Positions 1-64,000 of a stretch of DNA of 64,000 nucleotides are shown in pieces. This DNA is from Gordonibacter urolithinfaciens (GTDB lineage Bacteria > Actinomycetota > Coriobacteriia > Coriobacteriales > Eggerthellaceae): the NCBI RefSeq assembly GCF_900199375.1, contig NZ_LT900217.1, positions 992,001 to 1,056,000 of the forward strand. The letters are read 5' to 3'. The position numbers and the translations under genes were made by a program. A model generated the notes under the pieces. That model searched no databases. It had not been told where the DNA came from and worked only from the letters and a program-made list of their open reading frames with translations. Within the stretch, counting starts at the first letter, position 1, and the number at the start of each line of letters is the position of its first letter.

Positions 1-401
1 AGGCGCACGGCCGGTCGGCATGGGGCAATTATCGCGAACGGAAGCCGTCCGGGCCGTTCCGAGGGCAGGGTCGGCAAGGGAATCCGCAGCGACAACATTG
101 GAGAGTCGGGTGGTCAGGTTTCTAAAGGCGAGAGGGGCTGGGGGCGGGAACAGTTCGAGGAGCTCTCGATTAACCTCGGGTGTTTCCGAGTGCGCCGGAT
201 GGCTCTTTCTGCGCGCATAGTCTCGGCCGGCTGATATTGAGAAGGAGCGAACGATCGACGGGGAGTTCGAAGCGGGACCTAGCCATCGGAAAAGTTGGGA
301 GCTCGCCTTTCTCGTTCTTCTTTATTAGGAAGCTTAAGAAGCGGCGAAGCCGCGCTACACTTTTATTGCGACTGGGCGCACCGCTTCGCGGGCGGCGCGG
401 C
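1..401. other. Gene-free left edge
   Basis: No open frame here has a credible start, ribosome binding site or protein-like composition. The only structure I can support is the small hairpin at 341-353 behind the sugar dehydratase gene. The stretch is less GC-rich around 300-345 than the flanking coding DNA, as expected for an intergenic end. Confidence 0.5.
335..354 (-). terminator. Hairpin terminator of capD-like gene
   Basis: On the minus strand a GCGGC-TTC-GCCGC hairpin is followed by TTCTTAAGC, about 50 bases after the stop codon of the dehydratase gene. The stem is short and the T-tract weak, so this is a moderate call. Confidence 0.4.
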
Positions 402-2249
402 CTACGCGCAGTTCTTCGTGTGGTGGTAGGTGGGGACGGCGGATTCCAGGATGTGGACGGCTTCCTCGTCCGATTTGCCGATGGCGGCTTCCAGCTCGCC
501 GAGCTTGGCGGCCACCTCGTCGTAGCTGATCTCCTGGCCGGTGGATATCATGATGGACTTGTTGTCGGTGGGAAGCGTGCTCTCCTCGTCCATGAGCAGC
601 TCCTCGTACATCTTCTCGCCGTCGCGCAGGCCCGTGAACGTGATCTTCACGTCCACGTCGGGCACGAGGCCCTGCAGCTGGATGAGACCCTTCGCCAGCT
701 CGACGATCTTCACGGGCTCGCCCATGTCGAGAATGAATATCTCGCCGCCATGCGCCATGCCGCCTGCCTGGATGACCAGGCGCGATGCCTCGGGGATGGT
801 CATGAAGAAGCGCTCGATCTCGGGGTGCGTGACCGTGACGGGGCCGCCGGCGGCAATCTGGCGCTGGAACACAGGGATGACGCTGCCGTTCGAGCCCAGC
901 ACGTTGCCGAAGCGCACGGCGGAGAACACGGTCTTGGACGTGCGCGCGTACAGCTGCATCACCATCTCGCCCATGCGCTTCGTGGCGCCCATGACGCTCG
1001 TGGGGTTCACGGCCTTGTCGGTGGAGATGAAGATGAAGCGCGCGGCGCCGAACGCGTCGGCCGCCTTCACCACGTTGAGCGTGCCGAACACGTTGTTGTG
1101 CAGCGCCTCGCGCGGGCACGCCTCCATGAGCGGCACGTGCTTATGCGCCGCGGCATGGAACACGGCGCCAGGACGGTACTTCGCGAACACCTCGGCCACG
1201 CGGGCCTCGTCGCACACGCTGCCGATCTCGATGACGATCTCGATGTCGTCGTACTCGGACAGCAGCTCGTTGCGCAGCATGTAGGCGTCGTTCTCGTAGA
1301 TGTCGAAGATGACGATGCGCGCGGGCGCCACGCGGCACAGCTGCCGGCAGAGCTCGCTGCCGATGGAGCCGCCGCCGCCCGTGACCAGCACGCACTCGCC
1401 GGCGATGTATCCGGACACGGCGCGGGTGTTCAGGATGATCTCCTCGCGCCCCAGAAGGTCGGCCACGTCCACATCGCGCAGCCGCACGTCGCCTATCTCG
1501 TCGAGCGACAGCTCGCGAATGTTGGGCAGCGTGCGCAGCTTGCATTCGGTCTTCGTGCACTCGCCGTAGATGCGCTTGCGCTCCTCGAGCGAGGCCGAGG
1601 GAATGGCCACGACGATCTGCTCGATGTCGTAGCGGTCCACCAGCTCCACAATGTCGTCCGTGGTGCCGGCCACCTTCACGCCGTGAATGCGGCTGCCGCG
1701 CTTCGAAACGTCGTCGTCGGTGGCCACGATGGCCACGCCGGGCATGAGCGGATCCTTCGAGGCCATGCGGCCGATGGCGAGCGAGCCCGTCTCCCCCGCG
1801 CCCACGATGAGCGTGCGCGGCCGGTCACAGGCGCGCTGTGCCGACCCCAGCACGCGCTTCTTCTGACGCATGACGCGGAATACCAAGCGTATGCCCCCCA
1901 TGAAGAATATGAGCAGAAAGCACGAGACGAAGAACACGCGTATGGGCAGGCGCACGTCGATGATCCATAGGAACACGGCGCCGATGAGCGTGGACAGCAC
2001 CACCGCGAGCATGATCTGGATGGCCTCGTCGACGCTCGCGTACTCCCACAGGTTGTTGTAGAGGCGGAACAGGCCGAGCACCGCCACGTTGATGAGCGCC
2101 AGGATGCCCAGCATGAAGTAGATCTCGTTGTTTACGAAGACCTCGTCCTCGACGGCGGTGAGCAAGGATGCGAGCCAGTAGGCGGCGTACGTCGCAACGA
2201 TGTCGAGCAGCAGCAGGACCGCTGTTCTTTTTGTGATATGAGCGTCCAA
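402..2249 (-). CDS. FlaA1/CapD-type nucleoside-diphosphate-sugar 4,6-dehydratase/epimerase, membrane anchored
   Basis: The 615-residue protein has the full FlaA1/CapD architecture. About four hydrophobic helices fill residues 10-125, then comes a small Rossmann/CoA-binding-like domain, then a catalytic short-chain dehydrogenase domain from about residue 285 with the nucleotide loop VTGGGGSIGSEL. The active-site region reads STDKAVNPTSVMGATK, with Met where classical SDRs have Tyr, as is usual in this subfamily. Family members act on UDP-GlcNAc or related sugars to make precursors for surface glycans or protein glycosylation at the inner face of the membrane. The start is a TTG with GGGGACGAGG upstream. 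No glycosyltransferases lie to its right; its partners may lie beyond the left edge. It is divergent from the glutamate-cysteine ligase gene. Confidence 0.9.
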   Translation of the reverse strand: MDAHITKRTAVLLLLDIVATYAAYWLASLLTAVEDEVFVNNEIYFMLGILALINVAVLGLFRLYNNLWEYASVDEAIQIMLAVVLSTLIGAVFLWIIDVRLPIRVFFVSCFLLIFFMGGIRLVFRVMRQKKRVLGSAQRACDRPRTLIVGAGETGSLAIGRMASKDPLMPGVAIVATDDDVSKRGSRIHGVKVAGTTDDIVELVDRYDIEQIVVAIPSASLEERKRIYGECTKTECKLRTLPNIRELSLDEIGDVRLRDVDVADLLGREEIILNTRAVSGYIAGECVLVTGGGGSIGSELCRQLCRVAPARIVIFDIYENDAYMLRNELLSEYDDIEIVIEIGSVCDEARVAEVFAKYRPGAVFHAAAHKHVPLMEACPREALHNNVFGTLNVVKAADAFGAARFIFISTDKAVNPTSVMGATKRMGEMVMQLYARTSKTVFSAVRFGNVLGSNGSVIPVFQRQIAAGGPVTVTHPEIERFFMTIPEASRLVIQAGGMAHGGEIFILDMGEPVKIVELAKGLIQLQGLVPDVDVKITFTGLRDGEKMYEELLMDEESTLPTDNKSIMISTGQEISYDEVAAKLGELEAAIGKSDEEAVHILESAVPTYHHTKNCA

Positions 2250-2291
2250 GCGCAGCCTCGTCCCCGAGTGGAAAAGCGAATTGATGCCATT

Positions 2292-2331
2292 TTGCCGACA
2301 AGCGCGGCAACCAAAAGGGTATTGTATACAA
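2292..2331. promoter_or_regulatory. Palindromes in divergent capD/gshA promoter region
   Basis: The 128-base divergent gap contains two dyads: TTGCCG-n7-CGGCAA (2292-2310) and the perfect palindrome TTGTATACAA (2322-2331). The second contains -10-like elements on both strands (TACAAT toward the dehydratase gene). They could be operators or simply the -10 regions of back-to-back promoters. Confidence 0.35.
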
Positions 2332-2377
2332 AGTAACGTAACCTTGCACGGACCAATGCTTTACAGGAGCCTGCTAC

Positions 2378-3691
2378 ATGAATAAAACAGCCGTTCCCGG
2401 CACAGCCATCGCAGCCCCCGGGGAACCGGAAACCCCCAGCGACCAGCCTGCACGCACAAGCAACATCGACGCCATCGTAGCCTATTTCGAGAGCGGCATC
2501 ACGCCGGCCGGGGCAGCCGGCGAGCTGGGCATCGAGCTGGAGCACACCCTCGTGCACGACGACATGAGCCCCGTGCCGTACAGCGGGCCCTACGGCGTGG
2601 AATGGCTGCTGGGCCAGCTGGAAGCCGAGTTCCCCCGCACGACGCGCGACCCGGAGGGCGACCTCTTGGGCGTGGCGCGGCCCGGCGAGGCCGTGACCAT
2701 CGAGCCGGCGGCGCAGGTTGAGCTCTCGGCGGGCCCGTTCGCGAGCCTCGAGGACGCGCGGGCGACGTTCGAGCGGTTCGAGCGCACGCTGGACGACGCG
2801 CTGGCGCCGCACGGCGAGCGCGCGCTCACGGTGGGCTACCACCCCTCCGCCAAGGCGCTCGACCTGGAGCTCATCCCCAAGCGGCGCTACAAGTTCATGA
2901 ACCTGTACCTGGGCGAGAAGGGGCCGTTCGGGCCGCGCATGATGCGGGGCAGCGCGTCGACCCAGGTGTCGATAGACTACTGGTCGACGGCGGACTGCCT
3001 GCGGAAGCTGCGGCTGGCGTTCGCGCTCGTGCCGCTGTTCTCGCTCGTCTGCGACAACTCGCCGGTGTTCGAGGGCGCGCCGCGCGCCCACGAGCTGGTG
3101 CGGACCGAGATCTGGCGGTTCTGCGACCCCGACCGCTGCGGCCTGGTGCCCGGCGTGATGGACCCGGGTTTCGACCTGCGCCGCTATGCCGAGTACCTTT
3201 TGGACACGCCTGCTATCCTCATACCGTGCCGTAAGGAGCAGTGGTGCTACTCCGAGCGCACCTTCGGCGAGATATACGCCGAGCGCACCATGACGCGCGC
3301 CGAGGTGGAGCACGCCGTGTCCATGTTCTTCAACGACGTGCGTCTGAAGACCTATATCGAGATCAGGCCGGCCGACGCGATGCCCGTGCCCTACGTGGTG
3401 GCGTACGCGGCGCTGATCAAAGGGCTGTTCTACCATGCGGAGAACCTCGACGCGCTCGACGCGCTGTTCGAAGGCGTGGACGGCGCGGCCGTGGAGGCGG
3501 CCAAGGATGCGCTTATGGCCGCAGGATACGAGGCCGAGGTGTACGGAAGGCCTGCGGCCGAGCTGGTCGACGAGGTGATGACGCTGGCACGGCGGGGCCT
3601 AGCAGCTGGCGAGCAGGGCTTCCTCGAGCCGCTCGCGCAGCTGGCAGCGCAGCGCGTCACGCTGGCCGACCTGGCCGAGCGCAAGGGTTAA
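2378..3691 (+). CDS. Glutamate-cysteine ligase-like (GCS2 family) protein
   Basis: The 437-residue protein matches the GCS2 (plant/actinobacterial type) glutamate-cysteine ligase family, which joins Glu and Cys with ATP in glutathione or ergothioneine synthesis. Recognisable family features are GELGIELEHTLV near residue 50, an ExAAQVELS segment near 110, YKFMNLYLGEKG, and ASTQVSIDY around residue 190. The start codon ATG 2378 has CAGGAGC seven bases upstream. There is a poorly conserved 25-residue N-terminal extension. No glutathione synthetase or EgtB/D is nearby, so the product could be gamma-glutamylcysteine itself used as the thiol, or another gamma-glutamyl amide. It precedes the two FKBP genes on the same strand. 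Confidence 0.8.
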   Translation: MNKTAVPGTAIAAPGEPETPSDQPARTSNIDAIVAYFESGITPAGAAGELGIELEHTLVHDDMSPVPYSGPYGVEWLLGQLEAEFPRTTRDPEGDLLGVARPGEAVTIEPAAQVELSAGPFASLEDARATFERFERTLDDALAPHGERALTVGYHPSAKALDLELIPKRRYKFMNLYLGEKGPFGPRMMRGSASTQVSIDYWSTADCLRKLRLAFALVPLFSLVCDNSPVFEGAPRAHELVRTEIWRFCDPDRCGLVPGVMDPGFDLRRYAEYLLDTPAILIPCRKEQWCYSERTFGEIYAERTMTRAEVEHAVSMFFNDVRLKTYIEIRPADAMPVPYVVAYAALIKGLFYHAENLDALDALFEGVDGAAVEAAKDALMAAGYEAEVYGRPAAELVDEVMTLARRGLAAGEQGFLEPLAQLAAQRVTLADLAERKG

Positions 3692-3790
3692 ACCGGCGTC
3701 CGCATCTCGAAGCCGCAACAGCCGCAGCAGCGCGATGGAGGGACGACCTTCCAGCATGCGAGCGGAATACACGAGGAGAGGAGGCCCGAC

Positions 3791-4225
3791 GTGGACAACA
3801 CGGGCAAGATGGTGAAGGTGGCGTACAAGGGGTTCTTCGACGACGGCTCCGTGTTCATCGACCAGACGGAGCAGCCCGTCGAGTTTCCCTGCCTGGACGG
3901 ATGGATGCCGCCGGCGTTCATCGACACCGTTCGGGGCATGGCCGTGGGCGAGACGCGGCAGGTGCACGTGGGCGCGAACGAGGCCTACGAGGAGCGCACC
4001 GACGAGCGCGTGATGGAGGTGGAGCGCGCGAAGATACCCGCCTCGGTGAAGCTCGTGGTGGGCGAGATGGTGAACCTGGAGGACCCCACGGGCCAGACCT
4101 ACCCGGCCAGGCTCGTGGAGCTCACGGACGAGAAGGCCGTGTTCGACCTGAACCACGAGGCTATCGCGAAGGCGCTCAACTTCGAGATGACGCTGCTGGA
4201 CGTGAGCGAGCTGCCGAGCCGTTGA
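3791..4225 (+). CDS. SlyD-like FKBP-type prolyl isomerase, divergent
   Basis: This 144-residue protein is a SlyD-type FKBP with an inserted-flap domain and the C-terminal NHExxxKxLNFEMTLLDV signature shared with its neighbour. It is degenerate in the active site: the usual DGTxFDSS is DGSVFIDQ, and the MIPGFExAL helix is MPPAFIDTV. The start is GTG 3791 with GAGGAGAGGAGG upstream; no better ATG exists. It probably arose by duplication of the gene at 4442 and may bind peptides as a chaperone rather than isomerise prolines. It has no histidine- or cysteine-rich metal tail like Escherichia coli SlyD. Confidence 0.85.
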   Translation: MDNTGKMVKVAYKGFFDDGSVFIDQTEQPVEFPCLDGWMPPAFIDTVRGMAVGETRQVHVGANEAYEERTDERVMEVERAKIPASVKLVVGEMVNLEDPTGQTYPARLVELTDEKAVFDLNHEAIAKALNFEMTLLDVSELPSR

Positions 4226-4249
4226 GGCCCGCGCGCCGCACCCTCGAAG

Positions 4250-4333
4250 AAAAAAAAAAGGGGGGGGTTCGCCAAGAGCTGCCTGCGCTATCCCAGCTCC
4301 GACATCGCAGGCAGCTCTTGGCGAACTCCCCCC
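4250..4333 (-). repeat. 26-bp near-perfect inverted repeat with T-tract (terminator-like, minus strand)
   Basis: Arms 4262-4287 and 4306-4333 pair over 26 bp with one inserted base and an 18-base loop. Read on the minus strand, the stem is followed by ten T residues (A-tract 4250-4259), which is a textbook intrinsic terminator. Yet both neighbouring genes run on the plus strand. It may stop antisense transcription arriving from the convergent unit at 4924-6056, or be a mobile palindrome. Confidence 0.65.
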
Positions 4334-4441
4334 TGGGCGAACTTGTGGCAACTTGGAGAGGGTTTGCGTCCAGCGGAGGGGCCGCGTTCTGCAGTGGGGT
4401 AGACTGGATCTACTTTGTTTCAAATCGAGAGGAGCTCGTTC

Positions 4442-4870
4442 ATGAGCAACGAAGGCAAGAAGGTCAAGGTCCACTACACGGGCACGCTGGACGACGGCAC
4501 GAAGTTCGACTCGTCGGTCGATCGCGGCGAGCCCATCGAGTTCACCTGCGCCGCCGGCCAGATGATCCCCGGCTTCGACGCAGCGGTGAAGGACATGGAG
4601 CAGGGCGAGACCAAGACCGTGCACATCCCTGCCGCCGAGGCGTACGGCGAGCGCCGTGAGGAAATGGTGCAGAAGGTGCCCGTGAGCCAGATTCCCAACG
4701 GCGACCAGCTTCCCGTGGGCCAGACCGTGTACATGCGCGGCCCGGCCGGCCAGTCGTTCCCCGTGTTCGTGGAGGCCATCGAGGACGGCATCGTCACGTT
4801 CGACATGAACCACGAGCTGGCGGGCAAGGACCTGAACTTCGAGATCACGCTGGTGGAGGTCGCCGGCTAA
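4442..4870 (+). CDS. slyD: SlyD-type FKBP peptidyl-prolyl cis-trans isomerase
   Basis: The 142-residue cytoplasmic SlyD-family protein starts at ATG 4442, chosen over an in-frame ATG 27 bases upstream because GAGAGGAGC lies at the right distance. It retains catalytic FKBP features: VKVHYTGTLDDGTKFDSS at residues 7-24 and GQMIPGFDAAV near residue 41. The flap domain follows (AYGERREEMVQKVP), and the chain ends in the conserved NHELAGKDLNFEITLVEV. It lacks the metal-binding tail. It is a folding helper and isomerase of the cytosol. It lies downstream of a divergent paralogue and ends at a strong terminator. Confidence 0.92.
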   Translation: MSNEGKKVKVHYTGTLDDGTKFDSSVDRGEPIEFTCAAGQMIPGFDAAVKDMEQGETKTVHIPAAEAYGERREEMVQKVPVSQIPNGDQLPVGQTVYMRGPAGQSFPVFVEAIEDGIVTFDMNHELAGKDLNFEITLVEVAG

Positions 4871-4897
4871 CGCCACCCCCCAACATGGCAACGACCA

Positions 4898-4923
4898 CGG
4901 AAGGCGCCCGAGGGCGCCTTCCG
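4898..4923 (+). terminator. slyD terminator, convergent
   Basis: CGGAAGGCGCC-CGA-GGGCGCCTTCCG forms a strong GC hairpin directly followed by TCATTCT, 27 bases past the slyD stop. It abuts the stop codon of the convergent small gene at 4924, so it probably serves both directions. Confidence 0.7.
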
Positions 4924-5178
4924 TCATTCTGCAAGACGGCATGCTCCGCATCCGCAGGCGTCCTCGGCGCGGCCCTCCGAGGCGCAGCCGGCGCCAAACG
5001 TGCGACCTCCCCGTCCTCCCTGCCCGCTTCGCAGCAGCACGCCCTCGAAAGCAGACGGGGACAACACGACCATGACCTCATCGGCCCCGTCTGCGACCAC
5101 GACCGGCCGATCCATCCCCTGGATCAGCCGGCAGAGGGTCCGCACGCTCCCCGTGTGCGACAGCTGCAAGACGTCCAT
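4924..5178 (-). CDS. Small Phd/YefM-like protein paired with the upstream unknown gene
   Basis: The 84-residue product begins MDVLQLSHTGSVRTLCRLI, followed by RPVVVADGADEVMVVLSPSAFEGVLL. That layout (short N-terminal segment, PVVVxxxG, VMVVLSPxxFE) resembles the fold of Phd/YefM antitoxins, but no toxin of the Doc, RelE or PIN type lies next to it. The tail is Gly- and Cys-rich (SEGRAEDACGCGACRLAE) and poorly folded-looking. The start at 5178 lies five bases beyond the stop of the 290-residue gene, with GGGGTGAGC as ribosome site inside it, so the two are translationally coupled. A longer frame upstream overlaps the partner and is rejected. Confidence 0.6.
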   Translation of the reverse strand: MDVLQLSHTGSVRTLCRLIQGMDRPVVVADGADEVMVVLSPSAFEGVLLRSGQGGRGGRTFGAGCASEGRAEDACGCGACRLAE

Positions 5179-5183
5179 GCTGC

Positions 5184-6056
5184 TCACCCCCTCTCCATGC
5201 GGCGCGCCAAATCGAGCATCTGCTCGAAGAAGGCGCAGTGGGCCTGGTGGTTCAGCACGGCGACGCGCTGGGCGAGGCGGCCGAGCGCCTCGCCGGTAAA
5301 GCGGTCGGGCGGCTGCAGGCCGCAAGCGGCCGCCAAGCCTCCGGGGGACGCCGTAATGCGGGCGCCGGCCTCCTCGCCTGTCGGATCGGACCCGCCCATC
5401 AACCGCGCAGCCTTCTCGCGGGCGGTGCGCGCACGAACCAGGTCGTACTCGAATCCGTAGAACGTGAGTTCCCAGAACGCGCTTGCGAGCACGCGGTAGC
5501 GCTCACGGCAGCACCAATCCCCGCCGAGCCACACCTTGCATCCGAGCGTTTCCTCCCAGGGGGCGAGCGCGTAGCAGCGCTCGCCCCAGTCGTCCACGTC
5601 GCCTGCGCTGCCCTTCACGTCCGCCGCGCGCACCGCAAGGGACCGCAGGCGCTTGTCGACTTTCCTCGCCTGGGCATACGTCGTCGCGGGCATTTGAGCG
5701 ACACGGACGAGGCGCTCGGCTGCTGCCACATTGAGCAACGGGACGAGCGCGGCGTGGAGCCGCCATGTCAGCGTGCCGCCTCGGGCATCGAGCACATACG
5801 ACTCCCGCGGGGCCAGCACCCAGCCTCTCGTCGGCCCGCGCCGCACCTCGAGGGAGGCCATGGCATCGAGCGAGCCGTCGAGCCGCTGCGCCATCGCATT
5901 GCGACGAGCCTTGTCAGCGCAGGCATGGACTTCGGCGAAATCCTCAATGATCACGCGCCGCAGAAGGGACCGGTCACATGCGCCGAGCACCTCCTGGAGG
6001 CTGGGCAGGTCGCGCGGACGCAGGTGCTCACGCTCCCACAGGCTCCCGCCGCTCAT
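5184..6056 (-). CDS. Uncharacterised 290-residue protein (DUF6557-like)
   Basis: No catalytic motif is recognisable. The middle of the protein contains CCRERYRVLASAFWELTFYGFEYD, which I recall as typical of the uncharacterised DUF6557 family of anaerobic Firmicutes and Actinobacteria; this assignment is from memory and moderate. The N-terminal 100 residues are helical and charged (SLQEVLGACDRSLLRRVIIEDF). There is a Trp- and Cys-rich stretch (GCKVWLGGDWCCRE) around residue 185. No signal peptide or membrane helix is seen. It is followed after five bases by the Phd-like gene, and the pair forms its own transcription unit convergent to slyD. Confidence 0.7.
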   Translation of the reverse strand: MSGGSLWEREHLRPRDLPSLQEVLGACDRSLLRRVIIEDFAEVHACADKARRNAMAQRLDGSLDAMASLEVRRGPTRGWVLAPRESYVLDARGGTLTWRLHAALVPLLNVAAAERLVRVAQMPATTYAQARKVDKRLRSLAVRAADVKGSAGDVDDWGERCYALAPWEETLGCKVWLGGDWCCRERYRVLASAFWELTFYGFEYDLVRARTAREKAARLMGGSDPTGEEAGARITASPGGLAAACGLQPPDRFTGEALGRLAQRVAVLNHQAHCAFFEQMLDLARRMERG

Positions 6057-6396
6057 GGCAGCCTCCCCTCGCTACGGCGCGGCCCAGCATTGCCCTCGAA
6101 ACATGCAGTCACGGCAACATGCGGCCCCGCTTTCGAGGGATGGTCATCATGGCGGGCTTTCGCGGCCGCCTTCGCGCACCCTGCCGTAGACGCGCATGCG
6201 AACATGGCAAGACACCTCGCTTCCCTTCGGTTCCTGGGCTGGGAGGATCTTGCAAGCGTGGTACGGGCGGCGCGGAACACCGCCGCCATCTATGGGCTGC
6301 GCCCGCCTTCTGCCGCGGCGGACGAAACAGCGCTTGCACTGGCTCCTTCGTTTCGCTAGCAGTATAGCACATTTTTACGAACATTTGTTTTAAATG
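6057..6396. other. Gene-free stretch upstream of the DUF6557-like gene
   Basis: No plausible gene is seen in 340 bases. The only clear element is an extended -10 promoter at 6361-6369 on the minus strand, which would give an unusually long leader of about 290 bases for the gene starting at 6056. The last 40 bases are distinctly AT-rich. Confidence 0.5.
6361..6369 (-). promoter_or_regulatory. Extended -10 promoter (TGCTATACT)
   Basis: On the minus strand TGC-TATACT forms an extended -10 in an AT-rich patch. No convincing -35 hexamer is seen at 16-18 bases. It points toward the DUF6557-like gene 300 bases downstream. Confidence 0.5.
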
Positions 6397-7116
6397 CTAG
6401 GGACTTTGCGAACGGGAGCGATGGCGCATCCTGACGCGTGCATACACGGCTGCGCCCGCAAGCACAAGAACGACGATGCCGGCCAGCACGACTCCTGCGG
6501 CTCGCCAATCCCCGTCGGCGGCCAACGACGAGGCCAGCACCGACGCCGCGATGGACGGCACGCGGCCGACCGAAGTGATGAGAAGGATGCGCAGGGGCTT
6601 CACGCGGGCAAGCGCGGCCGCGTACGTCATGAGGTCCTTAGGCAGTCCGGGCACGAGGAAGTACACGAACAGGATGAGCTCGAAGCGCGGCGAGGCCGCG
6701 AAGCGCTCCAGGTCGTCCAGCCGCTTGCGCGAGAGGAAGAGCGCGAGGGCCCGGTCGCCCACGAGGCGTACGAGCACGATGATGGCTACGGCGCCCACGA
6801 GGCTGCCCGCGAAGCAGACGAGCGCGCCCTTCCAGAAGCCGAAGGCGTACCCGGCGGCCAGCTCGAGCGGCTCGGCCGGCAGCACGGCCGATAGCTGCTG
6901 CACCGCCACAAGCCCCGCCAGGGCCACCGGGGCCAGCGGCCCGAGGCGCGCGGCCTGCTCCTGCACCCGGCGCCCGTCGGTGAGCAGCGCGAGCACGTCG
7001 CGCCCGTACACGAGCAGCCACCAGGCGATGGACGCCGCCGCCAGCGCGATCACGGCGATTACGACAATGCGCCCTATGCGCCGTCGTCCCGCGTCCTTGG
7101 GAGTGTTCTTTTCCAT
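6397..7116 (-). CDS. TVP38/TMEM64 family membrane protein (VTT domain)
   Basis: The 239-residue integral membrane protein has an N-terminal helix (residues 14-33), a re-entrant/VTT region with PAEPLELAAGYAFGFWKGALVCFAGSLVGA near residues 80-110, then FVYFLVPGLPKDLMTYAAAL and GRVPSIAASVLASSLA, and a final helix near 210-230. This order is typical of bacterial TVP38/DedA-superfamily proteins, which are implicated in lipid scrambling or proton-coupled transport across the cytoplasmic membrane. Specific substrate is unknown. The C-terminus is basic (RVRMRHRSRSQ). It is a single-gene unit transcribed leftward. Confidence 0.88.
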   Translation of the reverse strand: MEKNTPKDAGRRRIGRIVVIAVIALAAASIAWWLLVYGRDVLALLTDGRRVQEQAARLGPLAPVALAGLVAVQQLSAVLPAEPLELAAGYAFGFWKGALVCFAGSLVGAVAIIVLVRLVGDRALALFLSRKRLDDLERFAASPRFELILFVYFLVPGLPKDLMTYAAALARVKPLRILLITSVGRVPSIAASVLASSLAADGDWRAAGVVLAGIVVLVLAGAAVYARVRMRHRSRSQSP

Positions 7117-7203
7117 GGGGCAGATTGTGCGCCCCGGGAAAGCGCGAAAGGTCGCCGCCCGTCAACGGACGGAAAACGATTCCGCACGCAGCCCTTGCCG
7201 TTC

Positions 7204-8088
7204 CTACCAGGACAGCACTTCGTACCCGCCTTCGGTCACGGCCACCTGGACCTCCCACTGGGCCGTGTCGGAACCGTCGGCCGTGCGCACGGTCCAGCCG
7301 TTCGGATCGCCCATGTCGATATCGGGTCCGCCGGCGTTCACCATGGGCTCGATGGTGAACACGAGACCCGGAACCAGCACCATGCCCGTACCTGCCTCGG
7401 CCACATGGCTCACGAACGGATCCTCATGGAAATCGAGGCCGATGCCGTGGCCGCCGAACTCGCGCACCACCGAGAAGCCGCACGACTGCGCATGAGCGTT
7501 CACGGCTGCGCCCACGTCGCCCAGGAAGCCCCACGGCCTCACGGCGTCCAGACCCGCCTCCAGCGCCTTCTTCGTCTCTTCCACCAGGCGCCGACGGTCC
7601 TCGGACACCTCGCCTAGGCAGAACATGCGCGATGAGTCGGAGTAGTATCCGTCCAGTATGGTCGAGCAGTCCACGTTCACGATGTCGCCCTCGCGGAGCA
7701 CGACGTCGTCGGACGGGATACCGTGGCACACCTCGTCGTTCACGGACGTGCAGACGCTCTTCGGATACCCCTCGAAGCCCAGATCGGCCGGGATGCCGCC
7801 ATGCTCAACCGTGTAGTCGTGCACCCAACGGTCGATCTCGCCCGTCGTGGTGCCCACGCCGATGCGCTCGGCCACGTAGTCGAGCACGCCGACGTTGATG
7901 GCCGCGCTGCGCTTGATGCCCTCGAGGTCGTCCGCCGACTTCAGCAGCTCGCGCCCAGGCAGCTCGCACCCCTGATCGTACAGCTGCTCGAGACGTTCGT
8001 CGAAGGCCAGGTGGCATTTCTTGTACTTACGCCCGCTGCCGCACCAGCATACGTCGTTGCGACCGGGCTGCTCCACTCCGTCATACAT
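7204..8088 (-). CDS. map: Type I methionine aminopeptidase with N-terminal SEC-C zinc motif
   Basis: The 294-residue enzyme removes the initiator Met from nascent proteins. Residues 1-30 hold a SEC-C zinc finger (GRNDVCWCGSGRKYKKCH), as in the MAP variants of many Actinobacteria and Clostridia. The metal ligands of the catalytic domain are visible: H in VCHGIP, D in VDCSTILDGYYSDSS, H in GGHGIG, E in IEPMV and E near the C-terminus (AQWEVQVAVTEGG). The start at 8088 is chosen because GAAAGGAAACCGC precedes it and the SEC-C motif begins directly after; 84 more in-frame residues upstream look non-coding. A TACAAT -10 lies at 8113-8118. Confidence 0.95.
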   Translation of the reverse strand: MYDGVEQPGRNDVCWCGSGRKYKKCHLAFDERLEQLYDQGCELPGRELLKSADDLEGIKRSAAINVGVLDYVAERIGVGTTTGEIDRWVHDYTVEHGGIPADLGFEGYPKSVCTSVNDEVCHGIPSDDVVLREGDIVNVDCSTILDGYYSDSSRMFCLGEVSEDRRRLVEETKKALEAGLDAVRPWGFLGDVGAAVNAHAQSCGFSVVREFGGHGIGLDFHEDPFVSHVAEAGTGMVLVPGLVFTIEPMVNAGGPDIDMGDPNGWTVRTADGSDTAQWEVQVAVTEGGYEVLSW

Positions 8089-8247
8089 GCGGTTTCCTTT
8101 CGCTCGCGGGCTATTGTACCGCGCAACGCCGCGAGCGGCAGCGGGCGGAAGGAAAGTCCCGACAATTCGACCGCTTGGATCGTGTATAGGGGGTAGGCGC
8201 CCGTCCTCCCGATGGCGCGCCGAAAGGCCGAACGGAAAGGACGCCTC

Positions 8248-9075
8248 ATGCCGAACCAGCGTCGACCGACCACCATCGCCCGGTGCGCGGCGATAGCCCT
8301 CGCCTGCGCAGCCATCGCCGGATGCGCCGCCCCTGCGCAAAGGCCCGTCGACGAGGGCGTTCCGTTCGCAGCCGATGCATTCGGCAAAGAAGCGCGCGAC
8401 CAGGAGCCCGATGCTGGAGAAGGCCTCCCCGCATCAGGGGACGCCTGCGACGGAGGACCGGCGGCAGCGCCCTCTTCCAACTCCGCTCCAGTCTGCTCGG
8501 CCTACGATCTTGAAGCCATCCTCTTGCTCAACCCGGCTTGGATCCCTGCCACGCTGGAGAGACTCGGGTTCGAATACGAGATGGGAGCCCCCACGGGAGC
8601 CTGGGAGAGCATTTCCGCCGAAACGCCGTGCTCGCCCGCGGGCTCCAGGACGCGCCTTTTCTTCGCCGTCGAAGGGGGCGAGACATCACCCGAGCTCATG
8701 CTGGAGGGAAGGCGCCCGCAGGCCGTGGGCATGGGCATCATGGCCCCGCTCGCCGGCGAGGATGAGGCGGAGGCCGTATGCGCATCGCTGTTGGAGGCGG
8801 CCGGCCTCGGAGACGAGCTGTCCCGCACCGTGGAAGAGAGCCACCGCTTCGACTGGCGCACCGTTACCCGCATCGGGAGCTGTCCGGCAGGGAGCGCCGG
8901 CGTCTTGTGGCGCATGAGCGTGTCGAGCCAGCAATTGCAGGGGGAATCGGCTGCGTACGGCTTCACCTCCTACACGCTCACCGTCTACACGCGCGAGGGC
9001 GTGCTGGCCTCCCAGAACCAGAGCCTGCTGGAAGCCATCGGCATCTTCGACAAAATGGACACTTCACCGAGCTGA
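8248..9075 (+). CDS. Putative lipoprotein of unknown function
   Basis: The 275-residue protein begins with a basic n-region and a lipobox (LACAAIAGC, Cys at about residue 26), so it should be lipid-anchored outside the membrane. The start at ATG 8248 has GGAAAGG seven bases upstream. A low-complexity acidic linker follows to residue 75. The folded part contains VSSQQLQGESAAYGFTSYTLTVYTREG, and there are three Cys outside the lipobox. No family is recognised. It is a single-gene unit between map (divergent) and degV (convergent). Confidence 0.75.
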   Translation: MPNQRRPTTIARCAAIALACAAIAGCAAPAQRPVDEGVPFAADAFGKEARDQEPDAGEGLPASGDACDGGPAAAPSSNSAPVCSAYDLEAILLLNPAWIPATLERLGFEYEMGAPTGAWESISAETPCSPAGSRTRLFFAVEGGETSPELMLEGRRPQAVGMGIMAPLAGEDEAEAVCASLLEAAGLGDELSRTVEESHRFDWRTVTRIGSCPAGSAGVLWRMSVSSQQLQGESAAYGFTSYTLTVYTREGVLASQNQSLLEAIGIFDKMDTSPS

Positions 9076-9152
9076 CAGGCCGCATAAAAGGAATCCTCGG
9101 CTGCGCCGTTGCCGAAAAATCGTTAAGATGGGCAGCTCGGCAACCTGCAGCC

Positions 9153-10016
9153 CTACGCGAACTGCTTCTTGGCGCAGCCGATGCCCAGGGCGCCGGGGCC
9201 CACGTGGCAGGCGATGCTCAGGGGGAGGCGGTCGACGTAGACGTCGTCCGTGCCGAAGTGGGCGCGCACCTCGTCGGCAAACGCCTGGGCGTCCTCGTCG
9301 CGGTTCGTATGCGCCACGTAGAGGTGCACGCCGTCCACGCCGCCGAAGCGCTCCCTCACGTCGCGCGAGAGCGCCTTTACCATGGTGCGCTTCGCGGCCT
9401 TGAACGACTTGGCAACCGAGAAGGCATCGAGCTTCTCGCCTTGGATCTGCAGCACCGGCTTGATCTTGAGCACGGAGCCGATGGCCGCGGCAGCCGGCGT
9501 GATACGCCCGCTCTTCTGCAGGTAGGCCATCGTATCCACCATGAGGTAGATGCTGGCGTCGAGCTTCGTGCGCTCCAGCAGCGCGCATGTCTCGGCCGCC
9601 GTGCGACCTTCGCCGATCCAACGCAGCGCGTCGAGCACCGCCTCGCGCTGCGTGACCGAGATGCGCTGGTTGTCCACCACGTGCACGCGCCCGTTGCAGT
9701 GCCGGGCCACCTGGCACGCCGTCTCGCACGAGCCGGACAGGCCGCTGGACATAGGGATGTAGATGACTTCGTCATACGCTTCGAGCAGCTCGGCCCAGCG
9801 CTTGCCCAGATCGACGATGGACGGTTGCGACGTGACGATGTCCGCGCCTGCGGTCTGGCGCGCATAGAAGCGCTCGGCGTCCAGGTTCACGCCCTCGAAG
9901 CACTCCTCCCCGTCCACGACGAAGGGCATGGGCACCACGTGCACGCCCAGCTGCTCGGCCTCTTCCTGCATGATGCCGCTGTTCGTGTCCGTCGCGACTG
10001 CGATGCTCTTTTCCAC
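9153..10016 (-). CDS. DegV family fatty-acid-binding protein
   Basis: The 287-residue protein is a typical DegV: N-terminal VATDTNSGI, the phosphate/carboxylate-contact motif TSQPS near residue 62, and SSGLSGSCETA (family SSGLSGTxxSA). C-terminal features are KSGRITPAAAAIGSVLKIKPVLQIQ and HVGPGALGIGC. DegV/FakB proteins bind a fatty acid and in many Firmicutes present it to the kinase FakA. No fakA-like gene is in this window. The start is GTG 10016 with GGGAGGG upstream. Confidence 0.93.
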   Translation of the reverse strand: MEKSIAVATDTNSGIMQEEAEQLGVHVVPMPFVVDGEECFEGVNLDAERFYARQTAGADIVTSQPSIVDLGKRWAELLEAYDEVIYIPMSSGLSGSCETACQVARHCNGRVHVVDNQRISVTQREAVLDALRWIGEGRTAAETCALLERTKLDASIYLMVDTMAYLQKSGRITPAAAAIGSVLKIKPVLQIQGEKLDAFSVAKSFKAAKRTMVKALSRDVRERFGGVDGVHLYVAHTNRDEDAQAFADEVRAHFGTDDVYVDRLPLSIACHVGPGALGIGCAKKQFA

Positions 10017-10120
10017 CTGTTGCCCTCCCAGACAGCAGGCGACGGGATTCCCCCGCCGCCCGATGCAGACGGGCCCCGAATCCCGTCCCTCTTGCTTACC
10101 CTACCATTATGGCCGATCGG

Positions 10121-12598
10121 CTAGCCGCGCACCTCGGCACCGGTGGCCGTGCACACCTTCTTCACCAAGCGCTCATGAGCCTTGTCCACCTCGTCGCTCG
10201 TGAGCGTGCGGTCGGTCGCGCGGTACGTGAGCGCGTAGGCCATCGACTTCCTGCCCGCGCCCAAACGCTCCTCGTCGCGGTACACGTCGAACAGGCGCGC
10301 GTCCTCCAGCAGCTTGCCGCCCGCCGAGGTCATGCACTGCACGAGCTTCTCGTGCGCGACGCCCTCGTCCACGACGAACGCCACATCCATGGTCACGGCA
10401 GGGAACGTGGGCACGTCGCGGTAGTCGCGCGCGGGGCGCGACGCCTTCGCGAGCGCCTCCACGTCCAGTTCGAACGCCACCACCGGCGCGTCCGCCTCGA
10501 AGGCTTCCACGGCCAGCGGGTGCAGCTCGCCCACCCAACCGAGTTCGGCTCCGCCCGACAGCACCGCGGCGGCCCGCCCGGGCTGCAGGTGCGGGGCCTC
10601 CTCGGCGGAAAGCGGCTTGAAGCGCAGCTTCGGCAGCGCCAGCTCGCGCGCCAGGCTCTCGACGACGCCCTTGCCGTCGAAGAAGTCGAACGGGGCCGGC
10701 GCGGCGTTCCAGCCCGTATCGCCCATGGCCCCCGCCAGCACGCCCGCCAGGCGTCGGCGCTCCTTGGGCTGCTTGCGCCCCTCGGCCGCGAAGAACACGG
10801 CGCCCGCCTCGTAGAGCTGGACGTTCTTCACGCCGCGGCTCTGGTTGTAGGCCACGCTGCGCAGAAGGCCCGGCACGATGCTCTGGCGCATGACGGACTG
10901 GTCGGCGTTCAGGGGGTTGATGAGCTCGACAGGCTCGCCCAGGCCCTCGTGCGGCATGCGCAGGCGGTCGAGGTCGCCCGGCTCGGCGAACGAGTAGGTC
11001 ATCGTCTCGTTGAGGCCGCTCGCGCGCATGACGGCGTTCACCGTGCCCATGACGTGCTCCATCTGCGAGCGCGTGCCCACGCGGCCGGGGCCGCCAGGCA
11101 GCGTGGCCGGGATGCGGTCCATGCCCCACAGGCGCAGCACCTCCTCGTACAGGTCGATCTCGCGCTCGAGGTCCGGGCGGAACGTGGGCGCCGTCACGGG
11201 CAGAACGTCGGCATTGCCCGCCGGATCGTCGGCCACCGCGCAGCCGAGACGGCGCAGGATGTCCTCGATGTCGGCGCGCGGGATGTCAGCCCCCATCATG
11301 GCGCAGAAGCGCGGGATGCGGAAGCGCAAATCGGGCGCCGTCGAGGGCGCCGGCCACTCGTCCACGATGCCCTCGCCGTTGCGGACGGCGGCGCTCACCG
11401 AGCCCCCGGCCACCTCCACCATGAGCGCGGCGGCCGCGGCCGAACGCTCCTCGATGCCGTGGTCGTCCACGCCGCGCTCGTAGCGCATGGAACTCTCGCT
11501 GAACAGGCCCAGGTTGCGGCTCGTGCGGCTCGTGCGGCCCGGCTCGAACGTGGCGGCCTCCAGCAGGATGTCCACCGTCCCGTCCGTGACCTCGGTGTCC
11601 AGGCCGCCCATGACGCCCGCGAGCGCCACGGCACCGAGCTCCGGCGTGGAGATGACCGTCATATCGGACGTGAGCGCGCGATCCTCGCCGTCGAGCGTAG
11701 TCAGGCGCTCGCCTTCGGCGGCCGCGCGCACCACGATATGCGCCACGCCGTCCGCATTCTTGAGCTTGTCCAGGTCGAAGGCGTGCAGCGGCTGGCCGAA
11801 CAGGAACAGGATATAGTTCGTCACGTCCACGATGTTGTTGATGGAGCGCTGGCCGATAGCCGCCAGGCGCTCGACCATCCAGTCGGGGCTCGGCCCGACC
11901 TTGACCCCGCGGATGACGCGCGCGGTGTAACGCGGGCAGCGCACCGCGTCCTCGATGGTGATCCTCACCGTCTCGTCGACGGGCGCCGAGGAGGCGTCCA
12001 GCACGAGCTTGCCCGCCATGCGCCCGAGCGGGCTCTCGTAGTCGGTGCGGTACATGGCGCCCACCTCGCGCGCCATGCCCACCATGGAAAGGCAGTCGGG
12101 ACGGTTCGGCGTGATCTCCAGGTCGAGCACCGTGTCGGAGAGCTGCGCGAAATCGGCGATGGGCATGCCTACGGGCGCGTCCTCGGGCAGGATCCAGATG
12201 CCCGCATGATCGCCGCCCATCCCCAGCTCGCGCTGCGAGCAGCACATGCCGCAGCTGGGAACGCCGCGCAGCTTCGATTTCTTGATCTTGAGGTCGCCCG
12301 GCAGCACCGCGCCCACGGTGGCCACCGGCACCTTGATGCCCGCCGCGATGTTCGGCGCGCCGCACACGATCTGCACGGGTTCGCCTGCGCCCACGTCAAC
12401 CGTCACGACGTGCAGGTGGTCGCTGTCCGGGTGCAGCTCGCAGGTGAGCACGTGCCCCACGACCACCCCGTCGAGCGCCGCGCCGGTCCTCTCCACCGCC
12501 TCCACGCCCGTGCCCGTCAGATCGAGCCGATCGCAGAACGCCTTCGTGTCCGAAGGCACGTCCACATATTCGCTCAGCCACTTCAAAGATACTTTCAT
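10121..12598 (-). CDS. pheT: Phenylalanine--tRNA ligase beta subunit
   Basis: The 825-residue subunit starts MKVSLKWLSEYVDVP at 12598; an upstream extension in frame is not protein-like. Domains in order: EMAP-type tRNA-binding domain (about 40-150, ending with the GMCCSQRELG-type loop), B3/B4 editing region (about 210-390), B5 (about 400-475), the synthetase-like core, and the C-terminal anticodon-binding FDX-ACB domain (from about 730, PRARDYRDVPTFPAVTMD). It forms the alpha2-beta2 enzyme with PheS. It lies 281 bases downstream of pheS, with a long inverted repeat between, and is presumably governed by the same T-box. Confidence 0.97.
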   Translation of the reverse strand: MKVSLKWLSEYVDVPSDTKAFCDRLDLTGTGVEAVERTGAALDGVVVGHVLTCELHPDSDHLHVVTVDVGAGEPVQIVCGAPNIAAGIKVPVATVGAVLPGDLKIKKSKLRGVPSCGMCCSQRELGMGGDHAGIWILPEDAPVGMPIADFAQLSDTVLDLEITPNRPDCLSMVGMAREVGAMYRTDYESPLGRMAGKLVLDASSAPVDETVRITIEDAVRCPRYTARVIRGVKVGPSPDWMVERLAAIGQRSINNIVDVTNYILFLFGQPLHAFDLDKLKNADGVAHIVVRAAAEGERLTTLDGEDRALTSDMTVISTPELGAVALAGVMGGLDTEVTDGTVDILLEAATFEPGRTSRTSRNLGLFSESSMRYERGVDDHGIEERSAAAAALMVEVAGGSVSAAVRNGEGIVDEWPAPSTAPDLRFRIPRFCAMMGADIPRADIEDILRRLGCAVADDPAGNADVLPVTAPTFRPDLEREIDLYEEVLRLWGMDRIPATLPGGPGRVGTRSQMEHVMGTVNAVMRASGLNETMTYSFAEPGDLDRLRMPHEGLGEPVELINPLNADQSVMRQSIVPGLLRSVAYNQSRGVKNVQLYEAGAVFFAAEGRKQPKERRRLAGVLAGAMGDTGWNAAPAPFDFFDGKGVVESLARELALPKLRFKPLSAEEAPHLQPGRAAAVLSGGAELGWVGELHPLAVEAFEADAPVVAFELDVEALAKASRPARDYRDVPTFPAVTMDVAFVVDEGVAHEKLVQCMTSAGGKLLEDARLFDVYRDEERLGAGRKSMAYALTYRATDRTLTSDEVDKAHERLVKKVCTATGAEVRG

Positions 12599-12784
12599 AT
12601 CGTTCTTCCTATCGTCTATGCGCGTCGCGCATACTATTCCGAACCACTCCCGCCCCTCGCGCCTCCCAAGAAAGCAAAACGCGCAGGTCAACCCCTCTCA
12701 CCATGCCCACGCCTGCCTGACCCCCTTCGGCCCGAGTCCGAACACCGGTCATCAGGCGAGCCGCAACAACGTCAACCATGTGAA

Positions 12785-12869
12785 GGCGACGGCGGGGCGG
12801 CGCCCACCAAGCGAGTTCCGCAGCGCAGCGAGGACTGTTCGAGCGACTGGGCGCCGCCCCGCCGTCGCC
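12785..12869. repeat. 22-bp perfect inverted repeat between pheS and pheT
   Basis: Arms 12785-12806 and 12848-12869 are exact reverse complements (ggcgacggcggggcggcgcc plus two bases) around a 41-base loop. There is no T-tract on either side, so it is not a standard terminator. In pheST mRNA it would form an extremely stable hairpin starting 11 bases after the pheS stop, suited to 3'-end protection or differential expression. Confidence 0.75.
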
Positions 12870-12879
12870 GCCAGAAACC

Positions 12880-13941
12880 CTAGAACTGCCGAAGGAAGCG
12901 CATGTCGCCTTCCACCAGCATGCGCAGATCCGGCACGTTGTACTTCAGGCAGGCGATGCGCTCCACCCCCATGCCGAAGGCGAAGCCGGAGTACTTCTCG
13001 GGGTCGATGCCGGACATGGACAGCACGTTCGGGTCCACCATGCCGCAGCCGAGGATCTCCAGCCAGCCGGTGCCCTTACAGAAGCGGCAGCCTTCGCCGT
13101 GGCAGATACCGCAGCTCACGTCCACCTCGGCCGACGGTTCCGTGAACGGGAAGTAGTGGGCGCGGAACCGCGTCCTGCGCTCTTCGCCGAACAGCTGCTT
13201 GCACAGGTAGTCGAGCGTGCCCTTGAGGTCGCCGAACGTGATGCCCTCGTCCACCACCAAGCCCTCGATCTGCGTGAACTGGGGCAGGTGGGACGGGTCG
13301 GCCACATCGCGACGGTACACCTTGCCGGGCGCGATGACGAAGATGGGCAGCTCGTTGTCCTCCATCGCGTGCACCTGCACGCCCGAGGTCTGCGTGCGCA
13401 GCAGCACGTCGGACTCACCGCGCACGGCGGCCTCGTCGCCGGAGCGGTCCACCACGTAGAACGTGTCGGCCAGGCTGCGGCTGGGATGGTCGGCCGGGGC
13501 GTTGAGCGCCTCGAAGTTGTAGTAGTCGGTCTCCACCTCGGGGCCCTCGGCCACCGTGTAGCCCAGACCGAGGAATATCTCGGAGATCTCGTCGGTGATG
13601 CGGTTGATGAGGTGGCGCGTGCCCATCTGCTGGGCGCGGCCCGGCAGCGTCACGTCCACGGCCGCCGCGTCGATGGCCGCGGCCAGCTCGGCGGCATCGA
13701 GGGCCGCCTTGCGTGCGGCCAGCGCCTCCTCCACCGCCTCGCGCACCTCGTTCACCGTCTTGCCGACGGCCGCGCGCTCCTCTTTCGGCACCTGTCCCAT
13801 GCTGCGCAGATAGCCCGTCAGCGTGCCGGCCTTGCCGAGCACGCCGATGCGCACCTGCTCGAGCGCGGCGGTGTCGGCCGCCTCCGCGATGCGGGCGAGC
13901 GTCTGCTCGCGCAGCGCCGCCACTTCGTCCACGATACCCAT
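12880..13941 (-). CDS. pheS: Phenylalanine--tRNA ligase alpha subunit
   Basis: The 353-residue catalytic subunit starts MGIVDEVAALREQTLARI at 13941. It has an N-terminal coiled-coil arm (residues 1-90) and class II motifs: motif 2 RTQTSGVQVHAMED..PIFVIAPGKVYRRD, and motif 3 GFAFGMGVERIACLKYNVPDLR. A zinc-like Cys cluster (CGICHGEGCRFCKGTGW), seen in many bacterial PheS proteins, is near residue 290. The gene is preceded by a Phe T-box leader whose terminator ends about 50 bases before the start, so it should be induced when uncharged tRNA-Phe accumulates. Confidence 0.97.
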   Translation of the reverse strand: MGIVDEVAALREQTLARIAEAADTAALEQVRIGVLGKAGTLTGYLRSMGQVPKEERAAVGKTVNEVREAVEEALAARKAALDAAELAAAIDAAAVDVTLPGRAQQMGTRHLINRITDEISEIFLGLGYTVAEGPEVETDYYNFEALNAPADHPSRSLADTFYVVDRSGDEAAVRGESDVLLRTQTSGVQVHAMEDNELPIFVIAPGKVYRRDVADPSHLPQFTQIEGLVVDEGITFGDLKGTLDYLCKQLFGEERRTRFRAHYFPFTEPSAEVDVSCGICHGEGCRFCKGTGWLEILGCGMVDPNVLSMSGIDPEKYSGFAFGMGVERIACLKYNVPDLRMLVEGDMRFLRQF

Positions 13942-13990
13942 GTCCTCGTGCTTCCTTTCCGTCTCTCCCCGCGCCCGCCGCAGCCGGCGC

Positions 13991-14341
13991 AATGAAAAAG
14001 AGCCTTCTCTCGTCCTTGTCGTGTGGGGCACGGCCCCGGTCCAAGGACGAGAGAAGGCTCTCGCGGTACCACCTCGGTTGGCGTGCCTTCGCTGCACACC
14101 CGCCCGCCCTACGGCGACACGGGGTGCGGCTTAAAGCCGCCCGCTCTTGCGCTCGGTAACGGGAGCACCCGTCGCGTCCTACTGCACGTCTTGCCGCCCC
14201 GCTGCCGCCGGGCCGCATCCGCATTCAAACGCGCTGCTCGGAAGGGAATCGCCGCACTGGCCGCCCGGGTGCTCTCAGCCGGTGGCACCCGTCTCTGATG
14301 GCAACCGCGCCGCACGGCGCTGTCTTCGTCATCGCATGTAA
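13991..14341 (-). promoter_or_regulatory. T-box riboswitch leader of pheST (Phe)
   Basis: The roughly 350-base leader has the diagnostic T-box sequence GAGGTGGTACCGCG on the minus strand (14063-14077), directly followed by a 19-bp terminator hairpin. Its 5' end reads GATGACGAAGACAGC, like the base of a T-box stem I. Two UUC (Phe) triplets lie at 14246-14248 and 14241-14243 in the part where the specifier loop is expected; I cannot decide which is the specifier. Uncharged tRNA-Phe binding should favour the antiterminator and read-through. Confidence 0.92.
13995..14060 (-). terminator. T-box terminator hairpin
   Basis: Arms 14042-14060 and 14000-14018 pair perfectly over 19 bp on the minus strand and are followed by TTTTTC. 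The loop is GC-rich. It overlaps nothing coding and lies between the T-box motif and pheS. Confidence 0.92.
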
Positions 14342-14347
14342 CGTTGC

Positions 14348-14356
14348 AGTTTAGCA
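14348..14356 (-). promoter_or_regulatory. pheST promoter, extended -10 (TGCTAAACT)
   Basis: TGC-TAAACT on the minus strand places the transcription start near 14341, matching the 5' end of the T-box leader. It directly abuts the REP palindrome upstream. Confidence 0.6.
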
Positions 14357-14363
14357 CAAACGA

Positions 14364-14428
14364 GACAGGGGGACGGGGATAATGTCGTCAAATCCGAGGT
14401 ATCGGATTTGACGACATTATCCCCGTCC
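14364..14428. repeat. REP-like element with 27-bp perfect palindrome
   Basis: GAGACAGGGGGACGGGGATAATGTC begins the unit; arms 14371-14397 and 14402-14428 are exact inverses with a 4-base loop. It belongs to the GACAnGGGGACGG family found at six other sites in the window. It separates the pheS leader from the end of the upstream minus-strand gene. Confidence 0.8.
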
Positions 14429-14453
14429 TGCGTCATCCTGCTGCGTCATCCCC

Positions 14454-14539
14454 GGAGACGATGTCGCATTCTCGGCAATCTCGCAGAACCCTGGCGTCGG
14501 GGAGCATGGCGTCGCCCCCCCTAACACGACATCGTCTCC
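14454..14539. repeat. 13-bp inverted repeat next to the REP element
   Basis: GGAGACGATGTCG (14454-14466) is repeated inverted at 14527-14539. The interior contains gaaccctggcgtcg (14486-14499), which recurs next to another REP element at 59037-59050. It is probably part of the same repeat cluster. Confidence 0.5.
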
Positions 14540-14572
14540 GTGCGAAATCATCCCCGGGCTTTTGCCACGCCC

Positions 14573-15805
14573 CTACAGGAAGCGGTAGCTCACGGTGCGC
14601 AGGCCCCAGTCGTTGCACGACGAGAAGCCGAACGCCTTCCACACGCCGGGCTGCAGGTCGAGGGAGCGGCTGCCGCCGCCCATGTAGCCGCAGTCGTTCA
14701 CGGTGGCGAGCACCGTCATGCCGCCGTAGGAGATCTCGACGGTGCGCCCGTAGTACTGCCAGTACCGTGGCCACGCCATCGGCACGGCCACGCCCATGGA
14801 CCAGTCGTCGCAGACGGCGCCCGTGGCCGTGGTGCCGGGATTGGGCGTGTAGGGGTCGGTGGAACCGCCGTACGCCGAGGCGACTCCCGTGGACCAGCCG
14901 ACGCCGGGATCGGGCGCGGGTTCCGGCGCCGGATCGGACCCCGAGCCGCCGTCGGGTGCCGGAGAGGGCGACGGGTCGGGCGCGACGTCCGTCATCTGGT
15001 CGCCCGGGCGCGACGTGTTCGTGTTCGACTCGTCGACGGCCACCGGCTCGGTAGGCGCGGAGCCCTGGGCCTCCGCCTCCTCGATCTTGCGCTGCAGCTC
15101 CTCCAACATGGAGGAGTATTCGCTCTGCGCCCCCTGCAGCCTCGTCGAGGCGTCGGACACCGTCTGCTCGGCCTGAACCTTCTTCTCCTCGAGCTCGGCC
15201 AGCTTCCCTTCCTGCTCGTCCTTCTGCGCGTTCAGATCTTCCATGAGCGCGTCGAAGCGGGCCGAGCGCTCCTTCTGCGCCTCGACCTCATCCACCTGGT
15301 ACTGCACCACACTCGAGAGGTAGACCAGGTTGCGCACGAGCTCGTCGAAGCTCTGCGCCTCCAGCAGCAGCATGACGAGCGACTGGGCCGAGCCCCCGCG
15401 GTACTCGTAGACCGCCGCCTTGGCCAGGGCTGCGCGCCCGTCGATGACCTCCTGCTGGGCCTCCAGAGCCTGGGCCGTAGTCTCGTCGATGCGCTTCTGC
15501 AGCTCGGCGACCTCCTGGACGAGCGCCTCGTGGTCGGCGGCGATGCCCTGCCGGCTCGACTCGGCGCCGTCGAGCGCGCTCTGGGCCTCCTCCACGGAGC
15601 GCTCGGCCTCGGCCACGGCGGCCTCGTCAACCTCGTCGGCCCCAGCCGCCCGCGGCGCGAAGGGAACGAGCCCGCAGGCCAGAAGCGCCGCCAGCAGGCA
15701 GCCCAGCACTGCGCGTGCGGCAAACGGAGTAACGGGGCGCCGGCGCTGCGGACCGGCGGGTTCGGCGGACGGGACGTTCGTGGCCGGGTACGCGTTCGGG
15801 TTCAT
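14573..15805 (-). CDS. Secreted coiled-coil protein with C-terminal double-psi-barrel/3D-like domain
   Basis: The 410-residue protein has a basic N-terminus, a hydrophobic export segment (residues 33-55) and an AxA-type cleavage site near residue 55. A long coiled coil follows (about 57-240), like the N-terminal half of CwlO/PcsB-type wall hydrolases. A Pro/Ser/Gly linker leads to a C-terminal domain (about 305-410) with GVASAYGGSTDPYTPNPGTTATG, TVEISYGGMTVLATVNDCGYM and RSLDLQPGVWKAFG, resembling RlpA/3D-type double-psi barrels that cleave or bind peptidoglycan. It starts nine bases after the beta-lactamase-like gene, so the two form an operon. Confidence 0.8.
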   Translation of the reverse strand: MNPNAYPATNVPSAEPAGPQRRRPVTPFAARAVLGCLLAALLACGLVPFAPRAAGADEVDEAAVAEAERSVEEAQSALDGAESSRQGIAADHEALVQEVAELQKRIDETTAQALEAQQEVIDGRAALAKAAVYEYRGGSAQSLVMLLLEAQSFDELVRNLVYLSSVVQYQVDEVEAQKERSARFDALMEDLNAQKDEQEGKLAELEEKKVQAEQTVSDASTRLQGAQSEYSSMLEELQRKIEEAEAQGSAPTEPVAVDESNTNTSRPGDQMTDVAPDPSPSPAPDGGSGSDPAPEPAPDPGVGWSTGVASAYGGSTDPYTPNPGTTATGAVCDDWSMGVAVPMAWPRYWQYYGRTVEISYGGMTVLATVNDCGYMGGGSRSLDLQPGVWKAFGFSSCNDWGLRTVSYRFL

Positions 15806-15814
15806 AAGAAGTCC

Positions 15815-16948
15815 TTAGGCTGCGAGCAGCCGGTCGTGCGCTTCGTCGAGCGCGGCGATCAGGTTAAGGATGAGCGGCTCGTTGTCGGTGAAGTACGCGT
15901 CATCGTAGTCGGCATCCGACATGACGGCCACCAGGTAGTCGCCTGCGACGGACTCGACGATGCCGGCGTCGTTGAGCGCGCCCATGTCGTACAGGGGCGT
16001 GTCGATCTCGTAGCCGGCCTTCGAGAGCACCTGATGGTCGGATCCGAGCACCTCGCGGATGAACGAGGTGCCGGTCTGCGCGAACAGCCCTTCGCAGAAG
16101 GAGGCCAAGCCGCCCCCGCCCCCGAGGTACCCGCCCACGCCAAGCCAGAGCTTCGCCAAGTCGCGCGGCGTGTAGGAGGGGTACCACTCGCCACCCCAGG
16201 CCGCAGCGTCCACGCCGGCCGCCGCCGTCCACGCCTCGAAGCCTTCGCCGTAGCGGTTGCGGAGCAGCGCGTAACCGGTGTTGTCGGAGTAGACGATGGT
16301 GTCCGTGAGCACCGTGGCCAGGTCGTAGGTGCTCTGGCCGTCGGAGGCCATGATGCCCGTGCCCTCCATGACCGTGTCCTCGAAGACCACGTCGTCGAGC
16401 GCCGCCCTTCCCTCGTCGACCAGGGCCTGGGCCACGTACGTGACGAACGGTGCCTTGATGGTGCTCGCCGAGGAGAAGGCCGCATCGGCGTTGCAGCCAA
16501 GGCCGCGCTGGGAGGCGAAATCGTATACGACGAAGCCGGCGTCGCAACCAGCGCTGCGGAACGCTTCGAGCGCCGTAGCCACGTCGGGGACCTCGGACGG
16601 GTCGACGGGACGCTGGGCCCCCGAGGCGTCGAAGAGGTTGACGTCGGCCGTGCCAGATGCCGCGTCGAGCACCGTCGGCTCCACGTCGCTCGCCGCGGGT
16701 GCCGATGCCGTCGCCGTGTCGGGCGGCATGACCGCTTCGTCCGCCACGGCGACAGGGATATCCGGAGCGGCGTCGGCCGCACCCAGCGACACGGCCGGCT
16801 CCTCGGGGCGCTCGGCGGCAGCCCCCGCCCCGATCGCCACGCCGAAGAAGGCCACGACGCCCACGAGCGCAAGCGCGGCCGCCTTCGACCACGTCGGCAG
16901 GTGCCTTATCCGTCGGCGCAGCCGCCGTATGCCCGAACCCTTCCCCAT
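15815..16948 (-). CDS. Class A beta-lactamase-fold serine hydrolase, membrane anchored
   Basis: The 377-residue protein has one N-terminal membrane helix (about 23-45) and a long Ala/Pro-rich linker to about residue 115. The beta-lactamase2-type domain has the nucleophile motif S162-T-I-K165, S221-D-N223 (YSDNTG) and K310-A-G312 in the KTG position. I see no clear Glu of an omega loop, so penicillin hydrolysis is uncertain; muropeptide or ester hydrolysis is equally possible. It is co-transcribed with a coiled-coil wall protein, which supports a role in wall turnover. It is divergent from the GNAT gene. Confidence 0.82.
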   Translation of the reverse strand: MGKGSGIRRLRRRIRHLPTWSKAAALALVGVVAFFGVAIGAGAAAERPEEPAVSLGAADAAPDIPVAVADEAVMPPDTATASAPAASDVEPTVLDAASGTADVNLFDASGAQRPVDPSEVPDVATALEAFRSAGCDAGFVVYDFASQRGLGCNADAAFSSASTIKAPFVTYVAQALVDEGRAALDDVVFEDTVMEGTGIMASDGQSTYDLATVLTDTIVYSDNTGYALLRNRYGEGFEAWTAAAGVDAAAWGGEWYPSYTPRDLAKLWLGVGGYLGGGGGLASFCEGLFAQTGTSFIREVLGSDHQVLSKAGYEIDTPLYDMGALNDAGIVESVAGDYLVAVMSDADYDDAYFTDNEPLILNLIAALDEAHDRLLAA

Positions 16949-17307
16949 GGTTTCGCCGTTTCGCTTCCTTCCTGCCGCAACCCTGCGCCGTGCTTCTAAC
17001 GCGCCGCGCTTTCCGGGGCGGCTGTTCTGCCCTTTTCCCCACCGAGTATTCCGTAACAGCCGGGCAACGACAAGACGACGCAACCGAACAACACAACAGC
17101 GCCACGGTCTGTTCGCATGGTCCCCCCCGCGGGGGAAAGGGGATTGAACGCTTGTTATCACCAGCGCTTTCGTTCCTCGGGGACGGTGTTTTCCGAGAGC
17201 GAGCGCCCCTCTTGGCCGACGCCTGCACCGCCCTGCCATGGGCGACGGCGACGGCTCCGTGGTAGTATGGGCGGGACAATGCCCCTCCCCGACCGGAAAG
17301 ACGTCAC
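16949..17307. other. Divergent gene-free stretch
   Basis: No gene is supported. A short dyad CGGCTGTT...AACAGCCG lies near 17020-17063, and CCCCCCGCGGGGG near 17105-17118. The promoters of both flanking genes must be here, but I find no confident -35/-10 pair. Confidence 0.4.
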
Positions 17308-17928
17308 GTGAGACCCGCTCCCACCCGCATACGCCTCGCGACCGCCGACGACGCGGACGCCATCCTCGCCGTGTACGCGCCCTTCCTGGACACACCCGTC
17401 ACGTTCGAGGAAGAGGCGCCCTCGGCCGAAGCGTTCCGCAAGCGGGTCGCAGGCGTGCTCGCCGGCTACCCGTACCTTGTGTCCGAACAGGACGGACGCG
17501 TGGTGGGCTTTGCCTATGCGCACGCCCAGGCCGAGCGGGCGGCCTACGCCTGGAACGCCGAGCTGTCGGTGTACCTGGCCCACGGCGCCCAAGGCGCCGG
17601 GCAGGGAAGCGCGCTTTACGGAGCCCTGATCGAGCTCGTGCGCCTGCAGGGCATGAAATGCGCCTACGCGCGCGTCACGTTGCCGAACGCGGCCAGCGAG
17701 CGCCTGCACGAGGCGTTCGGCTTCCAGCTCATGGGCATCCAGCGCAACGCCGGCTACACCTGCGGCGCCTGGCGCGACGTGGCATGGCTCTTCCTGCCCC
17801 TGGCGGCCTTCGACCCCGCACCGGAGGCGCCCGTCCCCTTCCCCGCCCTGCTGTGCCGCGACGCTGCCGTCGTGGACGACGTGCTGGCCCGCGCGAACGC
17901 CGCGGCCGCGCAGCGTCAGCGCGCTTAG
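17308..17928 (+). CDS. GNAT N-acetyltransferase (phosphinothricin acetyltransferase-like)
   Basis: The 206-residue protein matches the Pat/YncA subgroup of GNAT enzymes: RLATADDADAILAVYAPFLDTPVTFEEE at the N-terminus, then the acetyl-CoA segment GAQGAGQGSALYGALIELVRLQG and NAASERLHEAFGFQLMGIQRNAGY. This subgroup acetylates small amines such as methionine sulfoximine or phosphinothricin. The last 45 residues are a loose Ala-rich tail. The start is GTG 17308 behind GGAAAG. A WYL regulator follows nine bases later, so the pair is probably one operon. Confidence 0.88.
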   Translation: MRPAPTRIRLATADDADAILAVYAPFLDTPVTFEEEAPSAEAFRKRVAGVLAGYPYLVSEQDGRVVGFAYAHAQAERAAYAWNAELSVYLAHGAQGAGQGSALYGALIELVRLQGMKCAYARVTLPNAASERLHEAFGFQLMGIQRNAGYTCGAWRDVAWLFLPLAAFDPAPEAPVPFPALLCRDAAVVDDVLARANAAAAQRQRA

Positions 17929-17937
17929 GAAACCGCC

Positions 17938-18852
17938 ATGCAGCCCCAGCGCCTGTTCGAGATCGTCTACCTGCTGATGGACCGCGGCACCTCCACCACG
18001 GCGGAGCTGGCGGCCAAGCTGGAAGTGTCCGAACGCACGGTGCGTCGCGACGTGGACGCGCTGTCGGCGGCGGGCGTGCCCGTGTACATGACGCGCGGCA
18101 AGGGCGGCGGCGTGCACCTCATGGACGGCTACGTGCTGGACCGCTCGGTGCTGAGCGAGCGCGAGCAGAGCGACATCATGGCGGCGCTCTCGGCGCTCAA
18201 CCGCACCGGCGCGGCAGACGAGGCGAGCGACGAGACGGCTGCGCGCCTCGGACGGCTGTTCCAGCGCGAGAACGTCGACTGGCTCGACATGGACTTCTCG
18301 TTCTGGGGCGCGCCGCCGAACTACCGCGCCGCGTTCGATGCCATCCGCAGCGCCACCATCGGCCGGCACCCGCTGTCTTTTGCGTACTTCGACGCCGCCG
18401 GCAACCGCACCGAGCGCACGGTGGAGCCCGCGCAGCTCGTGTTCAAGGAATCGTCGTGGTACCTGCGCGCCTGGTGCCGCGAACGCGAGGCATGGCGCAC
18501 GTTCAAGCTGTTCCGCATCGATTGGGAGACGATCAGCGTCACGCCCGACACGTTCGAGGCGCGCCCGATGCCCGCGTTCGACGAGGGCGGCCACATGAGG
18601 GGAAGCGACCGGCTGGTCATGCGCTTCGCCCCCGAAGCGGAAGCACGGGTGCGCGAGGAGTTCGCTCCGGAGACGATCGAGCGCGAGGCAGACGGCAGCT
18701 GGCTGGTGACGCTCGTCTGCGACATCGGGGAGCGCACGCGCTACTACCTGCTGTCATTCGGCGAGCTGCTCGAAGTGCTCGAACCCGCTGATGTGCGCGC
18801 CTGGCTGCGCGAGCAGGGCGAAGCCGTCGCCCAGCGCTACGCAGAGGATTGA
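17938..18852 (+). CDS. WYL-domain transcriptional regulator
   Basis: The 304-residue protein has an N-terminal HTH_11/DeoR-like domain (residues 5-60, TTAELAAKLEVSERTVRRDVDALSAAGVPV) and a central WYL domain (about 140-230) with HPLSFAYFD, ESSWYLRAWCRER and TFKLFRID. The C-terminal WCX extension ends with ERTRYYLLSFGELLEVLEP. Proteins of this family sense ligands, often nucleotides, through the WYL domain. It is co-transcribed with the acetyltransferase gene and may regulate it. Confidence 0.92.
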   Translation: MQPQRLFEIVYLLMDRGTSTTAELAAKLEVSERTVRRDVDALSAAGVPVYMTRGKGGGVHLMDGYVLDRSVLSEREQSDIMAALSALNRTGAADEASDETAARLGRLFQRENVDWLDMDFSFWGAPPNYRAAFDAIRSATIGRHPLSFAYFDAAGNRTERTVEPAQLVFKESSWYLRAWCREREAWRTFKLFRIDWETISVTPDTFEARPMPAFDEGGHMRGSDRLVMRFAPEAEARVREEFAPETIEREADGSWLVTLVCDIGERTRYYLLSFGELLEVLEPADVRAWLREQGEAVAQRYAED

Positions 18853-18890
18853 CCCTAGCGCCCAACGCGCGACGCTGCGACGATTTCCCA

Positions 18891-18917
18891 AACTTTCCCG
18901 CATAACCGGACACGCCC
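18891..18917 (+). repeat. 27-bp direct repeat, left copy
   Basis: Identical to 19906-19932. It begins 38 bases after the stop of the WYL gene. Confidence 0.9.
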
Positions 18918-18935
18918 CAAGGCAGGACAAGGGAG

Positions 18936-18966
18936 GCAGGACAAGGGGACGGTTCTCTTGTCCTGC
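18936..18966 (+). repeat. REP palindrome, left of RAYT gene
   Basis: GCAGGACAAG and CTTGTCCTGC pair over 10 bp around an 11-base loop gggacggttct. A half copy (ggcaggacaaggg) is repeated just upstream at 18921. It ends 22 bases beyond the RAYT stop codon and could also act as its terminator. Confidence 0.85.
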
Positions 18967-18988
18967 TTATCCTTTTCGCCTGCTCCAG

Positions 18989-19771
18989 CTAGCCGCGAGG
19001 AAGTTGGCCTTTTCCCGCTTTCACTCGCTCGACGATCCCCTTGCTCAATCCCGTGAGTCGGGAAATCTGCCTGATGGAGAGACCGCGCGCCCGCAAAAGA
19101 AGCACCGCCTCCTCTCGCCTTGCCTTGTCGAGCGAACATACTTCGGCGCATTCCGAGACACCGGCAAGCTCCCGGATGAGCAACATCGCCTCCCGATCGC
19201 TCACCCACGCCGGTTTGTCGGTCCCGCAAGGCGGCAGGCCGCCATCCGATTCGCCTTCCACGAGAAGTTTGAAAGCCGACTTGGCCTTGCTCGGATCAGC
19301 GTCAAGCATATCGAGCACGCGCTCCGTGTCGGCAAGTCGGGGCGTCTTCATATATTCGTCGAAGCTCGTCCAGTACGCCGTCGTCTGCCCCACCTCGAGC
19401 GGATTCCTGTGTATGTAGCGGACAACGGACAAAAGATATTCGTCGCCCTCGATCGGCTTGCTTTTGTAACGATCTTGGAAAAGATAGCCCCTTCGATCAT
19501 ATTTCCTGTTGAAGTAGTGCGAATAGCTCAGAAGAATCTTCTTCATCATCGAGGACAGATCGATCCTCCCCTCCTCGACAAGAAGATGGACATGATTCCC
19601 CATCAGACACCATGCATGCAGCATAAAACCGCATTCGAGCTTATAGCGGCGGAGTCGCTCCATGAACGCCCGCCGGTCCTCATCGTCGTAGAAGAGCTGC
19701 GTCTGGTTTATCCCGCGCACCATCACGTGGTGCAGGCCCGACTCGCTTTTCCTACGTGCTTGTCTCGGCAT
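18989..19771 (-). CDS. REP-associated tyrosine transposase (RAYT, IS200-like Y1 family)
   Basis: The 260-residue protein has the Y1_Tnp core: SGLHHVMVRGINQTQLFYDDEDR, the metal-binding HUH variant H60-V-H62 in MGNHVHLL, FNRKYDRRGYLFQDRYKS, and a candidate catalytic Tyr in EYLLSVVRYIHRNPL (Y112/Y119). The C-terminal 45 residues form a helix-turn-helix (LRARGLSIRQISRLTGLSKG), common in RAYTs and probably used for palindrome recognition. The start at 19771 gives proper spacing to GGGAAGGGAG; two other ATGs lie just upstream. It is intact, with no frameshift, and lies inside its own REP pair. Confidence 0.93.
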   Translation of the reverse strand: MPRQARRKSESGLHHVMVRGINQTQLFYDDEDRRAFMERLRRYKLECGFMLHAWCLMGNHVHLLVEEGRIDLSSMMKKILLSYSHYFNRKYDRRGYLFQDRYKSKPIEGDEYLLSVVRYIHRNPLEVGQTTAYWTSFDEYMKTPRLADTERVLDMLDADPSKAKSAFKLLVEGESDGGLPPCGTDKPAWVSDREAMLLIRELAGVSECAEVCSLDKARREEAVLLLRARGLSIRQISRLTGLSKGIVERVKAGKGQLPRG

Positions 19772-19799
19772 GCGCATCTCCCTTCCCTGAATGAAGAAG

Positions 19800-19826
19800 A
19801 TGATGCTTTGCATCATTTTAATTATA
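19800..19826 (-). promoter_or_regulatory. RAYT promoter and palindrome
   Basis: A perfect TATAAT -10 lies at 19821-19826 (minus strand) without a clear -35. Just downstream ATGATGC-TTT-GCATCAT (19800-19816) forms a 7-bp palindrome that could be an operator or a leader hairpin. Confidence 0.5.
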
Positions 19827-19865
19827 GCGTCCTCGTATCCACGACGGAGCTGAAATCGCCGAGCA

Positions 19866-19890
19866 AGACAAGAGAACCGTCCCCTTGTCT
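19866..19890 (-). repeat. REP palindrome, right of RAYT gene
   Basis: Minus-strand AGACAAGGGGACGGTTCTCTTGTCT (arms 19866-19872 and 19884-19890) is the same unit as at 18936, in opposite orientation. A second ccccttgtct half copy follows at 19891. Confidence 0.85.
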
Positions 19891-19905
19891 CCCCTTGTCT
19901 TTTCT

Positions 19906-19932
19906 AACTTTCCCGCATAACCGGACACGCCC
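19906..19932 (+). repeat. 27-bp direct repeat, right copy
   Basis: Identical to 18891-18917; its second half is also the left arm of the palindrome 19916-19944. Confidence 0.9.
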
Positions 19933-19944
19933 TGTCCGGTTATG
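19916..19944. promoter_or_regulatory. 12-bp perfect palindrome upstream of the GyrI-like gene
   Basis: CATAACCGGACA-CGCCC-TGTCCGGTTATG lies 52 bases before the start of the GyrI-like gene. It may be an operator or the original boundary into which the RAYT cassette inserted, since only its left arm is repeated at 18900. Confidence 0.5.
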
Positions 19945-19995
19945 TTCGGTATCGTGCTCCTTGTCAACATTCACCGCTTCGAAAGGAAACGAACC

Positions 19996-20463
19996 ATGCA
20001 GTATGAGATAGTCGAGCTTCCCGAGCGCACCATCGTGGGCCCCACCATCCGCACGTCGAACAACTCCCCCGAGGAAGTGGCCGCGATCGGCCAGCTGTGG
20101 GGACGCTTCATGGGCGAGGGCATGGACCGCACCATCCCCGAGACGCGCGTCGAGCCGTATGGCTGCTTCGGGCTGTACTACGATTACGATATGAGCGACA
20201 TGGGCTACACGATGCTCGTGGGCTGCGAGACGCCCGCTGACGCGCCCGAGGGCATGGAAGCCCAGACCATCGCCGCAGGCCGCTACGCGAAGATCGCCAT
20301 CCGCGGCGGCGACTGCGTGGCGAGCGTGGCCAAGGCCTGGGAGGAGATCTGGGCCGACGAGGAGCTGACGGCGCAGCGCGCGTACACCGTGGACTTCGAG
20401 GCGTACCTTCCGGGCGAGGACATGTCCTGCGCCGACATCGACGTGTACGTGGCCCTGCGATAA
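19996..20463 (+). CDS. GyrI-like/effector-binding-domain protein
   Basis: The 155-residue protein looks like a stand-alone GyrI-like (AraC-type effector-binding) domain: YEIVELPERTIVGPTIRT at the start, IGQLWGRFMGEGMDRTIPETRV, CFGLYYDYD, and a C-terminal DFEAYLPGEDMSCADIDVYVAL. Such domains bind small hydrophobic molecules or peptides and either sequester or hydrolyse them. The start ATG 19996 has GAAAGGAAA upstream; earlier frame sequence is intergenic. It begins a run of four small ligand-handling genes on the plus strand. Confidence 0.85.
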   Translation: MQYEIVELPERTIVGPTIRTSNNSPEEVAAIGQLWGRFMGEGMDRTIPETRVEPYGCFGLYYDYDMSDMGYTMLVGCETPADAPEGMEAQTIAAGRYAKIAIRGGDCVASVAKAWEEIWADEELTAQRAYTVDFEAYLPGEDMSCADIDVYVALR

Positions 20464-20478
20464 CGCCCGCGCCGAACG

Positions 20479-20521
20479 CGCGGCCCCGTCGGGCAACCGG
20501 CTGTTGCTTGACGGGGCCGCG
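20479..20521 (+). terminator. Large hairpin behind the GyrI-like gene
   Basis: CGCGGCCCCGTC (20479-20490) pairs perfectly with 20510-20521, and the loop itself folds (GCAAC/GTTGC). No T-tract follows. It probably ends or stabilises the upstream transcript. Confidence 0.5.
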
Positions 20522-20574
20522 TGCGCCATGGTTCCATGGAACCTGAGTATCGACACCGGGAAAAGGAGCCCTTC

Positions 20575-21039
20575 ATGGCGATCAAGGACACGCTCATCGA
20601 GATCAGGGAGCGAAACGGCCTCACCCAGGCGGAGATGGCGGACCGCCTGTTCGTCACGCGCCAGGCGGTGTCGCGTTGGGAGTGCGGAGACACGCAGCCA
20701 GGCGTCGACGCGCTCAAACTGATCGCCACCACGTTTAACGTGCCCATCGAGAAGCTGCTCGACATGCCCCTGCAGGCCGTGTGCCAGAGCTGCGGCATGC
20801 CCCTCGCGGACGCAAGCCTGCTGGGCACGGAGGCGGACGGCTCGCCCAGCGAACATCATTGCAAGTGGTGCTATGCGAACGGCGATTACCTGGGCGAATG
20901 CACCATGGAGGACATGGTTGAGATCTGCGTGGAGAACATGGCCGGCCCCGAGGCGCCCTTCACCGAGGAAGAGGCGCGCGCCTACATGGAATCGCTGCTG
21001 CCCACGCTCGAACGCTGGAAAGGCGCAGCCGCCGACTGA
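20575..21039 (+). CDS. XRE-family regulator with C-terminal zinc ribbon
   Basis: The 154-residue protein has an HTH_3 domain (residues 3-58: IRERNGLTQAEMADRLFVTRQAVSRWECGDTQPG) and a zinc-ribbon domain with CQSCGMPL (about 66-73) and HCKWCYANGDYLGECTMEDM (about 96-115). This fusion is common in anaerobes. The HTH suggests DNA binding and the ribbon a metal or redox site. The start ATG 20575 follows AAAAGGAGCCC. A GyrI-like gene begins 21 bases after its stop, so it is likely the regulator of that operon. Confidence 0.92.
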   Translation: MAIKDTLIEIRERNGLTQAEMADRLFVTRQAVSRWECGDTQPGVDALKLIATTFNVPIEKLLDMPLQAVCQSCGMPLADASLLGTEADGSPSEHHCKWCYANGDYLGECTMEDMVEICVENMAGPEAPFTEEEARAYMESLLPTLERWKGAAAD

Positions 21040-21060
21040 ACGACGAAGAAGGAGGACCCC

Positions 21061-21765
21061 ATGGGCGCAGCATTCGATTTCAAGAAGGAATACAAGGACC
21101 TCTACCTGCCGAAGACGAAGCCGATGCTCATCGACGTGCCGGCGATGTCGTTCATCGCGGTCGCCGGCTCGGGCAACCCCAACGAGGAGAATGGCGACTA
21201 CGCCGAGGCACTCGGCCTCCTGTACGCCTTCTCGTTCACCGTGAAGATGGCGAAGATGGGCGACTGGCAGCCGGAAGGCTACTTCGACTACGTCGTGCCG
21301 CCGCTCGAAGGGCTGTGGTGGGGAGGCGGCTTCGACGGAGGGCGCATCGAGGACAAGGACGCGCTCAACTGGGTGTCGATGATCCGCCAGCCCGACTTCG
21401 TCAGGCCGGAGGTATATCGCTGGGCACGCGAGCAGGTCGCGGCGAAGAAGCCCGGGCTCGACGTCGGCCGTGCGCGGCTCGTGCGCTTCGCCGAAGGACC
21501 CTGCGCGCAGATCATGCACAAGGGGCCCTACGACGACGAGCCCGCCACGGTTGCCGCTCTCGAGGAGTTCGTCCGCACGACGGGACGCGCGGGGGACATC
21601 GCCGACCCGCCGAGCGCCGAGGCCCTGATGGACGCGCTCGACGCGGACGGCGGAGTTCCCTCGGTGCGCCTGCACCACGAGATCTACCTGGGCGATCCGC
21701 GCCGCACGAAGCCGGAGAACCTGCGCACCGTGCTGCGCCACCCCGTGAAGCCCGCATCCGCATGA
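21061..21765 (+). CDS. GyrI-like small-molecule-binding protein (two-domain)
   Basis: The 234-residue protein matches the family of GyrI-like proteins that often follow XRE/zinc-ribbon regulators. It contains FDFKKEYKDLYLPKTKPMLIDVPAMSFIAVAGSGNPNE near the N-terminus, DWQPEGYFDYVVPPLEGLWW, and RLHHEIYLGDPRRTKPENLRTVLRHPV at the end. Strong aromatic content around residue 85-97 suggests a ligand pocket. It overlaps the SPL-like gene by four bases (ATGA), so translation is coupled. Confidence 0.9.
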   Translation: MGAAFDFKKEYKDLYLPKTKPMLIDVPAMSFIAVAGSGNPNEENGDYAEALGLLYAFSFTVKMAKMGDWQPEGYFDYVVPPLEGLWWGGGFDGGRIEDKDALNWVSMIRQPDFVRPEVYRWAREQVAAKKPGLDVGRARLVRFAEGPCAQIMHKGPYDDEPATVAALEEFVRTTGRAGDIADPPSAEALMDALDADGGVPSVRLHHEIYLGDPRRTKPENLRTVLRHPVKPASA

Positions 21766-22676
21766 GCGATGCCGCGCCAAGCCCCTGCCCCGTCGTGCGC
21801 GCGCGGTCGATCCTCCAGAAGGTGCGCGCACACGGCGACGAGTGGTTCGGTATCGACTACAACATGAATCTCTACCGGGGCTGCTGCCACGGCTGCATCT
21901 ACTGCGACAGCCGAAGCGAGTGCTACCGCATCGACGACTTCGGCCAGGTGAGCGTCAAGTTCGACGCGCTGGCCATCCTGCGACGCGAGCTGCGCAGCCG
22001 CCGTGTGCGCGGGGTCGTGGGCATCGGCGCCATGTCCGACACGTACAACCCGTTCGAGCGGGAGCTGCGCGTGACGCGCGGAGCGCTTGAGCTGGTGGAG
22101 GAGTTCGGCTTCGGCGTTTCGGTGGACACGAAGAGCACCCTCGTCACCCGCGACGCCGACCTGCTGAGCGCCATCGGGCGCGTGGGCGGCGCCATCGCGA
22201 AGGTCACCGTCACCACGGCCGACGACGAGCTTGCGCGCATCATCGAGCCGCACGCGCCTTCGCCGAGCGAGCGCTTCGCAGCGCTGGCCGAGCTGGCGGA
22301 CGCCGGCGTGTTCTGCGGCGTGCTGTTCACGCCGACGCTGCCCTGGGTGACGGACGACGACGCCACGATCCGCGGCGTCGTTGAGGGCGCGGCGGCGGCC
22401 GGCGCGCGGTTCGTCTTCCACATGACGGGCGTCACGATGCGCGACCGCCAGCGCGAGCACTTCCTCGAGCGCATCGCCGCCGTCGACCCCGCGCTGCCCG
22501 AGCGCTACCGCACTGCGTACGGTGAGCGCTACTTCTGCAACAGCCCGCGCGCAAACGAAAATCGCTCCCTGTTCCGCGCCCTCTGCAAAAAGCACGGCCT
22601 GCTATGGCGCATGTCCGACATCGTCAAGGCGTACAAGCCCGCCCAGCCCATCGGCACGCAGGGCAGCCTGTTCTGA
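21762..22676 (+). CDS. SPL-family radical SAM protein
   Basis: The 304-residue protein carries the radical SAM cluster motif in YRGCCHGCIYCDSRSECYR (CxxxCxxC) near residue 40. It also has GIGAMSDTYNPFERELRVTRGALELV and STLVTRDADLLS, the signature of the SplB-like/Rv2578c group. Distant relatives repair spore photoproduct; the group's general function is unknown. The start ATG 21762 overlaps the preceding stop codon; a longer upstream frame is a shadow of the GyrI-like gene. It is the last gene of the XRE-GyrI-SPL operon. Confidence 0.92.
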   Translation: MSDAAPSPCPVVRARSILQKVRAHGDEWFGIDYNMNLYRGCCHGCIYCDSRSECYRIDDFGQVSVKFDALAILRRELRSRRVRGVVGIGAMSDTYNPFERELRVTRGALELVEEFGFGVSVDTKSTLVTRDADLLSAIGRVGGAIAKVTVTTADDELARIIEPHAPSPSERFAALAELADAGVFCGVLFTPTLPWVTDDDATIRGVVEGAAAAGARFVFHMTGVTMRDRQREHFLERIAAVDPALPERYRTAYGERYFCNSPRANENRSLFRALCKKHGLLWRMSDIVKAYKPAQPIGTQGSLF

Positions 22677-22697
22677 CCGGGCGACAGCACGGTAAGG

Positions 22698-23744
22698 TCA
22701 ACGCGGCAGCAGGAAGCCATGGCCGAGCGAGTCGTTCGGGTCGACGAGGCAGGTGCCGAAGCCGGTGAGGTAGGCGCTGCCCGTTATACGCGGGACGATT
22801 GCCGCACGGTCGCCAACCTGCGTCGTCCGGTCGATGGTGCCGGTGAAGCGGGTCCCGATCACGCTCTCGCAGACCACCGGCTCTCCCACGGCAACCTTGC
22901 CCGCGCGGTGGAGTGCGGCGAGCTTTGCGCTCAGGCCCGTGCCGCACGGCGAGCGGTCCACCTGCCCGGCACCGAACACCACCACATGGCGCAGCGCCGC
23001 CGGGGCATCGGGTGCCGCAGGCGCCCCCGATGCCGAGAACTCCACGAGGTCCACCGTGTCGATGTCGAGCGCCGGATGGCTCACGGCCACCGTGCGGTTC
23101 ACCTCGTCGCGCACGAGCATGCCGAGGCGCGCGTAGGCGGGAGCCGTCTCGGGGCCGATGTCGCCGAGACCCAGGCCGCCAGCGTCCGCAAGCGCGAAGA
23201 AGCTGCCGCCGAAGGCGATGGTCAGCGGCACGGTGCGCCCTTCCACCTGCACCGCGACATCGTCCCGGTAGACGAACGACGGCACGTTCTCGAACGACAC
23301 GAACTCCACCGCACCGCCGCGCACCAAGGCCGTGGCACGGATAAGCCCGGCGGGGGCCTCGAGCACGACCTCGTTCCCACCCTCGCGCGCCTCCACGATC
23401 CCGGCCTCCAGCACGGCTGTGACCACGGCGATGGCGCCGTGCCCGCACATGTTGAGGTAGCCGCCCGTGTCCATGAACAGCACGCCCACGTCGGCCCGGG
23501 GGTCGACCGGCCGGCACAGGAACGCGCCGAACATGTCGTGGTGGCCGCGCGGCTCCAGCATGAGAACCCGCCGCAAGTCATCGGCGTGCCGCTCCATCCA
23601 GCGGCGCTTCTCGATCATCGTGGCGCCCGCAGGCTCCGGAAAGCCTCCCACGGCCACCCGGCAGGGCTCCCCGGCCGCATGCACGTCCACCACTTTGACG
23701 GCCGCCTCGAACCGGCCCAGATCCACGTTCGCCTCCACGTCCAT
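22698..23744 (-). CDS. Proline racemase family enzyme (proline/hydroxyproline racemase or epimerase)
   Basis: The 348-residue protein has both catalytic cysteines of the two-base racemases: C100 in YLNMCGHGAI and C267 in DRSPCGTG, 167 residues apart as in proline racemase. Two Cys argue against the related dehydratase, which has Thr in one position. Substrate could be L-proline (feeding Stickland reduction) or 4-hydroxyproline. No prd reductase genes are nearby. The start at 23744 has GGGGAGGGCGC upstream. It is convergent with the SPL-like gene. Confidence 0.92.
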   Translation of the reverse strand: MDVEANVDLGRFEAAVKVVDVHAAGEPCRVAVGGFPEPAGATMIEKRRWMERHADDLRRVLMLEPRGHHDMFGAFLCRPVDPRADVGVLFMDTGGYLNMCGHGAIAVVTAVLEAGIVEAREGGNEVVLEAPAGLIRATALVRGGAVEFVSFENVPSFVYRDDVAVQVEGRTVPLTIAFGGSFFALADAGGLGLGDIGPETAPAYARLGMLVRDEVNRTVAVSHPALDIDTVDLVEFSASGAPAAPDAPAALRHVVVFGAGQVDRSPCGTGLSAKLAALHRAGKVAVGEPVVCESVIGTRFTGTIDRTTQVGDRAAIVPRITGSAYLTGFGTCLVDPNDSLGHGFLLPR

Positions 23745-23921
23745 GCGCCCTCCCCTTCGCCTGCCTCGCCTTGCTTCCCGAGCATACCACACGACGCGTC
23801 CGTGCAACTTGCGCGGCCCCGCATGCAACTGGGCCCCGACGGCCTTGCGCGGGCCCCGCGCGGTCGGGCATACTGGCGTCGTTGGCCAACCACCGCAACC
23901 TGACGACGGAAGGCGCGCACC

Positions 23922-24359
23922 ATGAACGTGACCATCACCGAGAACCCCGCGCTCGACGACGTCGAAGTCGCCATCGCATGCCCGCGCATCGACGAGCGCG
24001 TGCAGCGCATCGTGTCTGCGCTCGGCGCGTTCGACCGCGTGCTCGTCGGCGAGCGCGACGGGGCGACGTACCGGCTCGACGTCGACGACGTCTGCTACGC
24101 CGAGACCGTGGACGGCAAAACGTTCCTCTACACGGCCGATGCCGTGTACCAGGCGCCGTTCAAGCTCTACGAGCTGGAGGAGCGGCTGGCGAGCACCGAG
24201 TTCGTGCGCGCATCGAAGCAGATGCTCGTGAACTTCGACCACGTCGCGTCAATCCGGCCCGCCCTGAACGCGCGCCTGCAGCTCATGCTGGACAACGGCG
24301 AGGCCGTCATCGTGTCGCGCCAGTACGCGCCCGCCATCAAGCGGAAGCTCGGGCTGTAG
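23922..24359 (+). CDS. LytTR DNA-binding domain regulator
   Basis: The 145-residue protein consists of about 45 residues and a C-terminal LytTR domain (about 50-145: DVDDVCYAETVDGKTFLYT, ..LEERLASTEFVRASKQMLVNFDHVASIRP..LDNGEAVIVSRQYAPAIKRKLGL). It is the receiver-less type paired with DUF3021 membrane proteins, as here. The pair usually acts as a small self-contained regulatory unit in which the membrane protein restrains the DNA binder. The start ATG 23922 is preceded by GGAAGG. Confidence 0.93.
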   Translation: MNVTITENPALDDVEVAIACPRIDERVQRIVSALGAFDRVLVGERDGATYRLDVDDVCYAETVDGKTFLYTADAVYQAPFKLYELEERLASTEFVRASKQMLVNFDHVASIRPALNARLQLMLDNGEAVIVSRQYAPAIKRKLGL

Positions 24360-24366
24360 CCACCGC

Positions 24367-24397
24367 ATGAGACGTCAACCCCGTCCCCGTGTCTCAT
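24367..24397 (-). repeat. REP-like palindrome between LytTR and DUF3021 genes
   Basis: Arms atgagac (24367-24373) and gtctcat (24391-24397) enclose GTCAACCCCGTCCCCGT. On the minus strand this reads GAGACACGGGGACGGGG, a member of the GACAnGGGGACGG family. It lies inside what is otherwise a two-gene operon. Confidence 0.75.
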
Positions 24398-24413
24398 TTC
24401 GAAGGAGTTCGCC

Positions 24414-24845
24414 ATGAAGAAGATCATCGTCCAAGCCGCCTCCGCCGCGTGCATCATGTTCACCATCGTCATGCTGTGGTTCACGGGCATGGGCTACCTG
24501 TTCGCCGGGCCGAGCTATGGGCTCAACCTCACCATGAGCGTGTTCGGCGCCGCCTTCGGGATGGCGGCTCTCCAGGCGCTTTGGTTCACCGGCGCCGTGT
24601 TCAGGAAGCTCGCCTACCCGGCGCGCATAGCGGGCTTCGGCGCCTGCGGCCTGCCCGTGCTGGCACTCTGCGCCTGGGCGGGCCCGTGGTTCCCGCTCGA
24701 CGATCCCGGCGTCTGGGCGGCCTTCGCCATCGTGTACCTGTTCATCCTCGCGGGCGTCACGGCGGGCTACACCGTCTACTTCAAGAAGACTGCCGGCGGC
24801 TACGACCAGGCCCTCGCCCGCTACCGCGAGAAGAACCGCCGCTGA
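24414..24845 (+). CDS. DUF3021 family membrane protein
   Basis: The 143-residue protein has four predicted helices (about 5-32, 42-65, 72-95 and 102-127), the size and topology of DUF3021. Such proteins are encoded directly after LytTR regulators and are thought to control them by membrane sequestration. The start ATG 24414 follows GAAGGAG. The last 15 residues are charged and cytoplasmic. Confidence 0.88.
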   Translation: MKKIIVQAASAACIMFTIVMLWFTGMGYLFAGPSYGLNLTMSVFGAAFGMAALQALWFTGAVFRKLAYPARIAGFGACGLPVLALCAWAGPWFPLDDPGVWAAFAIVYLFILAGVTAGYTVYFKKTAGGYDQALARYREKNRR

Positions 24846-24895
24846 GCGCGGCCGCCTGCACCCGCCCGTCTATCACCCAACAGAAAGGCATACCC

Positions 24896-25408
24896 ATGAA
24901 AGAGAAGCTCGCCTTCGGCACGAAGGTCACGGTCGCGCACGTCCTCACCTACACCCTGTGCGGCTTTGCGGCAATGTTCCTGTTCGACTACCAATCCTCG
25001 GTAGAGGCCATCGGCATGCGCCCCCTGGACGACCCCATCGTCGGGCTGGCCCCTGTGTTCCAGATCGTGCGCGGCGCTCTGTTCGCCCTCGTGCTCTGGC
25101 TCATTCGCCCCGCGTTCATGGAGCGCAAGCACGGCTGGCTCGTCGTGTGGGCGGTCATAGCCATCGTTGGCATCTTCAACACGCCGGCCCCTTCGCCCGA
25201 CTCCATCGAGGGTTTCATCTACCTCGCGCCCACGGACGCGCCCCTGGGCATCAGCATCGGAGGAACGCTCGAGATACTCGCGCAGACGCTCCTGTTCAGC
25301 GTGGCCGCAACCTGGTGGGTCAAGCGGCCTGCGCGTCACGCCTCCGGTGCGCCCGGTTCCTCGCCAGCAGGCTCCGGCACGACGAAGTCCTCCGACCCGA
25401 AGTTCTGA
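24896..25408 (+). CDS. Small membrane protein of unknown function
   Basis: The 170-residue protein has about four hydrophobic segments (13-32, 55-78, 84-102 and 117-140) and a Ser/Pro/Gly-rich tail. No family is recognised; the position suggests it belongs to the LytTR-DUF3021 unit. The start ATG 24896 follows AGAAAGG. Its 3' end overlaps the convergent PNPOx-like gene by 73 bases, and the low-complexity tail (HASGAPGSSPAGSGTTKSSD) is exactly this overlap, so the true end may be functionally loose. Confidence 0.7.
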   Translation: MKEKLAFGTKVTVAHVLTYTLCGFAAMFLFDYQSSVEAIGMRPLDDPIVGLAPVFQIVRGALFALVLWLIRPAFMERKHGWLVVWAVIAIVGIFNTPAPSPDSIEGFIYLAPTDAPLGISIGGTLEILAQTLLFSVAATWWVKRPARHASGAPGSSPAGSGTTKSSDPKF

Positions 25409-25794
25409 TAGTACCGCCCCGCATCGGCCGTGAAGCGCAGCACGCAGTAGTCAGGATCGGTCACGCCCAGCGGATAGTACGTCGTGTCGCCGTCCTGCCA
25501 GATAAGCTCCTTCGCCCACGAGTCCTCGAGCACCTCCATCGTGCCCTTGAGCATGACGCCCCGGAAGAACCGCCGGTCCATGAAGTAGAGGCACGCCTGC
25601 GGGTGCGCGCGATAGTGTCGCACCCGCATCGACGAGGTGTTCGTGGTGAAGTAGAACGTGCGGATGCCCTCGCGCCGGCGCGGCGGGAGCATCGCCTTGA
25701 TCTCGGGGAAGCCGTCCCCGTCCACCGAGCCGATAAACGACGCGTTCTGGTGGTCGACGAGGTTGCCGATGGTCTGCTCGGGGTCGCGCATCAT
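25336..25794 (-). CDS. Pyridoxamine 5'-phosphate oxidase-like flavin-binding protein
   Basis: The 152-residue protein has the split-barrel PNPOx-like fold: NLVDHQNASFIGSVDGDGFPEIKAM at the start, FYFTTNTSSMRVRHYRAHPQACLYF (FMN-phosphate contact region) and a C-terminal YCVLRFTADAGRYY. These proteins bind FMN, F420 or haem and often act as small reductases or general-stress proteins. The start at 25794 overlaps the DUF3788 stop by four bases with GGAGG seven bases upstream. An N-terminal extension of 50 residues in the same frame is rejected. Confidence 0.88.
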   Translation of the reverse strand: MMRDPEQTIGNLVDHQNASFIGSVDGDGFPEIKAMLPPRRREGIRTFYFTTNTSSMRVRHYRAHPQACLYFMDRRFFRGVMLKGTMEVLEDSWAKELIWQDGDTTYYPLGVTDPDYCVLRFTADAGRYYQNFGSEDFVVPEPAGEEPGAPEA

Positions 25795-26234
25795 GAGCGC
25801 GCCTCCTTCTTCGGCGCGGCGCGCAGCATCATGAGCGCCTCGGCGTCGCGCAGGATGGCCTCGCTCGTCACCTCGATCATGAGCCAGCGGCCCATGCTGC
25901 TGTCGGCCGATCTCTCGTACAGCGCGCGCACGTACGGATCGCACGCGGGCAGCAGTCCCTCGGCCTCGGGCTTCTCCTTCGATCCCACCGACACCATGCA
26001 GATGAAGAAACCGTCGTGCGGGTACACCGTGCAGAGCGCCCGCCCGCGCGCCTTGTACTTCACGTTCCAGCCCGGCGCGGCCCCGCAGCGGCTGTACTCG
26101 ATACGGGGCTGGGCGCCGTAGGCCTCGTCGACGAACCTAATGAACGCATCCCATAAGGGGTTGCCGACGTAGTCGGCAACATCCTCCATCGACGGCTCGC
26201 GGCCTACGGGAAACAGCTCGTGCCAAGCAACCAT
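25791..26234 (-). CDS. DUF3788 family protein
   Basis: The 147-residue protein resembles DUF3788: LWDAFIRFVDEAYGAQPRIEYSRCGAAPGWNVKYKARGRALCTVYPHDGFFICMVSVG, followed by a helical C-terminus. Function is unknown, perhaps binding a hydrophobic ligand. The start at 26234 (MVAWHELF) is chosen over the ATG six bases upstream because only this one has six bases between GGAGG and the codon. It is the first gene of a two-gene unit with the PNPOx-like gene, driven by the promoter at 26270. Confidence 0.75.
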   Translation of the reverse strand: MVAWHELFPVGREPSMEDVADYVGNPLWDAFIRFVDEAYGAQPRIEYSRCGAAPGWNVKYKARGRALCTVYPHDGFFICMVSVGSKEKPEAEGLLPACDPYVRALYERSADSSMGRWLMIEVTSEAILRDAEALMMLRAAPKKEARS

Positions 26235-26704
26235 GGGCATCCTCCAAGAGTCATGGGGCGGTTAGGGGCAGTATAGCATGGATTTAGAGCTTATGATCGG
26301 GAATTTAAGAACTTATGTTCCTTATTTTGAACGACACGCAGGAGCAGAGCTCCCCGCCCCGGCCGGTTCGCAGGCCCGAGGTGGCAGCCGGGTCCCGGCA
26401 GGCACCCCGTCTCCGTAGGCTTTCGAACCCCTTCTCTGCCCGCCCACGACGCCCGACAGCCGATCGCCTGCCCGCCGCCCATGCTCCCGAGGTGCCCGCC
26501 ACCCCGCAGCTGTTGCCCCTCCAACGGTTTCGACAGCCGCCGAGGCCGCCGGCCGAAAGGGAGCCGCCGCGGATGACGCCTCGGCTACCGTTGGCCCCGG
26601 CGCAGGCAGGACGCCGTGGGCCATGGTATATGATTTACCCCGTAATAGTAATGCGTATCGATAAGGGCTGTGCTGCGCGCGGCCCCGCATGAAAGGAAGG
26701 ACGC
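26235..26704. other. Divergent gene-free stretch
   Basis: About 470 bases hold a minus-strand promoter (26270-26278), an AT-rich patch (26275-26335) and then GC-rich sequence with overlapping spurious frames on both strands. TATGAT at 26629-26634 could be the -10 of the SDR gene. No protein-like frame or conserved RNA is recognised. Confidence 0.5.
26270..26278 (-). promoter_or_regulatory. Extended -10 promoter (TGCTATACT) of DUF3788 operon
   Basis: TGC-TATACT on the minus strand predicts a start near 26262, giving a 28-base leader with GGAGG. No -35 is recognisable. Confidence 0.65.
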
Positions 26705-27484
26705 ATGGGCATCTACGTCATCACCGGCGCGTCGAGCGGCATCGGCGCGAAGACGGCCGAGATCCTGCGCGAACGAGGCCACGAGGTGGTCAACATCGAC
26801 CTCAAGGACGGCGACATCGAGGCGAACCTGGCCACGAAGGAGGGCCGTGCCGGCGCCATCGCCGAGCTGCACGAGCGCTATCCCGAGGGCATCGACGCCA
26901 TGATCTGCAACGCGGGCGTATCGGGCGGCAAGGTGCCCATCTCGCTCATCATCTCGCTCAACTACTTCGGCGCCACCGAGATGGCCAAAGGCGTGCGCGA
27001 CCTTCTGGAGAAGAGGGGCGGCAGCTGCGTTATCACGTCGTCGAACTCCATCGCCCAGGGCGCGGCGCGCATGGACGTGGCAGGCATGCTGAACAACCAG
27101 GCCGACGAGGACCGCATCCTGGAGCTCGTGAAGGACGTTGATCCGGCCGTCGGGCACGTGTACTACGCCTCCACGAAGTACGCGCTCGCCCGCTGGGTGC
27201 GGCGCATGAGCCCCGACTGGGGTTCGCGCGGCGTGCGCCTGAACGCCATCGCGCCGGGCAACGTGCGCACGGCCATGACCGCGAACATGCTGCCCGAGCA
27301 ACGCGCGGCCATGGAGGCCATCCCCGTGCCGACGCACTTCGGCGAGGAGCCGCTTATGGAGCCCATCGAGATAGCGAACGCCATGGCGTTCATCGCCAGC
27401 CCCGAGGCCAGCGGCATCAACGGCGTGGTGCTGTTCGTGGACGGCGGCACCGACGCCCTGCTCAATTCCGAGAAAGTCTACTAG
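26705..27484 (+). CDS. Short-chain dehydrogenase, 3-alpha-hydroxysteroid dehydrogenase/HsdA-like
   Basis: The 259-residue SDR has the cofactor loop TGASSGIG near residue 7, an Asp in [10 protein letters not shown] that favours NAD(H), NAG at CNAGVS, the catalytic Ser in SSNS, and YASTK (Tyr-x-x-x-Lys) at about residue 156. [16 protein letters not shown] and the phrase [10 protein letters not shown] resemble, from memory, Comamonas HsdA-type 3-alpha-hydroxysteroid dehydrogenases. A steroid or bile-acid alcohol is therefore a reasonable but unproven substrate. The start ATG 26705 follows GAAAGGAAGG. An NTF2-like gene follows nine bases later. Confidence 0.85.
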
Positions 27485-27493
27485 GAGGCGCAC

Positions 27494-27841
27494 ATGGTCA
27501 TCAACGATTTCGTCACCGCGATGCAGGGCAAGGACCACAAGGGGCTCGCGGCATGCTTCACCGAGGACAGCCGCCTCGTGGACTACTGCCCCTCCATGGT
27601 GAAGCGGCAGAACACGTTTCTGTACGGGCGCAACGCCATCGAGATGTCGTTCCACAACAAGTTCATGTTCGGCGGCTTCACCATGCGCGACCCGAGAATC
27701 GTGAACGAGCGCACAGTGAACTTCTACGCCGACTACAACGGCACCATCATCCACGCCCTCGCGCAGATCGAGAACTGCAACGACGGCGTATGCAGCCTGG
27801 ACGACAGCCTTATCAAAGAGCTCGTCATCCGCCCGGCATAG
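27494..27841 (+). CDS. NTF2-like (SnoaL-type) protein
   Basis: The 115-residue protein has the pattern of a small alpha+beta cone fold: FVTAMQGKDHKGLAACFTEDSRLVDYCP, then FLYGRNAIEMSFHNKFMFGGFTM and RTVNFYADYNGTIIHALAQIE. The superfamily includes ketosteroid isomerase and the bile-acid dehydratase BaiE, and many binding proteins. Potential polar residues are D27, D31, Y32 and H55, but no catalytic set can be assigned. The start follows TAGGAGGCGCAC. It is coupled to the SDR gene and probably acts in the same pathway. Confidence 0.8.
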   Translation: MVINDFVTAMQGKDHKGLAACFTEDSRLVDYCPSMVKRQNTFLYGRNAIEMSFHNKFMFGGFTMRDPRIVNERTVNFYADYNGTIIHALAQIENCNDGVCSLDDSLIKELVIRPA

Positions 27842-27870
27842 GCGCGCATCGGAGCCAACGGCATGCGCCG

Positions 27871-27968
27871 CGTGACAAGGGGACGGGGAGGATGATGTCC
27901 CGTTCCTCGCTGGGCGCGGGGCCGCAAAACTCCCGGAGACGTGACATTATCCCCGTCCCCTTGTCACG
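27871..27968. repeat. Paired REP element (two units head to head)
   Basis: CGTGACAAGGGGACGGGGA (27871-27889) and its exact inverse (27950-27968) form a 19-bp stem. Each half carries a full REP core ending in ATGTC (right half reads GTGACAAGGGGACGGGGATAATGTC on the minus strand). This is the layout of a BIME-like composite. Confidence 0.8.
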
Positions 27969-27977
27969 CTCAACGGA

Positions 27978-28005
27978 GGACGGCCGCTTGCGCGGCCGTC
28001 CCTGT
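27978..28005 (+). terminator. Convergent terminator
   Basis: GGACGGCCGC-TTGC-GCGGCCGTCC followed by CTGTTTT ends the SDR/NTF2 transcript. It lies six bases from the stop of the convergent 99-residue gene and may serve both. Confidence 0.85.
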
Positions 28006-28010
28006 TTTCA

Positions 28011-28310
28011 CTATTCGGTTTTTTCCGAGGCGTAGAAGGTTGCTTCCTCGAACACATCCCCTATCGACTTGCCGTCCACGAAGGGGAGCGTCATGAACTC
28101 GCTCACCGTGGGCACCAGCTCGCTCGCGTCCACGTAGTGGCCCTTGTCGTTGAACTGGGCCGTGTCCTGTGCGCGCCAGTAGCGGTCGTTCACATCGGTC
28201 AGGTAATACGTTGCGCCGCCGACCTCCATGTACACCGAATGCTTGGCGTGCAGGTAGTTCGGCAGCTCGTCGAACGAAACGTCGAGCGCCTCCGCCGATT
28301 TCACACCCAT
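28011..28310 (-). CDS. Hypothetical 99-residue protein
   Basis: No family is recognised. The sequence is acidic and compact, with VYMEVGGATYYLTDVNDRYWRAQDTAQFNDKGHYVDASELVPTVSEFMTLPFVDGKSIGDVFEEATFYASEK. It lacks Cys, signal peptide or membrane segment. The start at 28310 is chosen because AGGAAAGGGG lies upstream and the frame before it is not protein-like. It has its own extended -10 promoter at 28348, so it is a single-gene unit upstream of nothing obviously related. Confidence 0.7.
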   Translation of the reverse strand: MGVKSAEALDVSFDELPNYLHAKHSVYMEVGGATYYLTDVNDRYWRAQDTAQFNDKGHYVDASELVPTVSEFMTLPFVDGKSIGDVFEEATFYASEKTE

Positions 28311-28347
28311 AGCAGACCCCTTTCCTCGGGAATAAGCCTTGGCACAC

Positions 28348-28356
28348 ATCATAGCA
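28348..28356 (-). promoter_or_regulatory. Extended -10 promoter (TGCTATGAT)
   Basis: TGC-TATGAT on the minus strand, 38 bases before the 99-residue gene. A weak GTGCAA lies at the -35 position with an 18-base spacer. Confidence 0.6.
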
Positions 28357-28395
28357 AGAACTCCTGAAGGTTGCACCCGCAAAAGCATCTCGTTT

Positions 28396-31041
28396 TCATA
28401 TTGCCGGGTGCGCGGCGAAGAACCGCTCCGCGATGCGGGCGGCCTCGGCGGCGTCCTTGCCATAGTAGTCCGCGCCTATCTCGCGCGCGTAGTCGGCCGT
28501 GAGCACGGCGCCGCCCACGAACACGGCCGTGCCCGGCACCTGCTCGTGCAAGAGCGCTATGGTCTGCTCCATGGCCTTCACCGTGGTGGTCATGAGCGCC
28601 GAGAGGCCCACGAGCCGCGCGCCGTGCTCGCGCACCGCCTGAACCACCCGCTCGGGAGCCACATCGCGACCCAGGTCGATCACCCGGTAGCCGTAGTTCT
28701 CCAAGAGCATGCGCACGATGTTCTTGCCGATGTCGTGTATGTCGCCCTGCACGGTGGCCAGCACGATGGCCTTGCCGTCGTCGGTCGGGGCAGCCTCCCC
28801 CTGGCGCGAGCGCACCACGTCGAAGCCGGCCTTCACCGCCTCCGCCGAGGCCATGAGCTGCGGAAGGAAGAACTCGCCACGCTCGAAGCGCTCGCCCACG
28901 GCGTCGAGCGCCGGGATGAACACGCCGTCGATGACGTCGAGCGCGTCGTGGCCCTCCAGCAGCCGCTCGGTCGCGGCTGCCATGGGGGTCGCGCGTCCCG
29001 TGAGGATGAGGCGCTCCATGGCGCGCACCTCCTCGGCCGCGTCCGCGAGGGCGGGCGGCACCGGCATGCCTGCCGCTCCGTCCGGCCCCGCCACGGGACT
29101 GCGCTCCCCTTCGGGCGCCGCGGCCCCGGCATCTGCAACGCCCCCGGGTGCCCCGGACGCGCCACGCACCGCGTACGGGTCGGGCGCCCCGGCGTAGCGC
29201 TCCACGTAGGCCGCCGCCCCACGGTCCTGGCCGTTCAGCACGCGCCATGCCTCCACGGTGTCGCGGCAGCGGGCGTTCAGCGGGTTCAGGATGGGCAGGT
29301 CGAGCCCCGCCGCGAGCGCCGCGGCCAGGAACGTGGCGTTCACGAGGCCGCGCTGCGGCAGGCCAAAGCTCACGTTCGACACGCCGAGCACCGTGCGCAC
29401 GCCCAGGCGCTCCTTCACGAGGCGCACGGCACGCAGGATCTCGCGCACCTCGTCCTGGTTCGTGGCCGCCGCCATGACCAGGCAGTCGATGGCCACGTCG
29501 CAGCGCGGGATGCCGTGGGCCTCCGCGGCCGCCACGATGCGCTCGGCCACGGCGAGCCGCCCTTCTGCCGTGGGCGGGATGCCGTCCTCGTCGAGCGTGA
29601 GGCCCACTACCGCACAGCCATAGCGCGCCACCACGGGCAACACGGCATCCAGATTCTCGCGCTTGCCGTTCACGCTGTTCACGAGCGGTTTTCCGGCATA
29701 CCCGCGCACGGCCGCCTCGATGGCCGCCGGATCGCTCGAATCCACCTGCAAAGGCGCCGTGACCGTGGCCTGCAGGCGACCTACGGCCGCCGCGAGCACG
29801 GCGGGCTCGTCCAGCTCCGGCAGACCCACGTTCACGTCGAGGATGGCGGCGCCCGCCTCCTGCTGGGCCACGGCCTCGCCCACCAGGTAGTCGTAATCGC
29901 CCTCGCGCAGGACCGCCTTCAGCTTCGGCTTGCCCGTGGGGTTGATGCGCTCGCCGATGACGACCGCGTCCGCGCGCCCTTCCGACAGCTCCACGACCTC
30001 CTGGGCGCTCGTCACCGTGAACGCGGACGGCGGCGTGCGCGGCACCGGCGTGCGGCCCGCCACGAGCGCCGCCAGCTCCGCGGTGAAGGCCGGGTTCGTG
30101 CCGCAGCAGCCGCCCACCACGCTCGCGCCTGCCTCCACGATGCGCTCCATGACGGCTGCGAACTCCGCAGGCTCCACGTCGTACACGGTGCGCCCCTCCA
30201 CGACGTGCGGCAGCCCGGCGTTCGGGCGCACCACGACGGGACAGCGCGCACAGCGCACCAGCTCGCGAGCCACCGGCTCCAGCTCCGCAGGTCCCAGCGA
30301 GCAGTTCACGCCCACCACATGAGCGCCCAGCGACGACAGCACGGCCGCCGCCACGCCCGGGGGCGTGCCGAGGAACGTGCGCCCGTCCTCGCCGAACGTC
30401 ATGGAGGCGAAGATAGGCAGGTCGGAGAAGTCCTTCGCCGCCAGCACCGCCGCCTTCGCCTCGCGCAGGTCCGTCATGGTCTCGATGAGCACGATGTCGC
30501 ACCCGGCTTCGACCACGGCGCGCACCTGCTCGGCGAATATCTGGTAGGCCGCCTCGAACGGCAGCGTGCCCAGGGGCTCCAGCAGCACGCCGATGGGGCC
30601 GAGGCCGCCCGCCACGTAGCGGGCGCCGGCCGTGCGGGCGTTGGCCGCCGCCGCACGGTAGACGTCGGCCACCGTCGCGCGGCCCTCCAGCTTGTGCGCG
30701 TTGGCGCCGAATGTGTTCGTGGTGATCATCTCGGCCCCGGCGCGCACGTAGCCGGCGTGGATGTCCACGATGGCGTCCGGGTCATGCAAGTTCAGCAGGT
30801 CGGGCAGCTCGCCGTGCGCCGTGAGGCCGCGCTCCTGCAAGAGCGTGCCCATGGCGCCGTCCTGCACGAGGAAGTCCTGCCCGCGCAGCACGCGCTCGAG
30901 GTGCGCGTCGGCAATGCGCAGCCCCGCGAGCGGGTCGGGCAGGCCGGCGGGGGCGGAAACGGCGGTGCGGGCGGTAGCGCCAGCGGCACGCCCCGCGCCC
31001 GAGCGGGCGGGGGCGGAAGCAGCGGGCTTGTTCTCATCCAT
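28396..31041 (-). CDS. metH: Cobalamin-dependent methionine synthase, short form
   Basis: The 881-residue enzyme has three MetH modules in order. The homocysteine-binding domain (about 45-340) shows DGAMGTLLQERG, VNCS and the zinc ligands GGCCGTN. The pterin-binding domain (about 355-600) has IGERINPTGKPKLK and NSVNGKR. The cobalamin cap and Rossmann domains (about 670-880) have the B12 His motif DIHDIGKN and VGLSALMTTT. The activation domain of E. coli MetH is absent; it is supplied by the upstream gene. Residues 1-40 and a Gly/Pro/Ala-rich linker around 635-665 are low complexity. The start overlaps the activation gene by eight bases. Confidence 0.96.
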   Translation of the reverse strand: MDENKPAASAPARSGAGRAAGATARTAVSAPAGLPDPLAGLRIADAHLERVLRGQDFLVQDGAMGTLLQERGLTAHGELPDLLNLHDPDAIVDIHAGYVRAGAEMITTNTFGANAHKLEGRATVADVYRAAAANARTAGARYVAGGLGPIGVLLEPLGTLPFEAAYQIFAEQVRAVVEAGCDIVLIETMTDLREAKAAVLAAKDFSDLPIFASMTFGEDGRTFLGTPPGVAAAVLSSLGAHVVGVNCSLGPAELEPVARELVRCARCPVVVRPNAGLPHVVEGRTVYDVEPAEFAAVMERIVEAGASVVGGCCGTNPAFTAELAALVAGRTPVPRTPPSAFTVTSAQEVVELSEGRADAVVIGERINPTGKPKLKAVLREGDYDYLVGEAVAQQEAGAAILDVNVGLPELDEPAVLAAAVGRLQATVTAPLQVDSSDPAAIEAAVRGYAGKPLVNSVNGKRENLDAVLPVVARYGCAVVGLTLDEDGIPPTAEGRLAVAERIVAAAEAHGIPRCDVAIDCLVMAAATNQDEVREILRAVRLVKERLGVRTVLGVSNVSFGLPQRGLVNATFLAAALAAGLDLPILNPLNARCRDTVEAWRVLNGQDRGAAAYVERYAGAPDPYAVRGASGAPGGVADAGAAAPEGERSPVAGPDGAAGMPVPPALADAAEEVRAMERLILTGRATPMAAATERLLEGHDALDVIDGVFIPALDAVGERFERGEFFLPQLMASAEAVKAGFDVVRSRQGEAAPTDDGKAIVLATVQGDIHDIGKNIVRMLLENYGYRVIDLGRDVAPERVVQAVREHGARLVGLSALMTTTVKAMEQTIALLHEQVPGTAVFVGGAVLTADYAREIGADYYGKDAAEAARIAERFFAAHPAI

Positions 31042-31729
31042 GGCAGGTCCTTCCCTGGTCTTTGAGCGCGCAGCGTCCGGCCAGCGCGCAGGAAGCGCAC
31101 GTCGAGCGCGCCGAGGCGTTCGACGGCTCGCCCTCGAACAGGCCCACGACGGCCGTGACGCTCTTCGTGGGCACGAGCAGGTTGCCCGCGGTGGCCGTGA
31201 GGCCGATGCGGCGCGGCGCATCGAGCGCCGCAAGGAACGCGGGCTGCACGGCAAGCGGCAGGTCGCCGAAGCCGGGGCTGAAGCGGAAGTTCGTGCGCAG
31301 GCCGCGCGCGGCGGCCTCGGCCACGATGCGGGACTCCTCCAAGTCGGCCGCCGCCTCCACGAGCGCCGACGCGGCAGCCCCGTACAGGAGCGCGTCCACA
31401 GGGCTCGTGGCCGTGCGCAGGCGCAGCGCCCGCTCGCTCTCGGCGCCCAGCGTGCATGCCATGAGCACTGCCTCGCCGGCACCGTCCAGATGGCGGGCAA
31501 TGTCGCGTCCCTCCAGCACGAGGCCGCACCCCTCCAACGCCACGTGCCCGGCATCCGACCTCGCATGGTCCACGGGAAACACGGCATGGAGGCAGCGCGG
31601 GCGCAGGCGCTCGCAGGCGGCCACGGCCTCGTCGAAGCGGCGCGCGAGGTCGGCGTCGAGCTTTTGCCCGTCGTAGCCCAAGTAGCGCAGCGCCTCGTCG
31701 CGGTCGACGCGCAGGCCCTCCGTCGCCAT
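31034..31729 (-). CDS. MetH reactivation (AdoMet-binding) subunit
   Basis: The 231-residue protein resembles stand-alone vitamin-B12-dependent methionine synthase activation domains: RDEALRYLGYDGQ at the start, LMACTLGAESERALR, RFSPGFGDLPLAVQPAFLAALD and GNLLVPTKSVTAVVGLF. It should bind AdoMet and re-methylate oxidised cob(II)alamin on the short MetH. The C-terminus has four Cys (CASCALAGRCALKDQGRTC) that could bind a cluster or zinc. The ATG shares a base with the metF stop codon (TGATG), so the three genes are tightly coupled. Confidence 0.9.
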   Translation of the reverse strand: MATEGLRVDRDEALRYLGYDGQKLDADLARRFDEAVAACERLRPRCLHAVFPVDHARSDAGHVALEGCGLVLEGRDIARHLDGAGEAVLMACTLGAESERALRLRTATSPVDALLYGAAASALVEAAADLEESRIVAEAAARGLRTNFRFSPGFGDLPLAVQPAFLAALDAPRRIGLTATAGNLLVPTKSVTAVVGLFEGEPSNASARSTCASCALAGRCALKDQGRTCHG

Positions 31730-32661
31730 CAGGCGCGCCCGCCGACAGGCTCCCCGGCGCCGCGCACGGCCACCTCGCCCGCCGGGCGCCACGTCGCACG
31801 CAGCGCGCCCGCGCAGGCGCGGGCGATGTCGGGCTGGTTCATGGTGTACACGTGCAGCCCGTCCGCGCCGTGCTCCTGCAAATCCACCAGCTGGGCGCAA
31901 GCGTACTCGATGCCCGCCGCGCGCAGTGCGACCGCATCGTCCTCGTACTTGGCCAGAAGCTTGATGATGGGCGACGGCAGCGAGGCGCCGCACATGAACA
32001 CCATGCGCTGGATCTGCGCTTTCCCTAAAAACGGCATGACGCCGCACGCGATTGGCACGGAGATGCCCGCCGCGTCGGCCGCCTCGCGGAAACGGTAGAA
32101 GTACGCGTTGTCGAAGAACAGCTGCGTGACGAAGAAGCACGCACCCGCATCCTGCTTCTGCTTGAGGTGCGCCACGGATGCGCGGAAGTCCGTGCATTCG
32201 ATGTGCCCTTCGGGATACGCCGCCGCACCCACGCAGAACCCCTCGTCTGCCAGGCGCATGACCAGGTCCTTCGCGAAGCGGAACGGCCCCTCCGCCGCCG
32301 ATGCGTCGGCCGTGCGGTCGCCGCGCAGCGCGAGGACGCTGGCAATGCCCTTGCGTTTCAGGTCGTCGATGGCGCGCGAGATGGACTCTTCCGTGGCACC
32401 CAGGCAGGTGAGGTGCGCCACCGTGGGGATGTCGAAATCATCGTGGATCATGGCGGCCACGTCGGCCGTGGCCTGCCGGTTGCCGCTGCCGCCCGCCGAG
32501 TACGTCACGCTCACGAAATCGGGCAGCAGGTCGGCCAGCTCGGCCGCCACCTCGTGCGCCGTCTCGAGCGTGAGATCGCCCTTCGGCGGGAATATCTCGA
32601 ACGAGACCGGCTGGCGGCCCGCCGCGCGGGCGGCCGCATATATGTCTGAAACGCTTCTCAT
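31729..32661 (-). CDS. metF: Methylenetetrahydrofolate reductase
   Basis: The 310-residue flavoprotein has the MetF features VSFEIFPPKGD near the start (catalytic Glu), VSVTYSAGGSG, TVAHLTCLG, LALRGD, GAAAYPEGH and DAGACFFVTQLFFD. It makes 5-methyl-THF, the methyl donor of the MetH encoded downstream. The ATG at 32661 is preferred over one nine bases upstream because that codon lies inside the TATAAT box. No ribosome site precedes either, and the -10 ends seven bases before the ATG, so the mRNA is probably leaderless. Confidence 0.94.
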   Translation of the reverse strand: MRSVSDIYAAARAAGRQPVSFEIFPPKGDLTLETAHEVAAELADLLPDFVSVTYSAGGSGNRQATADVAAMIHDDFDIPTVAHLTCLGATEESISRAIDDLKRKGIASVLALRGDRTADASAAEGPFRFAKDLVMRLADEGFCVGAAAYPEGHIECTDFRASVAHLKQKQDAGACFFVTQLFFDNAYFYRFREAADAAGISVPIACGVMPFLGKAQIQRMVFMCGASLPSPIIKLLAKYEDDAVALRAAGIEYACAQLVDLQEHGADGLHVYTMNQPDIARACAGALRATWRPAGEVAVRGAGEPVGGRA

Positions 32662-32668
32662 GGGGGTC

Positions 32669-32697
32669 ATTATACGGAAGCGCCCGGGCCGCGGCAA
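32669..32697 (-). promoter_or_regulatory. metF-metH promoter (TTGCCG-17-TATAAT), leaderless
   Basis: The -35 TTGCCG (32692-32697) and perfect -10 TATAAT (32669-32674) are 17 bases apart. Seven bases separate the -10 from the metF ATG, placing the transcription start on or next to the start codon. Confidence 0.75.
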
Positions 32698-32716
32698 ACC
32701 CCCGCGGCCCGGGCGC
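32680..32716. promoter_or_regulatory. 15-bp perfect palindrome over the metF promoter
   Basis: GCGCCCGGGCCGCGG (32680-32694) is repeated inverted at 32702-32716 around a 7-base loop. It covers the spacer and -35 of the metF promoter, the position of a repressor operator. It could alternatively be the terminator stem of the upstream tspO transcript, though no T-tract follows. Confidence 0.5.
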
Positions 32717-32830
32717 GCCGGAAGGGGCCCCATCGGCGGCGCCGGCCTCGAGCCTTCGCAGGCATCCGTCAAGAAGGGCGCCGGAGCACCTGCGAGGCCT
32801 CGGACGAACGCCCTCGCGCCGGAAGCCCGC

Positions 32831-33667
32831 CTACCCCCGCACGGCGGAGCGCAGCTTGCCCAGCGGCACGAACGTGAGCACCGCGCCCGCGATGACGAGA
32901 ATGAACACGAGGGAGGACACGAGCCACGACGCCTCGGCCACGTGGATGCCCACGCCGATGAGGGCCCACAGGAACACAAGGGGGAACGCCACGTCGTCGT
33001 ACATCTTGCGCATGACGTAGCCGAGGGCCAGCACGCCCGCCGTGAGGGCCAGCACCGAAAGCCCGTTGAAGAACGCGATGCCGCCGTCCAAAGCGCGCGT
33101 CACGAGGATGGCCATGTTCGCCAGCGCGGCCACCGTGACCCAGGCGGTGTAGATGGAGATGGGCACCCAGCCCCAGCCCGACTTCGCCGACCGGCGCACG
33201 TTCAGATACAGGGCTGCGAGCACCGCCCATTCGGCCAGGATGACGATGAACGAGATGCCCACCAGCTCGAAGTGCCACAGCGCCAGCCACAGCACGTTCA
33301 GCACGCAGCTGCCGATGAACAGCACGGACACGGGGGTGAAGCGCTTGGCGCGCAAGGGCGCCTCGCGCGTGTAGGACACGAGCCACGCGATGAGCGCCAC
33401 GTAGATGAGCGACCAGATGGAGAACACGTAGCCCGCCGGCGTGAACCAGGTGAACACGCCGTAGGCCACGGTGGCCGATGTGTTGCCCCCTACCTGGCCT
33501 CCCTCGATAACCGCGTTGCCGACGAGCGTGAGCGCGTAGACCACCCACATCGTCACCGTCTCGGCAGTCAGGTAGCCGCCGCGCTCAAGCTTGCGGCCGG
33601 CCTTCGTGCTGCGAGCCCGTTGCACGACGCCCGGTGCCGCCGTGGCATGATAGGCATGGTTGGGCAT
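32831..33667 (-). CDS. TspO/MBR family membrane protein
   Basis: The 278-residue protein has a TspO-like core (TWFTPAGYVFSIWSLIYVALIAWLV near residue 80, LNVLWLALWHFELVGISFIVILAEWAVLAALYL, GWGWVPISIYTAWVTVAALANMAI) and additional C-terminal helices, so it is longer than the 160-residue classical TspO. The W-x-P and aromatic pattern suggests tetrapyrrole or lipid binding in the membrane. The N-terminal 40 residues are polar. The start at 33667 follows AGGAAAGCGAGG. It is divergent from nothing and ends before the met promoter. Confidence 0.85.
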   Translation of the reverse strand: MPNHAYHATAAPGVVQRARSTKAGRKLERGGYLTAETVTMWVVYALTLVGNAVIEGGQVGGNTSATVAYGVFTWFTPAGYVFSIWSLIYVALIAWLVSYTREAPLRAKRFTPVSVLFIGSCVLNVLWLALWHFELVGISFIVILAEWAVLAALYLNVRRSAKSGWGWVPISIYTAWVTVAALANMAILVTRALDGGIAFFNGLSVLALTAGVLALGYVMRKMYDDVAFPLVFLWALIGVGIHVAEASWLVSSLVFILVIAGAVLTFVPLGKLRSAVRG

Positions 33668-33999
33668 GATGCACCTCGCTTTCCTAAGGGGGCGCCGAGA
33701 GCGCCCTCGATTCGATTGGTGCAGCCCAGTGTAGCGCGGCGCCGAGGCCGGGCCGTTACGGCCACATGGCAGGTATCCATCGCTTCGGCGCAGATGAGGG
33801 GCGCAAAGCTCAACGATGACGAAGATGCCGCCCTTCCCGCACCAACCGGAGGTCCCCCCTCATATCAGCCAGCCGAAACCATGCGACCAGAGACGGCCGC
33901 CCCGGCGCATGCGGTCAACCTCGGGGATTGCCGTATGCGCCGGACAGCTCCCCTAGCACACGAGCTCTCGGCCGGCTGATGGGATGACGAGGAGATCGC
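33668..33999. other. Gene-free stretch
   Basis: About 330 bases between the U32 peptidase gene and tspO, both on the minus strand. It holds the tspO ribosome site and a possible TACACT -10 near 33728; otherwise I see nothing specific. Confidence 0.4.
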
Positions 34000-35247
34000 C
34001 TACGGTGTCCTTATGCGCAGGAAGTCTCCCGGGGAGAGCTCTTCGGCGACCGTGAACGCGTACGCCTCGGCGGAGCGGTTCGCCACAGCTGCGGGGACGG
34101 GCGCGGGGTGCGGATCGTCCGCATCGGGTCGCGGCAGCCAGGCCAGGTTGCGCACCCGCACGCTGAAGGATGCGCGTCCGGGCACGACGGCCTCCAGCTC
34201 GTCGCCCTCGCAGAAGCGGTTGCGGCACACCGCCTCCACGCGCCAGGCGCCGTGCCCGGCGGGGGCGCATACGCGCACGTCGGCCGCATGCAGGCACTCC
34301 CTCACGTAGCCGTCGCATTCCGGCGACTGCTCGGCGGCCCCGTAGTAGAAGCCGGTTGAGTACGGACGGTGCGACACGCACGCGAGCTCGGCCGCGCCCT
34401 CGGCCGGGTCGGCCCCGTCGAGCACGCGGCGGTAGGCGTGCACGACCGATGCCACGTAGAACGCCTTCTTGTTGCGCCCCTCTATCTTGAGCGAGTCCAC
34501 GCCGGCGGCGGCCAGATCGTCCAGGTGCTCCACCATGCACAGGTCCTGCGCGTTCATGACGTAGGTGCCGCGCACGTCCTCCTCCACCGGGTAGAACTCG
34601 CCGGAGCGCTGCTCCTCCACCAGCGCGTAGCTCCACCGGCACGGCTGGGCGCAGTGCCCCCTGTTGCCCGAGCGGCCGGCCATGGCCGAGCTCAAGAGGC
34701 AGCGCCCCGACACGGCCATGCACATGGCCCCGTGCACGAACGCCTCCAGCTCCAGATCGCGCGGCGCGTCGGCGCGCATCCGCGCGATGTCTTCCACGCT
34801 CATCTCGCGGGCGCACACCACGCGGCTCGCCCCCAGCTCGTGCCACATGCGGGCCGCGACGGCGTTCATGACGCCCGCCTGCGTGCTCACGTGCAGGTCC
34901 GCATGCGGCGCGTGCTTGCGCGCGAGCGAGAACGCGCCGAGGTCGCTCACGATGAGCGCGTCCGCGCCGGCCGCGTCGAGTGCCTCCAGGTACGCCGGCA
35001 GCGCCGCCACATCGTCGGCGTCCATGAGCGCGTTCACGGCCACGTAGGCCTTCGCGCCGGCCGCATGAGCGCAGGCCACCGCCGCCGGCACGTCGTCGAG
35101 CGCGAAGTTCGAGGCGCGCTGGCGCAGCCCGAAGCGATCGCAGGCGAAGTACACGGCGTCCGCCCCGAAGCGCACCGCCGCCTCCAGCTGCGCCCGCCCG
35201 CCGGCCGGCGCGAGGAGTTCCGGGATATGTGCCGTCTGATTTCGCAT
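34000..35247 (-). CDS. Peptidase U32 family protein
   Basis: The 415-residue protein has the U32 signature LEAFVHGAMCMAVSGRCLLSS near residue 180 and the iron-sulfur or metal Cys set GHCAQPCRW. It also has ELLAPAGGRAQLEAAVRFGADAVYF at the start and DSLKIEGRNKKAFYVASVVHAYRR. Family members are collagenase-like peptidases or RlhA/TrhP-type RNA hydroxylation proteins; the Cys-rich motif and size fit the latter at least as well. ATG 35247 lies seven bases after a TACAAT -10, so the transcript is predicted leaderless. Confidence 0.92.
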   Translation of the reverse strand: MRNQTAHIPELLAPAGGRAQLEAAVRFGADAVYFACDRFGLRQRASNFALDDVPAAVACAHAAGAKAYVAVNALMDADDVAALPAYLEALDAAGADALIVSDLGAFSLARKHAPHADLHVSTQAGVMNAVAARMWHELGASRVVCAREMSVEDIARMRADAPRDLELEAFVHGAMCMAVSGRCLLSSAMAGRSGNRGHCAQPCRWSYALVEEQRSGEFYPVEEDVRGTYVMNAQDLCMVEHLDDLAAAGVDSLKIEGRNKKAFYVASVVHAYRRVLDGADPAEGAAELACVSHRPYSTGFYYGAAEQSPECDGYVRECLHAADVRVCAPAGHGAWRVEAVCRNRFCEGDELEAVVPGRASFSVRVRNLAWLPRPDADDPHPAPVPAAVANRSAEAYAFTVAEELSPGDFLRIRTP

Positions 35248-35254
35248 GCGCCGT

Positions 35255-35260
35255 ATTGTA
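35255..35260 (-). promoter_or_regulatory. Leaderless-type -10 (TACAAT) of U32 gene
   Basis: TACAAT on the minus strand ends seven bases before the ATG; there is no room for a ribosome binding site. No -35 recognised. Confidence 0.55.
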
Positions 35261-35329
35261 GCGCAGGACGACGGCGGCGCGACCCATCGCCAAAAGCTCA
35301 AGCGCGGAGGAAGGCTTCACTATCACGAG

Positions 35330-35433
35330 TTTTCTAAGTGCTAACCGGATAACTTTAAAAATGGAGAAGTTTTCCGGTTAGCACTTGGAAAACTTTTCAT
35401 TTTCGATAATTTTCCAAGTGCTAACCGGAAAAC
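35330..35433. promoter_or_regulatory. Triple alternating palindromic repeat before the DUF4143 ATPase gene
   Basis: The motif AAGTGCTAACCGGAaAACTT occurs three times in alternating orientation: 35336-35355 (+), 35369-35392 (-) and 35410-35433 (+). Copies two and three form a 24-bp perfect inverted repeat with a 17-base loop. The last copy covers the expected -35 region of the ATPase promoter, so this looks like a multi-site operator. Confidence 0.7.
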
Positions 35434-35434
35434 C

Positions 35435-35443
35435 TGCTATCCT
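35435..35443 (+). promoter_or_regulatory. Extended -10 promoter (TGCTATCCT) of ATPase gene
   Basis: TGC-TATCCT directly follows the third palindrome copy and lies 28 bases before the start codon. Confidence 0.55.
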
Positions 35444-35471
35444 AAAATCACCCATAGAGCAAGGAGCCTTT

Positions 35472-36683
35472 ATGATTCGCCGCCCTCTTTACATGAACAA
35501 GCTCGAAGACTTGAAGGCCCCCGAGCTCGTCAAGGCCATCGTCGGCGTGCGCCGTTGCGGGAAGTCGACCCTCATGAGACAGCTCCGCAACGACCTGGTG
35601 GAAGGCGGCACCTCCCCCGACTCCATCATCTACGTCGACTTCGAGCTCCCCTCGAACAGCAGCCTCACCGATCCGGACGCGTTCATCGCCCACGTCGCCG
35701 AGCGTGCGAACCGCGAGGGCCCTAAGTACCTCTTCGTCGACGAGGTGCAGGAGCTCGATCGCTGGGAACCGACGATCAACGGGCTTCGCGCGGAATTCGG
35801 GCTGGACATCTACGTCACCGGATCGAACGCGAGGATGTTCTCGGGCGAGGACATGACGTACCTCTCCGGCCGTTACGTGAGCCTGCACGTCCTGCCGCTT
35901 TCCCTAGCGGAGCTCTGCCAGTTCGTCGGCATCGACGTCTCCGAACGCCAGGCGGCCGAAGACGCCTACGAGCTCCTCGTGCGGGAAGGCGGCTTCCCCG
36001 CCGTGGCGCTCGCCCCCACCGACGCCCTCAAGCACGCCATCCTCGACGGCATCTACGACTCCGTGTTCACGCGAGACATCCTGCTGCGCGGAAGGATTCG
36101 CAACGAGGCGGCTTTCGCGCGCGTGGCCTCGTTCGTGCTCGACAACGTCGGCAACCAAACCTCCGCCTCGGCTATCGAGAAGGCCCTCAGGGCAGGCGGC
36201 CACAGAGTGAGCGCCGAGACGATCGACAACTACCTCTCGCTCATGCAGAAGGCCCACCTCATCTACCGCTGCGACCGCTACGACATCCGCGGCAAGGAGC
36301 GCCTGCGCACGAACGGAAAATACTACGTCGTCGACCCCGGCCTTCGCAACCGCGTCTTGGGGCTGCGCGCCGGCAACCGCGGCCATCTGACGGAGAACAT
36401 GGTGTTCCTCGAGCTCATCCGCCGGGGATACGACGTGAGTGTCGGAACGCTTCCCAACGCCGAGATCGATTTCGTCGTGCAGGACGGGAGAAGCATTAGC
36501 TATGTTCAGGTGAGCGAGACCGTGCTCGATCCCACCACGCTCGAACGCGAGCTCACCCCCTTCGCCAAGCTCTCAGACGGATTCCCTCGCGTGCTGATCA
36601 CGAAAGACCGCACCGACTACGGCCGCGACGGCGTGCGCCACGTGAACCTGTACGATTTCCTGCTGGGAGCGCCGCTTCCCTGA
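35472..36683 (+). CDS. AAA+ ATPase with C-terminal DUF4143 domain
   Basis: The 403-residue protein has the AAA_14 ATPase domain with Walker A GVRRCGKST (about 24-32), Walker B KYLFVDEVQ (about 88-96) and sensor-like YVTGSNARMFSGE. The DUF4143 domain follows (about 200-370: FTRDILLRGRIRNEAAFARVASFVLDNVGNQTS, KAHLIYRCDRYDI, KYYVVDPGLRN, ENMVFLELIRRGYDVSVGT, EIDFVV). The C-terminal part resembles a PD-(D/E)XK nuclease (EIDFVVQDGRSISYVQV). Function of the family is unknown; defence or genome-maintenance roles have been proposed. ATG 35472 follows AAGGAG. A palindromic promoter suggests autoregulation. Confidence 0.93.
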   Translation: MIRRPLYMNKLEDLKAPELVKAIVGVRRCGKSTLMRQLRNDLVEGGTSPDSIIYVDFELPSNSSLTDPDAFIAHVAERANREGPKYLFVDEVQELDRWEPTINGLRAEFGLDIYVTGSNARMFSGEDMTYLSGRYVSLHVLPLSLAELCQFVGIDVSERQAAEDAYELLVREGGFPAVALAPTDALKHAILDGIYDSVFTRDILLRGRIRNEAAFARVASFVLDNVGNQTSASAIEKALRAGGHRVSAETIDNYLSLMQKAHLIYRCDRYDIRGKERLRTNGKYYVVDPGLRNRVLGLRAGNRGHLTENMVFLELIRRGYDVSVGTLPNAEIDFVVQDGRSISYVQVSETVLDPTTLERELTPFAKLSDGFPRVLITKDRTDYGRDGVRHVNLYDFLLGAPLP

Positions 36684-36698
36684 GAAAATCCAAGGAGA

Positions 36699-36725
36699 GG
36701 GACAAGAGAACCGCCCCCTTGTCCC
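36699..36725 (-). repeat. REP palindrome behind the ATPase gene
   Basis: Minus-strand GGGACAAGGGGGCGGTTCTCTTGTCCC: 8-bp arms (36699-36706, 36718-36725) around the same 11-base loop as the RAYT-flanking copies, one base different. Confidence 0.8.
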
Positions 36726-36746
36726 CTAACAGGAAAACTTCCGACA

Positions 36747-36778
36747 CGAAAAGGACGGCCCCTCGGAGCCGTCCTTCG
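36747..36778 (-). terminator. cysS terminator, bidirectional
   Basis: AAGGACGGC (36751-36759) pairs with GCCGTCCTT (36768-36776). On the minus strand the stem is followed by TTTCG, 26 bases after the cysS stop; it probably also ends the convergent ATPase transcript. Confidence 0.75.
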
Positions 36779-36801
36779 CATGCGAATCCTTTGACGCCGC
36801 C

Positions 36802-38313
36802 CTACCCTTCGTACGTCACGCGGGCGCCCTGGGGGGTGTCCTCGATGGTGAAGCCGAGGCCGCATAAGCCGTCGCGGACGGCGTCGGCGCGGGCCCAGTC
36901 CTTGGCGGCGCGGGCGTCGGCGCGGGCGGCCAGGAGCGCGTCCACGGCCTCGGCGGCATCCGAGCCCTCGTAGCCGGCGATGTCGGCGGCCAGCGCCACG
37001 ACCTCGGCGGGGTACGCAGAGCCTTCGCCCGCCGCATCCGCGGCGGCGGCCTCCACGTCGATGCCGAACACGCCCATGAGCTCGACGATGAGCGCGCGGG
37101 CGTCGCGCACGGGCGGCACGTCGGACAGCGACAGCGTCTTGCCCGCCGCCTGCGCGTTCACGTCGGCGATGAAGTCGAACACCTCGCCCAGCGCCTTGCA
37201 CGTGTTGAAGTCGTCGTCCATGGCAAGGATGAAGCCCATCTTCGCCTGGCGCGTGCGGTCCGTGAGCGCGCGCAGGTCGAGCGGCGAGGGGATGTCCTCG
37301 GCGTTGGCCAGCAGCCAGTCCAGGTTCTTCACCGCGTTCTCGATGCGGCCGAGCGCCGAGGCGGCCTCGTCCAGGCGGTCGGCGGAGAAGTCGAGGGGGC
37401 TGCGGTAGTGCGTCTGCAGCATGAGGAAGCGCAGCACCTCGGGACGCGTCGTCTCCAGCACTTCGCGCAGCAGCTTGAAGTTCCCCAGCGACTTGCTCAT
37501 CTTCTCGGAGTTGATCTGCAGCATGCCGCCGTGCATCCAGTGGTTCGCGAACGTGCAGCCGCACGCGGCCTCGCTCTGGGCGCGCTCGTTCTCGTGGTGC
37601 GGGAACACGAGGTCGCCGCCGCCGCCGTGGATGTCGAACGGCAGCCCCAGGTACTTGCGCGACATGGCCGAGCACTCGATGTGCCAGCCCGGACGGCCCA
37701 TGCCCCACGGCGACTCCCACGCCGGCTCACCGGGCTTGGCGGCCTTCCACAGCGCGAAGTCGAGCGGGTCGCGCTTGCGGTCCTCCACGCCCTTGCCGTC
37801 GGCGCGCAGCTCGCGGTGACCTCCCTCCATCTCGTCGACGTTGCGGCCCGAGAGCGCCCCGTAGTCCGGGAACGAGCGCACGCTGAAGTACACGTCGCCC
37901 TCCACCTCGTAGGCGTGGCCGCCGTCCACGAGCTCGCCGATGAGCTCGATCATCTCGGGGATCTCCTCGGTGGCCTTCGGGCGCACGTCGGGGTCGAGCA
38001 CGTTCGCGCGGCGCATGTCCTCGATGAACGCCTCGGTGTACTCGGCGGCCACCTCGGCGGCCGGGCGGCCCTCCTCGAGCGACTTGCCGATGATCTTGTC
38101 GTCGACGTCGGTGACGTTCTGCACGAACTTCACGTCGAAGCCGCGCCACATGAGGTAGCGGCGGATGTTGTCGAAGCTGATGAACGTGCGCGCGTTGCCC
38201 ACATGGATGTAGTTGTACACGGTGGGGCCGCACACGTACATGCCGACCTTGCCGCGCTCGAGCGTCTCGAGGTCCACCTTCTCGCGGACCTTGGTGTCGT
38301 AGAGCCTGATCAT
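36802..38313 (-). CDS. cysS: Cysteine--tRNA ligase
   Basis: The 503-residue class I synthetase has CGPTVYNYIHVGNAR (zinc Cys and HIGH-type motif, about 28-42), the further zinc ligands in IECSAMS and HHENE, and the KMSKSLGN loop near residue 275. The DALR anticodon domain occupies the C-terminal quarter. ATG 38313 follows GAGGACA. It lies 112 bases downstream of ispF and has its own extended -10 promoter, so it may be expressed both alone and from the epsC operon. Confidence 0.97.
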   Translation of the reverse strand: MIRLYDTKVREKVDLETLERGKVGMYVCGPTVYNYIHVGNARTFISFDNIRRYLMWRGFDVKFVQNVTDVDDKIIGKSLEEGRPAAEVAAEYTEAFIEDMRRANVLDPDVRPKATEEIPEMIELIGELVDGGHAYEVEGDVYFSVRSFPDYGALSGRNVDEMEGGHRELRADGKGVEDRKRDPLDFALWKAAKPGEPAWESPWGMGRPGWHIECSAMSRKYLGLPFDIHGGGGDLVFPHHENERAQSEAACGCTFANHWMHGGMLQINSEKMSKSLGNFKLLREVLETTRPEVLRFLMLQTHYRSPLDFSADRLDEAASALGRIENAVKNLDWLLANAEDIPSPLDLRALTDRTRQAKMGFILAMDDDFNTCKALGEVFDFIADVNAQAAGKTLSLSDVPPVRDARALIVELMGVFGIDVEAAAADAAGEGSAYPAEVVALAADIAGYEGSDAAEAVDALLAARADARAAKDWARADAVRDGLCGLGFTIEDTPQGARVTYEG

Positions 38314-38375
38314 AGAGTGTCCTCGCATCCTGCCTGTCCGAAACGCCGCCCCATGCGGGCGCGCGTCAACCTGAA

Positions 38376-38384
38376 ATTCTAGCA
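38376..38384 (-). promoter_or_regulatory. cysS promoter, extended -10 (TGCTAGAAT)
   Basis: TGC-TAGAAT on the minus strand, 62 bases before cysS. TTGACG lies downstream rather than upstream, so no -35 is claimed. Confidence 0.55.
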
Positions 38385-38425
38385 CAGCGGGCCGAGCGGG
38401 CCGGCTTCCCGAAGGAACCGGCCTT

Positions 38426-38929
38426 CTAGCTACATCGGCAGAGCAGGCACGCGGCCGTGGCGGAGATGCCCTCCTCGCGGCCCTCGAAGCCCAGGTGCTC
38501 GGTGGTGGTGGCCTTCACGCCCACGTTCTCCACGGGGATGCCCATGGCGGCGGCCAGGTTCGCGCGCATGGCATCGCGGTGCGGCGAGAGCTTGGGCGCT
38601 TGAGCGGCGATGACGGAATCCACGTCGAGGATGGCGTAGCCCTCCTCGCGCACCTTGTCGGCCACGGCGGCCAAGAGCTTGAGCGAGTCCGCATCCTTGA
38701 AGGCCGGGTCGGTGTCGGGGAAGAGCTTCCCGATGTCGCCCCCGCGGATGCCGCCGAGCAGGGCGTCGGCAATGGCGTGCGCGAGCACGTCGGCATCCGA
38801 GTGCCCCAAGAGCCCGCGCGCATGCGGTATGTCCACGCCGCCCAGAACGAGCCGGCGCCCCTCGGCGAACGCATGCACGTCGTAGCCCTGCCCGATGCGC
38901 AGGGAGGCCGGATCGAACGAGCCCGTCAT
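38426..38929 (-). CDS. ispF: 2-C-methyl-D-erythritol 2,4-cyclodiphosphate synthase
   Basis: The 167-residue MEP-pathway enzyme shows the metal site GQGYDVHAF (Asp and His), [40 protein letters not shown] and the C-terminal [17 protein letters not shown]. It makes the cyclic diphosphate intermediate of isoprenoid synthesis. It overlaps ispD by four bases (ATGA), showing coupled translation. The tail ACLLCRCS is slightly unusual. Confidence 0.97.
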
Positions 38930-39768
38930 TCCTCTGCCCCCTTCATGTAGTTGGTGCGCACGGCGGCGGCCAGCATGAGGTAGTCCTCAGGCACGGTGAG
39001 CTTGATGTTGTCGCGCTTGCCCTCCACCACGAGCACGCGGCCGCCCAAGCGCTCGATGAGCGAGGAGTCGTCGGTGCCCATGAAGCCGTCGGAGAGCGCC
39101 GAGGCGTGCGCGCGGCGGTAGATGCCGGCGCGGAACACCTGCGGGGTCTGCGCGTTCCAGAACACGCGGCGATCGGGCGTGCCCACGATCACGCCGTTCT
39201 CCACCACCTTCAAGGTGTCCACCGCCGGGTGCGCCACCACGGCGCCGTCGCAGTCGATGTTGCCCTTGAGCGTGGCGATGGTGTGCGCGATGAGGTCGGG
39301 CGAGATGAGCGGGCGGGCGCCGTCGTGCAGGATGACGTACTCGTAGTCGTCCGGCACGAACTCCAGGCCCGAGAACGCCGATTCCTGGCGGCTGGGGCCC
39401 GAGGGCGCCACCACGATGGGCGTGACGAACGGGAACGGGTCGATGGCGCGCTTGAGGTACTCGTCGCAGCGGTCCTCGGGGCACACGATGACGATGAGCC
39501 CGATGTCGCCCACAGCGTCGAAGGCCTCGGCCGACCAGGTGAGGATGGGCTTGCCCGCTATCTCCACGAGCTGCTTGCCGCCCTCCTTGCCGAAGCGCTC
39601 CCCCGTGCCGCCGGCCAGTATGATGGCCGCGGTCTGCGGGTTCTTGTCGACCTCGCCCTTCAGCCCGTGCAGCGACTGCGCGATCGTGTCGATGTCCAAG
39701 CTGTCGCACGCCAGCTCAGGCGCGCGCAGCACCTCCGACGAGAACACGGGATCGATTGTCTTGGTCAT
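38926..39768 (-). CDS. ispD: 2-C-methyl-D-erythritol 4-phosphate cytidylyltransferase
   Basis: The 280-residue enzyme has the nucleotidyltransferase loop [20 protein letters not shown] (from about residue 46), [12 protein letters not shown] and the C-terminal [19 protein letters not shown]. It couples MEP to CTP. Residues 1-45 are an extra acidic N-terminal segment not needed for the fold; a later start would be V or L codons only, so ATG 39768 is kept. It lies 60 bases after epsC and overlaps ispF. Confidence 0.95.
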
Positions 39769-39828
39769 GGGATCTTCCTCTCCGCCTTGCGCTGTTCCGT
39801 TTCCGCCCCGCCCGCTGCGCCCGCGGAC

Positions 39829-40770
39829 TTAGTCCCGCTCGCCCGGTTGGCGCACGGTGATCTCCTGCGCCTTCAGCGACACGCGGGAATGCGGCGGGAT
39901 CGACGAGGTGACGAACGCGGAACCGGCGATGACCGACCCCTTCCCGATCACCGTCTCGCCGCCGAGCACCGAGGCGTTGGAGTAGATGGTCACGTCGTCC
40001 TCGATGGTGGGATGGCGCCGCACCCCCGCGAGCCGCTGCCCGCCGCGCGTGGACAGCGCGCCGAGCGTCACGCCTTGGTAGAGCTTCACGTGGTCGCCGA
40101 TGACGGTGGTCTCGCCTATCACCACGCCCGTGCCGTGGTCGATGAAGAAGTACTCGCCGATCTCGGCCCCCGCGCCGATGTCGATGCCCGTGCCGCTGTG
40201 CGCGAGCTCGGTCATGATGCGCGGGATGATGGGCACGTTCTGCTGGTAGAGCACGTGCGCGATACGGTACACGTAGATGGCGTACAGGCCTGGATACGAG
40301 AAGATGACCTCCTCCTTCGAGCCGGCGGCCGGATCTCCGTCGTAGAGCGCCTGAACATCGGTGAGCAGCACCCGCTGGATGCTGGGAAGCTCGTCGAAAA
40401 ACACCGTGCACACCTCCGAGGCGCGATCGCAGATGCGCTCGGGAGTCCCGCCGCACAGCGAGCGGGCCGGATCGGCCTCCTCGGCGTCGCGGTCGTCGGA
40501 CGTGTAGGCGAGGGCGAGGACGATCTGCTCGCGCAGCGCCCGCTCGATCTGGATGAGCGTCTCGCCGATGAAGTACTCCGGACTCGTGGACGGCGTGAGC
40601 ATCTCGTCGCCGAAATAGCCCGGAAACAGCACCCGCCGCAAGTCCTTGAGAACCCCCTTCACGGCCGAGCGGCTGGGAAACTGCCGCCCCGGTTTCGTGA
40701 AGAATATCTCGTCGGCCTCGTAGTTCTTCTCGATGCCCTTCACGATGCGATCGAGGTTGTCTCCGAACAT
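39829..40770 (-). CDS. epsC: Serine O-acetyltransferase, EpsC type
   Basis: The 313-residue protein has an N-terminal helical domain (about 1-180) and a left-handed beta-helix of hexapeptide repeats (about 190-295: GTGIDIGAGAEIGEYFFIDHGTGVVIGETTVIGDHVKLYQGVTLGALS). The active-site His-Gly-Thr is in DHGTGVV. It makes O-acetylserine for cysteine synthesis. ATG 40770 follows AGGAGG. The downstream genes ispD, ispF and cysS complete a four-gene run, with cysteine supply and Cys-tRNA synthesis in one transcript. A long hairpin lies in the leader. Confidence 0.95.
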   Translation of the reverse strand: MFGDNLDRIVKGIEKNYEADEIFFTKPGRQFPSRSAVKGVLKDLRRVLFPGYFGDEMLTPSTSPEYFIGETLIQIERALREQIVLALAYTSDDRDAEEADPARSLCGGTPERICDRASEVCTVFFDELPSIQRVLLTDVQALYDGDPAAGSKEEVIFSYPGLYAIYVYRIAHVLYQQNVPIIPRIMTELAHSGTGIDIGAGAEIGEYFFIDHGTGVVIGETTVIGDHVKLYQGVTLGALSTRGGQRLAGVRRHPTIEDDVTIYSNASVLGGETVIGKGSVIAGSAFVTSSIPPHSRVSLKAQEITVRQPGERD

Positions 40771-40817
40771 AGAACCTCCTGTAGTCGGTCGGTTGAGCGA
40801 AGCTCGCATAGGCGCCG

Positions 40818-40896
40818 CAGGGCATGGGCTCTGCCCTTGCCGCCCAACAGGCGGCCCGTCGCAGGTCGTCGGCAAGGGCAGAGCCCATGCCCTGCA
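40818..40896 (-). repeat. 26-bp perfect inverted repeat in the epsC leader
   Basis: Arms 40818-40843 and 40871-40896 are exact inverses (gcagggcatgggctctgccc..). The 27-base loop contains a competing CCGCC/GGCGG pairing that shares bases with the main arm. No T-tract follows on either side. The stem begins about 30 bases after the predicted start of transcription. Confidence 0.75.
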
Positions 40897-40931
40897 AACG
40901 GGCCGAACGATGCAGCAATCAGCGTTTCCCC

Positions 40932-40937
40932 AGTATA
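40932..40937 (-). promoter_or_regulatory. Probable epsC -10 (TATACT)
   Basis: TATACT on the minus strand in an AT-rich patch between the clpC terminator and the hairpin; no -35 recognised. Confidence 0.4.
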
Positions 40938-40960
40938 CGACAAATGCGGGTCCAGAACGC

Positions 40961-41009
40961 AAGAAACCCCTGCTCCCCGGGCGCCAGATGCGAGCCCAGG
41001 GAACAGGGG
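40961..41009 (-). terminator. clpC terminator
   Basis: Arms 40994-41009 and 40967-40982 pair over 16 bp with one or two mismatches; on the minus strand TTTCTTGC follows. It lies 19 bases after the clpC stop codon. Confidence 0.8.
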
Positions 41010-41027
41010 AGCTTTTCAGGGGGAGCG

Positions 41028-43592
<2,565 letters not shown>

Positions 43593-43638
43593 GCTAGCCT
43601 CTATTCTCGCAGAGTCTATCGTATGGTTCCGTGCCATC

Positions 43639-43665
43639 TTAGCACTCTTGTATTGAGAGTGCCAA
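43639..43665 (-). promoter_or_regulatory. CIRCE operator (HrcA site) of clpC
   Basis: TTAGCACTC-n9-GAGTGCCAA matches the CIRCE consensus in 17 of 18 arm positions. It overlaps a minus-strand promoter TTGGCA-18-TAAGAT. clpC should therefore be repressed by HrcA and induced by heat shock. Confidence 0.93.
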
Positions 43666-43762
43666 TGCCGCATATGGCCGCACACGCTCGCTCCACAAGC
43701 GCAGGCGGCGGCGACCCGTTCATCCTATCACGACCTCCGGCTGCGCGCTGCCGTGCCCCCCG

Positions 43763-44473
43763 ATGCCTCCAAAAGTGCTCACTTCTGACGAGGTTCTGAC
43801 ACGTGCGGGGTTTTTCGCAGGAGCGCACCTCGCGATGTCCGGCTGCCGCTGCTCGAGCCTCCCACGAACCGCCCACCTCGGATACGAGTTCTGCGGCACG
43901 TTCGCGCCCGACGAGAGCCGCCCCTACGGATCAGGGGCCAGGAAGCCGCTCACCTCGCCGGAGAAAATAGCGTCCTGCCTGCGAAAACTCGACGGCGTTC
44001 GAGGAGCGAAAGCCCTGCGCACAGCCCTCCCCCACATCATGGAGGGCTCGGCCTCGCCGCGCGAATCAACGCTGGCCGAGCTCGTGACCCTTCCCTGTCT
44101 GCGCGGAGGAAGCGGCATCAAGCACCCCTTGATGAACGCTGTCGTCCCCATACCCGAGCGCAGCCGCTGGGTCACCGGCCGCTCGCATTTGCGCTGCGAC
44201 CTTATCTGGCCCGATGAGCGTGTGGCCGTGGAGTACGACAGCACGCTCTGCCACACCGGAGCCGAGCGCATCGCCGAGGACGCCGCCCGCAAGGATGCGC
44301 TCGAGGCACTCGGATTCACGGTGGTGACCGCCACCTGGAAACAGGTGGAAAACTACCAGGAGTACAACCGGTTCGCCAAGGCGCTGGCGAAGCACCTCGG
44401 CACGAGGGCCAGGCCCGTCTGCTCCGAATACCCCGCGCGCCAGCTCGCCCTCCGAAGGGAGCTGCTCGGCTGA
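43763..44473 (+). CDS. DUF559-like endonuclease-fold protein, probably N-terminally truncated
   Basis: The 236-residue frame has a C-terminal PD-(D/E)XK/Vsr-like domain (about 140-215): LRCDLIWPDERVAVEYDSTLCH, then RKDALEALGFTVVTATWKQV. The middle (LGYEFCGTFAPD..KPLTSPEKIASCLRKLDGVRGAKALRTALPHIMEGSASPRESTLAELVTLP) resembles a family that, from memory, is multi-copy in Eggerthella relatives and normally has a longer N-terminus. Residues 1-35 here look like read-in from intergenic DNA and no ribosome site is seen. It may be a decaying copy; the real start could be ATG 43835. Confidence 0.6.
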   Translation: MPPKVLTSDEVLTRAGFFAGAHLAMSGCRCSSLPRTAHLGYEFCGTFAPDESRPYGSGARKPLTSPEKIASCLRKLDGVRGAKALRTALPHIMEGSASPRESTLAELVTLPCLRGGSGIKHPLMNAVVPIPERSRWVTGRSHLRCDLIWPDERVAVEYDSTLCHTGAERIAEDAARKDALEALGFTVVTATWKQVENYQEYNRFAKALAKHLGTRARPVCSEYPARQLALRRELLG

Positions 44474-44773
44474 GCGCAATCCGCCTCGCGCGCGGCGATT
44501 CGCCACGCTCGTGGCAGAAAATGGCGCTAGTTTATCATCGGCTTTTTCGGTCAGGCACACCGGTTTGAGAGACATGAACATGACCTGGCCCTTTGCGAAT
44601 GCCCTTCGAGAAGGAGCCTTCAGCAGCCGGCTTCCGGCATCTCGAATGATCAACTATCGTCAAAACCTGCCACGAAACCGGGTTTCCCGTGCGCTGGGGC
44701 GTCTTAGACGCAAGAAGGCCGCCCGAGCGGGTGCGAGGGCGGCCTTCGTTGGAAGCGTGCTTTTGCCGGGACG
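44474..44773. other. Gene-free convergent stretch
   Basis: Apart from the lysS terminator at 44711-44746 nothing specific is seen. A plus-strand frame across the region has neither ribosome site nor protein-like composition. Confidence 0.5.
44711..44746 (-). terminator. lysS terminator
   Basis: AAGGCCGCCC (44715-44724) pairs with GGGCGGCCTT (44737-44746); on the minus strand CTTGCG follows. It lies 28 bases past the lysS stop; probably bidirectional. Confidence 0.7.
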
Positions 44774-46753
44774 CTAGTACAGCTTCGCGCCGGCGGGGAT
44801 GCGGTCGTCCACCATGAGCAGGTTCAGGCGCTCCTCGGGCTGGCCGTCCTTGCCGGGCTCCTCGTGGATGGCGGAGAGCAGCATGCCGCACGATTCGACG
44901 CCCATCATCTTGCGCGGCGGGAGGTTGGTGATGGCGATGAGCGTGCGGCCCACCAGCTCCTCCGGCTCGTAGTAGGCGTGGATGCCGGACAGGATGACGC
45001 GGTCGGCGCCCGTGCCGTCATCGAGCGTGAACTGCAGCAGCTTCTTGCTCTTGGGAACGGCTGCGCACTCCTTCACCTTCACGGCGCGGAAGTCCGACTT
45101 GCTGAACGTGTCGAAATCGACCTCGTCCTCGAACAGCGGCTCCACGACCACCTTCGAGAAGTCGATGGGCGCGGCCGCAGGAGCGTCGGCGACAGCCGTC
45201 GGCGCGGCCGCAACCGGCGCGGCAGCGCGCGAGCGCCCGCCTGCAGGGGCCTCATCCCTCATGTGGGGGAACAGCAACACGTCGCGGATGGACGGGGCGT
45301 CGGTGAGCAGCATGACCAGGCGGTCGATGCCGATGCCGCAGCCGCCCGCCGGGGGCATGCCGTACTCGAGCGCGCGCACGTAGTCGTCGTCGTAGCCCAT
45401 GGCCTCGTCGTCGCCCAGGTCCTTCGCCTCCACCTGCTTGCGGAAGCGCTCGGCCTGGTCCACCGGGTCGTTCAGCTCGCCGAAGGCGTTGGCGTACTCG
45501 TGGCCGCAGATGAACAGCTCGAAGCGCTCGGTGAGCTCGGGCTCGCCAGCCTTCTTCTTGGCGAGCGGCGACACCTCCAGGGGATGCTCCGTCACGAACG
45601 TGGGCTGGATGAGCTTCTCCTCGGCAACCGCCTCGAAGATCTCGGCGATGAGCTTGCCCTTGCCCCACGCGTCCTCGGCATGGCCGCCGTTGCGCTCGAG
45701 GATGGCCACCAGCTCCTCGCGGGTGCGCGCGAAGCTCACGTCCTCCCCCGCGCCCTCGCTGGCCAGCTCGATCATGGTGGCGCGGCGCCACGTGCCGCCC
45801 AGGTCCACCTGCTGGCCCTGGTACTCAACCTGCGTGGTGCCGCATGCGGCCAGCGCCGCGGCCTGCACGACGCCCTGCGTGAGCTCCATCATGCCCTCCA
45901 GGTCGGAGAACGCCTGGTAGAACTCCATGGTGGTGAACTCGGGGTTGTGGTAGGGGTCCATGCCCTCGTTGCGGAACTGCCGGCCGATCTCGAACACCTT
46001 CTCGAAGCCGCCCACGATGAGGCGCTTGAGGTGCAGCTCGGTGGCGATGCGCAGGTAGAAGTCCTTGTCGAGCGCGTTGTGATGCGTGACGAAGGGGCGC
46101 GCGTTCGCGCCGCCGAGGATGGGGTGCAGGATGGGCGTCTCCACCTCGAAGTAGCCGTGGTCTTCCATAAAGCGGCGGATGGCTGCCACGATTTTGAAGC
46201 GCTTCGTGAACGTGTCCTTCACCTCGGGGTTCATTACCAGGTCGACGTAGCGCTGGCGGTAGCGCGTCTCCTTGTCGGCCAGGCCGTGGAACTTCTCGGG
46301 CAGGGGGCGCAGGCTCTTGGACAGCAGCTCGAAGGACTCGACCGCCACGGAGAGCTGGCCGCGCTTCGTGCGCATCATGGTGCCGACGACGCCGATCCAG
46401 TCGCCCACGTCGAGGTCCTTGAGCTCGGAGAACGATTCCTCGCCCAGCGCGTTGATGCGGCAGAACAGCTGCATGTCGCCCGAGGAGTCGCGCAGCTCGA
46501 GAAAAGCGAGCTTGCCCTGGTCGCGCTTGGCCATGATGCGGCCTGCCACCTGCACCTCGTCCTCGGTGGACGCGCCGTCCTCGAGACCCTCGTACTGGGA
46601 GGCAAGGTCGGCCAAGTGGTGCGAGTAAGCGAACGCATGGCCGTATGGGTCGCGCCCCGCCGCCAGCAGCGCCTCGCGCTTGGCGCGGCGCACCGCGATG
46701 GGATCGTCCTCGATGACCTGCCCGGTATCCGTCGTGTCGTTGGTGTCGCTCAT
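44774..46753 (-). CDS. lysS: Lysine--tRNA ligase fused to a C-terminal EMAP/MetG-type tRNA-binding domain
   Basis: The 659-residue protein is a class II LysRS with an N-terminal OB-fold (about 60-165: VAGRIMAKRDQGKLAFLELRD), motif 2 FEIGRQFRNEGMDPYHNPEFTTMEFYQ and motif 3 GIGIDRLVMLLTDAPSIRDVLLFPHMR ending near residue 500. An Ala/Pro linker (about 510-540) joins a 115-residue tRNA-binding domain (FRAVKVKECAAVPKSKKLLQFTLDDG, LPPRKMMGVESCGMLLSA), as in MetG C-termini and Trbp111. The fusion raises tRNA affinity. It is downstream of greA on the same strand. Confidence 0.96.
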   Translation of the reverse strand: MSDTNDTTDTGQVIEDDPIAVRRAKREALLAAGRDPYGHAFAYSHHLADLASQYEGLEDGASTEDEVQVAGRIMAKRDQGKLAFLELRDSSGDMQLFCRINALGEESFSELKDLDVGDWIGVVGTMMRTKRGQLSVAVESFELLSKSLRPLPEKFHGLADKETRYRQRYVDLVMNPEVKDTFTKRFKIVAAIRRFMEDHGYFEVETPILHPILGGANARPFVTHHNALDKDFYLRIATELHLKRLIVGGFEKVFEIGRQFRNEGMDPYHNPEFTTMEFYQAFSDLEGMMELTQGVVQAAALAACGTTQVEYQGQQVDLGGTWRRATMIELASEGAGEDVSFARTREELVAILERNGGHAEDAWGKGKLIAEIFEAVAEEKLIQPTFVTEHPLEVSPLAKKKAGEPELTERFELFICGHEYANAFGELNDPVDQAERFRKQVEAKDLGDDEAMGYDDDYVRALEYGMPPAGGCGIGIDRLVMLLTDAPSIRDVLLFPHMRDEAPAGGRSRAAAPVAAAPTAVADAPAAAPIDFSKVVVEPLFEDEVDFDTFSKSDFRAVKVKECAAVPKSKKLLQFTLDDGTGADRVILSGIHAYYEPEELVGRTLIAITNLPPRKMMGVESCGMLLSAIHEEPGKDGQPEERLNLLMVDDRIPAGAKLY

Positions 46754-46867
46754 AGTTCAGTGCCCCTCAATCTCGTTCAGCTCGCAGAGCGGGCTCGCCC
46801 ACCAGGGCCGGGCCCTTCGCGCGAAGCGCGAAAACCAACCGCGCAGGTTGGCGTAGTAAGTCAGCGA

Positions 46868-46968
46868 GGCCCGCCCTCGTGCCCGAGATTCGGGGGATGG
46901 CGCGGGCGCCGCGTACTTCGGTACGCAAGCCCGCGACATCGCGCGAAGATCGGGTGCGAGGGCGGGCC
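46868..46968. repeat. 101-base nested palindrome between greA and lysS
   Basis: Outer arms 46868-46886 and 46950-46968 pair with one mismatch over 19 bp. Inside, GATGgCGCGGGC pairs with GCCCGCGacATC, and the tip is the exact hairpin GCGTAC-TTCG-GTACGC (46911-46926). The whole region folds as one long rod with internal loops. Confidence 0.75.
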
Positions 46969-46973
46969 GCAGC

Positions 46974-47058
46974 GTCGGCGGGTTCCGGCGGCCGCCAGGC
47001 CGACGGAACCGGAACCGCAGTCGTCGGCGAGTTCCGGCGGCCGCCAAGCCGACGGAAC
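46974..47058. repeat. Tandem 36-bp hairpin-forming repeat behind greA
   Basis: Two copies (46974-47009 and 47023-47058, two mismatches) are separated by 13 bases. Each contains GTTCCGGCGGCCGCC and ends in CGACGGAAC, so each can fold on itself (GTTCCG with CGGAAC). They start four bases after the greA stop codon (minus strand) and could act as a tandem terminator or stabiliser. Confidence 0.75.
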
Positions 47059-47061
47059 TTC

Positions 47062-47532
47062 CTAATGCTCGATCTTCAGAATCACCATGGAGATGTCGCG
47101 GCCGGTCGGGCCCGTAGTCTCCACCTTGTCACCCTTCTTGTGGCCCAAGAGCGCTGCACCCACCGGCGACTCGTTGCTGATCTTGCCGGCAGCCGCGTCG
47201 CTCTCGGCACCGCCCACGATGGTGAAGACGCGCTCCTTGCCCCCCATGTCCACCGTGACCATGGAGCCGATGTTCACCTTGCTGGAACGCTTCGGCGTGC
47301 TCACGACGGTGGCCTCGGACAGGATGCGGCTGATCTCGGCGATGCGCGCCTCCATCATGCCCTGCTCGTTCTTGGCATCGTCGTACTCGGAGTTCTCCGA
47401 GATATCGCCGAACTCGCGCGCCACCTTGATGCGCTCGCCGATCTCGGCGCGCTTCTCGGTCTCGAGGTAGTGCAGTTCCTCCTCGAGCTTTTCCTTGCCC
47501 TCCTGCGTGAGGATGAAGTTGTCGTTTGCCAT
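47062..47532 (-). CDS. greA: Transcription elongation factor GreA
   Basis: The 156-residue protein has the N-terminal coiled coil (FILTQEGKEKLEEELHYLETEKRAEIGERIKVAREFGDISENSEYDDAKNEQ) with the acidic tip residues near 41-44 (DISENSEYD), and the C-terminal FKBP-like globular domain (GSMVTVDMGGKERVFTIVGGAESD, GHKKGD). It rescues backtracked RNA polymerase. ATG 47532 follows GGTGAG. It is preceded by the tatA terminator and followed by lysS after 308 bases of hairpin-rich DNA. Confidence 0.97.
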   Translation of the reverse strand: MANDNFILTQEGKEKLEEELHYLETEKRAEIGERIKVAREFGDISENSEYDDAKNEQGMMEARIAEISRILSEATVVSTPKRSSKVNIGSMVTVDMGGKERVFTIVGGAESDAAAGKISNESPVGAALLGHKKGDKVETTGPTGRDISMVILKIEH

Positions 47533-47633
47533 GCTTCTCACCTGTCCGATACCTACAACAGGCACGCCCGGTTGTCGGACGTGCGGCTTTTTATCTCTGT
47601 ACGTGAGTGCTCCGACGGAGTGTCGGCCGATAT

Positions 47634-47678
47634 ACAAAAAAGCGGTATGTGCCCGGCCGAGCCGTCTGCACATACCGC
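47634..47678 (-). terminator. tatA terminator
   Basis: GCGGTATGTGC (minus strand, 47668-47678) pairs perfectly with 47642-47652 and is followed by TTTTTTG. A canonical intrinsic terminator 23 bases past the tatA stop. Confidence 0.93.
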
Positions 47679-47700
47679 GAACCGATTCGCTAGCGCCAGG

Positions 47701-47973
47701 CTATTCGGCCTTCTTCTTCGCCGCCGTGGTCCTCTTCGCAGTCGTGGTAGCCTTCTTGGGGGCCGGTTTCTCTTCCTCAACCTCTTCGACGACTTCCTCG
47801 TCCTCGTCCTCGGCTTCCTCGATGGCCTTGCCGCCGCCCATGCCCTCGCGCAGGTTCTTGACGGTCTTGCCGATCGCGCCGCCGAGCTTCGGGAGGTTCT
47901 TCGGCCCGAAGATCAGCAGGATGACTGCCAAGATGATCAGCAGCTCCGGCATGCCCATACCCAGGATTTTCAT
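47701..47973 (-). CDS. tatA: Twin-arginine translocase subunit TatA
   Basis: The 90-residue protein has the single transmembrane helix and FG motif of TatA (GMPELLIILAVILLIFGPKNLPKLGGAIGKTVKNLREG), an amphipathic helix, an acidic stretch and a Lys/Ala tail. It assembles the pore for folded Tat substrates. Position 8-9 (MPEL) has the usual polar Glu. ATG 47973 follows GGAGGAACG. tatC and tatB are not in the window. It has its own extended -10 promoter and terminator. Confidence 0.94.
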   Translation of the reverse strand: MKILGMGMPELLIILAVILLIFGPKNLPKLGGAIGKTVKNLREGMGGGKAIEEAEDEDEEVVEEVEEEKPAPKKATTTAKRTTAAKKKAE

Positions 47974-48037
47974 ACGTTCCTCCAAGCTTGTCTTACGGGC
48001 CGCCACCGCAGCGCGCCCCGCCCACTCCAACGCCGTC

Positions 48038-48046
48038 AGAGTAGCA
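48038..48046 (-). promoter_or_regulatory. tatA promoter, extended -10 (TGCTACTCT)
   Basis: TGC-TACTCT on the minus strand, 65 bases before tatA, directly after the tRNA terminator. Confidence 0.5.
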
Positions 48047-48054
48047 CACACTAT

Positions 48055-48090
48055 GCAAAAAAGGGATGCTCCTTGAAAGTTACATCCCTT
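48055..48090 (-). terminator. tRNA-Pro terminator
   Basis: AAGGGATG (minus strand) pairs with CATCCCTT and is followed by TTTTGC (48057-48060 A-tract). It lies nine bases after the tRNA 3' end. Confidence 0.85.
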
Positions 48091-48098
48091 TAGCTCCC

Positions 48099-48175
48099 TG
48101 GTCGGGTTGACAGGATTTGAACCTGCGGCCTCTGCGTCCCGAACGCAGCGCTCTACCAAGCTGAGCCACAACCCG
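48099..48175 (-). tRNA. tRNA-Pro (anticodon CGG)
   Basis: The minus strand folds as a 77-base tRNA with encoded CCA. The acceptor stem is CGGGTTG/CAACCCG with discriminator A, the D arm contains GGCTCAGCTTGGTAGAGC, the anticodon stem-loop is CTGCG-TTCGGGA-CGCAG, and the T arm is AGGTTCAAATCCT. The anticodon CGG reads CCG proline codons, common in this GC-rich genome. Confidence 0.97.
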
Positions 48176-48200
48176 TAAGCTGCTTGTTGCAGCGACGGTT

Positions 48201-48209
48201 ATGATAGCA
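48201..48209 (-). promoter_or_regulatory. tRNA-Pro promoter, extended -10 (TGCTATCAT)
   Basis: TGC-TATCAT predicts a start near 48194, about 19 bases before the mature tRNA. Confidence 0.6.
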
Positions 48210-48382
48210 CAATGTAATCGAAGGTAAAAGAAAATGTGGCAATATTTCCCCCTCCACGTCTTCTTCACCGGTGGTCGAGGCCGCTCGAAGCCGCTCCCTC
48301 CCCCGTAGGAGAGGCCGATGGATGCGCCCTGGGCGACAAAGCGCACCCGTCTTGGGCAAGGAGGGAGACGAAAGGCGACGCC

Positions 48383-48802
48383 TCACGCGCCTCCCTCGCC
48401 TTTCGCCTCCAGGTACGCGAGGGGCACGATCTTGGTCATGACCACGCCGTCGGACACCACGTCGCCCGCGTCGTCGTACGCCGCCACGTTCCAGTACTGC
48501 TTCACGGCACCGGTGCGCTCCGAGACCTCCTCGCAGTCGAGGTCGGCCACGCCGCGCAGCATGCCCTTCCTGCCACCCTTGCGATGGCGCACCCGCACAT
48601 CGACGCCGAAAGGGCGTTCACGTTCGAAATCGGTGCCCTGCTCGGCGCCGATGCTGGCCACCGTCTCCAAGAGCGCGATGGTTGCGCCGCCATGCAGGTA
48701 GCCGTGCGGCTGGAGCACGTCGGGGGTGATGGGCATGAACGCCTCCACGTGGCGCTTGCCAGCGGAGACGGTCTCGATATGCAGCGTGTCGGTGAGGGTC
48801 AT
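48383..48802 (-). CDS. PaaI/YbgC-type hotdog thioesterase
   Basis: The 139-residue hotdog-fold protein has HGYLHGGATIALLETVASIGAE (the catalytic region HGG-x-x-x-x-L-x-E), VRHRKGGRKGMLRGVADLDCEEVS and a C-terminal VSDGVVMTKIVPL. This group hydrolyses acyl- or aryl-CoA thioesters such as 1,4-dihydroxy-2-naphthoyl-CoA in menaquinone synthesis; substrate cannot be decided here. It starts 11 bases after the GGDEF-EAL stop codon and is therefore the last gene of that unit. Confidence 0.88.
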   Translation of the reverse strand: MTLTDTLHIETVSAGKRHVEAFMPITPDVLQPHGYLHGGATIALLETVASIGAEQGTDFERERPFGVDVRVRHRKGGRKGMLRGVADLDCEEVSERTGAVKQYWNVAAYDDAGDVVSDGVVMTKIVPLAYLEAKGEGGA

Positions 48803-48813
48803 GGTGCTCCCTT

Positions 48814-51800
48814 CTAGCAGGACGTGCCGGCCAGCGTGCGGATGAGCTCCTGGATATCGGCGGGCACGGCCGGCGGCGTGGCAGCGGGCTTGCCTATGAG
48901 GTAGCCCTGCAGGTAGTCCACGCCCAGCCCGATGACGGCCTTGAGCTCGGAGGGCGTCTCCACGCCCTCGGCTATCACGCGTATGCCGCGGTCATGCGCG
49001 TAGCCTATGAGATTGCGGGCGATGTCCTGGTGGTCGCGCGCAACGTCGATGCCGCTTACGATGCCCATGTCCAGCTTCACGAAGTCGGCGTGGTAGTCGA
49101 GCAGCGACGTCTCGCCGTTGTAGCCGCTGCCGAAATCGTCGATAGCGAGCCGCGCACCCCAGCGCCGTGCGAGGCCCTCCTTGTACAGCGACATCTCGCG
49201 GCTGTAGTCGCTCTCCGTGATCTCGATGACCAGGTGCTTGAGCAGGGGCCCGAACCGCTTCTGCAGCTCCACCTCGTCATCGGAGGACAGGCGCTGCGTG
49301 GCAATGCTGTTCACGAACAAGGTGGCCCCGCGAGCGGCGTCCCCGTGCTTGGCGAACGCCTCCAGGGCGCCGAAGAACGTGAGATGCTCCACCCGGTAGA
49401 GCTTCGACTGCGAGCGCGCGAGCAGCAGCACGCGGTCCGGCGTGGCGATGGAGGGAAGCTGCGGCCGCATGAGCGCCTCGTAGGCCACCGCCTCGCCCAT
49501 GCGGGCGTCCACGATGGGCTGGAAGTGGTAGTCGATGAGGTTCTCGTCGAGCAGGCGGTTCAGGTCCTCCTTGTTGTTGAGGATGAACGCCCCCCGCTCG
49601 TGGCTCTTGCGGTCGAACCGCAGGAGCGCGCCCTTGCGGTGGTTCTTGGCCTCGTACATGGCGAAGTCGGCATATTCGCGCAGGTGGGAGAAATCCACGG
49701 CGTCCTCGGGATAGAACGCCACGCCCACGGATGCGCGCACCTTGAGCACCGTGGCGTCGGGTGCCTCGAGCACGCTCGTGTCGAGCGCGCGCATGAACGA
49801 GTCGAACAGGCGGTACGCCCCATCGGCGTCAGCGCAGCGGTCGACGAACACGAGGAACTCGTCGCCCGAGATGCGCGCGAAGAAGCCCTCGCCCTCGAAC
49901 GTGCGCTCGATGACGCTGGCCGCGGCCTTGATGTAGTGGTCGCCCCAATCGTGGCCGTACGTGTCGTTGATGTACTTCAGATTGTCCAAGTCGAGCATGA
50001 GCATGGCGCCGAACGCCGGCGGGATGCCGGCCAGGCGCTCCGTGACGGCCTGCTCGAAAGCACGGCGGTTCAAGAGGCCCGTGAGCACGTCGTGGTCGCG
50101 CTCGTGCTCTATGCGGCGGCGTGTGGCTATCTCGTCGGTCACATCCTCCACCAGGCCGAACACCCGCGTTCCGTCATCGCTCTCCAACGTGACGATGCGA
50201 ACCCAGCGCCGGCCGTCGACATCCGAGACGATCCAGCGACCGTCGGACTCTTGCTCGTAGCGCGGGCGAAGCGACTGGAAAAGCCGTTCGAATGCTCCGA
50301 GCGGCACGGCGCCGCCGAGAGAGCCCTCATGCGCGGAGCCCTGCTCGCCCGAGCCCGACGGGAGCACGAGCCCCATCGCATCGAAGAAGCCATCCGTATA
50401 CGTGGCGACGGACGACGTGAAATTGCACTCGAACGCGGCAATGGAGCGATCGGACAGCTTGAGTATCTGGGACAGGCGCGAGGCTGCCGAGGCCACCTCG
50501 GAGCCCAGCAGCTCAATGGACTCGGACAGCTCGTCCACCTCCACGATGCCGGTGGGCGTGAACGAGATAGGCTGTTCGGGACTTGCGGCACGCACCTCCC
50601 CCATCAGGTGGCGCAGGCGGGACGACGACAGCCATGCCGTGAGCACGGCAACAACGATGCCCACCACGATGGAGGCCGCGAACACCTTCATGAGGTTCTC
50701 GGACAGAAGGTGCGCGGCGGAGAACAGGTCGTCCTCGCGCTCGAGCCCCACGAGAGCCCAATGCTCGGAGGCGAACGGCGACGTGCTGTCGTAGAGCTTG
50801 ATCTCGGCCGCGCTGGCGGCGGCACGCGCGGCCGACGACGCGGCCTCCGACGGCTCCACCGTCATGCGCCCCTTCTCGTCGAGGGACGATTCGAACGAGC
50901 CGTCCTCCACGTAGAGGCTCTGCGATGCACCCGTGGCCGTGAGCACTTCGTAGGTGCGTGGTTGCCCGGTTGCCGGCGACACGCCGCCGTCGCGCGCGAA
51001 ACCACCGTCCTCCCCCGTGACGGCCAGCAGATAAGAGCCGTTGCCTCCCTCGTTGAGGTCGAGGTACGGGAAGAAGGAGGCTATGCGGTCGAGCCGTACC
51101 TCCACTCCCAGCACGCCAACGACATTGCCTGCGGCGTCCCTCACCGGCTTGCTGTACGTGACGGACTGCGTGCCCGTCCATCCCAGGTCGACGGGCCGTC
51201 CCCAGTAACCCAGGTCGCTCGTGTCGGCATCGGGGTACTGTTGGGCGGCACGCAGGGGACGATAGTAGAAAGCGCTCTGACCCTCGCCCTCGGCGGCGAG
51301 CGGAAACGCGGCCGACCACTGGCTGTCGAGCGCGATATCGAGCCGGCGGGCCACGCTGATGGGGCACGCCGCCAGCTGAAGGTCGGAGCCATTCGCCACG
51401 TCCACTTTGGGGTTCGCGTCGCGGATGTAGAGCGCCGGATGACCGTCCCCCTCGGAGGAGGGGTCGACCGCGCCGTCCGCGAGCACGAGGTAAACGCCGT
51501 CCACCTCGGCACGGCGGGCGAACGACAGCAGGTCGTCGGCCGATGCGTCGATGACGGCAAGCGAGAGGTCGGATCCCGTGGCGATGTCGGTCGCCGACGC
51601 ACCGTGCGCGGCGAGGGCGGAATCGATGTCGTCGCCCACATCGTCCACGACCACGTCGAAATCCGACCAGCGGAATATCATGTCGTTCTCAAGATAGCCT
51701 GCCCGGCTGGAAACGCGCTCGGAGAACAGGTCGTAGGCGTCTGCCTCCATCTGCTCGAGCGTTTCGCTGCCCGCGAGCACGGCCACGCACATGACGCCCT

Positions 51801-51894
51801 GGATGGCGAGGGCTATGCAGAAGGGCACCACGACGAGGACCTTGAACGTCAGTCCGCGCCGCGCGCCCCGCCTTTTTCCCGTTTCCAGGCCCAT
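48814..51894 (-). CDS. Cache-GGDEF-EAL membrane protein (c-di-GMP turnover)
   Basis: The 1026-residue protein has a membrane helix (about 18-42), a large extracytoplasmic double-Cache sensor domain (about 43-395), a second helix (about 402-422), a HAMP/linker and a degenerate PAS-like part. The GGDEF domain (about 615-770) reads ISGDEF, Ser replacing the first Gly. The EAL domain (about 790-1010) keeps YEALMRP, EITESD, DDFGSGYNG, KLDMGIV and EGVET, so phosphodiesterase activity is likely; cyclase activity is uncertain. It lies 46 bases behind a solute-binding lipoprotein gene and may sense its ligand. Confidence 0.93.
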   Translation of the reverse strand: MGLETGKRRGARRGLTFKVLVVVPFCIALAIQGVMCVAVLAGSETLEQMEADAYDLFSERVSSRAGYLENDMIFRWSDFDVVVDDVGDDIDSALAAHGASATDIATGSDLSLAVIDASADDLLSFARRAEVDGVYLVLADGAVDPSSEGDGHPALYIRDANPKVDVANGSDLQLAACPISVARRLDIALDSQWSAAFPLAAEGEGQSAFYYRPLRAAQQYPDADTSDLGYWGRPVDLGWTGTQSVTYSKPVRDAAGNVVGVLGVEVRLDRIASFFPYLDLNEGGNGSYLLAVTGEDGGFARDGGVSPATGQPRTYEVLTATGASQSLYVEDGSFESSLDEKGRMTVEPSEAASSAARAAASAAEIKLYDSTSPFASEHWALVGLEREDDLFSAAHLLSENLMKVFAASIVVGIVVAVLTAWLSSSRLRHLMGEVRAASPEQPISFTPTGIVEVDELSESIELLGSEVASAASRLSQILKLSDRSIAAFECNFTSSVATYTDGFFDAMGLVLPSGSGEQGSAHEGSLGGAVPLGAFERLFQSLRPRYEQESDGRWIVSDVDGRRWVRIVTLESDDGTRVFGLVEDVTDEIATRRRIEHERDHDVLTGLLNRRAFEQAVTERLAGIPPAFGAMLMLDLDNLKYINDTYGHDWGDHYIKAAASVIERTFEGEGFFARISGDEFLVFVDRCADADGAYRLFDSFMRALDTSVLEAPDATVLKVRASVGVAFYPEDAVDFSHLREYADFAMYEAKNHRKGALLRFDRKSHERGAFILNNKEDLNRLLDENLIDYHFQPIVDARMGEAVAYEALMRPQLPSIATPDRVLLLARSQSKLYRVEHLTFFGALEAFAKHGDAARGATLFVNSIATQRLSSDDEVELQKRFGPLLKHLVIEITESDYSREMSLYKEGLARRWGARLAIDDFGSGYNGETSLLDYHADFVKLDMGIVSGIDVARDHQDIARNLIGYAHDRGIRVIAEGVETPSELKAVIGLGVDYLQGYLIGKPAATPPAVPADIQELIRTLAGTSC

Positions 51895-51940
51895 GCCGCC
51901 GTCGTTTTCCCTTCCCCGGCCCTCGCCGAAGGCGTTCTGG

Positions 51941-53422
51941 CTAGGCCATTGCCGCTTCGAGCGATGCGGTCAGGTCGGCCAGCCAGGAGTCGAACACCGC
52001 ATCCTCCAGGTACGGCGCCACGGCCTCCTCGGGCGCCGCGCCGCCCTCGATGGCGGCCGTCACGGCCGCGCGGTCGGCCACGGCCTTGCTGGACAGCGCC
52101 TTCTCCAGCACGGCGCGCGCCTCCACACCGCCCTTGAACGGCGGGTTGGCGTACACGCCCGCCTCGATGGTATCGAGCGTGGCCGGCAGGTTCACCAGGT
52201 AGTTCTCGGATGCGCCCTCGACGGACTCGGCAGCCTTCTGCAGGTTGTCGAGCGTGAGCGCGTCCTTCTTCACGGGCACGTAGCCGGCGCTGATGGAGAA
52301 GGCCGTGTTCTGCTCCTTGTCGGTGAACCACTTCAGGAACTCGACGCAGGCGGCTTCCTTCTTCTCGTCGGACTTCGTCACCACGAAGCCGGCGCCCTGC
52401 TGGGGCGCGCACGGCTTGCCGTCCTTGAACGTGGGGTTCGCCAACGCGGCCAGCTCTATGGGATAGCTCGTATTGTCGTCGACCGTCACGGTCTTCGGGA
52501 AGTACACCACCGAGGAGGACGAGCCCACATAGCAGACGAGGTCGCCCGTCTTGACGGCATCGGAGCGGAACTTGCCCTCGGCGGAGAACCAGCCCTGCAC
52601 CATGGGCACGTAGTAGTTGTCCCAGAGCTTCTTCATGGTGGCGCGATCGAGGTCGAGCGTGCACACGCCGCCGTCGATGTCGAACACGTCATGGCCCAGC
52701 TGGCGCGAGCCGGTGATCAGGTAGTTCGCCATGGCGTCGCGCCCGAAGAAAGGACGTCCGTCGCCCGCGACGTCCGGCGTCTGGGCGTCGGTCCACTCGT
52801 AGTAGCGCTGCGCCACGGTCGTCACGCCCTCGATGGTGGAGAGCTCCTCGAGCGTCGAGCCGGTGGCATCGGCGAACTTCTGCCAGTCGGTCAAGTTGAC
52901 CTGCAGCGTCTCGGTGGACTTGCCCACCGGGAACACCTTGAGGCTGCCGTCGCCGTTGATGTCGCCCTCTTCGATGAAGCTGTCAACGTACTGGGCCAAC
53001 TCGCCGTCGGTCAGGTAGGCCGACAGGTCGGCCACGCGGCCGAGCCCGTCGATGACCGAGGCGGTGTCGGAGTACGAGAGGAACGCATCGGGCATGGCCT
53101 CGGAGCCCACGAGCTCCTGCGCCGAGTCGGTGACGGCGGCGGCCAGGTCGTTCACGCCTCCCTGGCTGGAGCTGGTTACCACGACGCCCGTATCCTTGCC
53201 GCGACCCGCGTTGAACTCCTTGACCAGATCCTCGAACGCCTGCTGCTGCGTGCCGTTGTAGTACGTCCAGAGCTCCACCTGCACGGGGTCGGCCGGGTCG
53301 AGCACCGACGCCTTGCCGGCTTCGCCCGCCGCGCCCTGCCCACCCCCAGCGCATCCGGCACAGGCCAAGATCCCCGCCAGCGCGAACGTTGCGACGGCGC
53401 CGAAAAGCTTCCCACGTTCCAT
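51941..53422 (-). CDS. Extracellular solute-binding lipoprotein
   Basis: The 493-residue protein begins with a lipoprotein signal (LAGILACAGC, Cys near 24) and continues as a family 1 solute-binding protein: VQVELWTYYNGTQQQAFEDLVKEFNAGRGKDTGVVV, PDAFLSYSDTASVIDGLG, FPVGKSTETLQVNLTDWQKF and FLKWFTDKEQNTAFSISAGYVPVKKDAL. Such proteins bind sugars or oligosaccharides. No ABC permease or ATPase genes are adjacent; instead the Cache-GGDEF-EAL gene follows. It may therefore deliver ligand to that sensor. ATG 53422 is preferred over a start 48 bases upstream. Confidence 0.9.
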   Translation of the reverse strand: MERGKLFGAVATFALAGILACAGCAGGGQGAAGEAGKASVLDPADPVQVELWTYYNGTQQQAFEDLVKEFNAGRGKDTGVVVTSSSQGGVNDLAAAVTDSAQELVGSEAMPDAFLSYSDTASVIDGLGRVADLSAYLTDGELAQYVDSFIEEGDINGDGSLKVFPVGKSTETLQVNLTDWQKFADATGSTLEELSTIEGVTTVAQRYYEWTDAQTPDVAGDGRPFFGRDAMANYLITGSRQLGHDVFDIDGGVCTLDLDRATMKKLWDNYYVPMVQGWFSAEGKFRSDAVKTGDLVCYVGSSSSVVYFPKTVTVDDNTSYPIELAALANPTFKDGKPCAPQQGAGFVVTKSDEKKEAACVEFLKWFTDKEQNTAFSISAGYVPVKKDALTLDNLQKAAESVEGASENYLVNLPATLDTIEAGVYANPPFKGGVEARAVLEKALSSKAVADRAAVTAAIEGGAAPEEAVAPYLEDAVFDSWLADLTASLEAAMA

Positions 53423-53440
53423 ACTGCCCCCGTTCTGCAA

Positions 53441-53487
53441 GCGGGCCTGCGGCCCGCGATATGCTACCATCCCGCTATTCTATAGCA
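53441..53487 (-). promoter_or_regulatory. Promoter and leader hairpin of the solute-binding protein gene
   Basis: An extended -10 TGC-TATAGA (53479-53487) is followed by GCGGGCC-gca-GGCCCGC (53441-53457) in the leader. Confidence 0.55.
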
Positions 53488-53565
53488 TGGCGAACCCGCG
53501 CATGGCGTAAACCCCCGATTGTCGTAGTTTTTGAGGTTGGAAAACGTACAGCGCGCCGCGGACGG

Positions 53566-54756
53566 TCAGCGGCCGCGCGGCTCGGAGGAAGCAGGCGGCG
53601 CGCCAGCGGCCTGCTCCTGCGGCGAGCGGGCGGCGGGCCGTGCCTTGCCCGAGACAGGCGCGCCCTGCGCCTTCGCCTCGTCCAGGCGCCTGGCCTGTCC
53701 TTCGACGGTGCGCATGCGGTCGGACTTGCGGGCGGTGCGCACGGTCTTCTTCGCTTCCTGCTTGAAGGACTTCGTGGTCTGGATGAGGATGGCGCCCACC
53801 AAGAACGGGAACCAGAACACGATGCCGCGGTACACGAGCGCAATGGACAGGCCCGCCGCGCTCGACTCGCCGAACGACGTGAACGCCACCACCACGGCAG
53901 CCTCCACCACGCCCACGCCCTGCGGGGTGATCGATATCATGGCGAACAGTGTGGCCACTACGTAGCCGCAGATGAGCGCCTCGGGCACGGTCACGCCGAA
54001 GCCCACGCCCACAAGCGAGAAGCACGCGAGCTCGCACAGGGAGGCCACCACGGAGCAGCCGAACGCCTTGGCGGTGGCCTTCGGGTTGTGGGCGATGAGG
54101 CCGGCCGCGTCGGAGAACGAGCCCACCGTGCGCTCGACCCACGAGTCCAGCGGCGGCTTCTTGAAGCGCACGCGGATGCGGTCCACCAAGCGCTCGATGG
54201 GGCGCAGCGCGCGCAGCACGAGCGCCGGGCGCTTGCGGCCGAGCACCAGGATGAGAACCATGACCGTGACGAGCGCGATGACCAGCAGGCCCAGGAGGAA
54301 CCACAGCGGCGAGAGCCCCACGGTGAACGCGAGGATGGCGAAGCCCACGAGCATGATGGTGGCGAAGCCCGAGTCCACGGTGATCTGCATGAGCAGGGCT
54401 GCGCTCGTGGCGCGCCCCGGCGGGATGCCGCGGCGGCGCGCGTCGTCCACCACGAGCGTGGTGCCGGCGAGGTTGAGCGAGGGGGCGATGGTGTTCATGA
54501 AGAACGTGCCGAACACGAGCGGCAGCGTGGAACGCGGGTCCATGCGCTCGCCCACGGCCTCGAACGCGAACGAGTAGGCGAAGCTCTGCGCGAAGTACTT
54601 GCCCAGCTGCGTGCACAGGGCGGCGACGAGCGGGATCACCGACCCCTTCTTGATGGTCTCCACGAGTTCCACCAGCTGGTCGCCGCGCAGCAGCACCACG
54701 GCGAGCACGATGACGATGACGAGCCCGATGAGCAGGTTGCGCACGCTCAGCTTCAA
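53566..54756 (-). CDS. LPG-synthase-type (UPF0104) integral membrane protein, paralogue A
   Basis: The 396-residue protein has about eight membrane helices. It shares with the gene at 55941 the motifs FEAVGERMD, FMNTIAPSLNLAGTTLVVDDARRRG, ITPQGVGVVEAAVVVAF and ALVYRGIVFWFPFLVGAIL, which mark the membrane (flippase-like) domain of lysyl-phosphatidylglycerol synthase without its aminoacyltransferase domain. The tail (about 335-396) is charged and disordered. It starts 36 bases after the ATP-grasp stop codon. A role in moving a modified lipid across the membrane is inferred. Confidence 0.9.
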   Translation of the reverse strand: MKLSVRNLLIGLVIVIVLAVVLLRGDQLVELVETIKKGSVIPLVAALCTQLGKYFAQSFAYSFAFEAVGERMDPRSTLPLVFGTFFMNTIAPSLNLAGTTLVVDDARRRGIPPGRATSAALLMQITVDSGFATIMLVGFAILAFTVGLSPLWFLLGLLVIALVTVMVLILVLGRKRPALVLRALRPIERLVDRIRVRFKKPPLDSWVERTVGSFSDAAGLIAHNPKATAKAFGCSVVASLCELACFSLVGVGFGVTVPEALICGYVVATLFAMISITPQGVGVVEAAVVVAFTSFGESSAAGLSIALVYRGIVFWFPFLVGAILIQTTKSFKQEAKKTVRTARKSDRMRTVEGQARRLDEAKAQGAPVSGKARPAARSPQEQAAGAPPASSEPRGR

Positions 54757-54792
54757 GGCCTGCCCCCGTTCCGTCCCATAACGCCCCCGCCG

Positions 54793-55944
54793 CTAGCGGA
54801 GGAACTCTTTCAAGTCCGTGTTTTTAAGGAAATCGAGCTCGCCGGCCGTCTCGGCATCCGTTTCCAGGAACAGGAAGCCGTAGTTGCCCACGCGGCCCAC
54901 GTCGAACGGGCGCAGCTCGAGCACGTGCGAGAAGCGGCTGCGCAGCGCATCGTAGTCGAAGCGCTCGTTGCCTTTCGTACCGGCAGGCGCGTTGAGCAGC
55001 GACATGGAGTAGACCTTGTCCTCCTTGCCGGCGAACGCCGCGCCGAAGTCGGGCTGGACGCCCTCGAGGAACGCCTCGTAGGTGCGGTAGCCGTACGCAT
55101 ACCAGCTGACGTCCGTGCCTCCCAGGCCTGCGAAGCGCAGGGGGTTGAACTCGATGGGGCACACGTGGCCCTCGTCCACGCGCACCTCCACGTGCACGGG
55201 GAAGTTGCGGGCGCCCACGAGCGCGTTCACCCGGTCGAGCCAGGCGGCGAACGCCGGGGCGTTGTCGCGCACGATGGCGGCGCTCGTCACGTACATGCGG
55301 TCGGACGTGTCCTCGGCCGAGGCGAAGTCGTGGCGCAGCACGTTCAGGATGCGCGCGCGGCCCTGCTCGTCGAAGTAGGCGTCGAGCGCGTATTCCGTGC
55401 CGTCGATGTAGCCCTCCAAGATGAACGATCCCGTGCCGATGACGCTCTCGGGATAGAGGTCGTGCCAGCTCGCGGCGTTCTTCTGGATATCGGCCAGCGC
55501 ACGCTCCCAGTCCTCGCGGTCTGCCACGGCGTACACGCCCACGCTGCAGAAGCCCACGGAGGGCTTGAGCACGAACGGAGAGGGCAGGCGGGAGAAATCC
55601 AACTTGAACAGCTCGTCGATGGAGCACGTCTTGAAGAACAGGTCGGGATCGAGGCCGGCCAGCGCGCGCCGCATGGCCGCCTTGTCCTTGAACAGGTCGA
55701 TGGCACGCGCGAGGGACGTGTTGGCCGTATGGTCCGCGATCCATGCCAGCGCGTTCTCGGAGTTCGTGTACACGCGCTCGCCCGCATCGATACGGCGGGC
55801 GGCCTCGTCCTCTCCCACCAGGTTGAGACGGCGGCCCCCCGCGGCGAGCGCGGCGGCCACATCGTTGTCCAGCACGGGATGCTGCGACTGCTCCAGCCAA
55901 TCGACCAGGGGTTCGGACACGTACGGCTCGTCGAGCACTATCAT
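54793..55944 (-). CDS. ATP-grasp ligase-like protein
   Basis: The 383-residue protein has the ATP-grasp fold: FKDKAAMRRALAG, the Lys-containing strand SPFVLKPSVGFCSVGVYAV (about 125-143), GTGSFILEGYIDGTEYALDAYFDEQG, and the metal site HVEVRVDEGHVCPIEFNPLRFAGLGG (Glu and Asn). Such enzymes join a carboxylate to an amine via acyl-phosphate. The substrate is unknown. It overlaps the preceding UPF0104 gene by four bases and is followed by a second UPF0104 gene, so the three act together, possibly in modifying a lipid or wall precursor. Confidence 0.9.
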   Translation of the reverse strand: MIVLDEPYVSEPLVDWLEQSQHPVLDNDVAAALAAGGRRLNLVGEDEAARRIDAGERVYTNSENALAWIADHTANTSLARAIDLFKDKAAMRRALAGLDPDLFFKTCSIDELFKLDFSRLPSPFVLKPSVGFCSVGVYAVADREDWERALADIQKNAASWHDLYPESVIGTGSFILEGYIDGTEYALDAYFDEQGRARILNVLRHDFASAEDTSDRMYVTSAAIVRDNAPAFAAWLDRVNALVGARNFPVHVEVRVDEGHVCPIEFNPLRFAGLGGTDVSWYAYGYRTYEAFLEGVQPDFGAAFAGKEDKVYSMSLLNAPAGTKGNERFDYDALRSRFSHVLELRPFDVGRVGNYGFLFLETDAETAGELDFLKNTDLKEFLR

Positions 55945-57665
55945 GGGCGTTGCTCCTCCTTCGCAGATGGTTCGTCTGCCAGTATACCCTCCTGCTCCAC
56001 CTGCCGCATGAGCAGCGCGCCCTTTTCGGCCTGCTGTTCCCAACTTGTTTTGCGCGGGGGCTCGGCCGCCCTCGTGCCGCGCGCGCGATGCCCGGCGGGC
56101 GCGGCGGTGCGCAGGCGAGACCCGGGGCCGGCCGGTGCACCGGCTCGGGCGCCGGCAAGCTCGTCGAGGTCGTCCGATCCGGCAATCGGCGCGCCGGACG
56201 AGGCGTCGCGGCGGGCGCGGCGCTCGGCGCGCCAACGGCGGAACCGGGCCACGTTATCGCCGAACTCGCGGGCGATGCGCGCCGCGTCGCCCTTCAGCAC
56301 CACGGGCCGGTCGAACGCGGAGCGCTTCCAGAACAGCCACACCACCAGCACGACGGCAGCCACGGCCACCTGCCACGTGTTCACGTAAAGGAACTCGGCA
56401 CCGGCCAGCAGCACGAGGGCGCCGATGGTGAGCGCCCACGCCGTGCGGAAGCGCAGGATGAGGCCCACCGCCAGCACGACGAGCACCGCGCTTCCCACGA
56501 TGAGCGCCGGTCCGATGAGCACGCCGCCGATGTTCACCCACTCCGTGAGCACGGTGAACGGCTCGAACGACTTGGGGATGAGGGCCAGGCCCAGGTTCAC
56601 CAGGCCCACCACCAGCACGAGCGTGCCGGATATCCAGGCGAGGTCCTTCGCGCGCTGCTCCTCGGAGGGGTTCTTCTTGTCGGCGAAGAAGCCGGACTGG
56701 GACAGCAGCACGGCGCCGATGCAGAAGGGCATCCAGAACATGATGCCGCGGTACACGAGCGCGATGGCCGTGGCCGTGGCGAGCGAGCACCCATGGGCCG
56801 TGAGGATGGCCGCGATGGCGGCCTCCACCACGCCGACGCCCTGCGGCGTGGGGCTCAGTATCACCGAGATGGCTGCCACCGCGAACGCCGCCACGAGCGC
56901 GGTGACGTGGGTGAAGCCGAACGCGTAGCCGATGGCCACGAGGCACGCCATGTTGAGGATGGCCGAGAACGACGCATAGGCCACGGTGACGAGCGTGCCC
57001 TGCGGGTTCTTCGCCAAGATGGACGCCGACGAGATGAACGAGCCGGCCGTCTTGCGGCCCCAACCGGGCTTGAGGTGCCTTTTCAGCAGGCCGAGCAGCT
57101 TGTTGATGAGCGACTCGAGGCCCAAAAACAGCCGGAACAGGATGCGCGGCTTGCGGTAGCCCGCCACGAACATGCTTGACAGCACGGCCAGCACGGCCGC
57201 AAGCGCAAGGCCCCCCACGAGGAAGAGCGTGTTCATGGAGCCGGACACGAGCATGGTGACGAAACCGATGACCGAGATCACGAGGATGGCGGCGAAGTAG
57301 CCGATCTGCGAGAGGATGGCGCCCGAGGTGGCCTGGCCGGCGTCACAGCCCCTCCGGTGCGCGTCGTCGATGATGAACGCCACGCCCGTCGCGCCCGAGA
57401 ACAGGCAGAACGTATTGATGAACACGAGCGAGAAGATGAGCACGACGTTGTGCCAGAAACCGGTTTTATGCCCGACGGCCTCGAACGCCGCGTCGTAGGA
57501 GGCCGCTTGCACCAGGTGGCGGGCCAGCATGAGCACGCACGCCACCACGAGCGGCACGAGCGCGCCGGTCTGGAGGGTGGCGAGGAAGCTCGCCAGGTAG
57601 TCGGCGTTCGCGATGAGGAAGCACACCGCGACGATGCCGATAACGAGCAGCAGCGCTTTCTTCAA
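55941..57665 (-). CDS. LPG-synthase-type (UPF0104) integral membrane protein, paralogue B
   Basis: The 574-residue paralogue has the same core as the 53566 gene (FEAVGHKTG, FINTFCLFSGATGVAFIIDDAHRRG, PTPQGVGVVEAA, ALVYRGIMFWMPFCIGAVLL) plus about four more C-terminal helices (about 340-470) and a basic, Arg/Ala-rich cytoplasmic tail (about 475-574). The start is TTG 57665 behind GGGAAGGG. It is first gene of the UPF0104-B/ATP-grasp/UPF0104-A operon, driven by TGCTATACT at 57701. No aminoacyltransferase domain is present. Confidence 0.9.
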   Translation of the reverse strand: MKKALLLVIGIVAVCFLIANADYLASFLATLQTGALVPLVVACVLMLARHLVQAASYDAAFEAVGHKTGFWHNVVLIFSLVFINTFCLFSGATGVAFIIDDAHRRGCDAGQATSGAILSQIGYFAAILVISVIGFVTMLVSGSMNTLFLVGGLALAAVLAVLSSMFVAGYRKPRILFRLFLGLESLINKLLGLLKRHLKPGWGRKTAGSFISSASILAKNPQGTLVTVAYASFSAILNMACLVAIGYAFGFTHVTALVAAFAVAAISVILSPTPQGVGVVEAAIAAILTAHGCSLATATAIALVYRGIMFWMPFCIGAVLLSQSGFFADKKNPSEEQRAKDLAWISGTLVLVVGLVNLGLALIPKSFEPFTVLTEWVNIGGVLIGPALIVGSAVLVVLAVGLILRFRTAWALTIGALVLLAGAEFLYVNTWQVAVAAVVLVVWLFWKRSAFDRPVVLKGDAARIAREFGDNVARFRRWRAERRARRDASSGAPIAGSDDLDELAGARAGAPAGPGSRLRTAAPAGHRARGTRAAEPPRKTSWEQQAEKGALLMRQVEQEGILADEPSAKEEQRP

Positions 57666-57700
57666 CCGGACCCTTCCCGCGAACGTTTCCTAAAGCGGCT

Positions 57701-57709
57701 AGTATAGCA
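57701..57709 (-). promoter_or_regulatory. Extended -10 promoter (TGCTATACT) of UPF0104/ATP-grasp operon
   Basis: TGC-TATACT lies 36 bases before the TTG start, with GGGAAGGG in the short leader. Confidence 0.7.
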
Positions 57710-57730
57710 CGAGGTCGTGGAGGGGAGGCC

Positions 57731-58603
57731 CTACGGCCGGGCGGCGCGTTTGGCGGCACGGTAGGCACGCAGGGCGTTGCGCAGGTTCACGGCGTCGAAC
57801 AGCACGGCCGCGAGGAAGAAGACGGCCAAGCCGACGGTCACGGCGCCCTGGCGCGGCGCGATGAGGAACACGAAGGGGGCGCCCAGAAGCGCGATGGGCA
57901 CGATGAAGCCGATGAGGCAGCTGCCCAGCCGCTTCCACAGGCCCCAGACGAGCGATATCATCACGTAGAAGAACAGGCCGGTGGCCACCGAGCCCAGCAG
58001 CGCGGCCACAGCGAGCACGGCCGCCTTGCCCGCCACGGCGAGCGCCTCGCTGCGCAGCGAGCGCACGGCCTCGGCCAGCACCTGCTGCGGGGTCTTGCGC
58101 GGCTCGGCGGCGCGGAAGGGCGCGAAGGGGTCGAACGGGTCGAAGGGCCCGCCGACGCCCGGATCGCCGCCGGCCGTGCGGGTGCCATCCCAGGAAGTCC
58201 ACACGTAGGTGGTGCGGCCGGGTGCGGGGCCCGTGCCCTGGCCCTGGCCGAACGGCGAGCCCTGGCCTCCCGCGAAGGGCCAGCCGGCGAAAGGATCCTG
58301 GCCGGCCGGTCCGCCCGGCGCGGCGGACGATCCGGGGCGACCGGGGTGCGCGTAGGGGTTGTTCGCGTAGGGACGCGGGTCGCGGCGGGGGTCGAACTCG
58401 GGGGTCCACGAACGGTTCAGCAGCACGTCGCGGGCCTCGTTGATGCGCTTCGTGAGCTCCTCGGCCTCGGCGCGCTCCGGCGAGTCCAGGGCGAACTTGT
58501 CCGGGTGATGCGCGATCACCAGCTTGCGGTGGGCCTGCTTGACCTCGTCGTCGGTGGCGCCGTCGGCCAGCCCCAGGGTTTTGAGCGCTTCGGATTTCTT
58601 CAT
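57731..58603 (-). CDS. J-domain membrane protein
   Basis: The 290-residue protein starts with a J domain (about 3-65: KSEALKTLGLADGATDDEVKQAHRKLVIAHHPDKF, with the HPD motif that stimulates Hsp70). A Gly/Pro/Phe-rich linker (about 70-160) precedes two to three membrane helices in the C-terminal half. It should recruit DnaK to the inner membrane face. ATG 58603 is chosen; a TTG 15 bases upstream overlaps the TATAGT -10 box. The -10 ends six bases before the ATG, so the mRNA is probably leaderless. Confidence 0.88.
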   Translation of the reverse strand: MKKSEALKTLGLADGATDDEVKQAHRKLVIAHHPDKFALDSPERAEAEELTKRINEARDVLLNRSWTPEFDPRRDPRPYANNPYAHPGRPGSSAAPGGPAGQDPFAGWPFAGGQGSPFGQGQGTGPAPGRTTYVWTSWDGTRTAGGDPGVGGPFDPFDPFAPFRAAEPRKTPQQVLAEAVRSLRSEALAVAGKAAVLAVAALLGSVATGLFFYVMISLVWGLWKRLGSCLIGFIVPIALLGAPFVFLIAPRQGAVTVGLAVFFLAAVLFDAVNLRNALRAYRAAKRAARP

Positions 58604-58609
58604 GGGGCC

Positions 58610-58615
58610 ACTATA
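58610..58615 (-). promoter_or_regulatory. Leaderless-type -10 (TATAGT) of the J-domain gene
   Basis: TATAGT ends six bases before ATG 58603; GGCCCC lies between, leaving no ribosome site. Confidence 0.5.
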
Positions 58616-58754
58616 CAAAACGGCAACGGCAAGGCGCGAGGCGAGGCGGGCGCGTTGCCGTCCCGTCAGACAAGAAACACATCATACGGCACCGGCATGC
58701 CGGAAGCGAACAGCCCGCGCAGGTTCTTCAAATTCGGGCCCCCACGGACTTTTC

Positions 58755-58928
58755 TGCACAGTTTTTACCAGTTTTCTGCATGCTTGGAGCGCTTGCGGGG
58801 GCTTTTGCATCGTCGGCCTTATCGCGATCAGGGAAAACACCGCCGATAAAAGGCACCGCGATGCCGTCGAGGCATACAAATCGCCCCTCGAACTCCTCCT
58901 TCTGCAATAATCTGGTAAAAACTGTGCA
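58755..58928. repeat. 174-base element with 17-bp perfect terminal inverted repeats
   Basis: TGCACAGTTTTTACCAG (58755-58771) recurs inverted at 58912-58928. The ends are AT-rich compared with the surroundings, and the interior is non-coding in appearance. The layout resembles a MITE; no target duplication is visible. Confidence 0.6.
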
Positions 58929-59060
58929 TCCGGGCGCTTCTGCACGCACAATAGCCATCGGTTCGCCGCATCACCGATGCTCGCCCGCGCCCAAGCGCGA
59001 AGCAGCAGGGGCCGTCACGCCCACGGATTCCCCGACGAACCCTGGCGTCGCGACGCACGA

Positions 59061-59082
59061 GACAAGGACCTGGCCCCTTGTC
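59061..59082. repeat. REP-like palindrome, variant loop
   Basis: GACAAGG (59061-59067) pairs with CCTTGTC (59076-59082) around acctggcc; the minus strand reads GACAAGGGGCCAGG. It lies 12 bases past the stop of the membrane protein gene and is preceded by gaaccctggcgtcg, also found next to the 14.4-kb element. Confidence 0.7.
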
Positions 59083-59094
59083 CTCCCTCCCCTC

Positions 59095-60549
59095 TTATTG
59101 CAGAGCCTGTCTTGGCTCATTCCTCTTGGTGCAGCCCTCGGCATGACCGGCCTTGGAGTCGGTGCGCATGCCGACTTCGTCTGGCAAGCCGGCAGAAGCG
59201 GACGAAGCCGGCTGCTCGGCCGGCGGGTCGGGCGGCTGCTCGGGCGCCCTCTCGGGCGGCGGATCCTCCAGCACGCCGGTCAGGCGCTCCTTGAGCGTGA
59301 GCCTGCGCGGGGCGAAGGGATGGGGAAGAGGCACGTCATGGCCGATGGAGCGCAGGGCAATATCCCAGAGCGTGGGGCTGCCGCCGCAGTAGAGGTAGCG
59401 CTTGCGTTGCTCGGGAAGCGCCGCCTCGTCCACGTGGCCCGCGGCGGCGAAGTCGTCGAGGATGCCGTCGGCCGCCTGCTTGGCGCGGCCCTTGCGCCAC
59501 GCCACCACGCCGTTCGCCACGAACACGCCCACCGTGTAGGGCAACACGAACGCCTTGATGAGCGCAACGAGGTCGTCCGAGCGGTATTGCGCGACGGCCT
59601 GCGCCTGGCTGCTGGCCACCCCGGCGTCGAGACCCGTGCCCAGACGCCCCGCCGCTGCCTGCTCGGCCAGATGCTGCACGTCGGCCAGCCACACGCCCGC
59701 GAACACGATGACCGCCGCGCCGAAAGCGGCCGCGGCCACGCCGATGCCCTTGAGCCAGCGCGACACGCTGCGCAGCCAGTAGAGCGGCACCGAGTAGGCA
59801 TACAGCAGCAACAGCAGCGCGGCTGCCACGATGGACACGCCGACGATGAGGGTATCCTGCCGCAGGAAGTAGCCGACGGCCGCACCCAGGAGGCGCTGCA
59901 TCTCGTAGAGCCAGGCGAACCCGCCTTGCAGCAGGCCCTCGACCGGCACGCCGAAGCCCGCCAGCACGCCCATGGCCCACGACAGCAGGATGCTGGCCAC
60001 CGCCACCACGATGAAGAACACCGGCAGCGTGACGGCGATGCTGGTGAGACCCCGCAGCACCGACGAGTCGAACCGCAGCGCCAGCGTGTAGAACAGCAGA
60101 AAGCCGCCCAGCAGCACCGCCGTGAACACCAGGTAGGGGGCGAGCACGCCGTCCTCGGCATGGCTCGGGAACAGGGTCAGGGCCGCCCGCGCGGCGAGCA
60201 GCACGGCCACGCCCGCAGCGAGCGAGGCCGTGCCGAGCGCCCGGGAGCGCTGCAGCAGATCGCGGCGCACGTCGAGCGTCGGGTGTCCCTCGCGGTTCTT
60301 CGCCACGCCCACGTAGCACAGCGAGGCGATGGCGCGCACGGCATGCGCGACCTTCGTCCCGACGGTCGCCGCCACCGGGGCGAACAGCAGCAAACCGACC
60401 CAGGGCGGCAGCGCGAGGCCCACCGCCCCCGCGGCGAGGACCGCCGCCGCAACCCGGTACAGGCTGGCGAACGGCGCGCGCACCCAAGCGGCGAGACGGC
60501 GCGCCGAGGTGTGCAGCACGGACTTCATGGACGTTGCGATTCTGCTCAT
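59095..60549 (-). CDS. Large multi-pass membrane protein of unknown function
   Basis: The 484-residue protein has about eight to ten hydrophobic segments between residues 25 and 350 (for example VLLGGFLLFYTLALRF, LPVFFIVVAVASILLSWAMGVLAGFG, SIVAAALLLLLYAYSVPL) and a hydrophilic C-terminal 130 residues rich in Pro, Ala and Glu. No family is recognised. ATG 60549 is preferred: a TACACT -10 ends seven bases upstream and no ribosome site exists, suggesting a leaderless transcript; a second ATG is at 60528. It is a single-gene unit. Confidence 0.7.
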   Translation of the reverse strand: MSRIATSMKSVLHTSARRLAAWVRAPFASLYRVAAAVLAAGAVGLALPPWVGLLLFAPVAATVGTKVAHAVRAIASLCYVGVAKNREGHPTLDVRRDLLQRSRALGTASLAAGVAVLLAARAALTLFPSHAEDGVLAPYLVFTAVLLGGFLLFYTLALRFDSSVLRGLTSIAVTLPVFFIVVAVASILLSWAMGVLAGFGVPVEGLLQGGFAWLYEMQRLLGAAVGYFLRQDTLIVGVSIVAAALLLLLYAYSVPLYWLRSVSRWLKGIGVAAAAFGAAVIVFAGVWLADVQHLAEQAAAGRLGTGLDAGVASSQAQAVAQYRSDDLVALIKAFVLPYTVGVFVANGVVAWRKGRAKQAADGILDDFAAAGHVDEAALPEQRKRYLYCGGSPTLWDIALRSIGHDVPLPHPFAPRRLTLKERLTGVLEDPPPERAPEQPPDPPAEQPASSASAGLPDEVGMRTDSKAGHAEGCTKRNEPRQALQ

Positions 60550-60556
60550 GGGCAGC

Positions 60557-60562
60557 AGTGTA
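60557..60562 (-). promoter_or_regulatory. Leaderless-type -10 (TACACT)
   Basis: TACACT ends seven bases before ATG 60549. TTGTGC lies 18 bases upstream as a possible -35. Confidence 0.5.
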
Positions 60563-60609
60563 GGATGGCCCGCCTGCAGGCACAAGCAACGAATGGGCCG
60601 CAGGTTGCC

Positions 60610-61383
60610 TTAGAAAGCCTTGATGGCGTCGCGGAGGAACTCGGCGGCGCCAGGGGCCCATGCCTCGTAGTAGGCCTTGAAGCGCTCGTCGGCAACGTAC
60701 ATCTCGGCGAGGCCCCGATGCGCGGCCTTGGAGTACGTACCGTCCTTCCAGAAAGCGCACAGCCATTGACGGTGCAGATCGGCCGCATGGCGCGCTTCCT
60801 CGCTTGCCGGGTCGCCCGTCTCCATCGCCGCCACGAGGACGTCCCTGATCTCCCGCTCCAGCTCCTGCGTAGCGCGGTACTGTTCCTCGGTCATGCCCAT
60901 GAGCTTCGCGTTGCTCGCGTCGGCGGCATCGTCGCCCCAGCGCTCGCGCACCTCCTTGCCGTACTTCTTCTCGTTCTCGTCCACGAGGCCTTGCTTGAAC
61001 GCCTCGAACTTCTCCTCGTCCTTCATCGGGCCATCTCCTTCCATGCTGGCGAGCGTCTTCTCCACGCTCGCGATCAGTCCGTCAAGGCGCTCCTTGCGCG
61101 CGTGCAGCTCGCGCAGATGCCCGGCTAGCGCATCGCGCGCGTCGAACGCCGGGTCGTCCAGCAGCCGCTTGATGTCCGCCAGCGGCATCTCGGCCTCGCG
61201 GTACAGCAGCACCTGCTGCAGCCGGTCTACCTCGGCGGGCCCGTAGCGTCGGTAGCCGTTCGCCGCGCGCCCGGCCCGCACCAGCCCCAGCTCGTCGTAA
61301 TGGTGCAACGTGCGCACCGTGCACCCCGACAACGCCGCCAGCTCGTGCACCGTGTAGCCGCGCTCCGCCCGCTCGCACTCCAT
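60610..61383 (-). CDS. TipA-like MerR family regulator
   Basis: The 257-residue protein has an N-terminal MerR HTH (YTVHELAALSGCTVRTLHHYDELGLVRAGRAANGYRRYGPAEVDRLQQVLLYRE), a dimerisation helix to about residue 115, and a C-terminal TipAS domain (about 125-250: FKQGLVDENEKKYGKEVRERWGDDA, HRGLAEMYVADERFKAYYEAWAPGAAEFLRDAI). TipAS domains bind thiopeptide and other antibiotics. ATG 61383 follows GGAAGGAGG. Its promoter has the 19-base spacer typical of MerR-activated genes, so it is autoregulated. Confidence 0.95.
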   Translation of the reverse strand: MECERAERGYTVHELAALSGCTVRTLHHYDELGLVRAGRAANGYRRYGPAEVDRLQQVLLYREAEMPLADIKRLLDDPAFDARDALAGHLRELHARKERLDGLIASVEKTLASMEGDGPMKDEEKFEAFKQGLVDENEKKYGKEVRERWGDDAADASNAKLMGMTEEQYRATQELEREIRDVLVAAMETGDPASEEARHAADLHRQWLCAFWKDGTYSKAAHRGLAEMYVADERFKAYYEAWAPGAAEFLRDAIKAF

Positions 61384-61415
61384 GGGCGCCTCCTTCCTTT
61401 CGCGATCGCATCGAC

Positions 61416-61446
61416 AGCCTACACCCTCACGCAACGTCAGAGTCAA
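61416..61446 (-). promoter_or_regulatory. MerR-type promoter with 19-bp spacer and dyad
   Basis: TTGACT (61441-61446) and TAGGCT (61416-61421) are separated by 19 bases. The spacer contains an imperfect dyad, CTCTGACG-TTG-CGTGAGGG. This is the classic site at which MerR proteins twist an overlong spacer into an active promoter. Confidence 0.8.
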
Positions 61447-61476
61447 GCGCGAACATGCTCTGTCCTCTTGCAACCC

Positions 61477-61505
61477 TTCATATACCTTATTATATATGCT
61501 ATTAT
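61477..61505 (+). promoter_or_regulatory. Promoter of the Phd/ParE pair (TTCATA-17-TGCTATTAT)
   Basis: -35 TTCATA (61477-61482) and extended -10 TGC-TATTAT (61497-61505) with a 17-base spacer, in a strongly AT-rich patch usual for autoregulated toxin-antitoxin operons. Confidence 0.65.
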
Positions 61506-61536
61506 GTACTGAATAAAGAACATGGAAAGGAGCATC

Positions 61537-61854
61537 ATGTCCGCTCTCGCCGCACCGCTACCCGTCATCAGGCCCATTACCGACCTGCGCACGCAACTCA
61601 ACGATGTGTGCACCCAGGCGACCGAGCTGCAAGAGCCCATCGTGCTCACGAAGAACGGCGTGGCTTCCTTCGTGCTCATGGACAGCAACGCGTACGAAAC
61701 GACCGAACGGCGCAACCGTGTTTACCTGGCGCTCCGCGAGGCGGAAATCGAAGAGAAATACCGTCCCGAAACCCTCAACGCCGACGATTCCGAAGCGAAG
61801 ATGCGCGAGATCTTCGCGCTCTGGAACCTCGACTACCCTTCGAACGGGGACTGA
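61537..61854 (+). CDS. Phd/YefM family antitoxin
   Basis: The 105-residue protein has the Phd/YefM N-terminal DNA-binding domain (PVIRPITDLRTQLNDVCTQATELQEPIVLTKNGVASFVLMDSNAYE) and a C-terminal toxin-binding tail (REAEIEEKYRPETLNADDSEAKMREIFALWN). It should neutralise the ParE-like toxin encoded two bases further on and repress the operon. ATG 61537 is chosen over one 15 bases upstream because GGAAAGGAG is correctly spaced. Confidence 0.93.
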   Translation: MSALAAPLPVIRPITDLRTQLNDVCTQATELQEPIVLTKNGVASFVLMDSNAYETTERRNRVYLALREAEIEEKYRPETLNADDSEAKMREIFALWNLDYPSNGD

Positions 61855-61856
61855 TC

Positions 61857-62177
61857 ATGCTCGAACTCGCTTGGAGACCGCGCGCCCACCTCGATCGGGA
61901 GTCGATCGCCATCTACCTGGGACTTGAATGCAAAAACCCGCAAGCCGCCCTTGCGGCGATCCAGCGCGTCGACGCTGCAATCGAACATGCGCGCTCATTT
62001 CCCGATGCAGGCGGGCGCTTCGCAATAGACGGGCTTCACCATCGGGAATATCGAACGGTGCTGGCAAGCCCGTACACGGTGTACTACCGCTGCGACGACA
62101 CGGCACTGACGGTGTACCGCATTCTCCATCAGCGCCAGGACATTGACACCTACGCCCTCGTCGACCTGCCGGAATAA
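61857..62177 (+). CDS. RelE/ParE family toxin
   Basis: The 106-residue protein has the ParE-like fold: LAWRPRAHLDRESIAIYLGLECKNPQAALAAIQRVDAAIEHARSFPDAG, then HHREYRTVLASPYTVYYRCDDTALTVYRILHQRQD. The C-terminal VYRILHxRxD is typical of ParE/RelE members that poison gyrase or cut mRNA; the exact target is undecided. It starts two bases after the antitoxin stop codon. Confidence 0.92.
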   Translation: MLELAWRPRAHLDRESIAIYLGLECKNPQAALAAIQRVDAAIEHARSFPDAGGRFAIDGLHHREYRTVLASPYTVYYRCDDTALTVYRILHQRQDIDTYALVDLPE

Positions 62178-62213
62178 CCCGCGCGCAGCCTGGTTGCTAC
62201 GCGAGCAGCCCGC

Positions 62214-62969
62214 TCATCGCAGCCTCCCCACCCGCAGCTTGAGCACGCCCTTCGGGCAGGCGTCGGCGCACGCCGCGCACTGGATGCACTCGGCATCAAC
62301 GATCGCGCTGCCCTTCGCCAGCTGCTCCACCGGCAGGCTCATCGGGCAGGCGCGGTCGCACTTCCCGCAGCCGATGCAGCGGTCGGCCTCGGCGCTCACG
62401 TGCAGCTGCGGGACGCGCAGCGCGCTCCCCAGCTTCTCGCCCAACACCATGAACGGCGCCATCCAGCAGATGCCGTGGCACATGGCGCGCCGTCCCAGAA
62501 CGAGGTTGGGGACGAAGAACAGCGCCACGATGCCGAAGTAGATGGGCAGGCCCAGCGGGTTGTTCATCGACACGCCGCCCGGGATGCCGTACAGCGGGTC
62601 CACCACCGTGAAGCCGCCCGCCACCCAGGCGCAAGCGACGATGGAGAGCACCCACGGCACCCAGATGGCGTACTTCACGCGCTTGAGCCAGGCGGGCCTC
62701 GACGGCTTGCCCACGGCGGTGGCCGCAAGCTCCTGCAACCCGCCCGCCGCGCACAGCCATCCGCACCATGCGCGGCGCAACACGATGGCCGTCAGGAACT
62801 GCAGGCCGAACACGAGCATGCTGGCCGCCACGACGCCCGAGAGCGCACCCTCGATGATGAGCACCGGCGAGAAGTAAAAGATTATTATGGGGAACAGCAA
62901 GAACGTTGCGAGCAGCATCAGCCGCCGTATCCGTTGGCGCTTCTGCCCCCGCGAGATCGTCTCCCTCAT
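62214..62969 (-). CDS. NapH/YccM-like membrane ferredoxin
   Basis: The 251-residue protein has four membrane helices and two CxxxC-type motifs at the inner face (AWCGWLCAAGG and AMCHGICWMAPF). Two C-terminal 4Fe-4S motifs follow (CIGCGKCDRACP and CIQCAACADACP, about 190-240). The arrangement matches NapH/NosR/RdxA-type quinol-linked electron-transfer proteins. Its partner reductase is not in the window. The next gene upstream encodes a TetR regulator, which may control it. Confidence 0.92.
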   Translation of the reverse strand: MRETISRGQKRQRIRRLMLLATFLLFPIIIFYFSPVLIIEGALSGVVAASMLVFGLQFLTAIVLRRAWCGWLCAAGGLQELAATAVGKPSRPAWLKRVKYAIWVPWVLSIVACAWVAGGFTVVDPLYGIPGGVSMNNPLGLPIYFGIVALFFVPNLVLGRRAMCHGICWMAPFMVLGEKLGSALRVPQLHVSAEADRCIGCGKCDRACPMSLPVEQLAKGSAIVDAECIQCAACADACPKGVLKLRVGRLR

Positions 62970-63119
62970 TGCAAAGCCTTTCTACGTTTTTCGATCGCCC
63001 GGTCGTGGCGGCTTCCCCTGCAGGCCGCAGCCGCGTCCTGCTTTACGGGGAAAAGGAAGCCGTGACATCCTTTCTCGATGTCCAAGCACCTCATGCGAGG
63101 CTGCTTGGCATCCGGCCCC

Positions 63120-63677
63120 TCACGCGCGCACCAGCGAGACGAACCCCTTGAACGCACGATCCGTGCGCGCGTGCAGCTCCTCGTCGGAGAACTGCGCGCC
63201 CGTGGCCAGCATCGCCGCCATGCCGTGCACGAAGACGATCATGTCGAGGTACAGCTCGCGCGCCGCCTCGGGCGACAGATGCCCCAGCTCCTCGATGCAC
63301 TGCTGCACGCCATCGATGGCGACGCTCTCGTACACGCCTTCGAAGCCCGTCGCTTCCATATGGGGCGACAGGTACAGGAAGTGGAACAGCGGCCGCTCCT
63401 CGCGCGCAAGCCGCAGGTGCGAAAGGCCGTTGGACTCGAAGGCGTTGCACCCGTCGTGCTCATGCTCGCGGTTGTATGCCGCAACCCACGCCCGGGCGTG
63501 GTCGTACAACTGCCGCACCAGCTCCCCCATGTCGCCGAACAGGCTGTAGATCGGCTGCACCGAGCACCCCGCCCGCTGCGCCACCGACCGCGCGCTCAGC
63601 GCCGCCTCGCCCTGCTCGCGCACGACGGCAAGCGCCGCGTCGAGCACCTGCTCCCTGCCCACCCGCTGCTCCGGCAT
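63120..63677 (-). CDS. TetR family transcriptional regulator
   Basis: The 185-residue protein has a TetR HTH (REQVLDAALAVVREQGEAALSARSVAQRAGCSVQPIYSLFGDMGELV, about 8-55) and a C-terminal ligand domain of mostly helices (LYLSPHMEATGFEGVYESV). ATG 63677 follows GGGGGGG, a poor ribosome site, just downstream of a perfect palindrome, so autoregulation is likely. It precedes the NapH-like gene on the same strand. Confidence 0.9.
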   Translation of the reverse strand: MPEQRVGREQVLDAALAVVREQGEAALSARSVAQRAGCSVQPIYSLFGDMGELVRQLYDHARAWVAAYNREHEHDGCNAFESNGLSHLRLAREERPLFHFLYLSPHMEATGFEGVYESVAIDGVQQCIEELGHLSPEAARELYLDMIVFVHGMAAMLATGAQFSDEELHARTDRAFKGFVSLVRA

Positions 63678-63693
63678 GGCCGCCCCCCCTAAC

Positions 63694-63707
63694 ATAACAT
63701 ATGTTAT
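63694..63707. promoter_or_regulatory. TetR operator candidate (14-bp perfect palindrome)
   Basis: ATAACATATGTTAT lies 16 bases before the tetR-like start codon in the divergent gap, where it would overlap the promoter. This length and place fit a TetR-type operator. Confidence 0.65.
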
Positions 63708-63936
63708 ATGACAGTTGTAATATATCACCCCCGCGCCCGCCGGTCAAGGGAAGAGGCGGGGCAGGACGCCCATCGGGGGGAACGGGGCCCCTTTGGAAAC
63801 GCCCTCGTTTCACCTCCCCAACGATCCGCCATCGGGAAAGGCACGGCTCCCTTTCGGAACCGTTATGCGAAATCAAACGCGAGTCTCGGGCCCTACAATC
63901 GGCGCTGAATCGAACACCTGCGAAAGGAGACCTGTT

Positions 63937-64000
63937 TTGAAGAACATCGAGGAACGCCGCAACCGCACCATCGCCCGCGAGGCGAACTACCACGCGAGCA
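63937..64000 (+). CDS. Start of a gene cut by the window edge
   Basis: A TTG start behind CGAAAGGAG opens MKNIEERRNRTIAREANYHAS and runs off the end. TACAAT at 63894-63899 could be its -10. Too short to identify; it is divergent from the TetR gene. Confidence 0.55.
   Translation, partial: MKNIEERRNRTIAREANYHAS

Follow-up and report, generated by a model that had tools for sequence, protein, structure and literature searches.

A 27-bp direct repeat around a TIRYT-type transposase gene of Gordonibacter urolithinfaciens: most likely a duplicated host site, not a signature of the transposase

Do transposase genes of the RAYT and TIRYT kinds move as units? The question is open in the field. Members of the IS200/IS605 family do move in this way. 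A 2021 paper is in line with this and, in the part of it that is cited here, states that evidence is lacking that the related tnpAREP genes are mobile (PMC8266576). A locus of Gordonibacter urolithinfaciens poses the question concretely: a Y1 transposase gene lies between two inverted palindromes, and outside these stand two copies of a 27-bp sequence. At first sight the arrangement resembles a target-site duplication; comparison with a sister species favors a duplicated host site instead. Were it true that the transposase had moved the whole cassette, the locus would be direct evidence that such genes move as units. The cassette lies in a window of 64,000 nucleotides (contig NZ_LT900217.1, positions 992,001 to 1,056,000), which is the whole stretch of DNA that was analyzed; its features are collected in Table 1.

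Table 1. Features of the cassette and its neighbors (window coordinates)
Feature	Position	Strand	Remarks
WYL/WCX-domain transcriptional regulator, left neighbor	17938..18852	+	Pfam WYL 1.1e-21, HTH_11, WCX
Left 27-mer, probably duplicated in part from the palindromic GyrI site (only its left arm and loop)	18891..18917	+	G. pamelaeae gap without it
Two tandem 14-mers AGGCAGGACAAGGG, stutter of the palindrome edge	18920..18947	+	absent in G. pamelaeae
Left palindromic terminal inverted repeat (hairpin)	18936..18966	+	fold z -5.3
Y1/HUH transposase gene, TIRYT/RAYT type	18989..19816	-	275 aa; HVH at residue 75, YIHRNP at 134, C-terminal HTH
Right palindromic terminal inverted repeat	19862..19889	-	hairpin weaker than left: z -2.4 (minus strand), -2.9 (plus strand)
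Tandem CCCCTTGTC stutter, right edge	19881..19899	+	read from sequence; absent in G. pamelaeae
Native operator-like site of the GyrI/Cass2 gene: right 27-mer and second palindrome arm	19906..19944	+	palindrome there in 7/7 genomes
GyrI-like/Cass2 effector-binding protein, right neighbor	19996..20463	+	start chosen by eye

The transposase frame is open throughout and its 275-residue product matches Pfam Y1_Tnp at 1.5e-14; the intact Y1 transposase recognized in the initial annotation is thus borne out. Both catalytic motifs, HUH and Y---NP, are present. The true start may lie further in, at MPRQARRK (~19771), since for most homologues the alignment does not begin before about residue 10-20. More specific assignments fall short of their thresholds: the NCBIfam model REP_Tyr_transpos (NF047646) scores 62.3 bits, below its equivalog cut-off of 80; HTH_23 gives E 0.00043 and 20.5 bits (Pfam cut-off 24.6) when the C-terminal 137 amino acids are scanned alone; and the two matches to solved structures, E. 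coli TnpArep (4er8; E 0.18) and a second one (E 0.85), are weak, neither being significant.

The palindromes are copies of one unit placed in opposite orientation on the two sides of the gene, as had been claimed: the 23-nt sequence GACAAGGGGACGGTTCTCTTGTC is exact at 18940-18962 (+) and 19867-19889 (-), and the inverted arms can be followed over 28 nt at 96% identity. The transposase would act on them as single-stranded DNA. The REP/RAYT label attached to the locus at the outset was imprecise: a Y1 gene with inverted palindromes it is, but with a C-terminal HTH, with GGGGAC-type repeats and without the GTAG tag; read by eye, positions 18910-18985 and 19850-19905 contain no GTAG or GTGG on the plus or the minus strand. 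The palindrome core is GGGGACGG, which agrees with GGGGWSAS at seven of eight positions; two homologous loci (L084 and L088) have GGGGACAG.

Gene and palindromes belong to an already known kind of HUH transposase gene. TIRYTs, as the cited portions of Di Nocera et al. 2013 describe them (PMC3733652), are RAYT-like genes with flanking terminal inverted repeats, some of which share GGGGWSAS, some of which are self-complementary, and some of which are dispersed as single, paired or grouped copies. The present locus resembles these TIRYT/TIRtron elements in its Y1 gene with catalytic motifs, in its inverted repeats on both sides with a GGGG-type motif, in the self-complementarity seen in some of theirs and in the dispersal of single and paired copies through the genome; it departs from them in the one base by which GGGGACGG misses GGGGWSAS and in its extra 27-bp direct repeat from a host site. 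Subclass 2.1 of TnpAY1, or RAYT group 1, holds 20 of the 26 described TIRYTs, and its members have C-terminal HTH-like domains of the HTH_23, HTH_28 or DnaA_C kind, Y---NP being the signature of the whole of class 2 (Quentin et al. 2018, PMC6006769, in the sections relied on). The window gene shares Y---NP, HUH and the C-terminal, HTH_23-like HTH with that subclass, in which it is placed by features only; as far as the same sections go, subclass 2.1 genes are without REP-like sequences beside them, whereas the inverted repeats here are hairpins. With the gammaproteobacterial RAYTs and their GT[AG]G REPs (Nunvar et al. 2010, PMC2817692, as excerpted) it has in common two inverted palindromes and paired copies elsewhere; unlike theirs, its palindromes show no GT[AG]G head to the eye, and its protein stays under the NF047646 cut-off. 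By features alone the gene therefore fits the TIRYT type better than the GTAG-REP RAYT. The TnpA proteins of IS200/IS605 have the Y1 HUH domain too, but in that family, according to the same portion of Nunvar et al. (PMC2817692), terminal inverted repeats are lacking and larger duplications of the target do not arise.

What, then, of the 27-mer? Its copies at 18891-18917 and 19906-19932 are identical, lie in the same orientation and stand outside the inverted palindromes, exactly as first described; that such a repeat is unusual for this class of enzyme is likewise borne out. No further copy with up to three mismatches occurs in the window (mean of 100 shuffles 0.00), and the longest direct repeat found across 300 mismatched flank pairs of related loci was 14. 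A literature search, as far as the texts it reached extend, found no account of such a direct repeat beside RAYT or TIRYT genes. The idea of a dispersed repeat was rejected: the 12-nt core CATAACCGGACA is exact only at the WYL-GyrI locus of the genome at hand (G000), of G002 and of G003, and has no exact occurrence in G001, G004, G007 or G011. The right copy is half of a 12-5-12 palindrome at 19916-19944 (DNA fold z -5.7), which the initial annotation had seen; the left copy is without the second arm and folds no better than shuffles (z +0.26). On its outer side the left copy adjoins CGATTTCCC; on its inner side it stops where loop meets arm in the palindrome, and there the cassette side starts. 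TTTTCT stands directly before the right copy.

The right copy is part of a conserved host operator-like palindrome of the GyrI/Cass2 gene (ORF 19942-20463; Pfam Cass2 8.7e-22, GyrI-like 7.4e-20), since the palindrome keeps the same place before that gene across genomes: it is found there in G000 itself and in G001, G002, G003, G004, G007 and G011. G004 and G011 are cassette-free; in both, the WYL gene adjoins GyrI, with one site between them that has both palindrome arms. In G001, G003 and G007 other DNA (~10, 9 and 4.5 kb) separates the two genes, and the palindrome still lies directly before GyrI. It is this shared place, not the number of matches, that is telling, because a pattern search allowing up to 2 mismatches gave 28 matches in total against 26 in the reversed-pattern control. 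The ungapped distance to the 27-mer is 0/27 in G002, 4 in G003 and in G004, 7 in G001 and more than 8 in G007 and G011. It had been proposed that an empty site with exactly one copy of the 27-mer in cassette-free relatives would support precise insertion or excision; in the event this is borne out in part: G004 offers one homologous site with 4/27 mismatches, and G011 one more diverged palindrome beyond 8. The site before GyrI may function as an operator, and the WYL protein may bind it; a promoter scan was uninformative, with no promoter-like site at the left copy or at the native one. The gap between WYL and GyrI may also be an insertion hotspot, because relatives hold other DNA there (L034, L035 and L036 in G001, G003 and G007); long ORFs were listed in the gap DNA of G001 and G007.

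The sister species is Gordonibacter pamelaeae 7-10-1-b (G002). There the cassette again lies between the WYL and GyrI genes, with order and orientation unchanged, and its transposase shares 94% protein identity with that of the window. The single 27-mer of G. pamelaeae lies in the native site, before which come TTCCGATTTCC and the right terminal inverted repeat, and the cassette sits upstream of the whole palindrome. A decayed left copy in that genome was rejected: local alignment finds no relic in the left gap above what shuffles give (p 0.87), and the N runs in this sequence lie nearby (the WYL start included), none being in the gap itself. The bases that precede the left copy here (CGATTTCCC) resemble the bases that G. 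pamelaeae has before the native site (CGATTTCC), so that the left copy looks like the native site contiguous with WYL, in place and cut after the loop; the right copy looks like the native site with its downstream part. Among 138 genomes of the family a homologue at E <=1e-20 was found in 56, and only that of G. pamelaeae exceeds 50% identity to the transposase of the window. The one scan of genome contigs gave two loci, in G. pamelaeae and in one distant MAG. Two genomes with this cassette were available, and the repeat may have been gained here or lost in G. pamelaeae. A home for the cassette on known phages or plasmids was considered and dropped: searches against these gave no match, and among viral contigs no relative was confirmed and no exact 27-mer occurred.

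Is a repeat of this sort a habit of the wider family? Flanks were examined for 72 of the 102 listed matches, the other 30 being mostly weaker; at three of the 72 loci a flank is shorter than 200 bp, at contig ends, and some of the loci (L100 and L112; L128 and L129) were judged to be near-duplicates. The homologous stretches retain H-hydrophobic-H in 62 cases and Y---NP in 69, and several homologues have in-frame stops. Inverted repeats of at least 14 nt join the two sides of the gene, within ~200 bp, at 51/72 loci against 2/400 mismatched pairs. Inverted palindromes are accordingly ordinary among the homologues, and the Eggerthellaceae are a good family in which to study TIRYT genes and their palindromes. 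Direct repeats of at least 20 nt within 500-bp flanks are found at 16/72 loci. At 15 of these the direct repeat has an inverted partner with no more than 8 mismatches (0-5 except in L103), the pattern to be expected where hairpin terminal repeats stand on both sides; the least clear are L090 (5/20) and L103 (8/28), and the 19-bp repeat of L096, under the threshold, has a partner at 3/19. The 27-mer of the window, whose best inverted partner has 11/27 mismatches, is the sole one of the 16 without a partner nearby. No duplication at independent insertions was found among the 71 other loci and one filled/empty pair, in a survey to which anything shorter than ~14 bp is invisible.

That filled/empty pair concerns a second transposase locus of G000, which is empty in G004 and replaced by ~4 kb in G001 and G003; comparison of G000 with G004 reveals no long direct repeat other than the terminal inverted repeats. 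The gene there (L002, G000:C1:2908348-2909097) is a second one of TIRYT type, with an in-frame TGA and flanked by TGAGAC-type palindromes, directly after a stop codon. For a third transposase locus of G000 (2961837) the matches in relatives are scattered.

The direct repeat is real and unusual, and it is most likely explained locally, by duplication of the host site. Specifically, the left 27-mer is probably a partial copy of the GyrI site that arose at this locus alone, through recombination or copying; most likely the repeat goes back to a single recombination or replication event and is not a signature of the transposase. The order of events and the mechanism might be pictured in more than one way. 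The likeliest route, though on its own less likely than not, is one-sided recombination: a stretch with the cassette and its adjoining site would have recombined into a cassette-free locus, with homology on one side only; the junction would link the recipient's site, up to where its loop meets the second arm, with the cassette's left edge, and the sites of recipient and donor would now bracket the gene. This gives the observed layout in one step. The passages cited from PMC3240628 describe integration that uses homology at one end while the other end is joined illegitimately, a route found to be rare in E. coli, and single crossovers after which part of the homologous segment is duplicated (109 to 950 bp in that work). 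The left joint has no clear microhomology; the identity of the two 27-mers fits a recent event and fits selection on the site as well. Divergence from G. pamelaeae at fourfold sites (transposase 13/119, GyrI 5/76, WYL 27/164, GNAT 9/105) is low in the transposase and GyrI, 18/195 together against 44/181 in the two genes to the right (Fisher p 9e-5, with a grouping chosen after the data were seen), and between the other pairs of species that were compared GyrI does not diverge slowly. This fits one-sided recombination as weak evidence: WYL and GNAT, to the left of the cassette, are intermediate to low, and because divergence drops again at ~23100-24750 the region is best regarded as a mosaic. 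A sub-path of the general copying claim that is nearly as good, if on its own unlikely, is local duplication: where the hairpins of cassette and operator are stacked, slippage or a switch of template would have copied ~27-36 bp of operator sequence to the cassette's left side. In its favor are the tandem stutters at the two edges of the cassette, which G. pamelaeae does not have, and similar stutters at several other palindrome copies in G000; the price is two switches, or a tandem duplication followed by a deletion, since the copied piece lies across the 1-kb cassette.

How does the transposase itself fare as the author of the repeat? The initial annotation had suggested that the repeat was the element's target or a recombination footprint, and a target-site duplication would have the cassette inserted into the operator hairpin with 27 bp duplicated, G. 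pamelaeae having acquired it by an independent insertion or having lost one copy. One site in cassette-free G004 against two here is the classical picture of such an event, and the left copy does end exactly at the loop/arm boundary of the hairpin. The suggestion nonetheless does not hold up well: the right copy is a conserved host site, and the cassette of G. pamelaeae lies between the same genes with a single copy, without the left repeat or any trace of it above shuffles. It is opposed as well by the inverted partners of all 15 other long direct repeats among the 72 loci, by the second transposase locus, where comparison with the empty site of G004 shows no such duplication, and by the lack of larger target duplications in IS200/IS605, noted above from the excerpted PMC2817692. 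Altogether, a target-site duplication is improbable, and the more specific proposal that a TIRYT moved its whole cassette, using the host operator hairpin as surrogate end or target and leaving a 27-bp duplication that ends at the loop, is more improbable still. Could selection instead have favored the left copy as an additional binding site, recognized by the WYL regulator or by the transposase? The 27/27 identity of the copies is what such selection would produce; the left copy, however, has no second arm, does not fold and is absent in G. pamelaeae, and the proposal strains belief.

Copies of the cassette palindrome elsewhere were sought with its 16-nt core, allowing one mismatch and taking the reversed pattern as control. 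G000 has 12 matches (two of them the cassette's own) and G002 and G007 have 7 each, against 1 control match in G000 and 0 elsewhere; G001, G003, G004 and G011 have none at this stringency. At least one of the 12 (at 152201) is without palindromic surroundings. Three pairs in G000 are in opposite orientation (273453/273488, 2078260/2078295 and 66247/66282). Compared with G. pamelaeae, the pair at 2078260 lies in a replaced and mosaic stretch, in which no clean duplication of a target can be seen; a search for empty sites found flanking matches for the pair at 273453 and for the cluster at 66190. Within the window an isolated single core copy (36701-36718, one mismatch) lies seemingly just past the end of a gene. 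Tandem partial copies occur on the outer edge of the terminal-repeat copies at L048, L050, L062 (for example GACAGGGGGAGACC) and L065, which suggests error-prone copying at these hairpins. L065 also contains a dispersed intergenic repeat, unrelated to the terminal inverted repeats, at 1422-1464 and 1590-1652 (G000:C1 ~2078180-2078410); four other genomes of the genus match this locus 34-44 times each, and most of the matches listed fall on these two stretches.
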